NCBI GenBank assembly: GCA_003725745.1
Contig: RHDP01000001.1
Location: 3,735,001-3,799,000 of the forward strand
Source: Streptomyces sp. I6
Lineage (GTDB): Bacteria > Actinomycetota > Actinomycetes > Streptomycetales > Streptomycetaceae
Length of the DNA: 64,000 bases
Direction: 5' to 3'
Shown here: in pieces, positions 1 through 64,000 of the stretch
Position numbering within the stretch: position 1 is the stretch's first letter
Layout of the letters: the number at the start of each line of letters is the position of its first letter
Made by a program: the position numbers and the translations under genes
The notes under the pieces: generated by a model
Told to the model about the DNA's origin: nothing
The model's input: the letters and a program-made list of their open reading frames with translations, nothing else
Databases searched by the model: none

Positions 1-1
1 G

Positions 2-334
2 GGGCTGGCCGGTCTGGCAGCCTGCTGGCTTGTCGCCGTGGACAGTGGTGCCGGTCTGGCGGCGGGGATCGACCGGCTCGAGGCCGCCCTCAAGACGGAG
101 CGGGAGCAACGGGCCTCCCTGCGGGCACAGTTGGCGGGAGCGCGGGCGACGGTCGTGGTGCTGGCGCTGCTCCCGGTGATCGGGCTTGCTCTCGGCTGGG
201 CGCTCGGCGCTGATCCCCTGCGGGTCCTGCTGCACAGCCCCGCGGGACTGGGCTGCCTCGTGGTGGGCGGGCTGCTGGAGGCCGTCGGACTGTACTGGGC
301 GACCCGCATCGTACGGGCTGCGGAGCGGCCATGA
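2..334 (+). CDS. TadB-like type II secretion F-family protein, 3' end
   Basis: The window opens inside this gene; 110 codons are visible. What remains is a helical, Ala/Leu-rich segment with two hydrophobic stretches (around nt 150-215 and 235-300) and a stop that overlaps the next start in ATGA. The following genes (TadC-like, DUF4244, two TadE/G-like) identify it by context as the TadB-type inner-membrane platform protein of a Tad/Flp pilus system. The domain itself is mostly outside the window, so the family call rests largely on neighbours. Confidence 0.6.
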   Translation, partial: GLAGLAACWLVAVDSGAGLAAGIDRLEAALKTEREQRASLRAQLAGARATVVVLALLPVIGLALGWALGADPLRVLLHSPAGLGCLVVGGLLEAVGLYWATRIVRAAERP

Positions 335-1121
335 GCGACGAGTTCATCAGAGGTCTGGGCATCGCGTTCCTGGTCGGCGTGCCCGCGGCATGGGGGGTGA
401 GCGGGCGGCTGCGACGCCGGCGGGCGCGCAGACGGCTCCACGCCCTCCTGGGGCCGAGCGCCGTGCCGCACGGGGCGTTGCTCCGTCGGCGCCCGGTGAG
501 CGCCTCAGCGAGGCTGGGGCCGTGGGCGCCCGTGATCGTGGCGGTGACCACCGGCTGGGTCCTGGCAGGGGGAGTCAGCGGGTGCCTGCTGGGGCTTGCC
601 GGGGCGTACGCCCTGCGCAGATGGCAGCGGGGCCGTGCTCGAGACCGGGCGGTGGGCGCCTCCGCGAGCGCGGTGTCCGGGCAACTGCCCCTCGCCGCTG
701 AGCTCCTGGCGGCCTGTGTCTCAGCCGGAGCCGGACCGCGTGAGGCGGCACGTGCGGCCGGGCAGTCGCTCGGAGGGCCGGTCGGAGAGCGGCTGGAGCA
801 GACGGCGGCCGAGCTTCGGCTGGGGAGCGAACCTGCCCGTGCGTGGGGGAGGTTCGGGGAGGTTCCGGGTGCGGCGGGGCTCGCCCGCTGCCTGGAGCAG
901 GCGGCCTCATCGGGAGCGCCGGCCGCCGAGCCGGTCGCCCGGATCGCTGCGGGCCTCCGGGCGGAGCAGGCCCGCGGCGCGGCGTCCCGGGCGCAGCGCG
1001 CCCAGGTGCTGATCACCGCACCGGTGGGGCTCTGCTTTCTGCCCGCCTTTCTCGCGGTCGGGGTGGCTCCCGTGGTGATCGGCTTGGCCACGGGGCTGCT
1101 GCAGGGAAGGGAGGCAGCTGA
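331..1121 (+). CDS. TadC-like type II secretion F-family membrane protein (3' end probably frameshifted)
   Basis: Starts at ATG 331, overlapping the previous stop by 4 nt, so the pair is translationally coupled. The protein has N-terminal hydrophobic segments, a cytoplasmic domain with the pattern AAELLAACVSAGAGPREAAR, and a C-terminal membrane segment ending APVVIGLATGLLQ, as in actinobacterial TadC/T2SSF proteins of the Tad pilus machine. As read, the frame stays open to 1464 and would run through the DUF4244 gene; that tail is Arg/His-rich and unlike a real protein. One missing G in the GGG at about 1105-1110 would restore a stop at 1121, and I place the end there. Confidence 0.72.
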
Positions 1122-1243
1122 CCGATGGCACTCCGGATCAGCCCATCGGTGTCAGCAGCATCGGCCGCATGAATCACATCGGCCGCATCAGCGGGTCAAC
1201 GGCATCGACAGCAGCGACGGCATTCGTGAACGAGGAGATCGAC

Positions 1244-1522
1244 ATGGGCATGAACGACCTGAGGGCCTGGACGCCGGGATGCACCGGAAAGAGGCTCGTC
1301 GACATCGTGTGCACCCGGGTCGTGTCCCGGACGAGGGGGATTCTCACCAGGGCGCGGGACCGGCGGAGCCACGGCGACGCCGGGATGACGACATCGGAGT
1401 ATGCGATGGGCACGATCGCGGCGTGCGCTTTCGCGGCGGTGCTGTACCAGGTGATCACGAGTGAAACGGTCTCCGGGGCACTTGAATCGATCATCGGCAA
1501 GGCGCTCAGTGCGCAGTTCTGA
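1244..1522 (+). CDS. DUF4244 protein, Flp-pilin-like
   Basis: A 92-residue protein. ATG 1244 is chosen because GAGGAG lies at 1232-1237, six bases upstream; an in-frame ATG at 1169 lacks a good site. A basic N-terminus is followed by DAGMTTSEYAMGTIAACAFA and a hydrophobic helix. This resembles type IVb (Flp) prepilins, with a Gly before the cleavage region, a Glu in the mature N-terminus and an assembly helix. Inference: this is the structural or major pilin of the Tad cluster. The family is formally uncharacterised (DUF4244), but its position between tadC and tadE is the usual actinobacterial arrangement. Confidence 0.8.
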   Translation: MGMNDLRAWTPGCTGKRLVDIVCTRVVSRTRGILTRARDRRSHGDAGMTTSEYAMGTIAACAFAAVLYQVITSETVSGALESIIGKALSAQF

Positions 1523-1904
1523 CACCGCCGCCACGGCGCGCCCGTGCCCCCGCCCCGGGGCGGAACGGGGATCGGTCACGGCGGAAGCCGCGCTGGCCGT
1601 GCCCGCGCTGGTGGTGCTCACGATGGCGCTGGTCTGGGCGCTGATGGCGGCGTCGGCGCAGATCCAGTGCGTGGACGCCGCCAGGGCGGGGGCCCGGGCG
1701 GCCGCCCGCTCGGAGGCTGAGGCCGCCGTGGTCTCCGCCGCCCGTTCGGCCGCACCGCCTGGGGCGAAGATCTCGCTGGGCAGGGACGGAGATTTCTGGC
1801 GGGTGCGGGTCGAGGCCCCGAGCCCAGGCCCCGCGGCACCGTCCCTCACTCTGGCGGCCGAAGCGGTCTCACTCGCGGAGGACGCGGTGGTGAGCGGACC
1901 GTGA
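1509..1904 (+). CDS. TadE-like minor pilin/pseudopilin
   Basis: About 131 residues. The N-terminal membrane helix follows GSVTAEAALAVPALVVLTMA, the TadE signature in which a Glu precedes a long hydrophobic segment, and then comes a small extracytoplasmic domain. I chose GTG 1509, which overlaps the preceding stop; an ATG at 1461 in the same frame would add 16 residues inside the DUF4244 gene. The gene ends in a 4-nt GTGA overlap with the next one, so it belongs to the same pilus operon. The role as a minor pilin in Tad pilus biogenesis comes from the family. Confidence 0.78.
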   Translation: MRSSDTAATARPCPRPGAERGSVTAEAALAVPALVVLTMALVWALMAASAQIQCVDAARAGARAAARSEAEAAVVSAARSAAPPGAKISLGRDGDFWRVRVEAPSPGPAAPSLTLAAEAVSLAEDAVVSGP

Positions 1905-2602
1905 GGGGGCGAGACAGGGGGTCGGCCACCGTGTGGGCGGCCATGGCGGCATGCGCGATGTGCGCGGTCTTCGCCGTGGTGCTCGCGCTCGGGCAGGCAG
2001 TGGTCGCCCGTCACCGCGCGGGCGCGGCGGCCGACCTCGCGGCACTCGCCGCCGCCGACCGGGCGCTGGAGGGAGCCGGACAGGCGTGCGCCCAGGCGGC
2101 TCGGGTCGCCGGGGCGCAAGGGGCGGTGGTCGTGCGGTGCGCCGTAGCCGGTGAGATCGCCGACGTCACGGCCGGCGCGGCTCGCGGCCCGTACCGACCG
2201 GAGGTCAGATCCCGCGCAGGTCCGCCCGCCCCGTCCAGCTCTCCGGTCCCTCCGGCGCCTCCAGTCACCACGGTCCCTCCGGTCTCGTCGCACCCTCCGG
2301 ACCCGCTCGGTCCGCCGGCCCTGTCGCCGGAGGCGTCGCGAGCGGGCCGGCGGCCGGGTCCACGCGGCCGAACCGCTTTGGGCAGCGGGCCCGGTCCGCC
2401 GAGGTCCGGGGCCCGCGTCATCGCTCGGGGGTCCCCCGCCCCTCCCGGTGTTCCGGCCCAGCCGGGTTTCCCGATCCCGGCTCCGAGGGGTTCCCTGGTT
2501 CGGACTGTGCAGGGCTTCCCTGCCACGGGGCCCGTGGGGCTGCCGGATCCTCCCGACGGCCCGTCGCCTGCTCGGTCGTCTCCCTGTCCCCGTCCCGGGT
2601 AG
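1901..2602 (+). CDS. TadE/TadG-like pilus assembly protein (Rv3654c-like) with long Pro-rich tail
   Basis: Starts at GTG 1901 in a GTGA overlap. The first ~100 residues look like helicase/secretion-neighbourhood TadE-like proteins: RGSATVWAAMAACAMCAVFA, a membrane helix, then a domain with AGAAADLAALAAADRALEG and two Cys. From about residue 105 the protein becomes a Pro/Ser/Arg-rich low-complexity tail of about 125 residues that overlaps the 3' end of the convergent helicase gene (2418-2602). Homologues are usually near 130 residues, so the tail could be a real extension or the result of a lost stop. Last visible gene of the pilus cluster. Confidence 0.65.
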   Translation: MRGRDRGSATVWAAMAACAMCAVFAVVLALGQAVVARHRAGAAADLAALAAADRALEGAGQACAQAARVAGAQGAVVVRCAVAGEIADVTAGAARGPYRPEVRSRAGPPAPSSSPVPPAPPVTTVPPVSSHPPDPLGPPALSPEASRAGRRPGPRGRTALGSGPGPPRSGARVIARGSPAPPGVPAQPGFPIPAPRGSLVRTVQGFPATGPVGLPDPPDGPSPARSSPCPRPG

Positions 2603-5088
2603 CCGGGACCTGCCGGGAGCCCGGGGCCCCGTCGCGGGGAGCACCCGGGGCATCACCGAGAAGGACGGTGAGCAGGCGGACGGCGGCTCGCTTGTGAAGC
2701 GGGTCATTGCCGTTGCCGCACTTGGGGGACTGGATGCAGGACGGGCAGCCCGCGTCGCACTCGCACGAGGCGATGGCTTCCCGGGTCGCGTCGAGCCAGT
2801 CACGGGCCGTGTGGAAGGCCCGCTCGGCGAAGCCCGCACCCCCGGGGTGGCCGTCGTACACGAAGACCGTGGGCAGCAGGGTGTCCGGGTGCAGCGGCAC
2901 GGAGACCCCGCCGATGTCCCAGCGGTCGCAGGTGGCGAAGAGCGGGAGCAGCCCGATGGAAGCGTGCTCGGCGGCGTGCAGCGCCCCGCCCAGCTGCTCC
3001 GGGTGCACCCGGGCGGCGTCCAGCTGGTCCTCGGTCACGGTCCACCACACGGCGCGGGTGCGCAGGGTGCGCGGCGGCAGATCCAGCTTGGTCTCGCCCA
3101 GGACCTCTCCGGTGATCAGTTTCCGGCGCAGAAAGGAGACGACCTGGTTGGTGACCTCGACGGAGCCGTAGCACAGGCGGCCGGCGCCCCAGGGAACCTC
3201 GGTGTCGGTCTCGAGTACGGAGATGGAGGTGGTGTCCCGGGCGGTGGTGGAGTACGGCGGGTCGGCCTCCTCGACCAGGGCGACGGAGTCCTCCAGGTCC
3301 AGCCGCTTCACCAGGTACGTACGGCCCTGGTGGAGGTGTACGGCGCCGTCGTGTACGGCGGTGTGGGCGGCGGGCTCGTCGACGGTGCCGAGCAGCCGGC
3401 CGGTGGCGGCCTCGACGATCTGCACGGGTCTGCCACCCTCGCCGCGGATGTCGGCGAGGTCGGCGGCCCGCTCCCGGCGAGTCCAGTACCAGCCGGCGGT
3501 GCGTCTGCGCAGCAGCCCGGCGCTCTCCAGCTGGGGCAGCAGCCCGGGGGCGGCCGGGCCGAACAGCTCCAGGTCCTGTTCGGTCAGGGGCAGCTCCGCC
3601 GCGGCCGCGCAGAGATGCGGCGCCAGGACGTAGGGGTTGTCCGGGTCGAGGACGGTGGACTCGACGGGCCGGCGGAACAGGGCTTCGGGGTGGTGGACGA
3701 GGAAGGTGTCCAGCGGGTCGTCGCGGGCGACCAGTACCGCGAGGGCGCCCTGCCTGGAGCGGCCGGCCCGGCCCGCCTGCTGCCAGAGCGAGGCGCGGGT
3801 GCCGGGGTAGCCGGCGATGAGGACGGCGTCCAGGCCGGATACGTCGACCCCCAGTTCCAGGGCTGTGGTGGCGGCAAGCCCGAGCAGCTCGCCCGAGTGC
3901 AGTGCCCGCTCCAGCGCGCGCCGCTCCTCCGGAAGATAGCCGCCCCGGTATGCGGCGACACGCCGTGCGAGGTTCCGGTCGACCTCGGCCAGCCGCTCCT
4001 GGCTGATGACCGAGATCAGCTCGGCGCTCCGGCGTGAGCGTACGAAGGCGATCGTACGGACGCCTTGGACGGCCAGGTCGGTCAGGAGGTCCGCGGTCTC
4101 CGCGGTGGCGGTGCGGCGTACCGGGGCCCCTTCTCGCCGTGCAGCTCGGTGAGCGGCGGTTCCCAGAGGGCGAAGACGAGCTCACCGCGCGGCGAGGCGT
4201 CGTCCGAGACCTCGGTCACGGGCAGTCCGGTCAGACGGCCGGCTGCGACGGCGGGATCGGCGGACGTCGCCGAGGCCAGCAGGAACACCGGATGGGCGCC
4301 GTACCGGGCGCACACGCGGCGCAGCCGGCGGATCACCTGGGCGACGTGGGACCCGAAGACGCCTCGGTAGGTGTGGCACTCGTCGATCACGACGTAGCGC
4401 AGCGAGCGCAGGAAGGAGGACCAGCGTGGATGCGACGGGAGTATGCCGCGGTGCAGCATGTCCGGGTTGGTGAGGACGTGGTTCGCGTACTGGCGGACCC
4501 ACTCGCGCTCCTCGAAGGGGGTGTCGCCGTCGTACACGGCCGGTCGTACACGGTTGCCGAGCGGCGAGGCGAGTTCCCTCACGGCGCGGCACTGGTCGGC
4601 GGCGAGGGCCTTCGTCGGGGCCAGGTACAGGGCGGTGGCGCCCCGTCCGTTGGGCGCCTCGGAGCCGTCCAGCAGGGTGCTCAGAACCGGCGCGAGGTAG
4701 GCGAGCGACTTGCCGGACGCGGTGCCGGTGGCGATCACGACCGACTCGCCGTCCAGGGCGTGCTCGGCTGCGGTCGCCTGGTGGGCCCAGGGGTGCTCGA
4801 TTCCCGCCCGCTGGATGGCGTTGATCACTTCCGGGCGGATGCGGTGCGGCCAGACTGCATGGCGACCCGGCCTTGGGGCAAGTGCTCCGTATGAGTGATG
4901 CGCGCAGCCCGGCCCGCCCTCGCGGCGAGCCGGTCGAGGACCGTACCGGGGGAGGGGCGGGCTTCCCCGCTCCCGGAGGGTCGTCTGGGTCGGTGATTCA
5001 TGGCCATCGGCACCGAGTGTGTCACCGGCGTGACGGACAATGGTCCCAAGGCGTCGTGCATGGCTGCTGGTAAGTGATTGAATGCCAT
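2418..5088 (-). CDS. DEAD/DEAH-box helicase with C-terminal DUF1998/Cys cluster (two frameshifts)
   Basis: An SF2 helicase of about 890 residues, read in three frames. N-terminus MAFNHLPAAMHDALGPLSV begins at ATG 5088. Walker A ATGTASGKS is near residue 116 and the DEAH box reads DECH near residue 235. The C-terminal part carries the cysteine pattern CECDAGCPSCIQSPKC near residue 783, as in MrfA/YprA-like helicases. Breaks sit at about 4875-4878 (one base missing in a G run) and 4123-4130 (one base missing in GGGGCCCC); restoring them gives THTEHLPPRPGRHAVWP and EKGAPVRRTATAETADLL. The sixth codon is the rare TTA (5071-5073). The gene is divergent from bldG. The DNA-repair role is inferred from the family. 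Confidence 0.85.
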
Positions 5089-5166
5089 CGCGGCTGGCGA
5101 TCCGTCCCCTGGCTCCGCCGGGGAGACCGAGGGGCGACCGCTCGATAGCAAGGTGCTGGAGGATCC

Positions 5167-5520
5167 GTGGACCTGTCCCTGTCGACTCGCAATGTGTCCG
5201 GCCCTGGCGGCGACCGCACGGTCGTCGAGGTCGGTGGCGAGATTGATGTGTATACCGCGCCCAAGCTGCGCGAGCAGTTGGTCGAGTTGGTGAACGACGG
5301 CAGTTACCACCTGGTCGTCGACATGGAGGGCGTGGACTTCCTCGACTCGACCGGCCTCGGCGTGCTCGTGGGCGGTCTGAAGCGCGTACGTGCGCATGAA
5401 GGCTCGCTGCGCCTGGTCTGCAACCAGGAGCGCATTCTCAAGATCTTCCGGATCACCGGTCTGACCAAGGTGTTCCCCATCCACACCACGGTCGACGAGG
5501 CCGTCGCGGCGACCGACTGA
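5167..5520 (+). CDS. bldG: STAS-domain anti-sigma factor antagonist BldG
   Basis: A 117-residue STAS protein starting at GTG 5167 with GGAGGA at 5158-5163. The conserved phosphorylation loop reads [15 protein letters not shown], with the acceptor Ser near residue 58, and the N-terminus matches the SpoIIAA/RsbV fold ([20 protein letters not shown]). In S. coelicolor BldG is needed for aerial hyphae and antibiotic production, and acts unphosphorylated by sequestering anti-sigma factors. The identification rests on sequence plus the diagnostic setting: a divergent helicase upstream and an RsbW-like gene downstream. The 133-bp gap to the next gene is GC-rich and repetitive with no clear terminator, consistent with cotranscription. 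Confidence 0.95.
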
Positions 5521-5653
5521 GTCGCCCGGGGTTCCCGGGGGCTCCGGCCCGTCCGGAGGCTCCGGGGAGTCCGGAGGAAGGCCAGGGTGCCGGGCGTCGG
5601 CCCGGTGCCCCCGAGAAGCACGCTCGCACGCTCGTACGTCCGAGGGGGACCGC

Positions 5654-6103
5654 ATGGCCACCGTTGAACTCCGCTTCAGTGCTCAGCCCGAGCATGTCAG
5701 GACGGCACGCCTGGTGGCGGCCGCAGTGGCGCGGCGGGCGGGGGTCGACGAGGCGGTGCTGGACGAGGTCAGGCTCGCCGTCGGCGAGGCGTGCAGCCGT
5801 GCGGTGGGGCTGCACCGCAGCCATGGTGTCACCGCTCCCGTCCGCGTCCTGCTCACCGAGGAGGAGAAGTCGTTCTCGATCGAGGTCGGCGACGAGGTGC
5901 CCGCTCCGGGTGGCTCCGCGGGATCCGGCGCCGGGAAGTACGGCGCCGGTCCCGGGGACGACCACGAGGACGCCGACGGCCGCGACCAGATGGGGCTCGC
6001 GGTGATCAGCGGTCTTGTCGACGACGTCGAGGTGACGACGAGTGGGCAGGGAGGCGTCATCCGCATGAGCTGGCCGACGAATCCGGCCACGATCGTGTCA
6101 TGA
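5654..6103 (+). CDS. RsbW-like anti-sigma factor / HATPase partner of BldG
   Basis: 149 residues, ATG 5654 with a GAGGGGGA site upstream. The GHKL ATPase fold is recognisable: LDEVRLAVGEACSRAVGLH corresponds to the N-box helix, and DQMGLAVISGLVDDVEV to the G-box. In the N-box the Asn expected after the conserved Glu (EACSRA instead of EALTNA) is missing, and a Gly/Asp-rich insert of about 25 residues precedes the G-box. Kinase activity is therefore doubtful from sequence alone. As the bldG-adjacent anti-sigma factor it should bind BldG and an unknown sigma factor. It is followed by a strong terminator. Confidence 0.88.
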   Translation: MATVELRFSAQPEHVRTARLVAAAVARRAGVDEAVLDEVRLAVGEACSRAVGLHRSHGVTAPVRVLLTEEEKSFSIEVGDEVPAPGGSAGSGAGKYGAGPGDDHEDADGRDQMGLAVISGLVDDVEVTTSGQGGVIRMSWPTNPATIVS

Positions 6104-6162
6104 CCCGATGATCGTGCCTGACGTGCCGTGCTGACGGCGGCATAGGCGTTCACCCTTTTGAG

Positions 6163-6187
6163 AGGCCCTGCTGAGCAGGGCCTTTTT
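6163..6187 (+). terminator. Rho-independent terminator of bldG-rsbW operon
   Basis: A perfect 9-bp stem, AGGCCCTGC / GCAGGGCCT, with loop TGA, followed by a run of five T (6183-6187). It lies 60 bp after the anti-sigma gene stop. A textbook intrinsic terminator, less usual in this G+C-rich genome, and it separates the bldG operon from hppA. Confidence 0.92.
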
Positions 6188-6374
6188 CATTTCGCTAGAT
6201 CATTGATCAACCGTCAATGCTTTTGCCCCATTACCGCTTTCGGGGCAATCCTGAGCCGCGATCATTTGGTGAGGAGCCAACGAAGGTCAATTCCCATTGT
6301 CGCGCTCTGTTTTGATCAGGTTCCGCTCCCTACAATCCGTCCACATCTTGAGCTCTGAACGTCAAGGAGGACGA

Positions 6375-8771
6375 ATGGCGGGGCTCTTCAACCCGACCCT
6401 GACCGAACCCACATCTCTCGCGGCCGCGGTACTCACCGATGACAACAGAATGATCGTAATTGTCATCGCGGTCGTCGCGATCGCGGCGCTGGTCGTCGCC
6501 CAGCTGCTGGTGCGCCAAGTGCTGGCGGCCGGTGAGGGCACCGACTCGATGAAGAAGATCGCGGCAGCCGTCCAGGAGGGCGCAAACGCCTATCTGGCGC
6601 GGCAGTTGCGCACACTCGGCGTTTTCGCCGTGATCGTTTTCTTCCTGCTGATGCTGCTGCCGGCGGACGACTGGTCGCAGAGACTGGGGCGTTCGGTCTT
6701 CTTCCTGGTGGGTGCGGTGTTCTCGGCCGCCACCGGATACATCGGAATGCGTCTCGCGGTGCGCGCGAATGTGCGCGTGGCCGCGGCCGCGCGTGAGGCG
6801 ACCCCCGCCGAAGGGGAGCCTGCGAAGGATCTGACGACCGTCGCGCACAAGGCCATGAAGATCGCTTTCCGTACCGGTGGTGTGGTGGGCATGTTCACCG
6901 TGGGCCTCGGCCTGCTCGGCGCCGCCTGCGTGGTTCTCGTCTACGCCGCGGACGCCCCCAAGGTCCTGGAGGGCTTCGGCCTCGGCGCCGCGCTGATCGC
7001 CATGTTCATGCGGGTCGGCGGTGGCATCTTCACCAAGGCCGCGGACGTCGGCGCCGACCTGGTCGGCAAGGTCGAGCAGGGTATTCCCGAGGACGACCCG
7101 CGCAATGCGGCGACCATCGCGGACAACGTCGGCGACAACGTCGGCGACTGCGCCGGCATGGCCGCCGACCTCTTCGAGTCGTACGCCGTCACGCTCGTCG
7201 CCGCCCTCATCCTGGGCAAGGCCGCCTTCGGCGATCTGGGACTGGCCTTCCCGCTGATCGTCCCGGCGATCGGCGTGGTCACCGCGATGATCGGTATCTT
7301 CGCGGTCGCCCCGCGGCGCGCCGACCGCAGCGGGATGTCCGCCATCAACCGGGGCTTCTTCATCTCCGCGGTCATCTCACTGGCCCTCGTGGCCGCGGCG
7401 GTGTTCGCCTACCTGCCGTCGTCGTACGCCGAGCTGAGCGGCGTCACCGAGCCCGCGATCAGGGGCCACGAGGGAGACCCGCGCATCCTCGCGCTGGTCG
7501 CCGTGGCGATCGGCATCGTGCTGGCCGCGTTGATCCAGCAGCTGACCGGGTACTTCACCGAGACGAACCGGCGCCCGGTCCGCGACATCGGGAAGTCCTC
7601 GCTCACCGGCCCGGCCACCGTCGTGCTCGCTGGTATCTCCATCGGCCTGGAATCCGCCGTCTACACCGCGTTGCTGATCGGTCTCGGCGTCTACGGGGCG
7701 TTCCTGCTCGGTGGCACGTCGATCATGCTCGCGCTGTTCGCCGTGGCCCTCGCCGGGACCGGTCTCCTCACCACGGTCGGTGTCATCGTCGCCATGGACA
7801 CCTTCGGACCGGTGTCCGACAACGCCCAGGGCATCGCGGAGATGTCCGGCGAGGTCGAGGGCGCGGGTGCGCAGGTCCTCACCGACCTGGACGCCGTCGG
7901 CAACACGACGAAGGCGATCACCAAGGGCATCGCCATCGCGACGGCCGTCCTCGCCGCGGCCGCGCTCTTCGGCTCGTACCGGGACGCGATCGCCACGGCC
8001 GTCGCGGAGGTGAGTGCGAAGGCCGGGGAGATGAACCTGAGTCTGGACATCTCCCAGCCCAACAACCTGGTGGGCCTGGTCCTCGGCGCCGCCGTCGTCT
8101 TCCTCTTCTCCGGGCTGGCGATCAACGCCGTTTCCCGGTCCGCCGGTTCCGTGGTCTTCGAGGTGCGGCGGCAGTTCCGTGAGCACCCCGGGATCATGGA
8201 CTACAGCGAGAAGCCGGAGTACGGGCGCGTCGTCGACATCTGCACCAAGGACGCCCTGCGCGAACTGGCCACACCGGGTCTGCTCGCGGTCATGGCGCCC
8301 ATCGCGGTCGGCTTCACGCTCGGCGTCGGCGCTCTCGGCTCGTACCTCGCCGGTGCGATCGGCACGGGCACCCTGATGGCCGTCTTCCTGGCCAACTCCG
8401 GTGGCGCGTGGGACAACGCCAAGAAGCTCGTTGAGGACGGGCACCACGGCGGAAAGGGAAGTGAGGCGCACGCGGCGACGGTGATCGGCGACACCGTCGG
8501 CGACCCGTTCAAGGACACCGCGGGCCCGGCGATCAACCCGCTGCTGAAGGTGATGAACCTCGTGGCGCTGCTCATCGCGCCCGCGATCGTGCAGTTCAGC
8601 TACGGCGACGACGCCAACGCGGGTGTCCGCGCGGCGATCGCCACCCTGGCGATCCTGGTCATCGTCGGCGCGGTGTACCTCTCGAAGAGGCGCTCGGTCG
8701 CGGTGGGTGACGAAGACAACGCCGCCGATCGGTCGTCGAAGTCACCGGACCCGGCGGTCGTCTCGCAGTAG
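6375..8771 (+). CDS. hppA: Membrane-bound H+-translocating pyrophosphatase
   Basis: 798 residues from ATG 6375, with AGGAGG at 6365-6370; upstream in-frame starts have no site. It couples PPi hydrolysis to proton export across the cytoplasmic membrane. About 16 hydrophobic helices are visible. The PPi-binding loop contains DVGADLVGKVE near residue 224, followed by DDPRNAATIADNVGDNVGD. The motif GNTTKAITKG near residue 508 has Lys where K+-dependent enzymes have Ala, so this should be the K+-independent H+-type. The upstream gap (6188-6374) holds a TACAAT at 6331-6336 that may be a -10 box. A long perfect hairpin follows the gene. Confidence 0.96.
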   Translation: MAGLFNPTLTEPTSLAAAVLTDDNRMIVIVIAVVAIAALVVAQLLVRQVLAAGEGTDSMKKIAAAVQEGANAYLARQLRTLGVFAVIVFFLLMLLPADDWSQRLGRSVFFLVGAVFSAATGYIGMRLAVRANVRVAAAAREATPAEGEPAKDLTTVAHKAMKIAFRTGGVVGMFTVGLGLLGAACVVLVYAADAPKVLEGFGLGAALIAMFMRVGGGIFTKAADVGADLVGKVEQGIPEDDPRNAATIADNVGDNVGDCAGMAADLFESYAVTLVAALILGKAAFGDLGLAFPLIVPAIGVVTAMIGIFAVAPRRADRSGMSAINRGFFISAVISLALVAAAVFAYLPSSYAELSGVTEPAIRGHEGDPRILALVAVAIGIVLAALIQQLTGYFTETNRRPVRDIGKSSLTGPATVVLAGISIGLESAVYTALLIGLGVYGAFLLGGTSIMLALFAVALAGTGLLTTVGVIVAMDTFGPVSDNAQGIAEMSGEVEGAGAQVLTDLDAVGNTTKAITKGIAIATAVLAAAALFGSYRDAIATAVAEVSAKAGEMNLSLDISQPNNLVGLVLGAAVVFLFSGLAINAVSRSAGSVVFEVRRQFREHPGIMDYSEKPEYGRVVDICTKDALRELATPGLLAVMAPIAVGFTLGVGALGSYLAGAIGTGTLMAVFLANSGGAWDNAKKLVEDGHHGGKGSEAHAATVIGDTVGDPFKDTAGPAINPLLKVMNLVALLIAPAIVQFSYGDDANAGVRAAIATLAILVIVGAVYLSKRRSVAVGDEDNAADRSSKSPDPAVVSQ

Positions 8772-8806
8772 ACGTCTCCTCCGAACGAAACACCTGCTCA
8801 CAGCAC

Positions 8807-8840
8807 GGGCGGATGGTGCGGTCGACCGCACCATCCGCCC
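8807..8840. terminator. Perfect 17-bp inverted repeat after hppA
   Basis: GGGCGGATGGTGCGGTC followed directly by its exact reverse complement, so any hairpin would open only a TCGA loop. There is no T tract. It lies 36 bp downstream of the hppA stop and is most simply a Streptomyces-type terminator without U-tail. Confidence 0.75.
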
Positions 8841-9002
8841 GTTCGCCGGTCCGCCGGCAGTCCGGGATCGGGACGGGCGGTGAGCCTTGTCTCCCATGGG
8901 GCAAAAAGTCTCTTCCATGGATAGGCCGGACATTCAGCCCGGGATTGTCGTGCGGGGGCCGTGTATCTTCCGGGGCCGAGAGCCTTGGAAGGGACCGATC
9001 CG

Positions 9003-9671
9003 GTGAAGGTGAACAAGAAGGTTGCGGCCGCCGTGTCCGGCGGTGCCGTGCTGGTGCTCGCGCTGACGGGCTGCGGTGGCGAAGACGACGGCGCAAAGGT
9101 GGACGCCTGGGCGAAGAGCGTCTGCGAGAAGGCGCAGCCGCAGATCCAGAAGCGGGCCGACGCCCAGCAGACCATCATCTCGACCTCTGTCGACGGCAAG
9201 CCCGCCGACATACAGGCGGCCGACTCCAAGGCATTCAAGGACATCGCGGACGCCAACAGGGCACTGGCCTCCGCGGTGCAGGCCGCGGGCACCCCGCCCG
9301 GCGAGGGCCAGGAGCAGCTCCGGCAGGACGCGATCAAGGAGCTCAACGCCACCGCCACCGCGTATCTGGACCTCAAGAAGAAGGTCGACGAACTCGACCC
9401 CGAGGACCAGCAGAAGTTCGCGGACGGCCTGCAGGACGTCGCGAACGGGCTCAAGAAGATCCAGAAGACGGACCAGGTCGCCCTCGGCAAACTGCAGTCC
9501 GGTGATCTGGGCAAGGCGATGGGGCAGCAGAAGGGCTGCCAGCGGGTCAAGCCGTCGGTCACCGCGTCCGCAGGCGCAGGCGACGTCTCCTCCGAACCCA
9601 GCAGCAAGCCGTCGAACGCGGCCGGCCCGTCGAACGCGGCCGGGACGGCGGAGCCCGAGCCGTCCGAGTAG
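9003..9671 (+). CDS. Small secreted lipoprotein of unknown function
   Basis: 222 residues from GTG 9003; GGAAGGGA at 8987-8994 decides this start over the longer reading from 8961. A signal peptide KVNKKVAAAVSGGAVLVLA ends in a lipobox LTGC, so Cys is the predicted lipidation site. The mature part is helical and charged, with one Cys pair (VCEKAQPQIQKRAD and QKGCQRVKP), and ends in a Ser/Ala/Pro-rich tail with the direct repeat PSNAAG. I do not recognise a functional domain. It sits between hppA and a methyltransferase on the same strand. Confidence 0.85.
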   Translation: MKVNKKVAAAVSGGAVLVLALTGCGGEDDGAKVDAWAKSVCEKAQPQIQKRADAQQTIISTSVDGKPADIQAADSKAFKDIADANRALASAVQAAGTPPGEGQEQLRQDAIKELNATATAYLDLKKKVDELDPEDQQKFADGLQDVANGLKKIQKTDQVALGKLQSGDLGKAMGQQKGCQRVKPSVTASAGAGDVSSEPSSKPSNAAGPSNAAGTAEPEPSE

Positions 9672-9793
9672 CAAGCCGGTCACGCGCACGGGTGGGGGCG
9701 GACGTGTGGACGGACGTGCGGGCAGGCGGACGTGCCCGGCCGCGCCTCGCTGCCGCGCCGCGGCAGTGACGGCGCAGGCCGAATGCCGCGGGT

Positions 9794-9799
9794 CAGAAT
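9794..9799 (+). promoter_or_regulatory. -10-like hexamer for a leaderless transcript
   Basis: CAGAAT ends exactly 6 nt before GTG 9806, and no ribosome-binding site precedes the GTG. This is the spacing of leaderless mRNAs, common in Streptomyces. No clear -35 is visible. Confidence 0.4.
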
Positions 9800-9805
9800 G
9801 GTTCC

Positions 9806-11322
9806 GTGAGTACGACCAGCCTCGCCGCAGGCCTCCCCGTTCCCGACCGGTCCGCCCGGCTCCGCGACGCACTGATCGCCGCCGACTTCACCGCCGACGG
9901 GCTGCTCGAGCTGCTCGGTGCGCCCGCCTACAGCGCTCTCGCCCGCAGCGAGACCGTGCCCGCCCTGCGTGCCACGCGAGGCGACTCCCCGCTGGAGGCG
10001 CTGGTTCGGCTGTTCCTTCTGCAGCGGCCGGTGGCGGCCGGACGCGCCCGGGAGGCCCTGCCCCTGGACGTGGCGCTCGCCGACGGCTGGGTGGCCGAGT
10101 TCTCCGACGGTGTCCGGGCGACCGTGGACGTCCGCCCGTACGGCGGGCCGGAGGGGCAGGACTGGTACATCGTCTCCGACCTCGGCTGCGCGGTGGGCGG
10201 CGCCGGCGGCGCGAGCGGCCGTGCCGAGGGTGTCGTCCTGGGGGTCGGCGGAGCCTCCACCACCCTCGCCGGCATCACGGTCCGCGATCCGGTGGCCTCC
10301 GCCCTCGACCTGGGCACCGGCTCCGGCATCCAGGCACTCCACGCCACCCGGCACGCCACCCGCGTCACGGCCACCGACCTCAACCCGCGGGCCCTGGTCT
10401 TCACCCGGCTCACTCTGGCGCTGTCCGGCGCGCCCGAGGCGGATCTGCGCGAGGGTTCGCTCTACGCGCCGGTCGGACCGGATACGTACGACCTGATCGT
10501 GTCGAACCCGCCGTTCGTCATCTCGCCGGGTGCGCGGCTCACGTACCGGGACGGCGGAATGGGCGGGGACGATCTGTGCCGCTCGCTCGTTCAGCAGGCC
10601 GGGGAACGGCTCAACGAAGGGGGTTCGCGCACTTCCTCGCGAACTGGCAGCACATGGCGGGGGAGGACTGGCAGGAGCGGGTGCGCTCCTGGGTGCCGCG
10701 CGGCTGCGACGCCTGGATCGTTCAGCGCGAGGTCCAGGACGTGACGCAGTACGCCGAGCTCTGGCTCCGGGACAGTGGTGACCACCGCGCCGCTCCCGAG
10801 GAGTACGCGGCGCGGTACGACGCATGGCTCGACGAGTTCGAGGCGCGCGGGACCAAGGCGGTCGGCTTCGGCTGGATCGTGCTGCGGAAGACGGACTCGG
10901 ACCGGCCGTCGATCCTCGTCGAGGAGTGGCCCCACCCGGTCGAGCAGCCGCTCGGCGACGCCGTGCGGGACCACTTCGTCCGGCAGGACTATCTGCGCAC
11001 GCACGACGACGCGGCGCTGCTCGCCGACCACTTCGTGCTCGCCGACGACGTGGTGCAGGAGCAGGTCGGGCTGCCTGGCGCGGAGGACCCGGAGCACGTC
11101 GTGCTGCGCCAGAGCCGCGGTATGCGTCGTGCCACGAAGGTGGACACGGTCGGTGCCGGCTTCGCGGGCGTCTGCGACGGCACGCTGAGTGCGGGGCGGA
11201 TCCTCGACGCCATCGCCCAGCTGGTCGGCGAGGACCCGGTGCTGCTGCGCGACCGCACGCCGGAGGCGATCAGGCTGCTGGTGAGTGAGGGCTTCCTGGA
11301 GCCCGCCGTTCCACGTGGGTGA
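9806..11322 (+). CDS. Class I SAM-dependent methyltransferase (N6-adenine/NPPF type; one frameshift)
   Basis: About 505 residues. An N-terminal domain precedes the Rossmann methyltransferase core: motif I reads ALDLGTGSGIQALHATRH and motif IV is SNPPFVISPG, the NPPF/Y signature of amino-methyltransferases acting on adenine, glutamine or similar nitrogen. The frame breaks in the five-G run at 10619-10623; adding one G joins ERLNEGG to FAHFLANWQHMAGEDWQERV. The C-terminal ~200 residues, a DUF7059-like region, then continue to 11322. The GTG at 9806 lies 6 nt after a -10-like box and has no SD. The substrate is unknown. Confidence 0.86.
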
Positions 11323-12057
11323 CGTGTGGCGGGGCGGGCGCCGTGGCCGACGTGTGCCGGGGCGGGCGTGATCGTGCCGTGCGGTGCCGCTCAGCGCGGC
11401 TGAGCCGTGCGCCGGATGCCCGGTGCCGGCTGCCGGCTGCCGGGCGTGATCGTCCCGGACCGGCCGTGCCCGGGCGCGGGGGCGGCGCTCGCGGCACCCG
11501 TCCGGGTCCGCCACCCCGGCCGCGTGGTGGGCGCCGCCCTGCGCCGGAACGTTTCCTTCCTCCCTGGGCGGGTCACAGGTCCGCTCGCGCGTTTCCGGGC
11601 CCGGAGCGGCACCCTCCGGTCTTGAAGACGATGCCCGTCGGCCATCTCCTCCGCCGTGAACCGGCCATTGTGCGCCCGTCCGGGCGGGTACCGGGCGGGC
11701 GCCGGCACAGCTGCTGAGGGCACCCGGGCGCCGGTGCAGCCGGCGAGTGCGCCGCTCCGGGGCGGTGCCGACCGCCACGGCGGCTGTCCGGGTGCCCCGC
11801 TCAGGTCGCGACTCCGTCCCCTTCGTCCTCTTCGTCCCCTCCCGCCCACTCCACCCACGTCGCCTACTCCGATTGCTCCGTTTACTCCGTTTTGCGTCGC
11901 TTGCATCTCCTGCGCCGCTTGCTCCGCGAATCGTCCGCACCGGCGCCGCCCGGGTGAACCCCTGTCGCGTTCACCTGGAATTCGCGTGGCTGACGCCCAG
12001 AGCTGCCAGCCTCGGCAACAGGGCTTCCCTGGTCAGGCCGAGCAACGGGAGACGGGC
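11323..12057. other. 735-bp gap without a supported gene; period-9 low-complexity tract
   Basis: No ORF here shows a convincing protein. Nt 11830-11895 hold an imperfect 9-nt repeat; on the minus strand units such as AACGGAGTA, AACGGAGCA and ATCGGAGTA follow one another. The rest is unstructured GC-rich spacer. Confidence 0.6.
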
Positions 12058-12255
12058 ATGGAGAGCGGTCCGGCGATCTTCGCGGGAACGGTGTTCGCGC
12101 TGTTCGGAGCCGCACTGCTGATATGGACGGGGGCGAGGGTCCGGCACCGGGCCCCGGTCGCGCACGGCGTGAATCCCGCCACGGCCGCGACCCTGAGCAC
12201 GGTCTTCGGTACCGCTCTCCTGCTCGCCGGCGTCTGGTGCCTCAGCCGCGTCTGA
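12058..12255 (+). CDS. Small two-helix membrane protein, hypothetical
   Basis: 65 residues from ATG 12058 with GGGAGA at 12047-12052. Two hydrophobic helices, [17 protein letters not shown] and [17 protein letters not shown], are separated by a polar loop ([17 protein letters not shown]), so both ends should lie on the same side of the membrane. Shorter than most annotated genes but with codon bias and SD typical of its neighbours. No function recognised. It lies directly upstream of topA on the same strand. Confidence 0.72.
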
Positions 12256-12370
12256 ACGCCTCGCGACCCTCGTCAGGCCGCCTCCTCCCGTCGCCCGCCG
12301 TGGGAGTCCGGGCGGCAGGAATGCCCGGAGTCGGGTTACCGTTCGAGTGGCCGTTGCGAACTTTTGCCGT

Positions 12371-12456
12371 TTGACACGGGGGCGGGTTGTACCGTCACAC
12401 TCCGCAGCGACAGCAAAGTGCAGTACGGCCGTACGCCGTACGTTGTACGCCGTACG
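12371..12456 (+). promoter_or_regulatory. topA upstream region: consensus -35 and repeated GTACGCCGTACG boxes
   Basis: TTGACA, a perfect -35, lies at 12371-12376, though no good -10 follows at 17-18 nt. Two copies of GTACGCCGTACG (12431-12442 and 12445-12456), preceded by the palindrome GTACGGCCGTAC (12423-12434), lie 36-69 bp upstream of the start. This is seen directly; an operator role is inference. topA is supercoiling-regulated in Streptomyces. Confidence 0.5.
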
Positions 12457-12491
12457 AGCCCACCGAGCGTCGACCGGAGAGAAGAGCGAAG

Positions 12492-15422
12492 TTGTCCCGA
12501 CCAGCGAGACCGCACAGGGCGGCCGCCGACTCGTCATCGTCGAGTCGCCTGCCAAGGCGAAGACGATCAAGGGCTACCTGGGCCCCGGCTATGTCGTCGA
12601 GGCAAGCGTCGGGCACATCCGCGACCTCCCGAACGGTGCCGCAGAGGTCCCCGAGAAGTACACCGGCGAGGTGCGGCGTCTCGGGGTGGACGTCGAGCGC
12701 GACTTCCAGCCCGTCTACGTCGTCAACGCGGACAAGAAGGCACAGGTCAAAAAGCTCAAGGAGCAGCTCGCCGGCTCGGACGAGCTCTACCTCGCCACCG
12801 ATGAGGACCGCGAGGGCGAGGCCATCGCCTGGCATCTGCTGGAGGTTCTCAAGCCCAAGGTCCCGGTCAAGCGGATGGTCTTCCACGAGATCACCAAGGC
12901 CGCGATCCAGGAGGCCGTCGCCAACCCGCGCGAACTCAACAAGCGCATGGTCGACGCCCAGGAGACCCGCCGCATCCTCGACCGCCTCTACGGCTACGAG
13001 GTGTCGCCGGTCCTCTGGAAGAAGGTCATGCCGCGGCTGTCAGCGGGCCGTGTCCAGTCCGTGGCCACCCGCCTGGTCGTCGAGCGCGAGCGGGAGCGCA
13101 TCGCCTTCCGCTCCGCCGAGTACTGGGACCTGACCGGCACGTTCTCCGCGGGCCGTGCCGGATGGGGCCCCGCCCGGAGGCCGGCGGAGCGTCCGACCCG
13201 GCCGCCTTCACCGCCCGGCTGGCCACCGTCGACGGACGGCGCGTCGCCCAGGGCCGCGACTTCGGCCCCGACGGACGGCTCAAGTCGGACCAGGTGCTCC
13301 ACCTCGACGAGGAGAACGCCCGCGCCCTGAAGGCCGCGCTCGAGAACGCGGCGTTCTCGGTCCGCTCCGTCGAGTCCAAGCCGTACCGCCGCTCGCCGTA
13401 CGCCCCGTTCCGTACGACGACGCTCCAGCAGGAGGCCTCGCGCAAGCTCGGCTTCGGGGCGAAGGCGACGATGCAGATCGCCCAGAAGCTGTACGAGAAC
13501 GGCTTCATCACCTATATGCGTACGGACTCGACCACGCTCTCCGACACGGCGGTCGCGGCGGCCCGAGCACAGGTCACCCAGCTGTACGGCGGCGACTACC
13601 TGCCCGAGAAGCCGCGCACCTACGCCGGGAAGGTCAAGAACGCCCAGGAGGCGCACGAGGCCATCCGCCCCTCGGGCGACCGCTTCCGGACGCCGGCCGA
13701 GACCGGTCTGACCGGCGACCAGTTCCGTCTCTACGAGCTGATCTGGAAGCGGACCGTCGCCTCCCAGATGAAGGACGCGGTCGGCAACTCCGTCACCGTC
13801 AGGATCGGCGGAACCGGCTCCGACGGCCGGGACGCCGAGTTCTCCGCCTCCGGCAAGACCATCACGTTCCACGGCTTCATGAAGGCGTACGTCGAGGGCG
13901 CCGACGATCCCAACGCCGAGCTGGACGACCGCGAGCGCCGGCTGCCGCAGGTCGCCGAGGGCGACCGGCTCACCGCCGAGGAGATCACGGCGGACGGGCA
14001 CGCCACCAAGCCCCCGGCCCGCTACACCGAGGCCAGCCTGGTCAAGGAACTGGAGGAGCGCGAGATCGGCCGCCCGTCGACGTACGCGTCGATCATCGGC
14101 ACCATCCTCGACCGCGGCTACGTCTTCAAGAAGGGCACGGCGCTCGTGCCGTCCTTCCTCTCCTTCGCCGTGGTCAACCTGCTGGAGAAGCACTTCGGCC
14201 GGCTCGTCGACTACGACTTCACCGCCAGGATGGAGGACGACCTCGACCGCATCGCGCGGGGCGAGGCCCAGGCGGTGCCGTGGCTGAGGCGCTTCTACTT
14301 CGGCGAGACCGCGCCCGGCGGCGGCTTCGCCGCGGGAGCGGAGGGGGCGCCGCCGAGGCGGGCAACGGCGACGGCGACCACCTCGGCGGACTCAAGGAAC
14401 TCGTCACCGACCTCGGCGCGATCGACGCCCGGGAGATCTCGTCCTTCCCGGTCGGCGGCGGCATCGTGCTGCGGGTCGGCCGCTACGGGCCGTACGTCGA
14501 GCGCGGCGAGAAGGACGCGGAGGGCCACCAGCGCGCCGACGTGCCGGCCGACCTGGCGCCGGACGAGCTGACCGTCGAGCTCGCCGAGGAACTGCTGGCC
14601 AAGCCGAGCGGCGACTTCGAGCTGGGCAGGGACCCCGAGACCGGTAACGAGATCGTCGCGAAGGACGGCCGCTACGGCCCGTACGTCACCGAGATCCTGC
14701 CCGAGGGCACACCGAAGACCGGCAAGAACGCGGTGAAGCCGCGGACCGCGTCCCTCTTCAAGTCGATGGCCCTCGACACGGTGACCCTCGAGGAAGCGCT
14801 CCGGCTGATGTCGCTGCCGCGCGTCGTCGGCACGGACGCCGAGGGCGTCGAGATCACCGCGCAGAACGGCCGCTACGGCCCGTACCTGAAGAGGGGCACG
14901 GACTCCCGCTCCCTGGAGACCGAGGACCAGATCTTCGGCATCACCCTGGACGAGGCGCTGGCGATCTACGCGCAGCCCAAGCAGCGCGGCCGCGCGGCGG
15001 CCAAGCCTCCGCTGAAGGAACTCGGCACGGATCCGGTGAGCGAGCGTCCGGTCGTGGTGAAGGACGGCCGCTTCGGCCCGTACGTCACCGACGGCGAGAC
15101 CAACGCGACCCTGCGGACCGCTGACAGCGTCGAGACCATCACACCGGAGCGCGGTTACGAGCTGCTCGCCGAGAAGCGGGCCAAGGGCCCGGTGAAGAAG
15201 ACCGCCAGGAAGGCCCCCGCGAAGAAGGCTGCGGCCAAGAAGACCGCGGCGAAGAAGACGGCCGCGAAGAAGGCGACGGCCAGGAAGACCACGCCCGAGA
15301 AGGCCGCGGCGAAGGCGACGGCCAGGAAGACCACGCCCGAGAAGGCCGCGGCGAAGGCGGCCGCCAGGAAGACCCCGCCCGAGAAGGCCGCGGCGAAGGC
15401 GCCGTCCTCCTCGGACGCGTAG
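12492..15422 (+). CDS. topA: DNA topoisomerase I, type IA (three frameshifts)
   Basis: About 975 residues. TTG 12492 has GGAGAGAAG seven bases upstream and, after restoring one C in 12496-12498, begins [19 protein letters not shown]. The TOPRIM domain ([16 protein letters not shown]) is followed by the active-site Tyr in [14 protein letters not shown] near residue 341. The C-terminal half has repeated NGRYGPYLK / GRFGPYVT modules and ends in a Lys/Ala tail ([12 protein letters not shown]), which in Streptomyces TopA aids processive relaxation. Further breaks lie at about 13163-13175 and 14341-14357. topA is essential in relatives, so these are most likely sequence errors. Confidence 0.95.
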
Positions 15423-15437
15423 CGCGGCGCGCCGCGC
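15422..15437. terminator. 16-bp perfect palindrome at topA stop
   Basis: GCGCGGCGCGCCGCGC begins at the last base of the topA stop codon. It could act as a U-less terminator; the very short arms make this uncertain. Confidence 0.4.
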
Positions 15438-15564
15438 GGCACAGGCGGCGCACGCATCCGGGCGAAGGTGCCCTGCGGAGGACGCGGGACACCCCCGGTC
15501 GTCCCAGCGGGCACTCGCCGCCCGTTTGTTCGGGCGGGACCTCCGAGGAGCGACCTCCTCCGGA

Positions 15565-15570
15565 TAGGCT
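15565..15570 (+). promoter_or_regulatory. -10 box TAGGCT of the tmk fusion gene (leaderless)
   Basis: TAGGCT ends 6 nt before ATG 15577, the same hexamer and spacing as at 20327-20332 before another gene. No SD lies between, so the transcript is predicted to start at or next to the ATG. Confidence 0.55.
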
Positions 15571-15576
15571 GGGCGG

Positions 15577-18500
15577 ATGACGCGAGCCGAGCAGCCAACG
15601 GCCCAGAGCCCCACCTCTGAACCCGAAGCCCGTGCCGCCGACGCACTGGCAGCGGACTCACGCGAGCGCGCCGTACGGTCGCTCCTGCGTGTACCCGCGC
15701 TGCGGCGGCTGTGGAGCGCGCAAGCCGTCGGCGGCACCGGTGACGCGCTCGCCCTCCTGGTGCTGGTCCTCCTGGCGCTCCAGACGGCGGTCGCCGAAGG
15801 GGCCTTCGGCGGCGGATACCGGGGCGCCGCCTTCGCCGTCGCCGCCGTCTTCGGGGTCCGCCTCCTCGCCACGTTCCTCTTCGGGGCGGTACTCCTCGGT
15901 CCGCTCACCGCGCTGACCGCAACGAGCGGGCCCCTGGACCGGCGCTGGACGATGATCGGCGCCGACGGCCTCCGCATCGCCCTCCTCGTCATCGCCCCGC
16001 TGTGGATCGGCTGGACCCCGGGCAGCGCGGTGGCGTACGTGCTCGCCACGGTCTTCGTCACCGGCGTCGCGGAACGCTTCTGGACCGTCGCCCGGGAGAG
16101 CGCCGCTCCGGCGCTGCTCCCCCGCCGCCTCCGGAGGGCACGGCCGTCCGCCCACTGCCCGACCAACAGGACGCCCTTCGGAGGCTGTCCCTCCGCACCT
16201 CCTTCGCGGTCGTCCCGGCCGGTGCCGCCGCTCTGCTGGTGGCGACGCTGATCGGCAACCTGCTCGGCACCGGTGTCGAGTGGTTCTCGGTGCACCAGGC
16301 CGCGCTCGGGTCGTATGTGGCGGCGGGCCTCTTCGCCGCTTCCCTGTCCGTCCTGGCCGCCGTCGAACTTCCCGCCGCCCAGACGCCGCGTCCCCGGTCC
16401 CCGCTGGAGGGCCTGCGCCGACCGGCCACCGGCGGCGCACTGGACAAGGGCCGCACGGGCGCCGTCCCGCTGCTGGTAGCGGCCTGCGCCGCGATCGCCG
16501 GGGCCATCGCCTCCGCCGCGGCCGTGTCCGTCCTGCACTCGCGGGACCTGGGCGGCGGCCCGGTCGCCTTCGCCCTGCTCGTCCTGGCCCTGACCGGGGG
16601 CACCGCCCTCGGCGTCCGGGGCGCCCCGAGCGTGCTGCCGGCACTGTCCCGCCGCAGGCTGCTCCCGCTGGTGATCGCCGTCACCGGCGTGGCGCTGCTG
16701 GCGATGGGGCTCGTCCCGGACACGGCGACGGTGCTGTTCCTCGCGGTCCTCGCGGGGGTTCGGCCGGAGTCGCCGCGCAGACCGGGCACGCGCTGATCGA
16801 CCTGGAGACCGAGGAGTTCCGGCGCCCGAGGATCACCGAGCATCTGCAGGCCGTGGTCCGGGTCGCCATCGGATTCGCCGCAGTCGGCGCCCCGCTGCTC
16901 GCCGCCGCCATCGGTCCGCACCGCCTGGCCGGTGGCGACTTCGTCTTCGCACACGGCGGCGCCGCCTTCACACTGATGCTGGTCGGCGCGCTGCTGCTGC
17001 CCGTCTCCGTGATCGTCCTCGCCAGGACCGACGACCGGTCCGGCGTGCCGCTGCGCCGCGACCTGGCCGACGCGGTCCGACGCGGCGCGGACCCCGCCCA
17101 GGCACCCGCGGCCACCGGCTTCTTCATCGCCGTCGAGGGCGGCGACGGCGCGGGCAAGTCCACCCAGGTCGAGGCGCTCGCGGAGTGGATCCGGGCCAAG
17201 GGGCACGAGGTCGTCGTCACCCGGGAGCCCGGTGCCACCCCGGTGGGCAAGCGGCTGCGCTCCATCCTGCTCGACGTCTCGTCGGCCGGGCTGTCCCACC
17301 GTGCCGAGGCCCTCCTGTACGCCGCCGACCGCGCCGAGCACGTCGACACCGTCGTCCGCCCCGCGCTGGAGCGCGGTGCCGTCGTCATCTCGGACCGCTA
17401 CATCGACTCGTCGGTGGCGTACCAGGGCGCGGGACGCGATCTCTCCCCCACCGAGATCGCCCGGATCTCCCGCTGGGCGACGGACGGCCTCGTACCGCAT
17501 CTGACCGTGCTGCTCGACGTCTCCCCGGAGACCGCGCGCGAGCGCTTCACGGAGGCACCGGACCGGCTGGAGTCCGAGCCGGCCGAGTTCCACGGGCGCG
17601 TACGGGCAGGGTTCCTCACCCTGGCCGCCGCCGACCCGGGCCGCTACCTCGTCGTGGACGCGGGCCAGGAGCCCGAGGCCGTCACCACGGTCGTGCGGCA
17701 CCGGCTCGACCGGATGCTCCCGCTCTCCGAAGCCGAGGTGAGGGCCCGCGAGGAGGCGCGGAAGGCCGCCGAGGAGGAGGCCCGCCGCAAGGCCGAGGAA
17801 GAGGCCGCCCGGAGGGCTGAGGAGGAGCGCCTCGAGCGCGAGCGCCAGGCGCAGCTGGCGAAGCTGCGCGCCGAGGAGGAGGAGCGCAAGCGGCGCGAAC
17901 TGGAGGAGGCGCGCCGGCGGGAGGCCGAGCGTCAGGCGGAGGAGGCCAGGCAGCGCGCCGAGGAGGCGAGGCGGCTGGCCGAGGAGGAGCGGCGCCGGCG
18001 CGAGGCCGAGGAGAAGACCGCCCGGGAGGAGGCGGAGCGCCGCCGTCGCCAGGCCGAGGAGGAGGCCCGGCTGAGGGCCGAGGCCGAGGAGCGCCGCCGG
18101 GAGAAGCAGCGCAAGGCCGAGGAGGCCCTGCTGCGGGCCGAGGAGGCGCGCCGGGCCGCGGAGGCGGCGGCCGCCGCGGCCGCGGAATCCTCGGCCCTCG
18201 AGACGACGGTTCCCACCCCTGTGGCGGGTTCGGACGACGCGACGCGGACGGTCGAGACGCCGCGCCCGCGCATCGACATGACGAAGGAGGACGCGGAGAC
18301 GGCGGTCCTCCCGCAGGTGCCGCGGCCTCCGGACGGAAGCGCGCAGGGTGCACGGGGAGCGGAACCGGGGAGCGCGCCGGCCTCCGCGGGGCAGGCCGAC
18401 GAGACGGCGGTGCTTCCGCCGGTGCGGGGCGCACGGCCGGGGTCCGCCGGAGCCGACGAGACCGCGGTACTGCCCCCGGTGCGGGGCGAAAACCCCGCGG

Positions 18501-18709
18501 ACCGTGTGCCGCCGGGCCTCTTCCGCGACGAGCGGTCCGCCCCGGCGGAGGAGCAGCGCACGCGCGAGCTGCCCCGGGTCGACGAGGAGGGACGGCCGCG
18601 CCGCCGCTCCGACTGGGCGGAGGAGACGCCGCTCGACGACCTGCCGACGCTGGCGGACGAACTGCTGGGCTCGCGCGACGACGAGGACGACGGGCGCCGG
18701 GGGCGCTAG
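15577..18709 (+). CDS. tmk: MFS-like membrane domain fused to thymidylate kinase (two frameshifts)
   Basis: About 1045 residues. Residues ~30-500 form an MFS-like membrane domain of roughly twelve helices. dTMP kinase follows, with the P-loop FIAVEGGDGAGKSTQVEALA (nt ~17117), the DR(Y/H) motif in ISDRYIDSSVAYQGAGRDL, and the TREPG loop. After it come ~160 residues of Glu/Arg/Ala-rich predicted coiled coil (nt ~17725-18180) and a disordered acidic tail with three ETAVLP motifs. Breaks: C run 16119-16123 (restores APALLPPPPPEGTA) and G run 16754-16758. This fusion is known in Streptomyces, where it supplies dTDP for DNA synthesis; the membrane domain's role is unknown. Confidence 0.93.
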
Positions 18710-18715
18710 GCGGAG

Positions 18716-18759
18716 CCGGCCGCGGCCCAGCCGGACCGGGCCGGCTGGGCCGCGGCCGG
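18716..18759. terminator. Perfect 19-bp hairpin after tmk
   Basis: The 19-nt arm at 18716-18734 pairs exactly with 18741-18759 across a 6-nt loop (ACCGGG). It starts 6 bp after the tmk stop. There is no T tract, but the stem is very stable, so a strong terminator is likely. Confidence 0.82.
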
Positions 18760-18933
18760 TCGCGGGCCGCGCGGGGGAGGCGCCCGCCGGCCGGTGGCTG
18801 CCCTGCCGGCGGTTGTCCACAGGCGGCAGGGAGTGTCCGACCCCTGCCCCACAATGGGAACCCGGTGCGGGACTCGTGGCGCGCAGCCCGTGTCCCCATG
18901 GCTCATACGACGGCGGAAGGCGGTGGCGGCAGC

Positions 18934-20139
18934 ATGGCCGTGTGGGACGACCTGGTCGGCCAGGAGCGTGTCCAGGAGCAGCTTGCCGCCGCGGCGCGGG
19001 ACGCCGACGCGCTCGTCACGGCGGAGTCGGCGGGGGAGCAGGCGCCCGCCGCGTCGAGGATGACGCACGCCTGGCTGTTCACCGGCCCGCCCGGTTCGGG
19101 CCGTTCCACCGCGGCTCGCGCCTTCGCGGCCGCCCTGCAGTGCACCAGCCCCGACCGGGCCCTGGGCGGCGCTCCGGGCTGCGGGTTCTGCGACGGCTGC
19201 CACACCAGTCTGGTCGGCACGCATTCCGACGTCGAGGTGGTCCGGACGGACCTGCTGTCCATCGGTGTGAAGGAGACCCGTGACCTCGTCCGCCGCGCGC
19301 AGCTTTCGCCCGCGGTCGGCCGCTGGCAGGTCATCGTGCTGGAGGACGCCGACCGTCTCACCGAGGGCGCGGGCAACGTCCTGCTGAAGGCCGTGGAGGA
19401 GCCCGCCCCGCGTACGGTCTGGCTGCTGTGCGCGCCGTCCCTGGAGGACGTACTTCCCACGATCCGTTCCCGCTGCCGTCACCTGTCGCTCCGCACCCCG
19501 TCCGTCGAGGCCGTGGCGGACACGCTGATCAGGCGGGACGGCATCGAGCCCGACGCCGCCCGGTCCGCCGCCCGGGCGACCCAGGGGCATATCGGCCGGG
19601 CCCGCCGACTCGCCACCGACGAGGCTTCGCGCGCCCGCAGGGCGACCGTGCTGAAGCTCCCGCTGAGGGTGGAGGACATAGGCGGCTGCCTGAGGGCGGC
19701 ACAGGAGCTGATCGACGCGGCGGCGGAGGACGCGCGACAGGTCTCGGAGGAGATCGACGTCAGGGAGACCGAGGACCTCAGGGCGGCCCTGGGCGCGGCG
19801 GCGGGCGGCCGGATGCCGCGGGGCACCGCGGGGGCGATGAAGGAACTGGAGGACAAGCAGAAGCGCCGTCGCACCCGCACTCAGCGGGACAGCCTCGATC
19901 TCGCGCTCACCGATCTCACGGGCTTCTACCGGGACGTGCTCGCGCTCCAGCTCGGTTCGAGGGTCGCCCTCGCCAACGAGGACGTACGGGAGGCACTCGA
20001 CCGGGTGGCGCGCGGTTCCAGCCCGGAGGGGACCCTGCGCCGGATGGAGGCGGTCCTCGCCTGCCGTGAGGCCCTGGACACGAATGTGGCGCCGCTGCTG
20101 GCGGTGGAGGCCATGGCGATGGCGCTGCGCACGGGGTGA
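18934..20139 (+). CDS. holB: DNA polymerase III subunit delta'
   Basis: 401 residues from ATG 18934 (MAVWDDLVGQERVQEQL). AAA+ clamp-loader fold: the Walker A reads GPPGSGRST, with Arg replacing the catalytic Lys as in non-hydrolysing delta' subunits. A zinc module CGFCDGCH follows an upstream Cys, then VIVLEDADRLTEGAGNVLLKAVEEP, and an SRC motif in IRSRCRHLSLRTP. These fit delta' rather than tau/gamma. The C-terminal region is charged and helical. It follows tmk, as in many bacteria. GGAAGG at 18915-18920 is a distant SD; earlier in-frame starts cannot be excluded. Confidence 0.92.
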   Translation: MAVWDDLVGQERVQEQLAAAARDADALVTAESAGEQAPAASRMTHAWLFTGPPGSGRSTAARAFAAALQCTSPDRALGGAPGCGFCDGCHTSLVGTHSDVEVVRTDLLSIGVKETRDLVRRAQLSPAVGRWQVIVLEDADRLTEGAGNVLLKAVEEPAPRTVWLLCAPSLEDVLPTIRSRCRHLSLRTPSVEAVADTLIRRDGIEPDAARSAARATQGHIGRARRLATDEASRARRATVLKLPLRVEDIGGCLRAAQELIDAAAEDARQVSEEIDVRETEDLRAALGAAAGGRMPRGTAGAMKELEDKQKRRRTRTQRDSLDLALTDLTGFYRDVLALQLGSRVALANEDVREALDRVARGSSPEGTLRRMEAVLACREALDTNVAPLLAVEAMAMALRTG

Positions 20140-20326
20140 ACTCCCCGACTCCCGGGCCCGCCGCCGCGGAGGCGCTCGGGGCCGGGCCCGGGTCCTGGGC
20201 GTCGGCCGGCACCGGGCCGCCGGCGGTGGCGGTGCCGTGCGGGTGCCCATGGGCCGAAGGTGCTGGGGACTTTCCGTGTGAATCACCCATACGGATGGAA
20301 AGGGGTGTGAATGCTCTTTGTGTCGA

Positions 20327-20332
20327 TAGGCT
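20327..20332 (+). promoter_or_regulatory. -10 box TAGGCT of the secreted hydrolase gene (leaderless)
   Basis: TAGGCT ends exactly 6 nt before ATG 20339, and no SD is present. The arrangement is identical to the tmk promoter at 15565. Confidence 0.5.
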
Positions 20333-20338
20333 CCCAGG

Positions 20339-21900
20339 ATGGACACCAGGCAGTTCCTCAGGACCTCCGCCATCGCGTTCACCACAGCCCTGGGGCTGCT
20401 GGTCTCGGGCTGCAGCGGCGGCAGCCCGGCCTCGGAGGCACCCGAACCCTCGGGTTCGGTGCCGGGAGCGGCAGCACCCTCCCCGGTGTCGGCCGCCGCC
20501 CTGAAGCCGTACTACGACCAGAAACTGGACTGGCGCAACTGCGGTGCCCCCGGCTTCCAGTGCGCCACGCTCAAGGCGCCGCTCGACTACTCCAAGCCCG
20601 ACGGCCCTTCGGTCAAGCTGGCCGTCGCCCGGGTCAAGGCCACCGGCCCGGGCAAGCGGATCGGATCACTCCAGGTGAACCCGGGAGGCCCGGGAGGCTC
20701 TGCCGTCGGGTACCTCCAGGCCTACGCCGGCGTCGGCTACCCCGCCCCGGTGCGGGCCAGGTACGACATGGTGGCCGTCGACCCGCGCGGAGTGGCCCGC
20801 AGCGAGCCCGTCACATGCCTCGACGGCAAGGAGATGGACGCCTACACCCAGAGCGACCAGACGCCCGACGACCCGGCTGAGATCGACAAGCTGAGCACGG
20901 CGTTCAAGGGCTTCGCGGCAGGCTGCAAGGAGCAGTCGTCCACGGTCCTTCCGCATGTCTCCACGGTCGAGGCGGCGCGGGACATGGACATCTTCCGATC
21001 CGCGCTGGGTGACGAGAAGCTGACGTACGTCGGGGCCTCCTACGGCACCTTCCTCGGCGCGACCTACGCCGACCTCTTCCCGGAACGGGTCGGCCGGCTG
21101 GTGCTCGACGGGGCGATGGACCCCTCCCTCCCGGCCCGTCAGATGAACCGCGACCAGACCGAAGGCTTCGAGACGGCCTTCAAGTCGTTCGCCGCCGACT
21201 GCACGCAGCGCTCGGACTGTCCACTCGGTACCAAGTCCACCGCGGACGCGGCGGCCCGGATGAAGGCGTTCTTCGACGAGTTGGACGCCCAGCCGGTGCC
21301 CACCGGGGAGAGCCGCGAACTCACCGAGTCCCTCGCCACCACCGGAGTGATCGCCGCGATGTACGACGAGGGCGCCTGGCCAAAGCTCCGCAGCGGGCTC
21401 GCCGAGGCCATGAACGGCGACGGCGCCGGGCTGCTGGCCCTCTCCGACAGCTACTACGAGCGCGAGAGCGACGGCTCCTACTCCAACCTGATGTCCGCCT
21501 ACTCCGCGGTCAGCTGCCTCGACCTGCCGCCCGCCTTCACCACACCCGACGAGGTCACGGCCTCCGCGGCGGACTTCGAGAAGGCGTCCCCCGTCTTCGG
21601 CAGGAACTTCGCCTGGGCCTCCCTGGGCTGCGCCTACTGGCCCACACCCGCCACCGGGTCCCCCACCGCATCGAGGCCGAGGGCGCGGCCCCGATCCTGG
21701 TCGTCGGCACCACCCGCGACCCGGCCACCCCCTACAAGTGGGCGCAGTCCCTCGCCCGCCAGCTCGACTCGGGGACACTGCTGACGTACGAGGGCGACGG
21801 GCACACCGCGTACGGCCGCGGCAGCGACTGCGTCGACACGGCGATCAACACATACCTGCTGACCGGAACTCCCCCGGCGGACGGCACGCGCTGCCGCTGA
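20339..21900 (+). CDS. Secreted alpha/beta-hydrolase, tripeptidyl aminopeptidase-like lipoprotein (one frameshift)
   Basis: About 520 residues. The signal peptide ends in the lipobox LVSGC, so it should be a lipoprotein or secreted enzyme. The oxyanion strand reads VNPGGPGGS; the nucleophile elbow is VGASYGTFLGATY with Ser near residue 228; a C-terminal TAP-like domain contains GDGHTAYGRGSDCVD, with the catalytic His. The frame breaks in the five-C run 21660-21664; one extra C gives TGSPHRIEAEGAAPILVVG and carries the gene to the TGA at 21898-21900. Family members are S33 peptidases that trim peptides outside the cell. A leaderless promoter precedes it. Confidence 0.9.
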
Positions 21901-21978
21901 CAGCAGGGGCCCGCGCCCGTACGACCGGCCCGGACCGTGTGATCACCGGGCTGGTCGGGGGCACCCCGAACAACCCTG

Positions 21979-21984
21979 TAGACT
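21979..21984 (+). promoter_or_regulatory. -10 box of the tRNA-Thr gene
   Basis: TAGACT in the context CTGTAGACTTGG lies 55 bp before the tRNA, leaving a short 5' leader. No strong -35 is seen 17-18 nt upstream. Confidence 0.5.
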
Positions 21985-22039
21985 TGGCGCCGCTGCTGAT
22001 GCGGGCCTGCTTCTGCCGGAACGGGTCTATCCGCAGCTT

Positions 22040-22113
22040 GCCGCCTTAGCTCAGTTGGCCAGAGCAACGCACTCGTAATGCGTAGGTCTCGGGTTCGAAT
22101 CCCGAAGGCGGCT
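22040..22113 (+). tRNA. tRNA-Thr (anticodon CGT)
   Basis: A 74-nt cloverleaf. Acceptor GCCGCCT pairs with AGGCGGC and the discriminator is T (22113). The D stem is GCTC/GAGC. The anticodon stem ACGCA/TGCGT encloses CTCGTAA, with anticodon CGT at 22074-22076. The T arm reads TCGGGTTCGAATCCCGA. It reads ACG threonine codons. CCA is not encoded. A U-poor terminator hairpin follows immediately. Confidence 0.97.
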
Positions 22114-22119
22114 CTGGTG

Positions 22120-22152
22120 AAAGCCCGGGTCAGACTCCTTGACCTGGGCTTT
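22120..22152 (+). terminator. Terminator of tRNA-Thr
   Basis: AAAGCCCGGGTCA at 22120-22132 pairs with TGACCTGGGCTTT at 22140-22152 (one G-U pair) around a 7-nt loop, followed by CTCTTGTT. It starts 6 nt after the tRNA. Confidence 0.85.
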
Positions 22153-22942
22153 CTCTTGTTCTGGGGGCGCTGCTTCGGCCTCGGCTGTCCCGTCGGTCCG
22201 TGCCGCGAGACACGGCCGAGGCCAGGGTGGGGCCGGGAGGCCGACGACTTCGGCGATGCGGCGGTAGGCGGCGGTGGTGCCGACGCCGGACGCGGTCGCG
22301 TCGCGAGCCGGGCGTACGGGGGTGGCCGCTGCGGAGGGCGCGAGGGCGAGCGGGTCCTGTCGGACGGAACTCGGGTGCGGCCGGCGCGGCGACGGGAGCT
22401 TCTTCTGTCTGTCAGGCCGACTCGCTTGTACGGCGACCGGGTTGGAAGGGGCTCACTGCCGCAGCTCTCGGCCGTGCGCGAGTCTGCCGGCCGTGATGCG
22501 CGCCGGCCCTTCGAGGGCGTGGGTCCGGTGATGGTCGGGGCTCCGCGCCGTGGGTCTTGGCGGTTGTGGCGATGCCGCCGCCGTCGGTGATGAGAAACCG
22601 TCGCGGAAGCGGGCCTCGTCGGCGTCTTGGAGCACGTGCCAGGGGAGTGCCGTGGCGGGGTCGGTGCGCCCTTCCCGGGGTGCCTGCGTGTGGTGGCGTG
22701 CGGGTGTGCGTGCTCCAGACGTGCCTGCTTGGGAGGCGGGCGGTCGCCCGCAGGGCCTGCAGGGGGTGCCCGGGTGTCGAAGCGCGTCGCGGTGATCGAT
22801 GGACGGGCCGTTCCCGAGGGCGCTCGCGGGCTGCGGATGAAGACCGGGTCCCGCCGTTGTCCGGTGGGTGCGCGGTGTGGCGCGCGCGTGTGATCGGGTC
22901 CGCTCTCCCGGCAGGTATTCGAACAGGAGTATTATTTGGATC
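22153..22942. other. 790-bp block downstream of the tRNA with no supported gene
   Basis: Long open frames run on both strands but none has a recognisable protein. The best candidate is on the minus strand around 22450-22640, where one frame gives VLQDADEARFRDGFLITDGG; it has no start, SD or known domain. I see neither a copy of the tRNA 3' end (no att repeat) nor an integrase. It may be a decayed insertion, which is inference. Confidence 0.5.
22930..22935 (+). promoter_or_regulatory. AT-rich -10 box TATTAT (leaderless) with LexA-like half-site
   Basis: TATTAT lies 7 nt before GTG 22943 in an AT-rich island. TTCGAACAGGAGTATTA just upstream includes GAAC plus a degenerate second arm, reminiscent of an SOS box but not a full palindrome. 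Confidence 0.4.
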
Positions 22943-23440
22943 GTGGCCGATGACGACTTCCCCGATGAGCTGCGCGACGCCCAGCTGCGCCTGCACCAGG
23001 CCCGGTCCGTGTACCGGGCGTTGTGCCGGGAGCTGCCGTGGTCGGTCGAACCCGCTCGAGGGTGGACGGGGGAGGAAGGGCACTACTCCAGCTACCGGCG
23101 AGAGTTCCCGGCGAGCCCCGGGTGGACCGAGGCGCAGAGGGCCGAGGAGGCAAGGCTCCGCGAGCTCGTACTGACGCTGTCGATCGAGGTGTCGACGCAT
23201 CCGTACTGGGCGGGCCTCGACAGGCCGGAGGTGGTGAAGGCCCGCATGGCGCTCAAGCATGCCGCGGGCGTCGTCGCCGCTTCCGGGGGCGGTGCAGGCG
23301 GGGGCGACTCCGTGGGCGGTTCCGGCGGGGACCGTGAGCGGGGATCGGTGGGGAGCGGTTCCGGAGGGGGTGACGCGGCCTCCGGCGCGGCCGGGGACGG
23401 CACCGGCGATGCGCCCCCTATGAGTACCGCCGCGGTGTGA
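22943..23440 (+). CDS. Hypothetical protein with Gly-rich tail
   Basis: 165 residues from GTG 22943. The first ~110 residues are helical and charged: LRDAQLRLHQARSVYRALC, then a segment PYWAGLDRPEVVKARMALKH; from ~112 a Gly/Ser/Asp-rich tail follows. No known domain recognised. The gene sits 15 bp before a DUF6233 gene, and such small-protein pairs recur in Streptomyces genomes. An open frame reaches back to 22868, but the TATTAT box and codon usage favour the GTG. Confidence 0.65.
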   Translation: MADDDFPDELRDAQLRLHQARSVYRALCRELPWSVEPARGWTGEEGHYSSYRREFPASPGWTEAQRAEEARLRELVLTLSIEVSTHPYWAGLDRPEVVKARMALKHAAGVVAASGGGAGGGDSVGGSGGDRERGSVGSGSGGGDAASGAAGDGTGDAPPMSTAAV

Positions 23441-23455
23441 GCGGGGCGGGGCCCG

Positions 23456-23821
23456 ATGACCGACCTGTCGCGCTCCGAGCGGATCAGGCTCAACGAGGGG
23501 CTGCGCGACTGGCTCGCCTACCAGTTGAGGCAGACCGAGCGCACCCTCGACGAACTGAGGCGTGAGGAGGCGGAAGACCGCAGGCGCCGTGAGGTCGCCC
23601 GGGTCGAGATGTCGTGGAAGCTGCAGCCCGCCCGTGTGGAGGGCGCGCAGCCCATGCTGCACCGGGGGAACTGCGGTCTGTACCGAACCCAGCTCGGCTA
23701 CCTGGACAGGGAGCATGTGGTGATCGCCCTGGAGGAGTTCCCGGAGCTGGTGATGTGCGAACTGTGCGCCCCGTGGGGAAGTCTCGGCATCCCCCGGCCG
23801 CACCGGCGACCGGGGGAGTAG
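23456..23821 (+). CDS. DUF6233 family protein
   Basis: 121 residues from ATG 23456 with a GGGGCGGGG site. The N-terminal helix LRDWLAYQLRQTERTLDELR is followed by basic linker residues, then HRGNCGLYRTQLGYLDREHV and an MCELCAPWGSLG end with a Cys-x2-Cys pair. DUF6233 proteins are short, lineage-specific Streptomyces proteins of unknown function, often multi-copy. Probably cotranscribed with the preceding gene. Confidence 0.75.
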   Translation: MTDLSRSERIRLNEGLRDWLAYQLRQTERTLDELRREEAEDRRRREVARVEMSWKLQPARVEGAQPMLHRGNCGLYRTQLGYLDREHVVIALEEFPELVMCELCAPWGSLGIPRPHRRPGE

Positions 23822-23940
23822 ACGCGGAGTTCCGCAGGCCGAGCGGCCCGGGCCCCGGCGGGAACGACTGCGCAACGGCCCGATCGCCGGGCGGCGGGGG
23901 TCCCGCGGCCGCCTCGGAACCCCCACCCACCGCTGCATCC

Positions 23941-23986
23941 CCACCCGCCGGTCCCGTGGAGCCCCACCCGCCGGTCCCGTGGAGGA
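23941..23986. repeat. 23-bp tandem duplication at the 5' end of the NB-ARC gene
   Basis: CCACCCGCCGGTCCCGTGGA plus three bases occurs twice head to tail (23941-23963, 23964-23986). Twenty-three is not a multiple of three, so gain or loss of a copy shifts the frame entering the gene. Confidence 0.85.
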
Positions 23987-26137
23987 GCCCGCGCCCGCCG
24001 GGGCGCCCCCGCGTCCGGCCCAGCTCCCGCCCGCCCCGCGCACTTCACCGGCCGCCATGCGCTCGTCACCGGCCTGCGTACCCTGCTCACCCGGCCGGAT
24101 CGCGACCGCCCCGCGGTCGCCGTCCTCAGTGGCATGGCCGGGGTGGGCAAGAGCGCCCTCGCGCTCCACGTCTCGCACGGCCTCCGGGAGGAGTTCCCCG
24201 ACGGGCAGCTCCATCTCCACCTGCACGGCGCGACACCCGGCATGTCCCCCCTGGCACCGTGCCAGTCGCTCACCGCGCTCCTTCGTGACCTCGGCGTTCC
24301 GCCGCGTGGCATCCCGGAGACCCCCGACGCGGCCGCCGCCCTGCTGCGCTCCCTCCTGGCCCCGACCCGAACCCTGCTGGTCCTCGACGACGCGGCGTCG
24401 GCCGCACAGGTCCGGCCGCTGCTGCCGGCCGGTGCGGGGTGCGCGGTGGTGGTCACCAGCCGCTCCCCGCTGACCGCACTCGACGGGGCGGCGCGTTTCG
24501 CGCTCACGCCGCTGAGCGCGCCGGAGAGCGCCGCGCTGCTGCGTGCCGCGTCGGGCCGCGACGGCGCCGGGACGGCCGGCTCCGGCGACATGGACCGGCT
24601 CGCCGAGTCGTGCGGCCGGCTGCCGCTCGCCCTGCGCATCGCCGCGGCCCGGCTCGCGGCCCGGCGTGCCCTGACTCCCGCCGACCTCGCCGGGCTCCTC
24701 ACCGCCCAGGGCAGTCGGCTGGACCACCTGGAGTACGACGACCTCAGCGTCCGCCGCTCCCTCTCGGTGGCGCACGCGGCCCTCGACCCGGATGCCGCAC
24801 TGGCCCTGCGCCGGCTGGGCGCGGTCGACATCCCCGAGTACGACGCGTCGCTGGTCGCGCGTCTGATGTCGTCCGACGGCGCCGAACCGCCCTTCGACGT
24901 GCGGCGCGCGGCCGCCGCGCTGGAACGGCTCGTGGACGTGGCACTGCTGGACGAGGTCGCCTACCAGCGCTTCGTACCCCACGACCTGGTCCGGGACTTC
25001 GCACACGAACTCGCCGTACGGCTGGACGGCGAGCAGGGACGCGCGGCCGCCGTCGAGCGGGCCCTGCGATGGTTCGGGGAGTCGGCGCGCCAGGCGGGGC
25101 TGGCGCTCGTCCCGGCGCATCTGGCGGGCAACCGCGTCCCGCCGCCGATCGGCGAGGTCCCGCCGTTCCCGGGCGAGGCGGAGGCCCTGGCCTGGGGGGA
25201 CCGCGAGTTGCCCGGCCTGGTGACCCTCACCCGGGCGTACGCGCCGAAGTCGCGCACCGCCCTGCGCGCCATCCGCGCCGCCTTCCCCTATCTGCAGCGG
25301 CGCGGACGCCTCCAGGAACTCGGTCTGCTCAACGAGGCCGCGCTGGACGCCGCCCGCGCCGCCGGCGACGGGGAGGCCGAGGCGCACGCGCTCACCGATC
25401 TCGCGGCGGTTCACTTCATGCTCGGCCGGAGCGAGCGCTCGCTGGCCCTCAACGACGAGGCCATCGGCCTGTGGCCGGCTCTCGGGGAGGACAGCCGGGT
25501 CCAGCGCGGGCTCGCCAACCGCGGCATGCTGCTGGAGCGCCTCGAACGGTACGAGGAGGCCGCCGAGGCCCTGGAGGAGTCACTCGCCTGCGCCCGGCGG
25601 CTCGGCGACGACCACGGCGAAGGGGTCATCCTCAGCCATCTCGGCAACCTCCACGAGCACACCGACGCCTCGCACGCCATCACCTGCCACGAGCGCAGCC
25701 TCGACGTCGGCGTCCGGCTCGGCAGCCCGCTGCTGCGCCACACGGCCCACTGCAACATCGGCTACGCCCGCCTCGCCCTCGGTCAACCTGGCCTCGCCGC
25801 AGGCCATTTCGAGGAGTGCCTGGCCATCATCGGAGAGGGCGACGAGGGCGACTGGCAGAGCCAGTCCCAGTCGCGCGTCGGACTCGTGCGGGCCCTGCGC
25901 GCGCTGGGCCGCCGTGCCGCCGCCACCCGGGAGTGCGCCCTCGTCATGGAGCGGGCGGTCTCCCGCGGCGACGACTTCACCGAGGGCCTCGCCCGCCACC
26001 AGCACGGGCTGCTGCTGAGTGCGGAGAGCCGCACCGGCGAGGCCCTCGACGAGTGGCGGCGCGCGTACGCCTGCCTCGACGGCATGGATGCCAAGGTGCT
26101 CCCCGAACTCCGTGCGCTCCTCGGGAGAACAGCCTGA
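23979..26137 (+). CDS. NB-ARC/AAA ATPase with C-terminal TPR repeats (probable frameshift near start)
   Basis: About 719 residues. After a Pro-rich N-terminus (PPRPAQLPPAPR) the frame breaks near 24036-24043; one added base joins it to HFTGRHALVTGLRTLL, the usual entry to NB-ARC modules in AfsR/SARP-type regulators. Walker A is GMAGVGKSALALHVS and Walker B is TLLVLDDAA; CGRLPLALRIAAARLA matches the GxP motif. From nt ~25300, TPR-like helices follow (ANRGMLLERLERYEEAAEAL and similar). The SARP DNA-binding domain of AfsR is absent. GTG 23979 is the best start; GTG 23956 is possible. Role: a STAND-type sensor/switch, by family. Confidence 0.78.
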
Positions 26138-27991
26138 GACCCGGGAACCACAGGCAGCCCGTTCCCGTCGGGCGCGCGCGGGGCCGGGCGGCTTCGTACC
26201 CCTCTCGGGCTCCGGCGCCGCTGTGGCGACGGCGGTGCGGTGCGCGTCGCGTGCCGGTGCCGGTGCCGGTGCCGGCACCGGGGTGGACGCCGGGCCGTGG
26301 CCGGGGCACTTGGCGTCCCCGTAGCGCTCCACCACGGCCGTCGAGAAGGGGAACCGCACCGGCGTCTCGCCGAAGGCGATCCGCCCGGCCAGCTCACCGG
26401 CGGCGCGGATCGCCCGCACCACCTCCCCGGCCTCCTCCGCCGGGCAGTGCACGATCACCTCGTCGTGCTGGAAGAAGACCAGTTCGGCGCGCATGTCCGC
26501 GGTCGCCCTGCGGAGTGCTGCGAGGAGCAGCAGCGCCCAGTCCGCGGCACTGCCCTGGACGACGAAGTTACGGGTGAACCTGCCGCGGGCCCGGGCGTCC
26601 GTCGAGGCGTAGCCCGGGGCGAACTCGTTCCGCGCGGAGGCGTCGTCGCCGCCCGCCTGCGGGATACCGGCTTCGCCGTCGTCGCGGGCACCGGCCGCCG
26701 GCGGGCTGGTGCGGCCCAGCCAGGTGCGAACGAGACGGCCCTCCTCACCGGCGCGTGCCGCGTCGTCGACGTAGGCCACCGCACGGGGGAAACGGCGGCG
26801 CAGCGCCGCGAGGTTCTTGAGCCCGTCGCCACTGGTCTGGCCGTAGACGGCGCCGAGTAGCGCGATCTTGGCGTGCTCGCGGTCTCCGGAGAACGCCCGG
26901 TCCGACAGCCGGGTGTACAGGTCGCCGTCGTGTGCGGCGACCTCCATCAGCCCCGGGTCGCGGGAGATCGCGGCGAGCACGCGGGGCTCCATCTGGTCGG
27001 CGTCGGCGACCACGAGCCGCCAGCCGTCGTCCGCGACCACGGCACGCCGGATCACCTTGGGGATCTGCAGAGCGCCGCCGCCGTTGGTGGTCCAGCGGCC
27101 GGACACCGTGCCGCCGGGCAGGTACTCCGGCCGGAAGCGGCCGTCCCGCACCCAGTCCTGGAGCCAGCTCCAGCCGTGTGCCGTCCAGATCCGGTACAGC
27201 TTCTTGTAGGCGATCAGCGGACGTACCGCCGGATGGTCGATCTCCTCCAGCTCCCAGCGCCGGGTCGACCGCACCTTGACCCCGGCCCGGGCGAACGCCC
27301 TGACGACGTCCGCGGGCAGATCGGGGCGCACCCGGTGCCCGAACGCGGCCGAGACCTCGTCGGCCAGCTCGGCGAGGCGGCGCGGCTCGCCCCCTCCCGC
27401 GTACCGCTCGCCGAGCAGCTCGCGCAGCACGTCCCGGTGGACGTCCGCCCGCCACGGCAGGCCCGACCGGTTCATCTCCGAGGCGACCAGCATCCCCGCC
27501 GACTGGGCCGCCGTCAGCAGCCGCATCCGGCCGGGGTGCTCGGTGGCGTCGTGCCGTCGCTGCTGCTCGGCGTAGACCTCCAGCAGACCGTCGAACGGCA
27601 CGGCCACGGGCTCCGGTTCGAACAGCGACGACTGCGATCCCGGCACGGCGGCGCGCGGCGGCGGGTCGTCCGGAACGGGGGCTCGCCGCAGCCGCGCCCA
27701 GGCGGCGGCCGCGGACCGGGGCTCGCCGTGCCGCCCTTCGTACCCGAGCAGCAGCAGCTCGGCGTCCTCGATGTCGTAGCACCGATCGACGCCCGCACCG
27801 GCCGCGAGCAGCCGCGGGTAGACCTCGGCCGTGGACCGCCACACCCACCGTCCGACCTCCGGCCGCGACCTCACGGCCGTGACGAGATCGGCCTCCCTGC
27901 GCATCTCTCCGGCGGGCAGCCCGTCCGGGCCGAGCGGCACGAGGACCGCTCCGCCTTCCCCGGCCGGGGCCAGGGCCCACCGTTCGTTCAC
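25580..27991 (-). CDS. Family A DNA polymerase (bifunctional 3'-5' exonuclease/polymerase type)
   Basis: Starts at GTG 27991 (VNERWALAPAGEGG); GTG 28012 is an alternative. The N-terminal ~190 residues resemble a degenerate exonuclease domain. Polymerase motifs are intact: TVSGRWTTNGGGALQIPK, motif A VVADADQMEPRVLA, motif B EHAKIALLGAVYGQTSG, and motif C FFQHDEVIVHC. Conserved sequence ends near ERYGDAK (nt ~26310), but the frame stays open to 25580, adding an Ala/Pro/Arg-rich tail antisense to the 3' end of the NB-ARC gene. The true end is uncertain. Small actinobacterial PolA paralogues like this are thought to act in repair. Confidence 0.85.
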   Translation of the reverse strand: MNERWALAPAGEGGAVLVPLGPDGLPAGEMRREADLVTAVRSRPEVGRWVWRSTAEVYPRLLAAGAGVDRCYDIEDAELLLLGYEGRHGEPRSAAAAWARLRRAPVPDDPPPRAAVPGSQSSLFEPEPVAVPFDGLLEVYAEQQRRHDATEHPGRMRLLTAAQSAGMLVASEMNRSGLPWRADVHRDVLRELLGERYAGGGEPRRLAELADEVSAAFGHRVRPDLPADVVRAFARAGVKVRSTRRWELEEIDHPAVRPLIAYKKLYRIWTAHGWSWLQDWVRDGRFRPEYLPGGTVSGRWTTNGGGALQIPKVIRRAVVADDGWRLVVADADQMEPRVLAAISRDPGLMEVAAHDGDLYTRLSDRAFSGDREHAKIALLGAVYGQTSGDGLKNLAALRRRFPRAVAYVDDAARAGEEGRLVRTWLGRTSPPAAGARDDGEAGIPQAGGDDASARNEFAPGYASTDARARGRFTRNFVVQGSAADWALLLLAALRRATADMRAELVFFQHDEVIVHCPAEEAGEVVRAIRAAGELAGRIAFGETPVRFPFSTAVVERYGDAKCPGHGPASTPVPAPAPAPARDAHRTAVATAAPEPERGTKPPGPARARRERAACGSRVSGCSPEERTEFGEHLGIHAVEAGVRAPPLVEGLAGAALRTQQQPVLVAGEALGEVVAAGDRPLHDEGALPGGGGTAAQRAQGPHESDARLGLALPVALVALSDDGQALLEMACGEARLTEGEAGVADVAVGRVAQQRAAEPDADVEAALVAGDGVRGVGVLVEVAEMAEDDPFAVVVAEPPGAGE

Positions 27992-28050
27992 GGTGGCGAG
28001 TGTGGCACTCACGACTGACAGTGCCGCACCGGCCGCCGGGCGGTTCGCCT

Positions 28051-28078
28051 CGCTGGTCGCTGGTCGCTGGTCGCTGGT
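28051..28078. repeat. Four perfect 7-bp tandem units (CGCTGGT)
   Basis: CGCTGGT repeats four times without change, followed by degenerate copies to about 28130. It lies between the polymerase start and the convergent end of the acetyltransferase region. Confidence 0.8.
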
Positions 28079-28208
28079 CGTGGGTGGTGCGCTTCGCTGG
28101 TCGCGGGCGGTTCGCTTCGCCGGTCGCGGTCCGGACGCCTGGCCGGCCGGGGCCGGGGCACGGTCCTCGGCGTGGCGGCCGGTGCGGGCCGCCACCTGGG
28201 GCCCAGCG

Positions 28209-28766
28209 TCAGGTGAGTGTGCGGATCACCCGTGCCGGGTTGCCCACTGCCAGCACCCCCGCGGGCAGGTCACGGGTGACGACGGCCCCGGCCCCGACCA
28301 CCGTGTCGTCGCCGATCGTCACGCCGGGGCAGACGATGACACCGCCGCCGAGCCAGACGTTGTCGCCGACCGTGATCGGGTCCCCCTTCTCCCAGCCCTC
28401 GCGGCGGCGCCTGGCGTCCAGCTCGTGGGAGGGGGTCAGCAGCTGGACATTGGGGCCGAACTGGCAGTACGCGCCGATCGTGATGGGCGCGACGTCCAGG
28501 AACACGGCGCCGAAGTTGACGAACGTGCCCTCGCCGACGCGGATGTGGTAGCCGAAGTTGCACCGGAAGGGCGGGTGGATCCGGACGCCGGGACCGACGG
28601 AACCGAGGAGTTCGGCGAGGACCGCCTCCCGCGCGGCGGGCGGGTCGCCGCCCTCGGCGTTGTACGCCGCGCAGAGCCGGGAGCGCCGTTCGCTTTCGGC
28701 GGCGAGTTCGGGGTCGTCGGGGAGGTACCAGTCTCCAGCCAGCATGCGCTGCTTGTTCTCACCCAT
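28209..28766 (-). CDS. Maltose/sugar O-acetyltransferase (left-handed beta-helix)
   Basis: 185 residues from ATG 28766 (MGENKQRMLAGDWYLPDD). The N-terminal cap matches the maltose acetyltransferase (Mac) domain, and the rest shows hexapeptide repeats such as VGEGTFVNFG, ITIGAYCQFG and VGDNVWLGGG. The catalytic His lies in LLTPSHELDARRR, and the end reads AVVTRDLPAGVLAVGNPARV. It should transfer acetyl from acetyl-CoA to a sugar hydroxyl. The larger frame to 28997 only adds the repeat translation. Isolated gene. Confidence 0.92.
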   Translation of the reverse strand: MGENKQRMLAGDWYLPDDPELAAESERRSRLCAAYNAEGGDPPAAREAVLAELLGSVGPGVRIHPPFRCNFGYHIRVGEGTFVNFGAVFLDVAPITIGAYCQFGPNVQLLTPSHELDARRRREGWEKGDPITVGDNVWLGGGVIVCPGVTIGDDTVVGAGAVVTRDLPAGVLAVGNPARVIRTLT

Positions 28767-28931
28767 GGCACCACCGTACGGTCCTGCGGCGGGCGGGCAC
28801 CGGTGCGGCGCCGGCGCGCACGAGGCCGGGCGGCGGGGCACCCCCCCCGCGTCGGCCGGCGGGGCACCGTCCACAGCGGCCGCGGGGCAGCGTGCCCGGC
28901 GGCCGGTGGCACCGGTGGGCAGGAGTGGCAC

Positions 28932-29051
28932 CGGTACGGCGGGCTGTCGGCACCGGTACGGCCCGCTACCGGTATCGGTACGGCGGGCTGTCGGCACCGG
29001 TACGGCCCGCTACCGGTATCGGTACGGCCGGCTGCCGGCACCGGCACGGGC
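28932..29051. repeat. 44-bp perfect tandem duplication plus diverged third copy
   Basis: The 44-bp unit beginning CGGTACGGCGGGCTGTCGGC is repeated identically at 28932-28975 and 28976-29019; a partial, mutated third copy follows from 29020. Internally it is built of CACCGGTACGG-like subunits. It occupies the 727-bp gap (28767-29493), where I see no gene. Confidence 0.9.
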
Positions 29052-29493
29052 CCGGTGCACCGTGGTGACGGCGCCGTTCAGCCGGACGGTCCAGGCACCG
29101 CCACGGCAGGCGGCGGCTCGTCCGCAACGGTTCCTGCCACCGGAGGCGCGATCGCTCCGCTGAGCCGCACGGTCCGCGGGTGCCCGGTCCGCCCGGAACC
29201 GGTCATCACGGGACGTGCCGGGCGGCGGCGCGTCCGGGTCCGCCCGCGCCTGGGCCGGGGTGGCCGCCGAACCCCTGGGCTCCTGCCGACGGGGGCGTGC
29301 GCCACGGCCACCGGAGGACGCCCTCGACCCCTGCCGCCGACTTCCGCCCCGGTGCAGGCCGGCCCGGGCACGGGCACCCGTGCCCGGGCCTGCGCGGGGC
29401 GCGCGGTGCGTGACGGACTCCCTGCACCTTGGGGTGGCCGGTACCCGGGCCTGCACGGGCGCGCGCGGTGAGGCTCGCGTACGCTCGATCGGC

Positions 29494-30645
29494 GTGGATG
29501 TGGTGGAGCGTGCGCTCGGCGGGGCGCTGTACGCCGATGACGACGACGCGCTCGACATCGGCGCCTCACTGCTTGCGGCCGCGCCGCCCGGCGCCGACGC
29601 GGAACTGGTCCGGCGCGGGGAGGAGTTCGTGCGCCGGGCGTGGGAGCGCGGCTGGCAGCCCGCGGATGTCGTGCGGATCGTCCGCCGCGATCTCGGTGAG
29701 CGCCGTGTGGAGCTGGCCGCCGCTCTGATCGCGGGGGAGTGCCGGCGCTACGGGGACGATCTGCCGCCGCGCTGGCGCGCGCAGCTCGACGCACTGCCGG
29801 ACGGAGGGAGCGGGCGGCGTCCCGCGGACCGGTTCTCGCACGCGACCGCCGTGCTCCGGTTGTACCGGCTCCTCGTACGGCTGCCGGCGGTCGAGCCGGT
29901 GGGGCCGGTGCCGGGGACACCGGACCACCTGCGGTCGGTCCCCGCGGGCACCGAGCCGCGGATGCTCACCCGGATCCGCGCTCTCCTCGCGAAGGCGGAG
30001 GCCACCGGCTACCCGGAGGAGGCGGAGGCGCTGACCGCGAAGGCCCAGGAGCTGATGGCGCGCCACAGCATCGACGACGCGGTGCTCGCCAACCGCACCC
30101 ACCGTGCGGACGAGCCGGTCGCCTGCCGGATCGGCGTCGACGCGCCGTACGAGACGGCCAAGGCGATCCTGCTGGACGCGGTGGCCTCGGCGAACCGCTG
30201 CCGCGCGGTCTGGAACAGCGGCCTCGGCTTCTCGACGGTCGTCGGCTTCGGGACGGACCTGGAGGCGGCGGAGTTGCTGTACACCTCCCTGCTGGTGCAG
30301 GGAACGACGGCGATGACCCGCGCCGAGGCGTCCCAGCGGGCCGGCGGGCGCAAGCGGACGAAGACGTTCCGGCAGTCTTTCCTGCTGGCCTACGCACACC
30401 GCATCGGTGACCGGCTCGCGCGGGCGGCGTCCCACGCGGCGCGGGACACCACCGGGGGCGACCTCCTGCCGGTCCTCGCGGCCCGCGACGTCGCCGTCGC
30501 CGACCACGCGGAACGCCTCTTCCCGGACACGGTCCGCACCCGCGTCCGCGGCGCCACGGACGAGGCGGGCTGGCGCGACGGCACCACGGCCGCCGACGGC
30601 GCGCGAGTGCGCGGCACGGACCACCGGGGCGAGCTTCCGCGCTAG
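29494..30645 (+). CDS. DUF2786 domain protein
   Basis: 383 residues from GTG 29494; TACGCT at 29480-29485 (8 nt upstream) and no SD suggest a leaderless start. The DUF2786 core reads MLTRIRALLAKAEATGYPEE, followed by AEALTAKAQELMARHSIDDA. A second part has a basic segment GRKRTKTFRQSFLLAYAHRI, seen in relatives and in some phage proteins. Function unknown. No partner genes adjacent. Confidence 0.82.
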   Translation: MDVVERALGGALYADDDDALDIGASLLAAAPPGADAELVRRGEEFVRRAWERGWQPADVVRIVRRDLGERRVELAAALIAGECRRYGDDLPPRWRAQLDALPDGGSGRRPADRFSHATAVLRLYRLLVRLPAVEPVGPVPGTPDHLRSVPAGTEPRMLTRIRALLAKAEATGYPEEAEALTAKAQELMARHSIDDAVLANRTHRADEPVACRIGVDAPYETAKAILLDAVASANRCRAVWNSGLGFSTVVGFGTDLEAAELLYTSLLVQGTTAMTRAEASQRAGGRKRTKTFRQSFLLAYAHRIGDRLARAASHAARDTTGGDLLPVLAARDVAVADHAERLFPDTVRTRVRGATDEAGWRDGTTAADGARVRGTDHRGELPR

Positions 30646-31346
30646 CCGTTCCGTCCGGGGAGGTTGTGGACGGGAGCCGGTCACCGCCGTCTCCCCGAGG
30701 AGCCGCGCGGCCTGGCGAGCGGGCCGTGTGCCGGGCCCTCGCGCGCCGTCGGCGGCCCGCGAGGCACTCGGACCGATGCGGCCGATCATGGCGGCGGTGC
30801 CCCGGTTCACGGCCGACCGGTGCGCGGTCTGCCGCAGCCGCCATCGGGCTTGACGGTACTTCAGCCCGCGGTCGCTCGGGAGCGCGCCCGTGCGGGAGGA
30901 CGGCCGAGCCTTGGGAGTGAGGAGGGGTGAGCCCGCCCGGGAGGACGGGACGCCCCGGGGTGAGCGCGAGCGCGCCGGCGGCATGAGGGCGGGCGCGTCA
31001 GCGGTGTGAGGGCGGGTGTGCTCGCGGCCTGGGCGCGGGCGACCCGGCGGTGTGAGCGCGGTCGACCCGGCGGTGTGTGCGCGGTCGACCGGTCGCGTCG
31101 ATCCCGGCCGGGCGGCGTGAAGGCCACTGCGTGGTGGGCTCCGCCTCCCGTCGGCCGCGCCGCATGGGGGCACCCTCCGCGCCCTGACCGGCCGCGTCGC
31201 TGCCGGTGGACGCCCCGTCCTGCGGGCGTCGCCGGTCGAAGCGGCGCGGGCTGCGCCGGTGGGAGTGCGAGATGTGGTTGCCGAAGCCGGGCCGGACCCC
31301 GGTCGGCCGGCGGCGTGCGGACAACGTCACACCTCTCTTCTTTGGT
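30646..31346. other. 700-bp gap without a supported gene; 23-bp direct repeat
   Basis: CGGCGGTGTGAGCGCGGTCG (+3) at 31045-31067 is repeated at 31068-31090 with one change, in a longer tract of similar GTG/CGG units (about 30980-31095). No ORF is convincing on either strand. Confidence 0.6.
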
Positions 31347-31371
31347 AATGGAAACCATTTCCATTTACTCT
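31347..31371 (+). promoter_or_regulatory. Zur box and overlapping leaderless promoter of the zinc-sparing operon
   Basis: AATGGAAACCATTTCCATT (31347-31365) is a perfect 8-3-8 palindrome that fits the actinobacterial Zur operator. TACTCT (31366-31371) lies 6 nt before ATG 31378 and can serve as -10, so bound Zur-Zn would cover the promoter. The four downstream genes are the classic Zur set, which supports the call strongly. Confidence 0.9.
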
Positions 31372-31377
31372 ACTCGC

Positions 31378-31541
31378 ATGGCCCGCAACGAACTACGCCC
31401 GATCATCAAGCTCCGCTCCACCGCGGGACCGGCTACACCTACGTCACCCGCAAGAACCGCCGAAACGACCCCGACCGCCTGACGCTGCGCAAGTACGACC
31501 CGGTCGCCGGCCGGCACGTCGACTTCCGCGAAGAGCGCTGA
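31378..31541 (+). CDS. rpmG: 50S ribosomal protein L33, cysteine-free (zinc-independent) form; one frameshift
   Basis: Restored length is 54 residues. [17 protein letters not shown] is followed, after adding one G to the run 31424-31426, by [18 protein letters not shown] and [16 protein letters not shown]. No Cys is present, whereas zinc-binding (C+) L33 has four, so this is the C- paralogue made under zinc starvation to free ribosomal zinc. It starts 6 nt after a -10 box under the Zur palindrome and leads an operon with L31 type B, a CobW-like protein and S18. An automated caller would miss this gene because of the frameshift. Confidence 0.92.
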
Positions 31542-31566
31542 GCGGAAGCAGGAGGGAGACCCCCCT

Positions 31567-31821
31567 ATGAAACCCGGAATCCATCCGGCCTACGGCCCCG
31601 TCGTCTTCCGCGACCGAGCGGCCGGATTCGCCTTTCTCACCCGCTCGACCATGACGAGCGACCGGACGGTCGAGTGGGAGGACGGCAACACCTATCCCGT
31701 CGTGGACGTGGAGATCTCCTCCGCGAGCCACCCCTTCTACACCGGCACGGCGCGGGTCCTCGACACCGCGGGCCGGGTCGAGCGCTTCGAGCGGCGCTAC
31801 CGACGGCACGAGGCCCGGTGA
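31567..31821 (+). CDS. rpmE2: 50S ribosomal protein L31 type B (zinc-independent)
   Basis: 84 residues from ATG 31567. [16 protein letters not shown] and [15 protein letters not shown] are diagnostic of type B L31. Cys is absent, so no zinc ribbon can form; this form replaces the zinc-binding L31 when Zur is derepressed. Its stop overlaps the next start by one base (TGATG). Second gene of the Zur-controlled operon. Confidence 0.95.
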
Positions 31822-32959
31822 TGGAGGGAAGGCTTCCCGTCGCGATCGTCGGCGGACTGCACTCCGACGCGCGAGCCGCCGTCGTCGCGAGGCTGCTGGC
31901 AGCCGTGGACGGCAGCGTCGCCCTCCACCACGATCTGTCGACCGCCGTCCGGGGCACCGTCCGGCGCAGCGTCCGCGACGCGACCGGCGTCCTCTCCGAC
32001 GGCGAGGCACCGCTCGTCAACGACTGCGCCTGCTGCGCCCTGCGCGAGGACCTCGTGCCGGAGCTGGAACGGCTCGCGGACGGCGGCCTGACCCGGCTGG
32101 CGATCGTCGAGCTGTGGGACTCGGTGGAGCCGAAGGCGATGGCCGAGGTCGTCGCGACCCACGGCGACCGGCTCAAGGTCACCAGCGTGATCACCGCCGT
32201 CGACCCCTCCCTCCTGCTGCCGTACCTCGCGAACGGCGACGACCTGATGGAGGCGGGACTGGCCGCCGCCCCGACCGACCGGCGTACGGTCGCCGACACC
32301 TGGGCGCGTCAGCTGGAGTACGCACCGGTGCTCGCCCTCGTCGGCGGGGACGGGGCCGACGAGGAGGACCGGGCCCTGCTGGCCCAGTTGCACCCGACGG
32401 CCCGCCGGGTGGCGGTGGACGGCGGCGATCTGGCCCTGGCCGCCCTGGCCGGCTTCGACGTGGAGGCCGCCGCGGCGGCGCAGCACCCGGCCTGCGCGCT
32501 GCTACCGCAGGAAGCGGACGAGTGCGGGGTCGGAACGTATGTCTGGCACCGTCGGCGGCCGTTCCACCCGGAGCGGCTGTACGCGGCGCTGGAGGACCTG
32601 ACCTGTGTCGCGGCCCGCAGCCGGGGCCGGTTCTGGCTGGCCGACCGGCCCGACACGCTGCTCGCGTGGGACGCGGCCGGGGAGCCCTCTGCGTGGAGAG
32701 CGTGGGGCCCTGGCTGGCCTCCCTCCCCGACGCGGCCTGGGAGATGGTCCCGCCCGTGCGCCGGGCCGCGGCGGCGCTGGACTGGCATCCGGAGCACGGC
32801 GACCGCTGCCAGCACCTGGTCTTCACCTCGCCGGGGCTGGACCGCGAGGGCCTGACAGCGCTGCTCGACTCCTGCCTGCTGACCGATGCCGAGTACGCCG
32901 CCGGCGCCGAGGCGTGGAAGCGCCTGCCGCCGGCCTTCGACTCCCTTCTGGAGGTATGA
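31821..32959 (+). CDS. CobW/COG0523-family putative zinc metallochaperone with degenerate P-loop (one frameshift)
   Basis: About 379 residues, translationally coupled to L31. The N-terminus [20 protein letters not shown] occupies the place of the GxxGxGKT P-loop but lacks the Gly-Lys-Thr. The metal-binding CxCC signature is intact ([16 protein letters not shown]), as is the ELWDSVEP segment. The frame breaks in the four-G run 32679-32682; one G restores [21 protein letters not shown]0523 proteins under Zur control are thought to deliver zinc to client enzymes using GTP; with this P-loop, GTPase activity is in question. Confidence 0.85.
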
Positions 32960-32960
32960 C

Positions 32961-33203
32961 ATGCCCAAGCGCCGTTCCGACCGCAAGCCCGTGAGCTCCC
33001 GCCCCAACCCGCTGGAGGCGGCGGGCGTCACCTACATCGACTACAAGGACACGGACCTGCTCCGCAGGTTCATCTCCGATCGCGGCAAGATCCGCAGCCG
33101 CCGGGTGACCCGGGTGACGGCCCAGCAGCAGCGCCTGCTCGCCCGGGCGATCAAGAACGCGCGGGAGATGGCCCTGCTGCCGTACGCGTCGTCGCCGCGC
33201 TGA
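32961..33203 (+). CDS. rpsR: 30S ribosomal protein S18 paralogue
   Basis: 80 residues from ATG 32961 with GGAGG at 32950-32954; the upstream frame to 32886 is not used. [18 protein letters not shown] is followed by [20 protein letters not shown] and [18 protein letters not shown], the S18 core. No Cys. Last gene of the Zur operon, probably the zinc-starvation copy beside a housekeeping rpsR elsewhere. Confidence 0.95.
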
Positions 33204-34084
33204 CCGCCGGCCCGGGTGGGTGCGGTCCGGAGAGTGGGCGGGTGGCAGCGCCACTCGGGGTGCGCGCCTCCGCCTCGGTCCGGGCGGCTCCGGTGCTTCC
33301 GCCTCGGTCCGGGCGGCTCGGAGTCTCCACCTGCGGCCCGCGCCGCCCGGCGTCCTTCCTGCCCGCGGCCGGGGGCGGCCGGTCCGCGTCCACCACGTCA
33401 CCCGGTGCGGCGGGCCGGTGGCACGACGCTGCCCGCCCGCTTCCCGCGCCGCCCGCTCTCTGTGCCGCCCGCTCTCTGTGCTGACCGCTCCCTGCGCCGC
33501 CCGCTTCCTGCGCGTCGTGCGGAGGAACGACCGCCTCGGCATCGGTCTCCCGGCCTCGGCATCGGTCTCCCGGCCTCGGCCCCGGGGTGCCGGCGTCCGG
33601 CCGGACACGGGCCGGCGGCACCCGGGGCGCTGCCGCAGCCCGGCCGGGAGCCCGGATCCCCGGGCGAGGTCCAAGCGGCGGCCCGCTCCGTGAGAGGGAG
33701 CGGAGGCCCCGCCTCCGCGGGGCCGGCGTTGTGAGCACGGGTGAGGAGAGGCGTGCGGAAACGGACGGCCGTCCGCACGGACCGTAGGGCGGTGGTCGGA
33801 GGCGCCCCCGGCGGTGCGAGGGGCTCCGCGGTCGGAGCGGCCCGGCGGGACGTGGGCCACACCCCGAGCGGCGCGGCACGGAACTCCCCGATCCGGGTGA
33901 TCGCGCCACCGTGGAGCCGTGGGGGCGCCGCTCACGTCCCTCCCGGTGGGCCGGGTGAACCGGCCACGGTGATCCCTCACTTCGGGGCATGGGAACTCAC
34001 GGACGGTTGGCCGGCGTGGCCGTCAGGCAACCGTCGGAGGTTCCGTGCAAGCTGCGGTTGTGGCGGTAACCGCGGAAACACGGG
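33204..34084. other. 880-bp gap with several tandem repeats, no supported gene
   Basis: GCCTCGGCATCGGTCTCCCG is perfectly duplicated at 33533-33552 and 33553-33572. CCGCCTCGGTCCGGGCGGCT occurs twice about 30 nt apart near 33267-33320, and a CCCGCTCTCTGTGC-like unit repeats near 33450-33510. Long open frames here are Arg/Pro-rich and look like chance products of the base composition. Confidence 0.65.
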
Positions 34085-34133
34085 GCGTGCACGTGCATAT
34101 GCTCATGCGCCTGCATGTGAACACGGCTATGAT
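34085..34133 (+). promoter_or_regulatory. Shared 29-bp motif (copy 1) and -10 box upstream of the DUF397 gene
   Basis: The motif at 34085-34113 begins GCGTGCACGTGCATATGC and contains the palindrome TGCACGTGCA. TATGAT at 34128-34133 is a strong -10, placing the motif across the -35 region. The second copy lies at 35443-35471 on the other strand, matching 24 of 29 bases. The operator role is inference. Confidence 0.6.
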
Positions 34134-34177
34134 CCGAGACAGTTGACACCTGAACCTTGTAACTCGGGGAGCGTCCT

Positions 34178-34416
34178 GTGCACGACGTGTACAACGGCAT
34201 GGCGGCCACAGAGCTTCACGGGTCGTCTGGCAGAAGAGCAGGCACAGCAACTCTCAGGGATCGTGCGTGGAGTTCGCGCGACTGCCCGGCGGGGACGTCG
34301 CGGTGCGCAACTCGCGCTTCCCCGAGGGGCCGGCGCTCGTCTACACGCCGGCCGAGATACGGGCCATGCTGCTGGGAGTGAAGGACGGCGAGTTCGACCA
34401 TCTCGCCGGCGGCTAG
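34178..34416 (+). CDS. DUF397 protein of a WhiJ-type regulatory cluster (one frameshift)
   Basis: Restored length about 79 residues, GTG 34178 with GGGGAG at 34166-34171. MHDVYNGMAATELHGS joins, after one added base near 34221-34229, to WQKSRHSNSQGSCVEFARLP, the DUF397 signature, then DVAVRNSRFPEGPALVYTP. DUF397 proteins are small partners of HTH-DUF5753 regulators in Streptomyces and act antagonistically in development. The HTH gene and an RsbW-like ATPase lie within 2.2 kb. Confidence 0.87.
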
Positions 34417-34858
34417 GCGCATTGCCTGAGGGGTTGTGAAAGTCCCTCCCGGCCCGCGACGCCCGGCCCGCGACGCCCGGACACGCACTCCCCGGAGCCC
34501 TTCGGGCACGGGAGCGCGGGAGGTGCCCCGGCGCCGCTTTGCCGGACGCATCCGAGCACGTCCCGTACGAGGGTGGCCCTCCGCCCTGCGATCGCACGCA
34601 CCAGACGCCGCCGGCCCCGCCCTGCGGGCGGACGCGGCTGCTTTCGCAACACGCCGTAGTCCATGCGGGTACCGGACCCGGCCCGCCCCCGCGGGAACGT
34701 TCGCACGGCGGGGCCGGCCGGATTGCGCCGACGGCCGGCAGGCCGAGGCCCGCCGGTCATCGGCCATCGGTCATCGGCCATGCGGCGGTGTCCGGCGTGG
34801 CAGGGGTGATCCGGGGCGCGCGGGACATCCGCGGCGGCAGGGCCGGGGCGCGGGAGGG
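34417..34858. other. 442-bp gap, nothing recognised
   Basis: GC-rich sequence between the DUF397 stop and the convergent end of the ATPase gene. Several open frames, none with a known protein, SD or clear hairpin. Confidence 0.5.
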
Positions 34859-35344
34859 TCACGCCGGGGGCAGGCGGAACAGCGCCCAGACGACCTTCCC
34901 GGTGAGCGGCCCCGCCAGCGGGTGCCAGCCCCAGCTGTCGCTGAAGGAGTCGACGAGGAACAGCCCCCGCCCGCACTCGGCGGAGTCCTCCGCCTCGCCG
35001 GCCACCGGACTGTCCTCGCTGGGGTCGCGCACGGCGCACACCAGCCGGCTCGTCCAGCGCATCAGATGGAGTCGCACCGGTGGCTCCTGGTCGCGCGGGG
35101 CGTCCGCGGGAAGGGCGTGCCGAAGCGCGTTGGTGACGAGTTCGGAGACGACGAGTGCGACGTCGTCGAAGCGCTCGTCGAGGTCCCACCGGGTCAGCGT
35201 CCTGCTGGTGAACTTCCGTGCGCCGCGCACCGCTTCGTAGCGGGCGGGCAGCGCGCACGTGGCGGAGCTGGACACGGCCGCGGGGTCGATCGGCGGAAGG
35301 CCCTGCCGTAACGGCTCGAGCATGGTCGATCCATTCGTTCCCAT
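34859..35344 (-). CDS. RsbW-like ATP-binding regulatory protein
   Basis: 161 residues from ATG 35344 (MGTNGSTMLEPLRQGLPP); the longer frame to 35776 runs through the shared regulatory region. GHKL ATPase motifs are complete: the N-box VVSELVTNALRHALP with its Asn, and the G-box ECGRGLFLVDSFSDSWGW. This type acts as an anti-sigma or signalling kinase. It is convergent with DUF397 and divergent from the HTH gene, giving the ATPase/HTH/DUF397 trio seen around whiJ-like loci. Confidence 0.9.
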   Translation of the reverse strand: MGTNGSTMLEPLRQGLPPIDPAAVSSSATCALPARYEAVRGARKFTSRTLTRWDLDERFDDVALVVSELVTNALRHALPADAPRDQEPPVRLHLMRWTSRLVCAVRDPSEDSPVAGEAEDSAECGRGLFLVDSFSDSWGWHPLAGPLTGKVVWALFRLPPA

Positions 35345-35442
35345 GCGAGGCACTCCCGGGAATCGCAGCTGTGGCGCTACAGCACGAACGAGCACGAACG
35401 AGTACGCAGGTGCGCGGGCTCCATGGTTCCGAATGCCCACAC

Positions 35443-35471
35443 CAGATGCAAGGGCAAATGCACGTGCACGC
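35443..35471 (-). promoter_or_regulatory. Shared 29-bp motif (copy 2) in the ATPase/HTH divergent region
   Basis: Read on the minus strand it begins GCGTGCACGTGCATTTGC, matching copy 1 (34085-34113) at 24 of 29 positions, including all of GCGTGCACGTGCAT. It lies 99 bp upstream of the ATPase gene. A direct repeat AGCACGAACG (twice, then AGTACG) follows at 35381-35406. Confidence 0.6.
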
Positions 35472-35658
35472 GCCTGACCTGTCCCCACCCGTGCCGGTTC
35501 ACTCTCAAATCTTCCGCGTGCTTCCTTGCGCCCTTTCCCGGGCGCCTTCTTGTTTCCGTAATCGAACGAGTACGGGGCGAAGCGTTTTGGTGGCAGAATC
35601 CGGAGTTCGGGGTTCGGGGGTGCTCCGGGAACCGATGGCGATGGGGAGGGCGGGAGAC

Positions 35659-36551
35659 GTGACCGCAGTGGAGTCGTGGGGCTACCCCGGGCCGATGGCC
35701 CCGGCGGGGGGTCGGTGGTGCGCCGCATACTGCTGGGCTCGCAGCTGAGGCGCCTTCGGGAGTCGCGCGGTATCACCCGTGAGGCGGCGGGCTATTCGAT
35801 CCGTGCATCCGAATCCAAGATCAGCCGGATGGAGTTGGGGCGGGTCAGCTTCAAGGCCAGGGACATCGAGGACCTCCTCACGCTCTACGGCGTGACGGAC
35901 GAGGCGGAGCGCGCGTCGCTGCTCGGTCTCGCCAAGGAGGCCAACGTGGCCGGCTGGTGGCACAGCTTCGGCGATGTGCTGCCCGGCTGGTTCCAGACGT
36001 ACATCGGCCTGGAGGGCGCCGCCTCGCTCATCCGGATCTACGAGGTCCAGTTCGTCCACGGCCTGCTGCAGACCGAGGCGTACGCCCACGCGGTCGTCCA
36101 ACGCGGCATGCCCGGTGCGCCGGCCGCCGAGATCGACCGCCGGGTCGCGCTGCGCCTGGAGCGCCAGAAGGCCCTCGTCTCCGAGCGGGCGCCGCGCTTC
36201 CACGCCGTCCTGGACGAGGCCGCACTGCGCCGCCCCTACGGCGACCGCTCGGTGATGCAGGGCCAGTTGCGGCATCTGATCGAGGTCTCCGAACATCCGA
36301 ACATCACCCTGCAGGTCATGCCGTTCAGCTTCGGCGGCCACGCGGGCGAGTCCGGGTCGTTCACCATGCTGCGCTTTCCGGAGTCGGATCTCTCCGACAT
36401 CGTCTACCTGGAGCAGCTGACCAGCGCGCTGTACCTCGACAAGCCCGAGGATGTGGCGCAGTACGAGCGGGCGATGGAGCGCCTGCGGGAGGACAGCCCC
36501 GGTCCGGACGAGAGCCGAGACCTTCTCCGAGGACTCCTCCAACTCACCTGA
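35659..36551 (+). CDS. HTH (Xre-type) regulator with DUF5753, WhiJ-like (one frameshift near start)
   Basis: About 298 residues. GTG 35659 has GGGAG at 35652-35656; adding one G to the six-G run 35706-35711 reads MTAVESWGYPGPMAPAGGS into VVRRILLGSQLRRLRESRG. Without it the frame can start only at GTG 35676. The HTH segment is LRESRGITREAAGYSIRASE, followed by SKISRMELGRVSF. The remainder is the DUF5753 ligand or partner domain (ASLIRIYEVQFVHGLLQTEA). Such regulators control development with DUF397 partners. Confidence 0.9.
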
Positions 36552-36629
36552 CCGGCAAGTAGGATGACGGAACATCAGTCATTGCGATGACTGCACACGC
36601 CCCTGCTCCCGCGGCCGGTAAGGGAACCC

Positions 36630-38090
36630 ATGTCCTCCTTCTTCAGCGACCTGGCACTCCAGTACATCGATGGCGAATGGCGCCCGGGCAGCGGTTCCTG
36701 GGACATCATCGACTTCAACCCGTACAACGAGGAGAAGCTCGCCTCGATCACCGTCGCCACGGCCCATGAGGTGGACCAGGCCTACCGCGCCGCGGAGCGA
36801 GCGCAGCAGGAGTGGGCCGGCACCAACCCGTACGCGCGGCGGTCGGTCTTCGAGCGGGCCCTGAGGGTCATCGAGGACCGCGAGGACGAGATCGCCGAGG
36901 CGATCGTCGCCGAACTGGGCGGCACCCGGCTGAAGGCGGCCTTCGAACTGCACCTCGCCAAGGAGTTCCTGCGCGAGGCGATCCAGCTGGCGCTGCGTCC
37001 CGAGGGGCGCATCCTGCCGTCCCCGGTGGACGGCAAGGAGAACCGGGTCTACCGGCTCCCGGTCGGCGTGGTGGGCGTCATCAGCCCGTTCAACTTCCCC
37101 TTCCTGCTGTCCGTCAAGTCGGTCGCGCCGGCGCTGGCGCTCGGGAACGCGGTCGTCCTCAAGCCGCACCAGAACACGCCGATCTGCGGCGGTTCCCTGG
37201 TGGCCAAGGTCTTCGAGGACGCAGGCCTGCCCGCCGGGCTGCTGAACGTGGTGATCACCGACATCGCGGAGATCGGTGACGCGCTGATAGAGCACCCCGT
37301 GCCGAAGGTCATCTCCTTCACCGGATCCGACCGGGTGGGCCGGCACGTGGCAACCGTCTGCGCGGCCAACTTCAAGCACGCCGTCCTCGAACTGGGTGGC
37401 AACAGTGCCTTCATCGTGCTCGAGGACGCCGATATCGACTACGCGGTCGACGCCGCCGTCTTCAGCCGGTACGTGCACCAGGGCCAGGTGTGCATGGCCG
37501 CCAACCGCATCCTCGTGGACCGCAGGGTGGAGAAGGAGTTCACCGAGAAGCTCGTCGCCAAGGTGCGCACGCTGAAGGTGGGCGACCCGGCCGACCCCGG
37601 GACGCACATCGGCCCGCTGATCAACTCCTCCCAGGCGGAGGCCGTGTCCAGCCTGGTCGAGCAGTCGGTCGAGGCGGGCGCCACCGCTCTGCTGCGCGGC
37701 CGGACGGAGGGCAACGTGGTCTCCCCGTCCGTGCTGACCGGCCTCCCGGCCGACTCGCCGGTGCTGTCCCAGGAGATCTTCGGCCCGGTGGTGCTGCTCA
37801 TCCCGTTCGAGGGCGACGAGGAGGCGGTACGGATCGCCAACGACACCCCGTACGGCCTCAGCGGCGCCGTGCACACCGGTGACATCGAGCGCGGCGTGGC
37901 GCTGGCCCAGCGGATCCACACCGGGATGATCCACATCAACGACTCCACCGTGCACGACGAGCCGATCGTCCCGTTCGGCGGCGAGAAGTCGTCCGGCATC
38001 GGACGGTTGAACGGCGAGGCGATGGTCGAGGTCTTCACCAGCCAGAAGTGGATCTCGGTGCAGCGGGGCCGTTCGGTCTTCCCGTTCTGA
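36630..38090 (+). CDS. Aldehyde dehydrogenase (benzaldehyde/vanillin dehydrogenase-like)
   Basis: 486 residues, ATG 36630 with AAGGGAA just upstream. NAD(P)-dependent oxidation of aldehydes to acids. The cofactor region reads PFNFPFLLSVKSVAPALALG; the catalytic Glu is in LELGGNSAF and the catalytic Cys in HQGQVCMAANR; the C-terminal part has QEIFGPVVLL and PFGGEKSSGIGR. Closest by motif to the aromatic-aldehyde branch, but the substrate cannot be set from sequence. It stands alone between the HTH gene and a hairpin. Confidence 0.93.
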   Translation: MSSFFSDLALQYIDGEWRPGSGSWDIIDFNPYNEEKLASITVATAHEVDQAYRAAERAQQEWAGTNPYARRSVFERALRVIEDREDEIAEAIVAELGGTRLKAAFELHLAKEFLREAIQLALRPEGRILPSPVDGKENRVYRLPVGVVGVISPFNFPFLLSVKSVAPALALGNAVVLKPHQNTPICGGSLVAKVFEDAGLPAGLLNVVITDIAEIGDALIEHPVPKVISFTGSDRVGRHVATVCAANFKHAVLELGGNSAFIVLEDADIDYAVDAAVFSRYVHQGQVCMAANRILVDRRVEKEFTEKLVAKVRTLKVGDPADPGTHIGPLINSSQAEAVSSLVEQSVEAGATALLRGRTEGNVVSPSVLTGLPADSPVLSQEIFGPVVLLIPFEGDEEAVRIANDTPYGLSGAVHTGDIERGVALAQRIHTGMIHINDSTVHDEPIVPFGGEKSSGIGRLNGEAMVEVFTSQKWISVQRGRSVFPF

Positions 38091-38099
38091 GCCGAGTAC

Positions 38100-38632
38100 C
38101 CGCCTCCTCACCGACGCCGTTCACGGGCGCCGTTCACCGACGCCGCTTGCGGGCGCCGCAAGCGCGTGCTCCTGGGGAGTGCTCTTCCCCAGCGCCTTTT
38201 CCCGAGGCCGGGCCGGGCGGGTGAACGCGCCAGTCGTCCCGGACGGCGGGGAGGCGTCGGCTGCACGGTGCCCTGCGGGCCGGCGGACTCCTCCGGGCTC
38301 CTCCGGGCTCCCCGGGGGAGCCGCGGTGCCGCCGTCCGCCGGCGCCCCACCCGGCCGAGGAGACGGGCCGGCGCGCGGACCGGGCGGGGTATCGCCCGGG
38401 TGCCGCGGGGCCCGCTGGGCTGCCGGCAGGCGTGCGACCTGGCCGTGCCGGAGGGTGCACGGAGCCCGTGCGGGCAGGTGCGGCAGCGAGACGGACGGGC
38501 AGGCGTCGCGGCCGGAAGTCGGGCGGGAGGCGGCCGGAAGGCGGCCGGAAGGCGGCCGGGCGGGCGGGAGGCGGGCGCGTCCGGGGCGACGCCCCTCGTG
38601 CGGAAGACGGGCCCGTGCCACACGCTTGAACC
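38100..38632. repeat. Terminator-like hairpin and GC-rich repeats after the aldehyde dehydrogenase
   Basis: CGCTTGCG/CGCAAGCG with a 5-nt loop (38144-38164) is a likely terminator. GACGCCGTTCACGGGCGCCG-like units precede it, and GGCGGCCGGAA repeats at 38529-38559. No gene is supported in this 540-bp interval. Confidence 0.6.
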
Positions 38633-38854
38633 ATGAGTGACGCACCAGGAGTGGCCCCGATCGTCGTCCTGCCCGTCCAGCCGGGTGAGCCGCCGTTCCG
38701 GGTGGTCGAGATCGAGGGCCAGACGGTCGGGATCGCGCACGACATGATCGATGTGATCAGCCTGGCCCACGCGTCAGGCCGGCACGGCGTGGATCTGGAC
38801 GACCCCGCGCTGGTGCGCTGGGTCGGCGGCGGCAAGTACCGGTGGAAGCCCTGA
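38633..38854 (+). CDS. Small hypothetical protein
   Basis: 73 residues from ATG 38633. Sequence features include VVEIEGQTVGIAHDMIDVIS and a C-terminal VRWVGGGKYRWKP. Codon usage is typical of the genome and the protein looks folded, but I recognise no family. It is convergent with the glutamate decarboxylase gene and separated from it by a hairpin. Confidence 0.72.
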   Translation: MSDAPGVAPIVVLPVQPGEPPFRVVEIEGQTVGIAHDMIDVISLAHASGRHGVDLDDPALVRWVGGGKYRWKP

Positions 38855-38900
38855 GAGGGCGGCCCGGGACGGCGGGGACGGCGGGGACGCCGAGGGCCCC

Positions 38901-38918
38901 GGCACCCCCGGCGGTGCC
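38901..38918. terminator. Bidirectional hairpin between convergent genes
   Basis: GGCACC-CCCGGC-GGTGCC, extended by partly pairing GGGCCCC and CCCGGCGCCC flanks. It sits between the small protein (+) and the decarboxylase (-). Confidence 0.45.
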
Positions 38919-38929
38919 CCCGGCGCCCC

Positions 38930-40353
38930 TCAGTGGTGGAAGCTGGTGGCGGCTGCCTTGTCCTTGCTCTGCGGCGCGCTCTGCGCCCGCAGCTCCGGCA
39001 TGGCCCGTTGCAGGTCCTCCATCAGCAGTTCGGCGAGGTCCGCCGAGAAGCCGTTGCGGCAGACGAAGCGCAGCACCGAGAGATCCTCCCGGTTGGGCGG
39101 GAAGGTGTAGGCCGGCACCAGCCAGCCGCTCTCCCGCAGCCGCCGTGAGACATCGAACACGTCGAAGTTCCCGACCTCCGGGTTCGTCGCGACGGCGAAC
39201 ACCGGCAACTGGTCCCCCGGGTGAGCAGCCGGAAGTCGCCCAGGCACTCGATCTTCTCGGCCAGGCTCCGCGCCACGTCCCGGGTCGTCTGCTGGACCGC
39301 CCGGTAGCCGTCCCTGCCGAGCCGGATGAAGGTGTAGTACTGCGCCACCACCTGGGCCCCGGGACGGGAGAAGTTGAGCGCGAACGTCGGCATGTCGCCG
39401 CCCAGGTAGTTCACCCGGAAGACCAGTTCGTCGGGCAGGTTGTCCGGCGAGCGCCACAGCGCCCAGCCGACCCCCGGGTACACCAGTCCGTACTTGTGCC
39501 CCGAGGTGTTGATCGAGGCCACCCTCGGCAGTCTGAAGTCCCACGCCAGGTCCTCGTCCAGGAAGGGGGCGACCATGGCGCCGGACGCCCCGTCCACATG
39601 CACGGGAATGTCCAGGCCGGTGCGCTCCTGGAGGGCGTCCAGGGCCGAGCAGACCTCCTGGACCGGCTCGTACGACCCGTCGAAGGTGGACCCGAGGACG
39701 GCGACGACGCCGATCGTGTTCTCGTCGCAGAGGTCGGCCGCCGCCTGCGGGTCGAGGTGGTAGCGGTCGCCCTCCATCGGGACCAGCCGGGGTTCCACCT
39801 CCCAGAAGTTGCAGAACTTGTCCCAGCAGACCTGCACGTTGACGCCCATGACCAGGTTGGGCCGGGCACCGGGGCCGGGGTACCGGTCCCGGTTGCGGTG
39901 CGCCCACCGCCGCTTCAGTGCCATCCCGGAGAGCATGCACGCCTCGCTCGAACCGGTCGTGGAACAGCCCACCGTGGACTCCGGGTCCGGGGCGTGCCAG
40001 AGGTCGGCGAGCATCGCCACGCACCGCCGCTCCAGTTCCGCGGTCCGCGGGTACTCGTCCTTGTCGATCATGTTCTTGTCCCGGCACTCGGCCATCAGCC
40101 TCCCGGCCTCCGGCTCCATCCACGTCGTCACGAACGTGGCCAGGTTGAGCCGTGAGTTGCCGTCGAGCATCAGCTCGTCGTGCACGAACTGGTAGGCCGC
40201 CGTGGGAGCCATCGGCCCGTCGGGCAGCCGGTGCTGCGGCGGCGCCAGCACCATCGATCCCAGGGGGTCGGCCTCCCCGTAGAACGGGTTGAGCGACAGC
40301 CTGCGCCGTTCCTCGCTCGCCTCGGGACGCATACCGACCTTGTGCAGTGCCAT
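38930..40353 (-). CDS. gadB: Glutamate decarboxylase (one frameshift)
   Basis: About 474 residues from ATG 40353 (MALHKVGMRPEASEERRRLS). PLP enzyme converting glutamate to GABA with consumption of a proton. VGCSTTGSSEACMLSGMALK and the PLP-Lys motif SINTSGHKYGLVYPGVGW are intact. The frame breaks in the five-base run 39214-39218; one base joins LLTRG to DQLPVFAVATNPEVG. Lies 13 bp after the ClC gene on the same strand, so the two form an operon; proton consumption plus Cl-/H+ exchange suggests acid tolerance. No GadC antiporter is adjacent. Confidence 0.93.
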
Positions 40354-40366
40354 GTCCGATCGCCTT

Positions 40367-41637
40367 TCAGCGCAGTGGGGTGCCGTCGTCGTGGAGTTGC
40401 ATCTGGGGCCGCCCCGTCACCAGCAGCCAGGCCGGGACCAGGCCGATGCACAGCAGGGGCAGCGCATTCGGGTCGGCGGCCAGGAACGCGGCGGTGAACA
40501 GGCTGAGCCAGCCCTGCCGGGTGATCGCCAGCAGTACGCCGAGGACCGCGCACGCCACCGCGACCGTGGTGTGCACCTCGGGTACGAGGGCACTCACCCC
40601 CAGCCCCAGCGCGACGCCCACGAAGATGCTGGGGAAGATCCGCCCGCCGCGGAAGCCGCACGTCGCCGCGATGGTCAGGGCGGCGAGCTTGACCACGGCC
40701 ATCAGCGCGAACTGCCCCGAGGACCAGCCCGACGGGTCCGTCGCCAGTACCTTCACCTGCTCCAGGCCCTTGAAGAGGGTGAGTTGCCCGCCCAGCACCC
40801 CGAGGAGCCCCAGCACCAGCCCGCCCGCGGTGATCGCGACCACCGGGTGCCCGAGCCTCCGGAAGGCGGCGTGCGCGTACGGGAACACGTACACGGCCGC
40901 CATCCCCACCAGCGCGCCCAGCGAGGAGACCGCGAGCGCCGCGGGCACGTCGACCCAGCGCGAGCCGTTCAGCGGGGGAGGGCGAGATCGAAGGTGGGGT
41001 GGGCGATCAGTACGGTGGTCAGCGAGCCGGCGCCGCCCGCGATCAGCGGAGCGAACAGCTTGTCCCACAGCGCGCCGGGAGCCGGCCGGGAGGCGAGGGA
41101 CTCGGTGAGGATCAGCGCCGCCGCCACGGGGGTGCCGAAGAGCGCGCCGACCGTGCCGGCCGCGGCCAGCGAGGCCCACAGTTCCGCGCGGGAGCCGCGC
41201 ATGGCCTTGCCGCCCAGCCACGCGGCGAGCGCGATGTTCGACGCCGTGATGGGGTTCTCCGGACCCAGGCTGACCCCGCCCGCGAGTCCGAGCACGGCCG
41301 TGAGCAGCAGGCCGGGCACCACCGAGGCGGGCAGCGGGCGGTCGACGAGTCCGGTGGTGGCGGGGTCCGGGCCGGCGTGTCCGGGCACCTTCCACACCAC
41401 CAGCCCGACCGCGAGGCCCGTCGCGGTGAGCACGGCGATCGTCCACGGTGCCGAGAAGCGGCCGATGCCGATGGCGTCGGGGAGGGTCCCCCAGAGGACG
41501 CCCTTGAGCTGCTCGGAGACCTCGGTCAGGCCGAGGAGCAGGAGACTCGAGGCGACGCCGACGACGATCGCCGGGATGATCAGCGGCAGTAGCACCCGGT
41601 GAGGGGGCACCGCCGGGGCGTGGTCGGTCGTCGTCAC
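40367..41637 (-). CDS. ClC-family chloride channel/antiporter (one frameshift)
   Basis: About 423 residues; GTG 41637 preferred (GAGG upstream), with GTG 41646 possible. About ten membrane helices. The selectivity segments are LGPENPITAS (with the gating Glu position) and GGRIFPSIFVGVALG (GxFxP). The break is in the G run 40974-40978; one base gives LALPPLNGSRWVDVP. In E. coli, ClC exchangers work as an electrical shunt with glutamate decarboxylase in acid resistance; the operon with gadB here suggests the same, by inference. Confidence 0.9.
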
Positions 41638-41682
41638 GGACCTCACGATAACGGCAGAAAACGCCCATAAGGCGCGTCATGC

Positions 41683-41790
41683 GGTGCGCTGTCGGGTGCG
41701 TTGTCCGGGGTGCCGCTCGGTGCGCTGTCCGGCGCGCAGCTCGGTGCGCCGTCCGGGGCCTCGTCCCGTGCGCCCTGAGGTGCGCCGCCG
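41683..41790. repeat. Degenerate ~15-bp tandem repeat (CGGTGCGCTGTCCGG-like)
   Basis: Six or more imperfect copies of GGTGCGC(T/C)GTC(C/G)GG lie between the YbjQ stop and the ClC promoter region. No gene there. Confidence 0.7.
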
Positions 41791-41811
41791 GGGCGGCGCC
41801 GCGATGCGCCG

Positions 41812-42177
41812 TCAGACGCGCGTGATCACCGCGGCCGTCCCGTACGCGCACACCTCGGTGCCGACGTCCGCCGCCTCCGAGACGTCGAACCGGAACATCA
41901 GCACCGCGTTCGCGCCCCGTGACCGCGCCTGCTCGACCAGCCGCTCCATGGCCTGGTTGCGGGTCTGCACCAGGGTCTTGGACAGTCCCTTCAGCTCGCC
42001 GCCGATCATCGACTTCAGGCCCGCGCCGATCTGGCTGCCGAGATGGCGCGAACGCACGGTCAGGCCGAAGACCTCACCGATCACCCGCTCCACCCGGAAA
42101 CCCGGGACGTCGTTCGTCGTGACCACCAGCACATCGGGGTGGGGCTCCTGCCCTCCGCCGAAATCCTCGATTCCCAT
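41812..42177 (-). CDS. YbjQ family (UPF0145) protein
   Basis: 121 residues from ATG 42177 (MGIEDFGGGQ); a GTG at 42183 would add two codons. VLVVTTNDVPGFRVERVIGE and ARSRGANAVLMFRFDVSE match the UPF0145/YbjQ fold, a small oligomeric protein proposed to bind metal. Function not established. It is convergent in orientation with nothing nearby and divergent from the DedA gene. Confidence 0.88.
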   Translation of the reverse strand: MGIEDFGGGQEPHPDVLVVTTNDVPGFRVERVIGEVFGLTVRSRHLGSQIGAGLKSMIGGELKGLSKTLVQTRNQAMERLVEQARSRGANAVLMFRFDVSEAADVGTEVCAYGTAAVITRV

Positions 42178-42303
42178 GGGCACAGCTTCGCGGCCGGCCG
42201 CCGCACGCGCATCCGGAGTGGGGCACTGGAACCGGCTCCCAAAGAATGCGTTGATAGTTTGGGCGCCACGCCCGACGACTCACACCACTGGAGCCCGGAC
42301 CTC

Positions 42304-42993
42304 GTGAACCCCCTTGCGCTCGGACCGAGCTGGCTGGACCCGGACTTTCTGATCACCACCTTCGGACTGATCGGCGTACTCGTCATCGTGTTCGCCGAGT
42401 CCGGTCTGCTGATCGGATTCTTCCTGCCCGGAGACTCCCTGCTGTTCACCACGGGCCTCCTGGTGACGACCGACGTCATCAAGCAGCCGCTGTGGCTGGT
42501 GTGCACGCTCATCGTGCTCGCCGCGATCATCGGCGACCAGGTGGGCTATCTCTTCGGCCGCAAGGTCGGCCCCGCGCTCTTCAAGCGCCCGGACTCCAGG
42601 TTCTTCAAGCAGGAGAACGTGGAGAAGGCGCACGAGTTCTTCGAGAAGTACGGCCCAAAGTCGCTGGTGCTCGCCCGCTTCGTGCCGATCGTGCGGACGT
42701 TCACGCCCATCATCGCCGGTGTGAGCCGGATGAACTACCGCTCGTTCGTCACGTTCAACATCATCGGCGGTGTGCTCTGGGGCGCCGGCGTGACGCTGCT
42801 CGGCGCCGCGCTCGGCAAGGTCGACTTCGTGCACAAGAACATCGAGGCGATCCTGATCGCCATCGTGCTCCTCTCGGTCCTGCCGATCGTCATCGAGTTC
42901 ATGCGGGCACGGTCCAGGAGCAAGAAGGAGGCCGCGGCCGGCGACGCGATCGCGGACGGGACGGCCCCGCGCGGCCGGCACGCCAAGCGCTGA
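42304..42993 (+). CDS. DedA family membrane protein
   Basis: 229 residues from GTG 42304 (VNPLALGPSWLDPDFLITTF). SNARE-associated/VTT domain: FAESGLLIGFFLPGDSLLF near residue 30, the conserved Arg-rich segment LARFVPIVRTFTPIIAGVSR, and GGVLWGAGVTLLG. DedA proteins are lipid flippases/scramblases or support proton-motive-force homeostasis. A basic tail (RARSRSKKEAA) ends the protein. Followed by an exceptionally long hairpin. Confidence 0.94.
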   Translation: MNPLALGPSWLDPDFLITTFGLIGVLVIVFAESGLLIGFFLPGDSLLFTTGLLVTTDVIKQPLWLVCTLIVLAAIIGDQVGYLFGRKVGPALFKRPDSRFFKQENVEKAHEFFEKYGPKSLVLARFVPIVRTFTPIIAGVSRMNYRSFVTFNIIGGVLWGAGVTLLGAALGKVDFVHKNIEAILIAIVLLSVLPIVIEFMRARSRSKKEAAAGDAIADGTAPRGRHAKR

Positions 42994-42996
42994 AAG

Positions 42997-43050
42997 CCCT
43001 TACGGCGGCGCCCCGGACCGCGGTCACGGTCCGGGGCGCCGCCGTAAGGG
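42997..43050. terminator. Perfect 24-bp stem bidirectional terminator
   Basis: CCCTTACGGCGGCGCCCCGG (+4) at 42997-43020 pairs exactly with 43027-43050 across the loop CGGTCA. It starts 3 bp after the DedA stop and serves the convergent ThrE gene as well. Confidence 0.9.
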
Positions 43051-43113
43051 AGGGGCGCTCCCGGCGCCACCGCGGCCCGACGCCACGGGTCTCCCGTCAC
43101 CCCGGTCAGCGCA

Positions 43114-44763
43114 TCAGAAGCCGCGCGTCCGCTTGGCCGCGCGGCGCCTGCCCGCAGCCGCCGGGCTGCGCAGGAACATCCGGGCGATCTCGCCTCCCAG
43201 GTTCACGCCGATCGCGATGGCCAGCGCCAGCGCCGCGGCCCTCGCCAGCGAGGCGAACCCCGCGTCGATGTTGTTCTGCGCGATGTGCAGCACTCCGAAG
43301 TACATGGCGCTACCCGGCAGCAGGGGGCCGATCGCGGCGGTCACGTACGGCAGCGACGAGGTGTGCTGGAAGCGGGCCAGCAGCTGCCCGAACAGACCCA
43401 CCAGCCCGGCCGCCACCGCCGTCGCGAGAACGGCCGACCCGTTGCCCGCCAGGGCGACCGCTCCGTAGATCACCCACGCCACCCCGCCGTTGGCGGCGGC
43501 GACCAGCACGGTGGAACGGTCCTGCTGGAGCAGCACCGCGAAGGTCAGGCTCAGCACCATCGAGGCCAGGATCTGCGTGACGGGACGCTCGATGCTGATC
43601 AGTGCCCCCTCCGGACTGAGGTTCGCCTCGAACTGCACGCCCACGTACAGGACCGTGAGCACCCCGACGACGATCGCCACGAAGAAGTAGGCGACCTCCA
43701 GCAGCCGGGCCGAGGCCGTGATGTAGAAGCCCGTCAGCCCGTCCTGGACCGCCGCCACCAGCGCCCGCCCCGGGATCAGGGCGAACAGGCCACCGGTGAT
43801 GACGGCGGAGGGGCGCAGATCGGCGTGCAGGGCGCTGAGCGCCACACCGATCGCGGCCGGCGGCATCGCGGCCACCACGAACTGGTAGAACTCCGGCAGC
43901 CCGCGGCCCGCGCACAGCCACGCCAGCCGGTCGCCCAGCATCGCGCCGACCGCCGCCGCCAGGAACACCAGCACGCCACCGCCCACCAGCACGGAGGCCG
44001 CACCGGCCAGGGTGCCCGCCGCCAGAGTGAGGACCCAGCCGGGGTAGGGGTGCCGGTTCCGGCGGATCTCGGCCAGACGCCGGTAGGCCTCGTCCAGCCT
44101 GACCTCGTGGTCGTCGCCGCTGATGTCCGCGACCAGCTGGTACACGGCGGTCAGCCGGGTGTAGTCGGTGCCCCGGCGGCGCACGGTCCGGTTCGCGGTC
44201 ACCGGGTCGTCGACGAGCGACGGCTGGTAGGTGATCGACAGCAGGGTGAACGTCACCGTCGGCTCGGCGTTGTCGAGACCGTACGCGTTCGTGATGGCGA
44301 GCATCGCGGCCTCGACGTCCTCCGCGCCCTCGCCGCCCGCGAGCAGCAGCTCGCCGATGCGCAGCGTCAGGTCGAGTACGCGGGGCACGGCCGGCCCCGA
44401 CTCGTCGTGCCGCTGCACCGGCTCGGGTACGGGGCGCTCGCTCACCGGGATCCGCAGCATCGTGCGCATCCGGTCCTGCCACGGCACGTCCTTGGACAGC
44501 TGGACCACCGGGAAGCCGTGGGCGGGCGTGTAGGCGGGCGGCGACGACTTCGTGCGGTACGTCGACGGGGGTGCGAACGCCGAGCCCTCCGGCTCGGCCG
44601 GTGCCTCCGTGGACAGTCCCTCGGGAACGGCGAACTCGGAGGAGGGATGGTCCTCCTCTGGCGGTCCCGGCTGGTCGACGCCCTCCGGTGGAGCGAAGGC
44701 GCTGCGTGCCTCGTCGGACTGCGGCTTCCGGTCCTCGAGGGGACCTTCCGGCTCCGCCACCAC
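43114..44763 (-). CDS. Threonine/serine exporter family protein (ThrE-like)
   Basis: 549 residues from GTG 44763, with GGGAGGAG about 10 nt upstream. A ~130-residue Pro/Glu-rich cytoplasmic N-terminus precedes the DUF1212/ThrE domain (LTLRIGELLLAGGEGAEDVE) and ~10 membrane helices ending in the ThrE_2 segment (YVTAAIGPLLPGSAMYFGVL). Family members export threonine and serine. The disordered N-terminal part is longer than in Corynebacterium ThrE. Confidence 0.9.
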   Translation of the reverse strand: MVAEPEGPLEDRKPQSDEARSAFAPPEGVDQPGPPEEDHPSSEFAVPEGLSTEAPAEPEGSAFAPPSTYRTKSSPPAYTPAHGFPVVQLSKDVPWQDRMRTMLRIPVSERPVPEPVQRHDESGPAVPRVLDLTLRIGELLLAGGEGAEDVEAAMLAITNAYGLDNAEPTVTFTLLSITYQPSLVDDPVTANRTVRRRGTDYTRLTAVYQLVADISGDDHEVRLDEAYRRLAEIRRNRHPYPGWVLTLAAGTLAGAASVLVGGGVLVFLAAAVGAMLGDRLAWLCAGRGLPEFYQFVVAAMPPAAIGVALSALHADLRPSAVITGGLFALIPGRALVAAVQDGLTGFYITASARLLEVAYFFVAIVVGVLTVLYVGVQFEANLSPEGALISIERPVTQILASMVLSLTFAVLLQQDRSTVLVAAANGGVAWVIYGAVALAGNGSAVLATAVAAGLVGLFGQLLARFQHTSSLPYVTAAIGPLLPGSAMYFGVLHIAQNNIDAGFASLARAAALALAIAIGVNLGGEIARMFLRSPAAAGRRRAAKRTRGF

Positions 44764-44815
44764 GCTCTACCGACTCCTCCCGCTGGCGTACTGCGTGTGC
44801 GCCCCAGTATGCGAC

Positions 44816-44847
44816 GGGCGGTGCACCCCGCGAGGGGTGCACCGCCC
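44816..44847. terminator. Perfect 14-bp hairpin after ppa
   Basis: GGGCGGTGCACCCC / GGGGTGCACCGCCC with loop GCGA, just downstream of the pyrophosphatase gene (minus strand) and before the ThrE gene. Confidence 0.85.
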
Positions 44848-44870
44848 GGCCGTGCGTACGGAGGAGCGCG

Positions 44871-45365
44871 TCAGTGCGCGCCGCCCTGCGCCTCGAGGCG
44901 CTTGAAGGAGGCCTCGATCTCGGCCTCGGCCTCGGCGCGGCCGACCCAGTTGGCGCCCTCGACGGACTTGCCGGGCTCCAGGTCCTTGTAGACCTCGAAG
45001 AAGTGCTGGATCTCCAGGCGGTCGAACTCCGACACGTGGTGGATGTCCCTCAGGTGCTCCACCCGCGGGTCGGACGCCGGGACGCAGAGCAGCTTGTCGT
45101 CGCCGCCGGCCTCGTCGGTCATCCGGAACATGCCGATGGCGCGGCACTTGATCAGGCAGCCGGGGAAGGTCGGCTCGTCCAGGATGACCAGGGCGTCGAG
45201 CGGGTCGCCGTCCTCGCCCAGGGTGTTCTCGACGAAGCCGTAGTCGGCCGGGTAGCTGGTCGAGGTGAAGAGGCGACGGTCCAGACGGATCCGGCCGGTC
45301 TCGTGGTCCACCTCGTACTTGTTCCGCGACCCCTTCGGGATCTCGATGGTGACGTCGAACTCCAC
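44871..45365 (-). CDS. ppa: Inorganic pyrophosphatase (soluble, family I)
   Basis: 164 residues from GTG 45365, with GGAGGAG about 8 nt upstream. [20 protein letters not shown] and the metal-binding [12 protein letters not shown] motif identify family I PPase, which hydrolyses PPi in the cytoplasm with Mg2+. The window thus holds both a soluble and a membrane (hppA) pyrophosphatase. Divergent from dacB across a 102-bp promoter region. Confidence 0.97.
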
Positions 45366-45467
45366 GGGTGGCACTCCTCCATGATCAACACATATGTAGG
45401 TGACGCGGCTGTCCGCAGTGATTAAGTGTCCCCTACGCAGGTGTGTGATCGCGAAAGGGGCTGGCCG

Positions 45468-46876
45468 ATGGTGCCCGACCGAGGAACGTGGCAGCTCACT
45501 GCGGGTGCGGCCGTGGTCGGCCTCGCCTTGGCGGCAGCGGCGGTGGCCGCGGCCGGCCCCTGGGACAACGGCCAGCGTAAGGCCGAGCGCGAGCACGCCG
45601 CGGCCCTCGGCCGGACAGGTGGCGCAGATCACCAGGTCACGGGGCGCGGGCGCGAAGCGGCGGAGGCTCCCGGGCCCGCGCCGGCGCCGAGCGCCCCCGG
45701 TGTGCTCTCCGCCGCGCGCGCCCCCAGCATGCCTGCGGTCGCGCCCGCCGCACTCGCCGACGCCCTCGGCCCCCTGCTGGCCGCCCCGGGCCTCGGCCCG
45801 CTGCGCACCGCCTCCGTCGTGGACGCCGCCACCGGCGAGCAGCTGTACGGCCGGGGCGCCGGCACGGCCATGGTCCCGGCCTCCACCGTCAAGATCGCCA
45901 CAGCCGCGGCGGTGCTGTCCGCCACCGGCCCCGCGCACCGCATCCCGACCAGGGTCGTCGCCACCCCGGACTTCCGGGCGGTCACCCTGGTCGGCGGCGG
46001 GGACCCCACCCTCGACCTGCCCCGGATGCGGACCCTCGCCGACCGGACCGCGAAGGCCCTTCGCGACCGGGGCGTCACCACGGTCCGGCTCAGCTACGAC
46101 GCCTCGCTCTACCGGGGCCCCGTCATCCACCCCATCGGCGCCGGCAACGACAACATCGCCCCCGTCACCGCACTGATGGTCAACGCGGGGCGCCTCGACG
46201 ACTCGACGGAGGGCGCCGCACCCCGCAGCGCCGACCCGGCGGGCGACGCCGCCCGCGCCTTCGTCGGCCTGCTCAGTCAGCACGGCGTGAACACCGAGTC
46301 GGGCCCCGCCCGGGCAAGGCCCCGGCGAAGGGGCCCGCCCTCGCCGCCACCTACTCGGCGCCGGTCCCGGTACTCGTCGAGCGGATGCTGACCAGCAGCG
46401 ACAACGACATCGCCGAGGCACTGGCCCGGCAGACCGCGCTCGCCACGCGCCGCCCGGCGAGCTTCGCCGGGGCGGAGGCCGCGGTGACCGACCGGCTCAA
46501 GAGGCTGAAACTGCCCCTGGCCGGAGCGCGCTTCGCCGACGGCAGCGGGCTCAACCGCGCCGACCGGGTCTCGGCCGCTCTCCTCACCACGCTGCTGGTC
46601 CGGGCCGCCGATCCCGCCCACCCCGAGCTGCGCCCCGTGCTCACCGGCCTTCCGATCGCGGGCTTCACCGGCACGCTCAGCGGTCGCGCCGCCGCCGGGT
46701 CCGGCGGTCTGGTGAGGGCCAAGACCGGCACGCTCAGGGGTGTGGACACCCTCGCCGGAACGGTGACGTCCGCCGACGGCCGGTTGCTCGCCTTCGCCTT
46801 CCTCGCCGGTGACACACCGTCCGCGTCCGCGGCCCGCCCGGCCCTCGACCGCCTCGCGGCCGCCCTCCTGCCCTGA
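45468..46876 (+). CDS. dacB: D-alanyl-D-alanine carboxypeptidase/endopeptidase (PBP4 type; one frameshift)
   Basis: About 470 residues, ATG 45468 with GAAAGGGG at 45453-45460. An N-terminal signal/anchor ([20 protein letters not shown]) precedes the S13 catalytic domain: SxxK as [13 protein letters not shown], SxN as [14 protein letters not shown], and KTG as [14 protein letters not shown]. The frame breaks around 46304-46311; one C restores [20 protein letters not shown]. It trims peptidoglycan cross-links outside the cell. Confidence 0.93.
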
Positions 46877-47143
46877 CCGCACCGCCGTACCCGGAGGCTG
46901 CCGCCGTACCCGCGGTGCGTCGGCGCCCTCGCCACCGCTCCTGCGGCTCCCGCGGGCGCGCCTCCGCGGCCCCGGCCTCCGCGGTTCGGCCGCCCCCGCC
47001 CGCCTTCGCCCGCCCGCGCCCGCCCCCGCCCGGCCGCGGGCCCGGGGAGCCGTTCCTCAAGACGATCGGGTCGTGGACGGTGACGAGCCGCGCGGCCGCG
47101 GGGCCGGGGAGCCGACACCTCACCGTGCGCCGGGGCGACAACG
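46877..47143. other. Pro/Arg-coding low-complexity gap
   Basis: Runs of CCCGCCCGCCTTCGCCCGCC-like units around 46985-47035; no gene supported. The promoter of the next gene is at its end. Confidence 0.55.
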
Positions 47144-47149
47144 TACGGT
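47144..47149 (+). promoter_or_regulatory. -10 box TACGGT (leaderless) of the metalloprotease gene
   Basis: TACGGT ends 6 nt before ATG 47156, with no SD between them. Confidence 0.45.
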
Positions 47150-47155
47150 TGACGC

Positions 47156-48282
47156 ATGACGAGCATCGGTGGTGCCGAGATGGTCGACTGGAACCTCGCG
47201 GTCGCGACCGCGATCCGCCTCGTCCGGCCGGGGCCGGACGTCACCCGGGAAGAGGCCCGTGCCGTCGTCGCCGAACTGCGGCGGCACGCCAAGGCCTCCG
47301 AGGAGCACGTCCGCGACTTCACCCGGATGATCCCCGACGGACACGAACCCGAGGACACCCCGGTCCTCGTCGTCGACAGGCCGGGCTGGGTCAGGGCCAA
47401 TGTCGCCGGCTTCCGCGAACTGCTGAAACCCCTGCTCGACAAGATGCAGGAGCGCCGGGCCGGCACCGCCGGCGGAGCCGTGCTCGGCGCCGTCGGCGGC
47501 AAGGTGACCGGAGTCGAGCTGGGCATGCTGCTGTCGTTCCTCGCCTCCCGGGTCCTCGGCCAGTACGAGACGTTCGCCCCGCCGACGCGCGAGCTGCCCG
47601 GGGCGCCCGGCAGCGGCGGCAGGCTGCTCCTGGTCGCCCCCAACATCGTCCACGTGGAACGCGAACTCGACGTCGCTCCGCACGACTTCCGGCTGTGGGT
47701 GAGCCTGCACGAGGAGACCCACCGCACCCAGTTCACCGCCGTGCCCTGGCTGCGCGACCACCTCGAGGGCGAGATCCAGTCGTTCCTCGCCGAGACCGAC
47801 GTGGACCCCATGACCGTGCTGGAGCGGCTGCGCGAGGCCGCCCAGACGCTCGCCGGCGGCCGTCCCGAGGGCGAGGAGGACGAGGGGCGCTCGCTGGTCG
47901 AGATCGTCCAGAGCCCCGAGCAGCGCGAGATCCTCGGCCGGCTCACCGCGGTGATGTCCCTGCTCGAGGGCCATGCCGACTTCGTGATGGACGGCGTGGG
48001 GCCGCAGGTCGTGCCGTCCGTGGCGGAGATCCGCGAGAAGTTCCAGCAGCGCCGCGCCCGGGGGCCTCCCGCCTCGACCTGGCGCTGCGCAAGCTCCTCG
48101 GCCTGGACGCCAAGCTGCGCCAGTACCGGGACGGCGAGCGGTTCGTGCGGGCCGTCACCGAGGAGGTCGGAACGGACGGCTTCAACCGGGTCTGGACCTC
48201 GCCCAACACCCTGCCCACCAAGGCCGAGATCACCAAACCGGCGGACTGGATCGCGAGGGTGCACCGGAGGACGGACTCCTGA
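47156..48282 (+). CDS. Zinc-dependent metalloprotease (DUF2342 family; one frameshift)
   Basis: About 375 residues. MVDWNLAVATAIRLVRPGPD opens the domain, and the zinc motif HExxH reads SLHEETHRTQFTAVPWL near residue 185, with downstream acidic residues (FLAETDVDPMTVLERL) and EGHADFVMDGVG. The frame breaks in the five-G run 48060-48064; one G restores RRARGASRLDLALRKLLG. The family is sometimes labelled 'coenzyme F420 biosynthesis-associated'; its substrate is unknown. Located between dacB and tilS. Confidence 0.88.
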
Positions 48283-48501
48283 GCCGACTGAGCCTTCTGA
48301 GCCCCCGTGCGGCCGGCGGCAGACGGACGCCCCCGTAATCACCCGTCCGAGGGACCGTGGGCGGTGGGTAGGCGTGCAATGCTCGGGGAACGGCACGGTT
48401 CTGTCACCATCGAGACACTCTGAGTGACCGAATCCCCCTCACCTCCGCCTCCTCCACATGGAGGCACCCCGACCACCCCCGACTCCACGAAGGGCACGGA
48501 C

Positions 48502-49552
48502 ATGGGTCCGCATCCCGCGGTCGCGGCGATACGCCTGGCGGTCCGCCGCGTACTGCACGACGTACTGAACGAACTGCACACGAACCCGAGCGCCGCACCC
48601 CGCTCCGGGGGGCGCTCCACCGACGCGCCGAGCCCGGACGACCGCCCCGTCGTGCTCGTCGCCTGCTCCGGCGGCGCCGACTCCATGGCGCTCGCCTCCG
48701 CGCTCGCCTTCGAGGCCCCCAAGCTGGCCGTCCGCGCCGGCGCCGTCACCGTCGACCACGGCCTGCAGCCCGGATCCGACCTCCGCGCCGCCGAGGTCGC
48801 CGCCCGACTCACCGCCATGGGGCTGGACCCCGTCGAGTCCGTCGCCGTGACCGTCGGCCGCACCGGCGGCCCCGAGGCCGCCGCCCGGGACGCCCGCTAC
48901 GCCGCCCTCGACGAGGCCGCCGAGCGGCACGGCGCAGCCGCCGTACTCCTCGGCCACACCCGCGACGACCAGGCGGAGACCGTACTCCTCGGCCTCGCCA
49001 GGGGCTCGGGCATCCGCTCGCTGTCCGGCATGGCGGAGGTCTCCGGCGCCGGCCGCCGCTACCGGCGCCCCTTCCTCCGTCTCGACCGCCAGACGGCCCG
49101 CAAGGCGTGCCTGGTCCAGCACCTGCCCGTCTGGGACGACCCGATGAACGCCGATCCCGCCTACACCCGCTCCCGGCTGCGCCACGAGGGCCTGCCCGCG
49201 CTGGAGAAGGCGCTCGGCAAGGGCGTGGTCGAGGCGCTGGCGCGCACCGCCCGGCTCTCCCGCGACGACGCCGACGCGCTGGACGCCTGGGCCGCCCAGG
49301 CCGATGAGACCGTCCGCGACGACGCCGGCCTGCTCGAATGCGCGAAGCTGTACGCACTGCCCCCGCCGTCCGCCGCCGGGTGCTCCGCCGGGCCCTGGTG
49401 GCGGCCGGTTCACCTGCGGGTTCGCTGTTCGCCCGGCACGTCGAGGAGGTCGAGCGGCTCATCGTGGGATGGCGGGGCAGAAGCCCCTGAACCTGCCCGG
49501 CCGGGTCGAGGTGCGCCGCCAGGGTGGCAGACTGGTCATTCGGCAAAGCTGA
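48502..49552 (+). CDS. tilS: tRNA(Ile)-lysidine synthetase (two frameshifts)
   Basis: About 350 residues. ATG 48502 with GAAGGG seven nt upstream gives [20 protein letters not shown]; the frame also allows GTG 48424. The PP-loop ATPase motif is [15 protein letters not shown], and [17 protein letters not shown] is characteristic. It converts C34 of tRNA-Ile(CAU) to lysidine. Breaks lie in the C run 49360-49364 (restores [20 protein letters not shown]) and the G run 49474-49477 (restores [15 protein letters not shown]). Without repair the first frame runs on uselessly into hpt. Essential in bacteria. Confidence 0.93.
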
Positions 49553-49600
49553 GCCGGAAGCGGGCCGGGTGCCGGGACGCCGAGACAGAAAGCGACGCGG

Positions 49601-50155
49601 GTGAACGAGAAGGACATGGGAGCCGATCTCAAATCGGTGCTCATCACCAAGGAAGAGATCGACGCGAAGCTGGCCGAGCTGGCCGCGAAGATCGATGCGG
49701 AGTACGCGGGCAAGGACCTGCTCATCATCGGGGTCCTCAAGGGCGCCGTGATGGTGATGGCGGACCTGGCGCGTGCCCTGTCCACGCCCGTCACCATGGA
49801 CTGGATGGCGGTGTCCTCGTACGGCGCGGGCACCCAGTCCTCCGGAGTGGTCCGCATCCTCAAGGACCTGGACACCGACATCAAGGGCCGGCACGTCCTG
49901 ATCGTCGAGGACATCATCGACTCCGGTCTGACCCTGTCGTGGCTGCTGTCGAACCTCGGCTCCCGCGAGCCGGCCTCGCTCGAGGTCTGCACGCTGCTCC
50001 GCAAGCCGGACGCCGCCAAGGTGGCGATCGACGTGAGGTGGATCGGGTTCGACATCCCGAACGAGTTCGTCGTGGGCTACGGCCTCGACTACGCGGAGAA
50101 GTACCGCAACCTCCCGTTCGTGGGTACCCTCGCGCCCCACGTGTACGGGGGCTGA
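49601..50155 (+). CDS. hpt: Hypoxanthine phosphoribosyltransferase
   Basis: 184 residues from GTG 49601; an internal ATG at 49616 also has an AAGGA site. The PRPP-binding motif is [19 protein letters not shown]; the N-terminal loop has [19 protein letters not shown]. It salvages hypoxanthine and guanine to IMP/GMP. tilS-hpt-ftsH is a widely conserved bacterial order. Confidence 0.97.
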
Positions 50156-50251
50156 GGCGCGGACGTGCTCCGGGGAACCCGGGCCGCCCTCCCGCCGTTG
50201 GAGCATGGGAAGGCGGTCCCGAGTGACAATGCTGGGGTACCGTCCGAAGAG

Positions 50252-50283
50252 CAGTCTTTCAGTCAGTCTCACAGCAGCAGTCT
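50252..50283 (+). repeat. Three CAGTCT direct repeats upstream of ftsH
   Basis: CAGTCT occurs at 50252, 50264 and 50278 in an AT-richer segment 55-86 bp before the ftsH start. A role in regulation is only a possibility. Confidence 0.45.
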
Positions 50284-50337
50284 CAGAGCAGCATTTACCT
50301 ACGGGCAGGAGGGACGGGGCGGCACCGCTCCGTATGG

Positions 50338-52362
<2,025 letters not shown>

Positions 52363-52404
52363 CCAGGCATGATGCGGCGGTGAGAGCCGCCGTACCGGAA
52401 TGAA

Positions 52405-52447
52405 CGCCGCACCTCCCAGGTTCTAGCCTGGGAGGTGCGGCGTTTTT
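52405..52447 (+). terminator. Rho-independent terminator of ftsH
   Basis: A perfect 16-bp stem, CGCCGCACCTCCCAGG with its complement at 52427-52442, loop TTCTAG, then TTTTT. Confidence 0.95.
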
Positions 52448-52480
52448 CGCGCCGCGGCAGAGCACAGGAACGAGGCACAG

Positions 52481-53086
52481 ATGACCGACCCGGTGACGCT
52501 GGACGGCGAGGGTTCGATCGGCGAGTTCGACGAGAAGCGCGCCGAGAACGCCGTACGCGAGCTCCTCATCGCCGTCGGAGAGGACCCGGACCGCGAGGGC
52601 CTGAGGGAGACCCCGGCGCGGGTGGCACGGGCGTACAGGGAGATATTCGCGGGACTCTGGCAGCAGCCGGAGGACGTGCTCACCACGACGTTCGACCTCG
52701 GCCACGACGAGATGGTCCTGGTGAAGGACATCGAGCTGGTGAGCTGCTGCGAGCATCACCTCGTCCCCTTCCGGGGCGTCGCCCATGTCGGCTACATCCC
52801 GTCGACCACGGGCAAGATCACCGGACTGTCCAAGCTCGCCCGCCTCGTCGACGTGTTCGCCCGCCGTCCCCAGGTGCAGGAGCGGCTGACCACGCAGATC
52901 GCGGACTCCCTGATGGAGATCCTGGAGCCGCGCGGGGTGATCGTGGTCATCGAGTGCGAGCACATGTGCATGTCGATGCGCGGCATCCGCAAGCCGGGCG
53001 CCAAGACGATCACCTCGGCCGTACGCGGCCAGCTCCGCGACGTCGCCACGCGCAACGAGGCGATGAGCCTCATCATGGCGCGCTGA
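52481..53086 (+). CDS. folE: GTP cyclohydrolase I
   Basis: 201 residues from ATG 52481. Catalytic/zinc motifs are [20 protein letters not shown] and [34 protein letters not shown] is also diagnostic. First step of folate/pteridine synthesis from GTP. It is convergent with the rest of the folate genes (folP, folB, folK on the minus strand). Confidence 0.98.
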
Positions 53087-53292
53087 CCCACCCTCGTACT
53101 CCGTGCCGCACCGGTGACCCGGCGGACGCCGGGGTGACCCGCACCCGAGGGCGGGCGGGAGGACCACGGGCGGTGGGCCACCGTCACGCGGAGTGCCGCC
53201 CGGCGCCCGCGTCGCCGGGCGGGGGTGTCTGCGCCCCTGCTCACGGCAGGCGCGTACGGCCCGCCTCCGGCCCGTGCACACCGCGCCGCGCC

Positions 53293-53329
53293 GCGAAGCG
53301 CCCCCGCCGGGCAGGCCGGGGCGCTTCGC
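53293..53329. terminator. Bidirectional hairpin between folE and the fol operon
   Basis: GCGAAGCGCCCC (53293-53304) pairs with GGGGCGCTTCGC (53318-53329) across 13 nt, between two convergent genes. Confidence 0.75.
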
Positions 53330-53351
53330 CGCCATCCGGCCGGGACAGCCC

Positions 53352-53837
53352 TCAGCGCGCCGGGACCTGGCCCGTGCCGTCGTCCTCGTCGTCCGGGAGC
53401 TTGCAGACCCGCTCCACGAACAGGCCCGCGGCGATCACCGCGATGCCGGCCAGGACCGAGAAGCCGGCGTAGATCGCCTGGTCACGGCGTGCCGGGACGT
53501 CGAGCGAGCCGAGCAGGAAGACGCCCACACCGCCGTACACACCACTGACGAGCGCCGCCACCAGGGCGCTCGCCTGGCCGAAGACGACGGCGCGGGCGGC
53601 CATCAGCGGCTCGACCCCCTTGGCCCCCGGGCGGCGCTCCCGCTGGGCCCGCAGCCGGGCGCGCAGTGACAGCGCGGTGGCCAGGAGGATCGCGGCGATC
53701 GCCGCGAGGACGATGGGCGCGGCCAGCGGCACGCTCGGCAGCGTGCCCACCGAGTCCCACAGCCGGGCGCCGCCCCAGGACAGCACCCCGGCCGCCACGA
53801 ACAGCCCGGCCAGTACCCCAAGCCGTAGTTGCTTCAC
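53352..53837 (-). CDS. DUF3180 membrane protein
   Basis: 161 residues from GTG 53837 (an adjacent GTG 53840 is possible; AGGGG lies just upstream). Four hydrophobic helices: LRLGVLAGLFVAAGVLSW, PIVLAAIAAILLATALSL, VFGQASALVAALVSGVYGG, and AGFSVLAGIAVIAAGLFVE. DUF3180 proteins accompany folK in actinobacteria. Function unknown; last gene of the folate operon. Confidence 0.9.
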   Translation of the reverse strand: MKQLRLGVLAGLFVAAGVLSWGGARLWDSVGTLPSVPLAAPIVLAAIAAILLATALSLRARLRAQRERRPGAKGVEPLMAARAVVFGQASALVAALVSGVYGGVGVFLLGSLDVPARRDQAIYAGFSVLAGIAVIAAGLFVERVCKLPDDEDDGTGQVPAR

Positions 53838-53891
53838 CACGCGCCCCTGTGTCCTTCGTCTTGGTGCCGGAGACCCTGAAGAGGGTAACGA

Positions 53892-54479
53892 CTACTCGGG
53901 GAGGCGGAGTTCCAGGTCCTCGCGCGGAGCGACACCCGTCCGCCCCATACCGTCCAGCAGCTCCGCGATGCCGCCCCGGCCGGGCAGCTGGGCCTCGGGC
54001 TCCACGTCGTGCCAGGGTGCGAGGACGAAGGCACGCTCGTGGGCCCGGGGATGCGGAAGGGTGAGGAGCGGATCGTCCGAGACCACGTCCGCGTAAGCCA
54101 CGATGTCGACGTCGATCGTGCGCGGACCCCAGCGCTCCTCGCGCACCCGGTCGAACGCCTCCTCGATCGCCTGGCCGCGCTCCAGCAGGGAGGCGGGCGG
54201 CAGGGTCGTCCTCACGAGCACCACGGCGTTGAAGTACGACGGCTGGGTGCCCGGGTCGACGCCCCACGGCTCCGTCTCGTACACCGGGGAGACCGCCTTG
54301 ACCCGCACGCCGGGCGTGTCCTCCAGCAGGTCGATGGCGCCCTGGATCGTCTCCAGCCGGTTGCCGAGGTTGGATCCGAGCGCGATCACGGCGCGTTTGG
54401 GGTTGGACAGGGTGATGTCGGCCGCGTCGACCTGCTCGACGACGGCGGTGGGCACGGGCTGCACGGTGGGGTCGCTCAT
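53892..54479 (-). CDS. folK: 2-amino-4-hydroxy-6-hydroxymethyldihydropteridine diphosphokinase
   Basis: 195 residues from ATG 54479, overlapping the folB stop by ATGA. VIALGSNLGNRLETIQ and ERWGPRTIDVDIVAY are the HPPK signatures, and VSPVYETEPWG is typical. It transfers pyrophosphate from ATP to the pterin. The first ~28 residues are an extra, poorly conserved extension. Confidence 0.96.
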   Translation of the reverse strand: MSDPTVQPVPTAVVEQVDAADITLSNPKRAVIALGSNLGNRLETIQGAIDLLEDTPGVRVKAVSPVYETEPWGVDPGTQPSYFNAVVLVRTTLPPASLLERGQAIEEAFDRVREERWGPRTIDVDIVAYADVVSDDPLLTLPHPRAHERAFVLAPWHDVEPEAQLPGRGGIAELLDGMGRTGVAPREDLELRLPE

Positions 54480-54835
54480 GCACGGCTCCGGGTGATGGTG
54501 ATGGTGACGTCGTCGAACGGGACGGTGATCGGGGCATCCGGCTTGTGCACGACGACCTCGACCTCCTGGACGCCGGCGTGCTCGAGGCACTGCCGGGCGA
54601 TGCGCTCGGCCAGCGTCTCGATCAGGTCCACCGGCTCCCCCTGGACGACGTCGACGACCTCCTCCGCCACCACTCCGTAGTGGACGGTCTTCGCCAGGTC
54701 GTCGTCGGCCGCCGCGGGACGGGTGTCGAGGCCGAGCACCAGGTCCACGACGAAGGTCTGGCCCTCCTCGCGCTCCCGGGGGAAGACGCCGTGGTGCCCG
54801 CGGGCCCTCAGGCCGCGCAGCGCGACACGATCCAC
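54476..54835 (-). CDS. folB: Dihydroneopterin aldolase
   Basis: 119 residues from GTG 54835 with AGGAG eight nt upstream; the longer frame to 55036 has no site. VALRGLRARGHHGVFPREREG-like N-terminus (RGHHGVFPREREEGQTF), ETLAERIARQCLEH, and the catalytic Lys region VEVVVHKPDAPI. Cleaves dihydroneopterin to the hydroxymethyl pterin. Coupled to folK. Confidence 0.95.
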   Translation of the reverse strand: MDRVALRGLRARGHHGVFPREREEGQTFVVDLVLGLDTRPAAADDDLAKTVHYGVVAEEVVDVVQGEPVDLIETLAERIARQCLEHAGVQEVEVVVHKPDAPITVPFDDVTITITRSRA

Positions 54836-55036
54836 GCGAATCACTCCTGCTGTCGTAGTCCGGCGAGCACGCGGCCGCGTGCGGGCGGCAGCAGTGCACG
54901 GATTCGAATCTACCTGCGGGCTCGGACACGGCCTGCCCGCGGGGCCGCGGACGGAAGCGCCACCGGTCGCCGGCCGCCCCGGCCCGCAGCCGCGGAAACG
55001 AACCTCCCACAACCTCCCACAAGCCGGTTTACCCAC

Positions 55037-55498
55037 TCACGAGGTGGAATCGCCGTCCTCGTCGTCGTCCGTTTCCGCCAGAACGGGCGAACCGTGGTGT
55101 GACCAGATTCTCCACCCGCCGGGTGTGCGGCGGAACACATTGGTGGCCACGACCAGCTGCCCGACGAGGGGACCGAGCTCGCCGGCCTCCTCCGCGGGGC
55201 CGCCGCTGAGGATGTTCTCGGTGCAGGTGACGACGGCCGTGTCACCGGAGACGCTGACGCGCACATCGGTGAGGAAGAACTGGATGTACTCGGTGTTCGC
55301 CATGATCAGGGCGTATGAGCGGAGCACCTCGCCGCGCCCCGAGAGCACCGGCCAGCCCGGGTGCACGCAGGAGATGTCGTCGGCGTCCCCGCCGTCCAGC
55401 CAGAGCCCGGAGACCTCCTCGAAGTCGCCCCGCTCCATGGCCTCGTAGAAAGCGGTGTTGGCCGCTTCGACGTTCTCGACGTCGGTACGCGAGGTCAC
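55037..55498 (-). CDS. NTF2/SnoaL-like protein in the fol operon
   Basis: 153 residues from GTG 55498, overlapping the folP stop by 4 nt. VEAANTAFYEAMERGDFEEV, CVHPGWPVLSGRGEVLRSY and VATNVFRRTPGGWRIWSHHG identify the NTF2-like ketosteroid-isomerase fold. Its link to folate synthesis is conserved in actinobacteria but its role is unknown. A 200-bp gap with no gene separates it from folB. Confidence 0.92.
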   Translation of the reverse strand: MTSRTDVENVEAANTAFYEAMERGDFEEVSGLWLDGGDADDISCVHPGWPVLSGRGEVLRSYALIMANTEYIQFFLTDVRVSVSGDTAVVTCTENILSGGPAEEAGELGPLVGQLVVATNVFRRTPGGWRIWSHHGSPVLAETDDDEDGDSTS

Positions 55499-56355
55499 CG
55501 GGCTCCCTCGACAGCCCGCGCGACCCGGACGGCGTCCGCGGTGGCCCGCACCTCGTGGACCCGGACCGCCCAGGCACCCTCGTGGGCGGCGATCGCGGAC
55601 ACCGCGGCGGTGGCCGCGTCCCGCTCGCGGGCGGGTGGCGGGGTCGCGGCGCCACCGGCCAGGACGTGGCCGAGGAACCGCTTGCGGGAAGCGGCGACGA
55701 GGAGCGGACGGCCCAGCGCACGCAGCTCGGAGAGGTGGGCGACCAGCGAGAGGTCGTGCCCGGCCTGCTTGGCGAAGCCGAGGCCCGGGTCGACGATGAT
55801 CCGGTCGGCGTCGATGCCGCCCGTGACGACGGCGTCCATCCGCTCGCGCAGTTCCGCGGCGACCTCGGCGACGACGTCCCCGTACACCGCCCTGCCGTTC
55901 ATGTCCTCGCTGAAGCCGCGCCAGTGCATGACGACGAACGGGACCTCCGCGGCGGCGACGGCCGGGACCATCCGCGGGTCGGCGAGCCCGCCGGAGACGT
56001 CGTTGACGAGCGCGGCGCCCGCGGCGACCGCCTGCGCGGCGACGGAGGCGCGCATGGTGTCGACGGACACCGTGACGCCCTCGCCCGCCAGGCCCCGCAC
56101 AACGGGGAGGACGCGGCGCAGCTCTTCCTCCTCGTCGACGCGTGAGGCGCCGGGCCGGGTGGACTCGCCGCCGACGTCCACCAGGTCCGCGCCCTCGGCG
56201 ACGAGGTCGAGGCCGTGCTTGACGGCGGCCGTGGAGTCGAACCAGCGGCCTCCGTCGGAGAAGGAGTCGGGCGTCACGTTGACGACTCCCATGACCGCAC
56301 AGCGGTCCCACTCCGGCAGGCCCGTGGGCGTGCCCCGTGCGCGCAAGGTACTCAT
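55495..56355 (-). CDS. folP: Dihydropteroate synthase
   Basis: 286 residues from ATG 56355. GVVNVTPDSFSDGGRW, LVDVGGESTRPGASRVD and LLVAASRKRFLGHVLAG are the DHPS substrate and phosphate motifs. It condenses p-aminobenzoate with the pterin pyrophosphate and is the sulfonamide target. First gene of the minus-strand folP-NTF2-folB-folK-DUF3180 operon. Confidence 0.98.
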   Translation of the reverse strand: MSTLRARGTPTGLPEWDRCAVMGVVNVTPDSFSDGGRWFDSTAAVKHGLDLVAEGADLVDVGGESTRPGASRVDEEEELRRVLPVVRGLAGEGVTVSVDTMRASVAAQAVAAGAALVNDVSGGLADPRMVPAVAAAEVPFVVMHWRGFSEDMNGRAVYGDVVAEVAAELRERMDAVVTGGIDADRIIVDPGLGFAKQAGHDLSLVAHLSELRALGRPLLVAASRKRFLGHVLAGGAATPPPARERDAATAAVSAIAAHEGAWAVRVHEVRATADAVRVARAVEGAR

Positions 56356-56399
56356 ACGACCAGCCTAGGCCCGGTAGCGCCCCGTCCCTGCCGCTGCCC

Positions 56400-56530
56400 G
56401 GCCCCACCGGTCAGCGGCTGCCCGCTCTGCTGCCCGGGGTGCCCGGTCCGCGGGTGCCGGCTCTGCTGCCCGGGGTGCGCGGCCGGCTGCCCGGGGTGCC
56501 CGGTCCGCGGCTGTCCGGCCGCTCCACCCG
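56400..56530. repeat. Degenerate ~25-bp tandem repeat (CTGCCCGGGGTGCCCGGTCC)
   Basis: GCTGCCCGGGGTGCCCGGTC-type units recur at about 56428, 56468 and 56488 with variants between. It separates the folP promoter from the end of the mprF-like gene. Confidence 0.7.
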
Positions 56531-56544
56531 CCGCGTGGGCCCCG

Positions 56545-58382
56545 CTATGCGGCCCGCGCCTCGTGCTCGCCGGCCGCGACCGGGCGGATGTGGGCGCAGG
56601 GCCGGGGTGCCCGGGCCGTCCGGCGGCGGAACGGCCGCGGCACGGCCAGGGTGACGAAGCCCTCCGCCTGCATGGCGGCGAATCCGATCCGGGGCAGGTC
56701 GCGGGTCTTGCGGAAGACCACGAACCGCGGCTCCCAGCGCGGCCGGAACTTGGCGTTGAACTTGTACAGCGACTCGATCTGGAACCAGCGGGAGAGGAAG
56801 ACCAGCAGCCCCCGCCAGACCCGCAGGACCGGTCCCGCGCCCAGTTGCTCGCCGCGGGCGAGCGCCGACCGGAACATCGCGAAGTTCAGCGAGACCCGGG
56901 CGACGCCGAGCTTCGGGGAGGCCTGCAGGGCGGCGACGATCAGCAGCTCGTTCATGCCGGGGTCGGCGGAGCGGTCGCGCCGCATCAGGTCCAGGGACAT
57001 ACCGTCGGTGCCCCAGGGCACGAAGTGGAGCACCGCCCTCAGGTCACCGTACGGGCCCGGCTCGCCGTCCTCGGCCTTGTGCGCGGTGGCGATCACACTG
57101 TCGCCGTCCGAGGGGTCGCCGATCCGGCCGAGGGCCATGGAGAAGCCGCGCTCGGTGTCGGTGCCCCGCCAGGCGTCGGCGGCGCGGCGTATCCGCTCCA
57201 GCTCGGCGTCGGAGAGATCACGGGCGCGGCGGACGCGGGTCTCGTAACCGTTCCGCTCGATGCGCTTCACCATCTGGCGCACGTTGCGCATGGCGCGCCC
57301 GCTGAGCGAGAAATCCGCCACGTCCACCACCGCCTCGTCCCCCAGCTCCAGGGCGTCGAGGCCGGTCTCGCGGGTCCACACCTGGCCGCCCGTCTCCGAG
57401 CACCCCATGACGGCGGGGGTCCAGGAGTGCGCCTTGGCCTCGTCCATGAAGCGCTCGATGGCACCCGGCCACGCCTCGACGTCGCCGATCGGGTCGCCGC
57501 TGGCGAGCATGACGCCTGAGACGACGCGGTAGGTGACGGCGGCCTTGCCGCTGGGGAGAAGACCACGCCCTTGTCGCGGCGGAGCGCGAAGTGGCCGAGG
57601 GAGTCGCGGCCGCCGTGCCTCTCGAGCAGCTCGCGGAGCCCGGCCTCGTCGTCCGGTGTGAGTCTCGCTGCCGGGTGTTCGGGCCGGAAGGCGAAATAGA
57701 TCGTGGTGACGGCGGTCAGCAGGCCGAGCGCGCCGAGCGAGTAGGCGACGGTCCAGTCGACACCGCCCTCGTACCCGACCGGCCCCTCGGAGCCGAGCAG
57801 ACCGAACAGGACGTGCTCCAGACGGTCGGTCAGGCTGGGGCTCCCGATCACCTTCCCCGGGTGGGCGCTGACGACGACCAGGCCGAGTCCGATCGAACCG
57901 GCACCCATCAGCACGAAGTTGGCGAGCGCCTTCCAGCGGCTGCGCGGGTCGGGCAGGGCGGCGAACTGGCCCCGGTGGCGCAGCAGCAGCGCCAGCAGCG
58001 CCAGCGACAGCAGGACGCCGACGACCGAGTGCCGGTAGACGAACTGGGCGGCGGCACCGGCGGGGAGCAGGATCACCGCGGCCCGCCAGGCGCGCCGCTT
58101 GTGCCGCTTGAGTCCGTGTGCGAGGAGCAGCAGCAGGACGCCTGCGCTGAGGGACAGCGCGGCGGCGAACGATCCCAGGGCGCCCGGGAGTACCTCGGCG
58201 AGGGCGTGCATCCGGCTGTGCCGGAAGCGGGGGAAGACCCCCGCGGCGATGTCGACCAGGCCGATGAAGGTGCAGGCCGTACCGACCAGCGCAGGAACGG
58301 ATTCGGCGCGCGGGCCGCGCAGGATCCGGCGTGCGCATTCCGGAACCAAAGCCGACTTATCCCCATCTATGGTGGCAGACAT
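56545..58382 (-). CDS. MprF-like phosphatidylglycerol lysyltransferase domain protein (one frameshift)
   Basis: About 613 residues from ATG 58382 (MSATIDGDKSALVPECARRI). Five to six N-terminal membrane helices precede the DUF2156 aminoacyl-PG synthase domain: GMSLDLMRRDRSADPGMNEL and RWFQIESLYKFNAKFRPRWE are hallmark segments. No lysyl-tRNA synthetase domain is fused. The frame breaks in the four-base run 57553-57556; one base restores GVVFSPSGKAAVTYRVVSG. It should transfer an amino acid from tRNA to PG and lower envelope charge. Confidence 0.9.
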
Positions 58383-58529
58383 CGCTTCCTGAGGCTCTCG
58401 AGAGAGATGGCGGAGTCCATCGCCGCAGAACGTTCGGCTTCGGACGATTTGCGCTTTCTAGGACGGCAGTTGTGGGGTGCGGGTTCATCGGCTCTCAGGA
58501 AATTCTCACGGAAGAAGCTCGATCGCCTC

Positions 58530-59642
58530 ATGGGTCTCACCAGTAACACGGTCCTGGCGCTGGCCGTTTTCGCCGCCGCGGCTCTCTTCGCCGCGACGAT
58601 CTGGCTGTGGCCGCGCCTCTCCCGCCGCTGCCCGCGTGCGGTCGCCGGCCGGGTGGGGCTGCTGCTCGCCACGCAGTTCGCCCTCTTCGCCGCGCTGGGC
58701 CTGGCCGCGAACAAATCCTTCCTCTTCTACGGCTCCTGGGCCGACCTCCTGGGGCGGGAACAGGAGATGGGCGTGGTCGTGGACCATGCGGCGAGCAGCA
58801 GGACCGTCAAGGTGGTCGGCAAGCAGAAGCCGGACGTCCCCGGAGGCTCGCGGCCGGAGACGGGCGGCCAGATCCAGCAGGTGGTGATCGTGGGCGAGAG
58901 GTCCGGGATCGAGAGCCCCGCTTACGTGTATCTGCCGCCCGAGTACTTCCAGCCCGCGCACGCGGGCGAGGTCTTTCCGGTGACCGTCGTGTTGACCGGC
59001 TACCCGGGCACCGCGGAGAACCTGCTCACGGGTCTCGCGTACCCGAGAACCGCCTTCATGCAGGCCCGGGAGGGGCGCATGCGGCCGATGATCCTGGTGA
59101 TGCTCCGGCCGACGGTGGCTCCGCCCAGGGACACCGAGTGCGTGGACGTTCCGGACGGACCGCAGACGGAGACGTTCTTCGCCGAGGACCTGCCGGCCGC
59201 GGTGTCGGCGACCTACCGGGTGGGCAGCGGACCGCGCCACTGGGGCATCATGGGCAACTCGACGGGGGGATACTGCGCGCTGAAGATAGCCCTGCACCAC
59301 CCTGAGCGGTTCGCGGCCGGGGCGGGCCTGTCCGCGCACTACAGGGCGGCGGAGGACCCGACCACCGGTGACCTCTTCCACGGGGACCAGGCCGAGCGCA
59401 ACCGCGCGAACCTGCTGTGGAGCCTGGACCATCTGCCGCAGGGTGCCTCCTCGTTCCTGGTGACCACGTCCAGGCAGGGCGAGGGGAACCTCGAGCGGAC
59501 GCGCGAGTTCATCAGGAAGGTGAAGGCCCCCGCCCGGGTGTCGTCGATCACGCTGGAGAGCGGTGGGCACAACTTCAACACCTGGCGCCGTGAGATCCCG
59601 CCTGCGCTGGCGTGGATGAGCGGCCGGCTCGGCTCGGCCTGA
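58530..59642 (+). CDS. Membrane-anchored esterase (antigen 85/EstD-like alpha/beta hydrolase)
   Basis: 370 residues from ATG 58530; an ATG at 58407 in frame would add 41 polar residues. Two N-terminal helices (NTVLALAVFAAAALFAATIW and VGLLLATQFALFAALGLA) anchor an extracytoplasmic hydrolase. The nucleophile elbow is GIMGNSTGGYCALKIAL, and the His is in LESGGHNFNTWRREIP. Resembles mycolyltransferase/S-formylglutathione-hydrolase folds, but Streptomyces lacks mycolates, so the substrate is unknown. Confidence 0.88.
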   Translation: MGLTSNTVLALAVFAAAALFAATIWLWPRLSRRCPRAVAGRVGLLLATQFALFAALGLAANKSFLFYGSWADLLGREQEMGVVVDHAASSRTVKVVGKQKPDVPGGSRPETGGQIQQVVIVGERSGIESPAYVYLPPEYFQPAHAGEVFPVTVVLTGYPGTAENLLTGLAYPRTAFMQAREGRMRPMILVMLRPTVAPPRDTECVDVPDGPQTETFFAEDLPAAVSATYRVGSGPRHWGIMGNSTGGYCALKIALHHPERFAAGAGLSAHYRAAEDPTTGDLFHGDQAERNRANLLWSLDHLPQGASSFLVTTSRQGEGNLERTREFIRKVKAPARVSSITLESGGHNFNTWRREIPPALAWMSGRLGSA

Positions 59643-59712
59643 CCTCGGGCAGCCCCGTCCCGGGCCCGCTGCCGCTCCCCGGGGCCGCCGCCTTCGCTGC
59701 GCCAGGGCCCTT

Positions 59713-59845
59713 GTGCCGCCTTGTCGCGGCCTCGTGCTGCCCTGTTCCGGCCTCGTGCCGCCTTGTCGCGGTCTGTGCCGCCTTGTTCCGGCCCCGTGCC
59801 GCCTTGTCCCCGCCTGCGCCGCCCTGTTCCGGCCGGTCAGCGGTC
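59713..59845. repeat. Degenerate ~21-bp tandem repeat, six units
   Basis: Units like TGCCGCCTTGTCGCGGCCTC and TGCTGCCCTGTTCCGGCCTC alternate. It fills much of the gap between the esterase and the convergent ABC ATPase gene; no gene there. Antisense it reads as a heptad-like RRHEAGTGQHEAATRRH pattern, probably by chance. Confidence 0.75.
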
Positions 59846-59964
59846 CGGGACGGGTCCCGCACGGTCCCTTCCGGTTTCACCGTGGTCTCGCCCGGTCCAC
59901 GGAACGGGACGCCTCGGCTCGGGTCGCTCGTCCCGCCGGACCGCGCCGGGTGCGTCGGCGGCCT

Positions 59965-61110
59965 TCAGCGCGAGGGGACCCGGTCGATGTCCACCGCGGT
60001 GCGGGGGACGTCCCGGGTGTCCGCGTCGACGGAGCGGCGCAGGGCCTCGTGCAGGCGATCCGGGGTCAGCACCCCGAGGAAACGCCCCTTCTCCTCCCGG
60101 TCGACGACCGCGATCCACCCCGCGTCGTGCTGCAGCATCGTCGAGAACGCCTGCTTCAGCGAGGCGCCGACCGGCATCCAGGCGTCCATGCGCCGGGCGT
60201 GCTCGCGCACGGTGCCGGTGCGGCCCGCGTACTCGGCGGAGATCCAGCCGTGCAGCTCGCCACCGGAGTCCAGGACGACGGCCCAGGGCGCATCCAGAAC
60301 ACGGGGCAGCGGGTCGTCGAGGCGGACCACGGGAGGCTGTTCGAGATCCCCCTCCTCGACCGGGGTGACCGACAGCCGCTTGAGACCCCGGTCCGCGCCG
60401 ACGAAGTCCGCCACATACGGACCGGCCGGTGCCCCCAGCACGGCCGCGGGTGCGCCGAACTGCTCGATCCTGCCCTGCCCGTAGACGGCGATGCGGTCGC
60501 CGAGCCGGACGGCCTCCTCGATGTCGTGGGTGACGAAGAGCACCGTCTTGCGGACCGCGGCCTGCAGCCTGAGGAACTCGCTCTGCAGCCGCTCCCGGAC
60601 GACGGGGTCGACGGCGCCGAACGGCTCGTCCATCAGCAGGACGGGAGGATCGGCCGCCAGGGCCCGGGCCACGCCCACCCGCTGGCGCTGGCCGCCGGAG
60701 AGCTGCTCGGGGTAGCGGTCGCCGTACACACGGGGGTCGAGGCCGACGAGATCGAGGAGCTCGGCGGCCCGCTCACGGCCCCGGGAGCGCTTCCAGCCGA
60801 GGAGGCGGGGCACGGTCGACGTGTTCTCCAGGACCGTCTTGTGCGGGAAGAGCCCCACCTGCTGGATGACATAGCCGATCCGGCGCCGCAGTTGTACGGG
60901 ATCTATGGTGGATATGTCGTCCCCGTCCAGGAATATCCGCCCCTCCGTCGGTTCGATGAGGCGGTTGACCATCTTCATGGTGGTCGTCTTGCCGCAGCCG
61001 GACGGTCCCACGAGTGTGACCAGTTCACCCGCGGCGACCTCGAAGGAGAGGTCGTCCACAGCGGTCGTGCCGTCCGGGTACCGCTTGGTCACGTGCTCGA
61101 ATCGGATCAT
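59965..61110 (-). CDS. Quaternary-amine ABC transporter ATP-binding protein (OpuCA/ProV type)
   Basis: 381 residues from ATG 61110. Walker A is LVGPSGCGKTTTMKM, signature YPEQLSGGQRQRVGVARALA, Walker B VLLMDEPFGAVDP; the C-terminal ~120 residues form a CBS-type pair (DAGWIAVVDREEKGRFLGVL). It energises uptake of glycine betaine, choline, carnitine or ergothioneine. Unusually it is divergent from its permease and binding-protein genes, with 205 bp between. Confidence 0.94.
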   Translation of the reverse strand: MIRFEHVTKRYPDGTTAVDDLSFEVAAGELVTLVGPSGCGKTTTMKMVNRLIEPTEGRIFLDGDDISTIDPVQLRRRIGYVIQQVGLFPHKTVLENTSTVPRLLGWKRSRGRERAAELLDLVGLDPRVYGDRYPEQLSGGQRQRVGVARALAADPPVLLMDEPFGAVDPVVRERLQSEFLRLQAAVRKTVLFVTHDIEEAVRLGDRIAVYGQGRIEQFGAPAAVLGAPAGPYVADFVGADRGLKRLSVTPVEEGDLEQPPVVRLDDPLPRVLDAPWAVVLDSGGELHGWISAEYAGRTGTVREHARRMDAWMPVGASLKQAFSTMLQHDAGWIAVVDREEKGRFLGVLTPDRLHEALRRSVDADTRDVPRTAVDIDRVPSR

Positions 61111-61315
61111 GGTTCCCCATTGTGACGGGTGGCGGCGGGCCCTGCGCCGGACGGTGCCGCCGGAGCGCGAGGCTCCTGGGGGCGGTCGGCTTCCTGGCGG
61201 CCGCCGATCCCCCGGCGGCCGCGGGCTCCTCGGCGACTGTCGGTGGCGGGGGTTAGGGTCGTTCTTCGTTCGGCAAGCCGTCGAACAGGCCGGACACGAG
61301 GACGGGGGTGGGGAG

Positions 61316-62008
61316 ATGGCGGGCCGGGACTGCCTGGTCACCAACGACTGGATCTGCGGCGAGTACCTCCGCTCCCGCAGCCAGGAACTGGTCGACGCCA
61401 CGGCGCAGCACGTCCAGATCACGGTCGCCTCGGTCGCGATCGGACTCGTCGTGGCCATTCCGCTGGCGCTTGTCGCGCGCGGCCGTCCCCGGCTCGCCGG
61501 CCCGGTCCTGGGGCTGACGACGGTGCTCTACACGATCCCGTCGCTCGCCATGTTCTCGCTGCTGTTGCCCTTCTTCGGCCTTTCCGCCGCCCTGGTGGTC
61601 ACGGGCCTGGTGCTCTACTCGCTGACCATCCTGGTGCGGAACACCGTGGCCGGGCTGGAGGCGGTCCCCGCGGAGACCCGTGAGGCCGCCCGCGGCATGG
61701 GGTACGGACCGGTCCGGATGCTGTGGGAGGTCGAGCTTCCGCTCGCGCTGCCCGCCGTGATGGCCGGGCTGCGGATCGCGACCGTCTCCACGGTCGCGCT
61801 CACCACCGTCGGATCGATCGTCGGCCGCGGCGGTCTCGGCAATCTCATCGAGGACGCGCTGCCCAGCTTCTTCAAGGCACAGGTGCTGACCGCCTCGGTG
61901 CTCTGCGTGCTCCTCGCGGTCGCCGCGGACCTGCTGCTGCTCGGGGTGCAGCGGCTGCTCACGCCCTGGACCCGCATACGTGCGGCCGGAAGCCTGGAGG
62001 CCCACTGA
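61316..62008 (+). CDS. Quaternary-amine ABC transporter permease 1 (OpuCB-like)
   Basis: 230 residues from ATG 61316 after GGGGAG. Five or six helices, with the coupling loop EAARGMGYGPVRMLWEVELP and STVGSIVGRGGLG-like region (TTVGSIVGRGGLGNLIEDAL). It pairs with the second permease. Stop and next start overlap in TGATG. Confidence 0.94.
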   Translation: MAGRDCLVTNDWICGEYLRSRSQELVDATAQHVQITVASVAIGLVVAIPLALVARGRPRLAGPVLGLTTVLYTIPSLAMFSLLLPFFGLSAALVVTGLVLYSLTILVRNTVAGLEAVPAETREAARGMGYGPVRMLWEVELPLALPAVMAGLRIATVSTVALTTVGSIVGRGGLGNLIEDALPSFFKAQVLTASVLCVLLAVAADLLLLGVQRLLTPWTRIRAAGSLEAH

Positions 62009-62676
62009 TGGACGTGCCGGCCAGGACCTGGGCATGGCTCACCAACGGCGCCAACTGGTCCGGGGAGGGCGGAGTCTGGCACCGGCTGGGCGAGCATCTG
62101 TATGTCAGCGGGGTCGCCCTGGCCCTGGCCTGTGCGGTCGCCCTGCCCGTCGCGCTCTGGCTGGGGCACACCGGACGCGGCGGCGCCCTGGCCGTGAACA
62201 TCTCGAACGTGGGGCGGGCCGTTCCCGTGTTCGCGGTGCTCGCGCTGTTCATGGTCACGCCGCTGCGCGGTGCGGGATACGTCCCGACGATCATCGCCCT
62301 GGTCCTGTTCGCCGTGCCGCCACTGCTCACCAACGCCTATGTGGGCATGCGCGAGGTGGACCGGTCGGTGGTCGAGGCGGCGCGGGGCATGGGGATGTCG
62401 GGCGGGCAGCTGTTCGTCCGGGTGGAACTGCCCCTCGCCTATCCGATGGCCATGACCGGGCTGCGGTCCGCCGCGGTCCAGGTGGTCGCCACGGCGACGA
62501 TCGCGGCGATGGTCGGGCAGGGCGGCCTCGGCCGCATCATCACGGCCGGGTTCAACACGTACGACACACCGCAAGTGGTCGCGGGCGCCCTGCTCGTGGC
62601 CGGGCTCGCCCTCCTGGTGGAGTCCGTGCTCGTTGCGGTGGACCGCATGGTCGGTCCCCTTCGGAGGACCGTGTGA
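62008..62676 (+). CDS. Quaternary-amine ABC transporter permease 2 (OpuCD-like)
   Basis: 222 residues from ATG 62008, translationally coupled to permease 1. The coupling loop is EAARGMGMSGGQLFVRVELP and the end has AAMVGQGGLGRIITAGF. It forms the heteromeric channel with permease 1. Confidence 0.94.
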   Translation: MDVPARTWAWLTNGANWSGEGGVWHRLGEHLYVSGVALALACAVALPVALWLGHTGRGGALAVNISNVGRAVPVFAVLALFMVTPLRGAGYVPTIIALVLFAVPPLLTNAYVGMREVDRSVVEAARGMGMSGGQLFVRVELPLAYPMAMTGLRSAAVQVVATATIAAMVGQGGLGRIITAGFNTYDTPQVVAGALLVAGLALLVESVLVAVDRMVGPLRRTV

Positions 62677-62704
62677 CGACTCACTCCTTGGATGGTGAAC
62701 CTTG

Positions 62705-63691
62705 ATGGCCAAGACCTCGCGCCTCGCGGGAGCGGTACTGGGCGCCATGGCTCTGGCGGGCTCGCTCGCCGGCTGCGGTGGTGACAGCCTGGAGCAGGAC
62801 AAGAGCGGTACCGGCGCCTCGGGCGGCGCGAGCGCCGGGGGCAAGGGCTCCCTGGTGGTCGGGGCGGCGGCCTTCACCGAGTCCAAGGTGCTCGCCGAAC
62901 TCTACGCCCAGGTGCTGCGCGACGCCGGATACGACGCCTCCGTCACCACGGTGAAGAACCGCGAGTTGTACGAACCGTCCCTGGAGAAGGGCGAGATCGA
63001 CGTCGTACCGGAATACGCGGCCACGATCGCCGAATTCCTCAACGCCAAGGCGAACGGCCCGAAGGCCCCCGAGGAGAAGCCCGTCGCGTCCAGCGATGTC
63101 GGTGCCACGGTGGCCGCCCTGGAGAAGCTCGCGACCCCCCGTGGTCTGAAGGTGCTGCCCCCCGGGGAGGCGGTCGACCAGAACGCGTTCGCGGTGAGCA
63201 GGGAATTCGCCGAGAAGAACAACCTCACGTCCCTTTCCGATCTCGGGCGGTCGAAGATCAGGGTCAGGATCGCGGCCGGGGACGAGTGCGAGGTGCGCCC
63301 GTTCTGCGCGCCGGGGCTGAAGAAGACGTACGGCATCGACGTCGCGGGGGTCGACCCGAAGGGCGTCGGAACCCCGCAGGCCAAACAGGCGGTCAAGGAC
63401 GGCGAGGACCAACTGGTCCTGACCACCACGACCGACGCCACGCTGGAGAGTTTCGGTCTGGTGCTGCTGGAGGACGACAGGAAGCTCCAGAACGCCGACA
63501 ACGTGCTGCCCGTGGTCAACGCCGAGGACGCCGGATCACCGGAGATAGCCGACGCGCTCGGCAAAATCACCCGGGCGCTGACGACCGAGGACCTGGTCGA
63601 GCTGAACCGGAAGGTCGACGCCGAGCGGGCGAAGCCCCAGGAGGTGGCGAAGGAGTACCTGGTGTCCAAAGGGCTGCTGGTGAAGCGGTGA
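62705..63691 (+). CDS. Glycine betaine/choline-type substrate-binding lipoprotein (OpuCC/OsmF-like)
   Basis: 328 residues from ATG 62705 (TTG 62702 adjacent). The signal peptide ends in SLAGC (lipobox), then a Gly/Ser linker and the OpuAC-type domain: GAAAFTESKVLAELYAQVLR, KGEIDVVPEYAATIAEFLN and an ADNVLPVV segment. It captures the solute outside the membrane and delivers it to the two permeases. Aromatic-cage residues cannot be set with confidence, so the ligand is open. Confidence 0.93.
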   Translation: MAKTSRLAGAVLGAMALAGSLAGCGGDSLEQDKSGTGASGGASAGGKGSLVVGAAAFTESKVLAELYAQVLRDAGYDASVTTVKNRELYEPSLEKGEIDVVPEYAATIAEFLNAKANGPKAPEEKPVASSDVGATVAALEKLATPRGLKVLPPGEAVDQNAFAVSREFAEKNNLTSLSDLGRSKIRVRIAAGDECEVRPFCAPGLKKTYGIDVAGVDPKGVGTPQAKQAVKDGEDQLVLTTTTDATLESFGLVLLEDDRKLQNADNVLPVVNAEDAGSPEIADALGKITRALTTEDLVELNRKVDAERAKPQEVAKEYLVSKGLLVKR

Positions 63692-63802
63692 CCCTTCCGG
63701 CAGGCTCTGCCTCCCGGGGGACGGCAGCGGTCGCGGCACCGGCCGGACCGTCAGTCCCGGGCGGGCCGGCCCGCGGCGCCTGAACCGTGGGCCGGAAGGG
63801 AC

Positions 63803-63870
63803 TTCCGCACCCCTCGCCGGTTCGCGCCGGGCCCGGGCCCCTGAGGCGCGAACCGGCGAGGGGTGCGGAA
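63803..63870. terminator. Perfect 26-bp hairpin after the ABC operon
   Basis: TTCCGCACCCCTCGCCGGTT (+6) at 63803-63828 is exactly complementary to 63845-63870, with a 16-nt loop that itself contains GGGCCCGGGCCC. It is the longest perfect stem in the window and ends the operon. Confidence 0.9.
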
Positions 63871-63969
63871 TGAGGGGCCCCCGGTACCTCGAAAGCGAGG
63901 TGTCTCCGATGCGAAGAGATTGCCGGTCCGACCCCCCAATCGTCACCTACGCACGGTAAATTTCAGGCC

Positions 63970-64000
63970 ATGCCACGTGGACGCCACCGCCATTCCCCAC
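63970..64000 (+). CDS. 5' end of a gene cut by the window edge
   Basis: Ten codons, MPRGRHRHSP, follow an AT-rich TAAATTT that may be a -10 box (63956-63962). The Arg/His-rich start resembles membrane or secreted hypothetical proteins of Streptomyces, but nothing more can be said. Confidence 0.5.
   Translation, partial: MPRGRHRHSP

Follow-up and report, generated by a model that had tools for sequence, protein, structure and literature searches.

The analysed window is a 64-kb stretch of DNA, corresponding to positions 3,735,001-3,799,000 of a 7.05-Mb genome. Within it, a small DUF397 gene (+), a HATPase_c_2 gene (-) and an HTH_31-DUF5753 gene (+) are flanked by the gene of ribosomal protein S18 on one side and that of an aldehyde dehydrogenase on the other. 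Orthologous loci, as used throughout, are the best 80 of 582 confirmed matches. The genes and the codon of interest are:

34178..34416, + strand: DUF397 (BldB-like) gene; homologue present in 80/80 orthologous loci (best 80 of 582)
34859..35344, - strand: HATPase_c_2 anti-sigma-like (AbaA-like) gene, 161 aa (PF13581, E 2.4e-13)
35309..35311, - strand: TTA codon, codon 12 of the ATPase gene, read from the sequence
35676..36551, + strand: HTH_31-DUF5753 (WhiJ-like) regulator gene (PF13560, E 1.1e-15; PF19054, E 1.5e-61)
36630..38090, + strand: aldehyde dehydrogenase gene (PF00171), the constant downstream neighbour; homologue in 80/80 (best 80 of 582)

This arrangement is that of a WhiJ-like cluster, with an N-terminal HTH_31/XRE domain joined to a C-terminal DUF5753 domain in the regulator, an adjacent DUF397 gene and an adjacent AbaA/RsbW-like ATPase gene; the PF13560, PF19054 and PF13581 matches are all above the Pfam cut-off. 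The HTH protein is 97% identical to its S. pacificus counterpart and scores 389 bits on the NCBIfam model NF058600 (cut-off 350), a model that also matches paralogues of other loci. The ATPase reaches 42 bits on the NCBIfam model RsbA_anti_sig, below the cut-off of 210. A homologue of its gene is present in 80/80 orthologous loci, and a TTA codon near the gene start in 79/80 (both best 80 of 582). TTA codons require the bldA tRNA. No PDB chain matched the sequence of the HTH protein or the ATPase at E 0.01, PADLOC gave no match, and AlphaFold2 modelling with 30 close orthologues yielded a mean pLDDT of 57.7, too poor for fold comparison.

The reading frame of the DUF397 gene is shifted in the window assembly, where the gene is 1 base shorter than in its nearest relative, L007; the L007 orthologue matches PF04149 with E 1.7e-19. 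Further HTH or DUF397 homologues of the same genome (L089, L092, L097 and L106) are likewise split between reading frames, and the assembly, in 2 contigs, has a completeness of 87%. Base-calling indels are likely on these three grounds. The same suspicion attaches to a GTPase-like ORF (metal-chaperone type by eye) at about 31740-32960, with an apparent frame change near 32690.

The 14-mer GCGTGCACGTGCAT occurs exactly at 34085-34098 (+) and 35458-35471 (-), as an earlier sequence-only reading of this DNA had pointed out; its count of 24 matching bases out of 29 also agrees with the 5 differences counted here. The same reading described a palindrome within the shared motif. The term is right for TGCACGTGCA, which in the 64-kb window is found only within the two copies, but the conserved unit extends beyond it. 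That unit begins at TGCA (TGCACGTGCATn TGCnCnTGCA) and, when read toward the gene it faces, consists of a 12-bp repeat present twice, in which TGC opens both 6-bp steps, 24 bp in total. The leading GCG lies outside the invariant unit, with 8/80 orthologous B sites (best 80 of 582) having a letter other than G before TGCA. The copies are 1.37 kb apart, and each is oriented toward the gene it faces. Their placement was also described correctly, copy A overlapping the presumed -35 of the DUF397 gene and copy B lying in opposite orientation within the divergent ATPase/HTH region, in front of the ATPase gene. The copies and the presumed promoter elements are:

34088..34111, + strand: candidate operator copy A, TGCACGTGCATA then TGCTCATGCGCC, with exact core; upstream of the DUF397 gene, overlapping its presumed -35
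34105..34110, + strand: presumed DUF397 -35, ATGCGC, 17 bp before TATGAT, inferred from the consensus
34128..34133, + strand: presumed DUF397 -10, TATGAT, at the same place relative to copy A in 59/80 orthologous loci (best 80 of 582)
35423..35428, - strand: presumed ATPase -10, AACCAT, with AACNAT here in 75/80 orthologues (best 80 of 582)
35445..35468, - strand: candidate operator copy B, TGCACGTGCATT then TGCCCTTGCATC; upstream of the ATPase gene, divergent ATPase/HTH region
35446..35451, - strand: presumed ATPase -35, TTGCAT within copy B, in 80/80 orthologues (best 80 of 582)

Judged from these presumed promoters, the second repeat would occupy the -35 position in both copies. At the DUF397 promoter, this position reads ATGCAT in 46/80 orthologues (best 80 of 582). 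The presumed ATPase -10, 17 bp from TTGCAT, is a weak match to the usual consensus. Two other elements lie nearby. A second conserved block, cGCATTcGGAACcATGGtcC (35418-35437, -), follows copy B toward the ATPase gene. GGAAC within this block resembles an ECF sigma factor -35, but its distance from a -10 is unconvincing for an ECF promoter. A tandem repeat of 10 bp, AGCACGAACG (35382-35411), situated between copy B and the start of the ATPase gene, scores above shuffles.

Across the whole 7.05-Mb genome, GCGTGCACGTGCATNTGC is found without mismatch at these two places only, whereas with up to 2 mismatches it is found at 6 places, compared to 7 for the backward-read control. Nor does the window show enrichment of the 14-mer when up to 3 mismatches are allowed (10 found vs 10.7 expected), which leaves the exact copies and their conservation to carry the case.

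Both copies are kept in 80/80 orthologous loci (best 80 of 582). Copy B reads TGCACGTGCAT[C/T]TGCCCTTGCATC in all 80 of these, being TGCACGTGCATCTGCCCTTGCATC in 78 and having T as the 12th letter in 2. Copy A retains TGCACGTGCAT in 80/80, with the second-repeat pattern present in 66/80 and missing from 14/80 (best 80 of 582). The mean information of B is 1.91 bits over 27 columns, compared to 0.91 and 1.34 bits in the near flanks and 0.26 bits beyond +60; this profile omitted the 8 loci with another letter before TGCA, which are counted in the motif tally. For A, the mean is 1.60 bits, with 0.32 and 1.04 bits in the flanks and 0.40 bits in the DNA beyond. The near flanks of B are thus partly conserved, and B is no island in neutral DNA.

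Conservation in the genus was followed with the pattern TGCACGTGCATNTGCNCNTGCA, allowing at most 1 mismatch and using the reversed pattern as a control. The pattern is present in 199/199 same-genus genomes, the control in 3. Exactly one forward and one reverse match are found in 174/199 genomes, a single match in 23 and three matches in 2. Among the places listed, the pairs are mostly on opposite strands and 0.9-2.3 kb apart, the exceptions being one pair 3.9 kb apart and one pair on two contigs. A class-wide sample includes 28 same-genus genomes, and in all 28 the best HTH homologue is preceded by a match no more than ~1.3 kb upstream (coordinates compared by eye). A search for the motif at other Streptomyces clusters had been proposed together with the sequence-only reading, and lack of conservation at orthologous clusters had been named as the outcome that would speak against it; this was looked for, and conservation was found instead.

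At 15/80 loci (best 80 of 582), a third TGCACGTGCA lies in a longer palindrome between the DUF397 and ATPase genes. These loci (L054, L058-L061, L063, L064, L066, L070-L073 and L077-L079) form a group around S. virginiae and S. katrae. The palindrome was considered as a further operator copy and set aside; it is read rather as a possible terminator hairpin, predicted to serve the two converging genes.

The distribution of the motif follows the HTH proteins, with 4/37 loci excepted, and the motif stands in front of cluster genes at orthologous clusters while being absent from paralogous clusters of the genome. The exact core was found at none of 28 other DUF5753 places in the same genome (some of which are pieces of one gene) and at none of 29 loci of the paralogue L090, although these control loci are about half as long as the test loci. 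A quick HTH tree of 63 rows was built with a midpoint root, including 41 HTH-family rows hand-chosen from 136 and a row, L257_p90, that duplicates L090. One branch, with an SH-aLRT support of 97, sets the core-bearing HTH proteins apart; their side of the tree holds 41 rows, 37 of them with the exact core. On this tree, core presence takes 3 changes, compared to 20.3 in shuffles.

The nearest own paralogue on the tree, L088 (support 89), is a neighbouring one and carries a variant, TGCAATTGCATCTGGGATTGCA, with the same skeleton upstream of its own DUF397 gene. An L088 orthologue was found in 4/61 genomes, and in 4/4 L088 loci (own included) TGCAATTGCATCTGGGATTGCA is identical over 22 bases whereas the flanks differ. 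Six further same-genus paralogues (53-61% identity) comprise 4 with related words, namely TGCAATTGCA in L286 and L289 and TGTAAGTGCA in L288 and L290, and 2 without a variant. The paralogue L090, present in 59/61 same-genus genomes, has another conserved block upstream of its HTH gene at L256-L285, roughly GGTGGCA.TCTGCT.A.caG.AgAtACgcA, which probably marks a different operator. A single motif thus fails to fit all WhiJ-like genes. A search for tandem repeats of 9-13 bp in intergenic DNA at the DUF5753 places of this genome put 9/35 gaps above the maximum of 20 shuffles, mostly with simple GC-rich runs.

Outside the genus, the bare pattern says little, since in the class sample of 296 genomes it occurs in 28/28 same-genus genomes but in 19/268 others, compared to 12/268 for the reversed control. 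Examination of 20 of the 24 outside-genus places gave 14 regions with an HTH homologue (59-64% identical) and 6 without. The case outside the genus is built on loci chosen by their HTH protein and not on the bare-pattern search. For this, 37 HTH-homologue loci were hand-picked among the matches listed, one of which (L230) was already known to carry the motif. A position weight matrix missed several sites in which the second element differs and was replaced by exact-core counts. The exact core is present at 33/37 loci and absent from 4/37, with 41 copies compared to a mean of 0.15 expected from 20 approximate dinucleotide shuffles. Among loci L196-L232, 25 of the 33 with a core carry it no more than 220 bp ahead of the start of a DUF397 or ATPase gene, with starts extrapolated from a profile; in the others it lies 339-468 bp upstream of DUF397 (4), upstream of HTH only (3) or near none of the genes (1). 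A few extra core copies occur elsewhere in these loci, and the gene orders differ from that of the window.

The second element varies there. Of 34 hand-chosen outside-genus sites, 15 have a second TGCA at +18 and 4 have one at +19; the one-base displacement fits a -35 box equally with a repeat. A further GCA is present at +24 in 12/34. Nine loci of the family coded f18 have CGTGC instead of TTGCA, and some outside-genus loci carry TTACAT or TTACAG. Separately, two overlapping cores, TGCACGTGCATATGCACGTGCA, were seen at L161:5376-5400 (f37 genome), a place that yielded no HTH, ATPase or DUF397 homologue; they may mark an extra target.

Copies A and B are very probably operators of the cluster's own WhiJ-like HTH-DUF5753 protein, predicted from the sequence to control both partner genes. 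The sequence-only reading had put forward such an operator as a candidate, and the conservation at 80/80 loci (best 80 of 582), in 199/199 genomes and at 33/37 loci, together with the HTH tree, supports it. According to the proposed mechanism, the HTH protein would bind the repeated TGCA steps in a 6-bp register, 24 bp in all, at sites that overlap two presumed -35 elements, belonging in A to the DUF397 promoter and in B to the promoter of the anti-sigma-like ATPase gene. It would thereby control the DUF397 and ATPase genes, with each copy pointing at the gene served. The DUF397 protein would release or modulate the HTH protein, and the output of the ATPase would be tied to bldA via the TTA codon. 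That the HTH protein should act on both A and B is expected by analogy with WhiJ9. As same-genus genomes hold, as a rule, just two copies, the system resembles a switch of local reach rather than the top regulator of a large regulon. In the ground state, the HTH protein may repress, a mode given a modest preference for its overlap with the -35; activation, favoured by the WhiJ9 precedent, would be only somewhat less probable.

The same protein might, however, bind the palindrome TGCACGTGCA only and activate both promoters from just upstream of the -35, TTGCAT being a mere -35 box. This is a variant of the operator reading, with which its odds overlap, and it retains a substantial minority share of the likelihood. 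It would accommodate the outside-genus loci in which TTGCA lies one base farther or is replaced by TTACAT or TTACAG, and according to the available text of one study, iosA is activated by WhiJ9 and the abaA paralogues are raised when bldB is mutated (PMC10294661). A mere -35 box agrees less well with the retention of TTGCAT, and not TTGACA, in 80/80 B sites, with ATGCAT in 46/80 A sites in spite of its being the poorer -35 (both best 80 of 582), or with the recurrence of GCA at +24 in 12/34 chosen outside-genus sites; these three features suggest recognition of the second element by the protein as well.

A quite unlikely reading has the word bound not by the HTH protein but by some other, global regulator of actinobacteria that controls the cluster. 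For such a regulator many sites would be expected, instead of the usual two per genome, and the core goes along with a single set of HTH proteins, is absent from other DUF5753 places and has a related motif at a neighbouring paralogue. Nevertheless, binding by the HTH protein is itself a prediction from sequence, and sigmaE binding studies, in their available text, list among the targets SCO3423 and SCO3424, which are likely to be the counterparts in S. coelicolor, so that other regulators do act here. A chance match or functionless duplication remnant, to which the lack of enrichment of the 14-mer at up to 3 mismatches could point, has a virtually negligible probability given the conservation in 80/80 loci (best 80 of 582) and 199/199 genomes and the recurrence at HTH homologues of other families.

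Building on the operator reading, a wider and rather doubtful proposal is that an operator code separates the WhiJ-type trios of one genome on the skeleton TGCA-NN-TGCAT-N7-TGCAT. A central CG would mark this ancient trio and AT the related trios (L088, L286, L289). Per genome of this genus, a single regulator with only two opposite-strand operators, mostly about 0.9-2.3 kb apart and perhaps joined in one loop, would set an anti-sigma-like output that is also bldA-gated, and the arrangement would be older than the split of several actinobacterial families.

Among known systems, the S. coelicolor counterpart is best sought in SCO3421/3423/3424, favoured by gene order and TTA codon over SCO1979, to which the NCBIfam match points. 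The numbering of SCO3421, SCO3423 and SCO3424 in the order HTH-ATPase-DUF397 fits the window, from which orthology may be inferred. The available text of the relevant papers reports the WhiJ-like gene SCO3421 in nearly all complex actinomycetes and describes SCO3424 as similar to AbaA and BldB (PMC4255298, PMC6767563). The anti-sigma-like gene beside SCO3421 is stated nearly always to have a TTA codon (PMC4255298), which fits the TTA in 79/80 ATPase orthologues (best 80 of 582). Unlike the window with its two copies, the SCO3421 system has no operator named in that text (PMC4255298, PMC6767563). Searches of the available literature returned no paper naming two of SCO3425-SCO3428 and rpsR2, and none on TGCACGTGCA with Streptomyces.

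The SCO1979 regulator resembles the window HTH protein in belonging to family NF058600, the cut-off of which the window protein passes. For a regulator cluster of a known kind, the window copies are predicted to represent an operator type that is new, although a study of SCO1979 by Zhu et al. in 2020 may already contain a related motif. SCO1979 binds upstream of its own gene, according to the available text (PMC12565409), and its DUF397 partner SCO1978 lies directly beside the regulator gene, unlike in the window (PMC10364602, available text). In Scr1/Scr2, other XRE-DUF397 pairs and BldB, a small DUF397 partner adjoins the HTH-DUF5753 regulator, as here, and the Scr1 orthologue Cpb1 binds the chiA promoter (PMC6262351, PMC10364602). 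For Scr1/Scr2-type pairs, phenotypes are given and, unlike for the window, no own-cluster operator is reported in the available text of these papers (PMC6262351, PMC10364602); none of the S. coelicolor pairs tested showed type II toxin-antitoxin behaviour (PMC10364602, available text).

In the literature found, as far as its available text goes, WhiJ9 of S. venezuelae is the only regulator of this type with a mapped own-cluster site. It recognises repeats within the divergent intergenic DNA of its cluster; iosA activation depends on it, and its loss doubles whiJ9 transcription (PMC10294661). The window system is like it in pairing a WhiJ-family protein with a site built of repeated short words, placed in divergent intergenic DNA of the protein's own cluster. 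The WhiJ9 repeats read CGXXCTCAAC (PMC10294661), whereas the window has TGCA, repeated at 6-bp steps where the -35 of two genes is presumed, and no WhiJ9-type repeats are found at copies A and B, since both word and period differ. Matches to three CTCAAC units, tried as WhiJ9 sites, occur in 25/101 genomes compared to 19 for the control and are mostly chance; L251 (8.22-Mb genome) does fit, with three contiguous repeats of period 10 beside a DUF5753 gene. Loss of BldB raises abaA paralogues, and the authors speculate, in the text available, that neighbouring WhiJ proteins drive abaA genes (PMC10294661). A 24-bp target in two promoters would make this speculation directly testable, and the same footprinting offers a route to operators in other trios. 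Regulators of this type are poorly understood, and their target thus becomes open to direct testing, with the word also standing beside relatives in other actinobacterial families.
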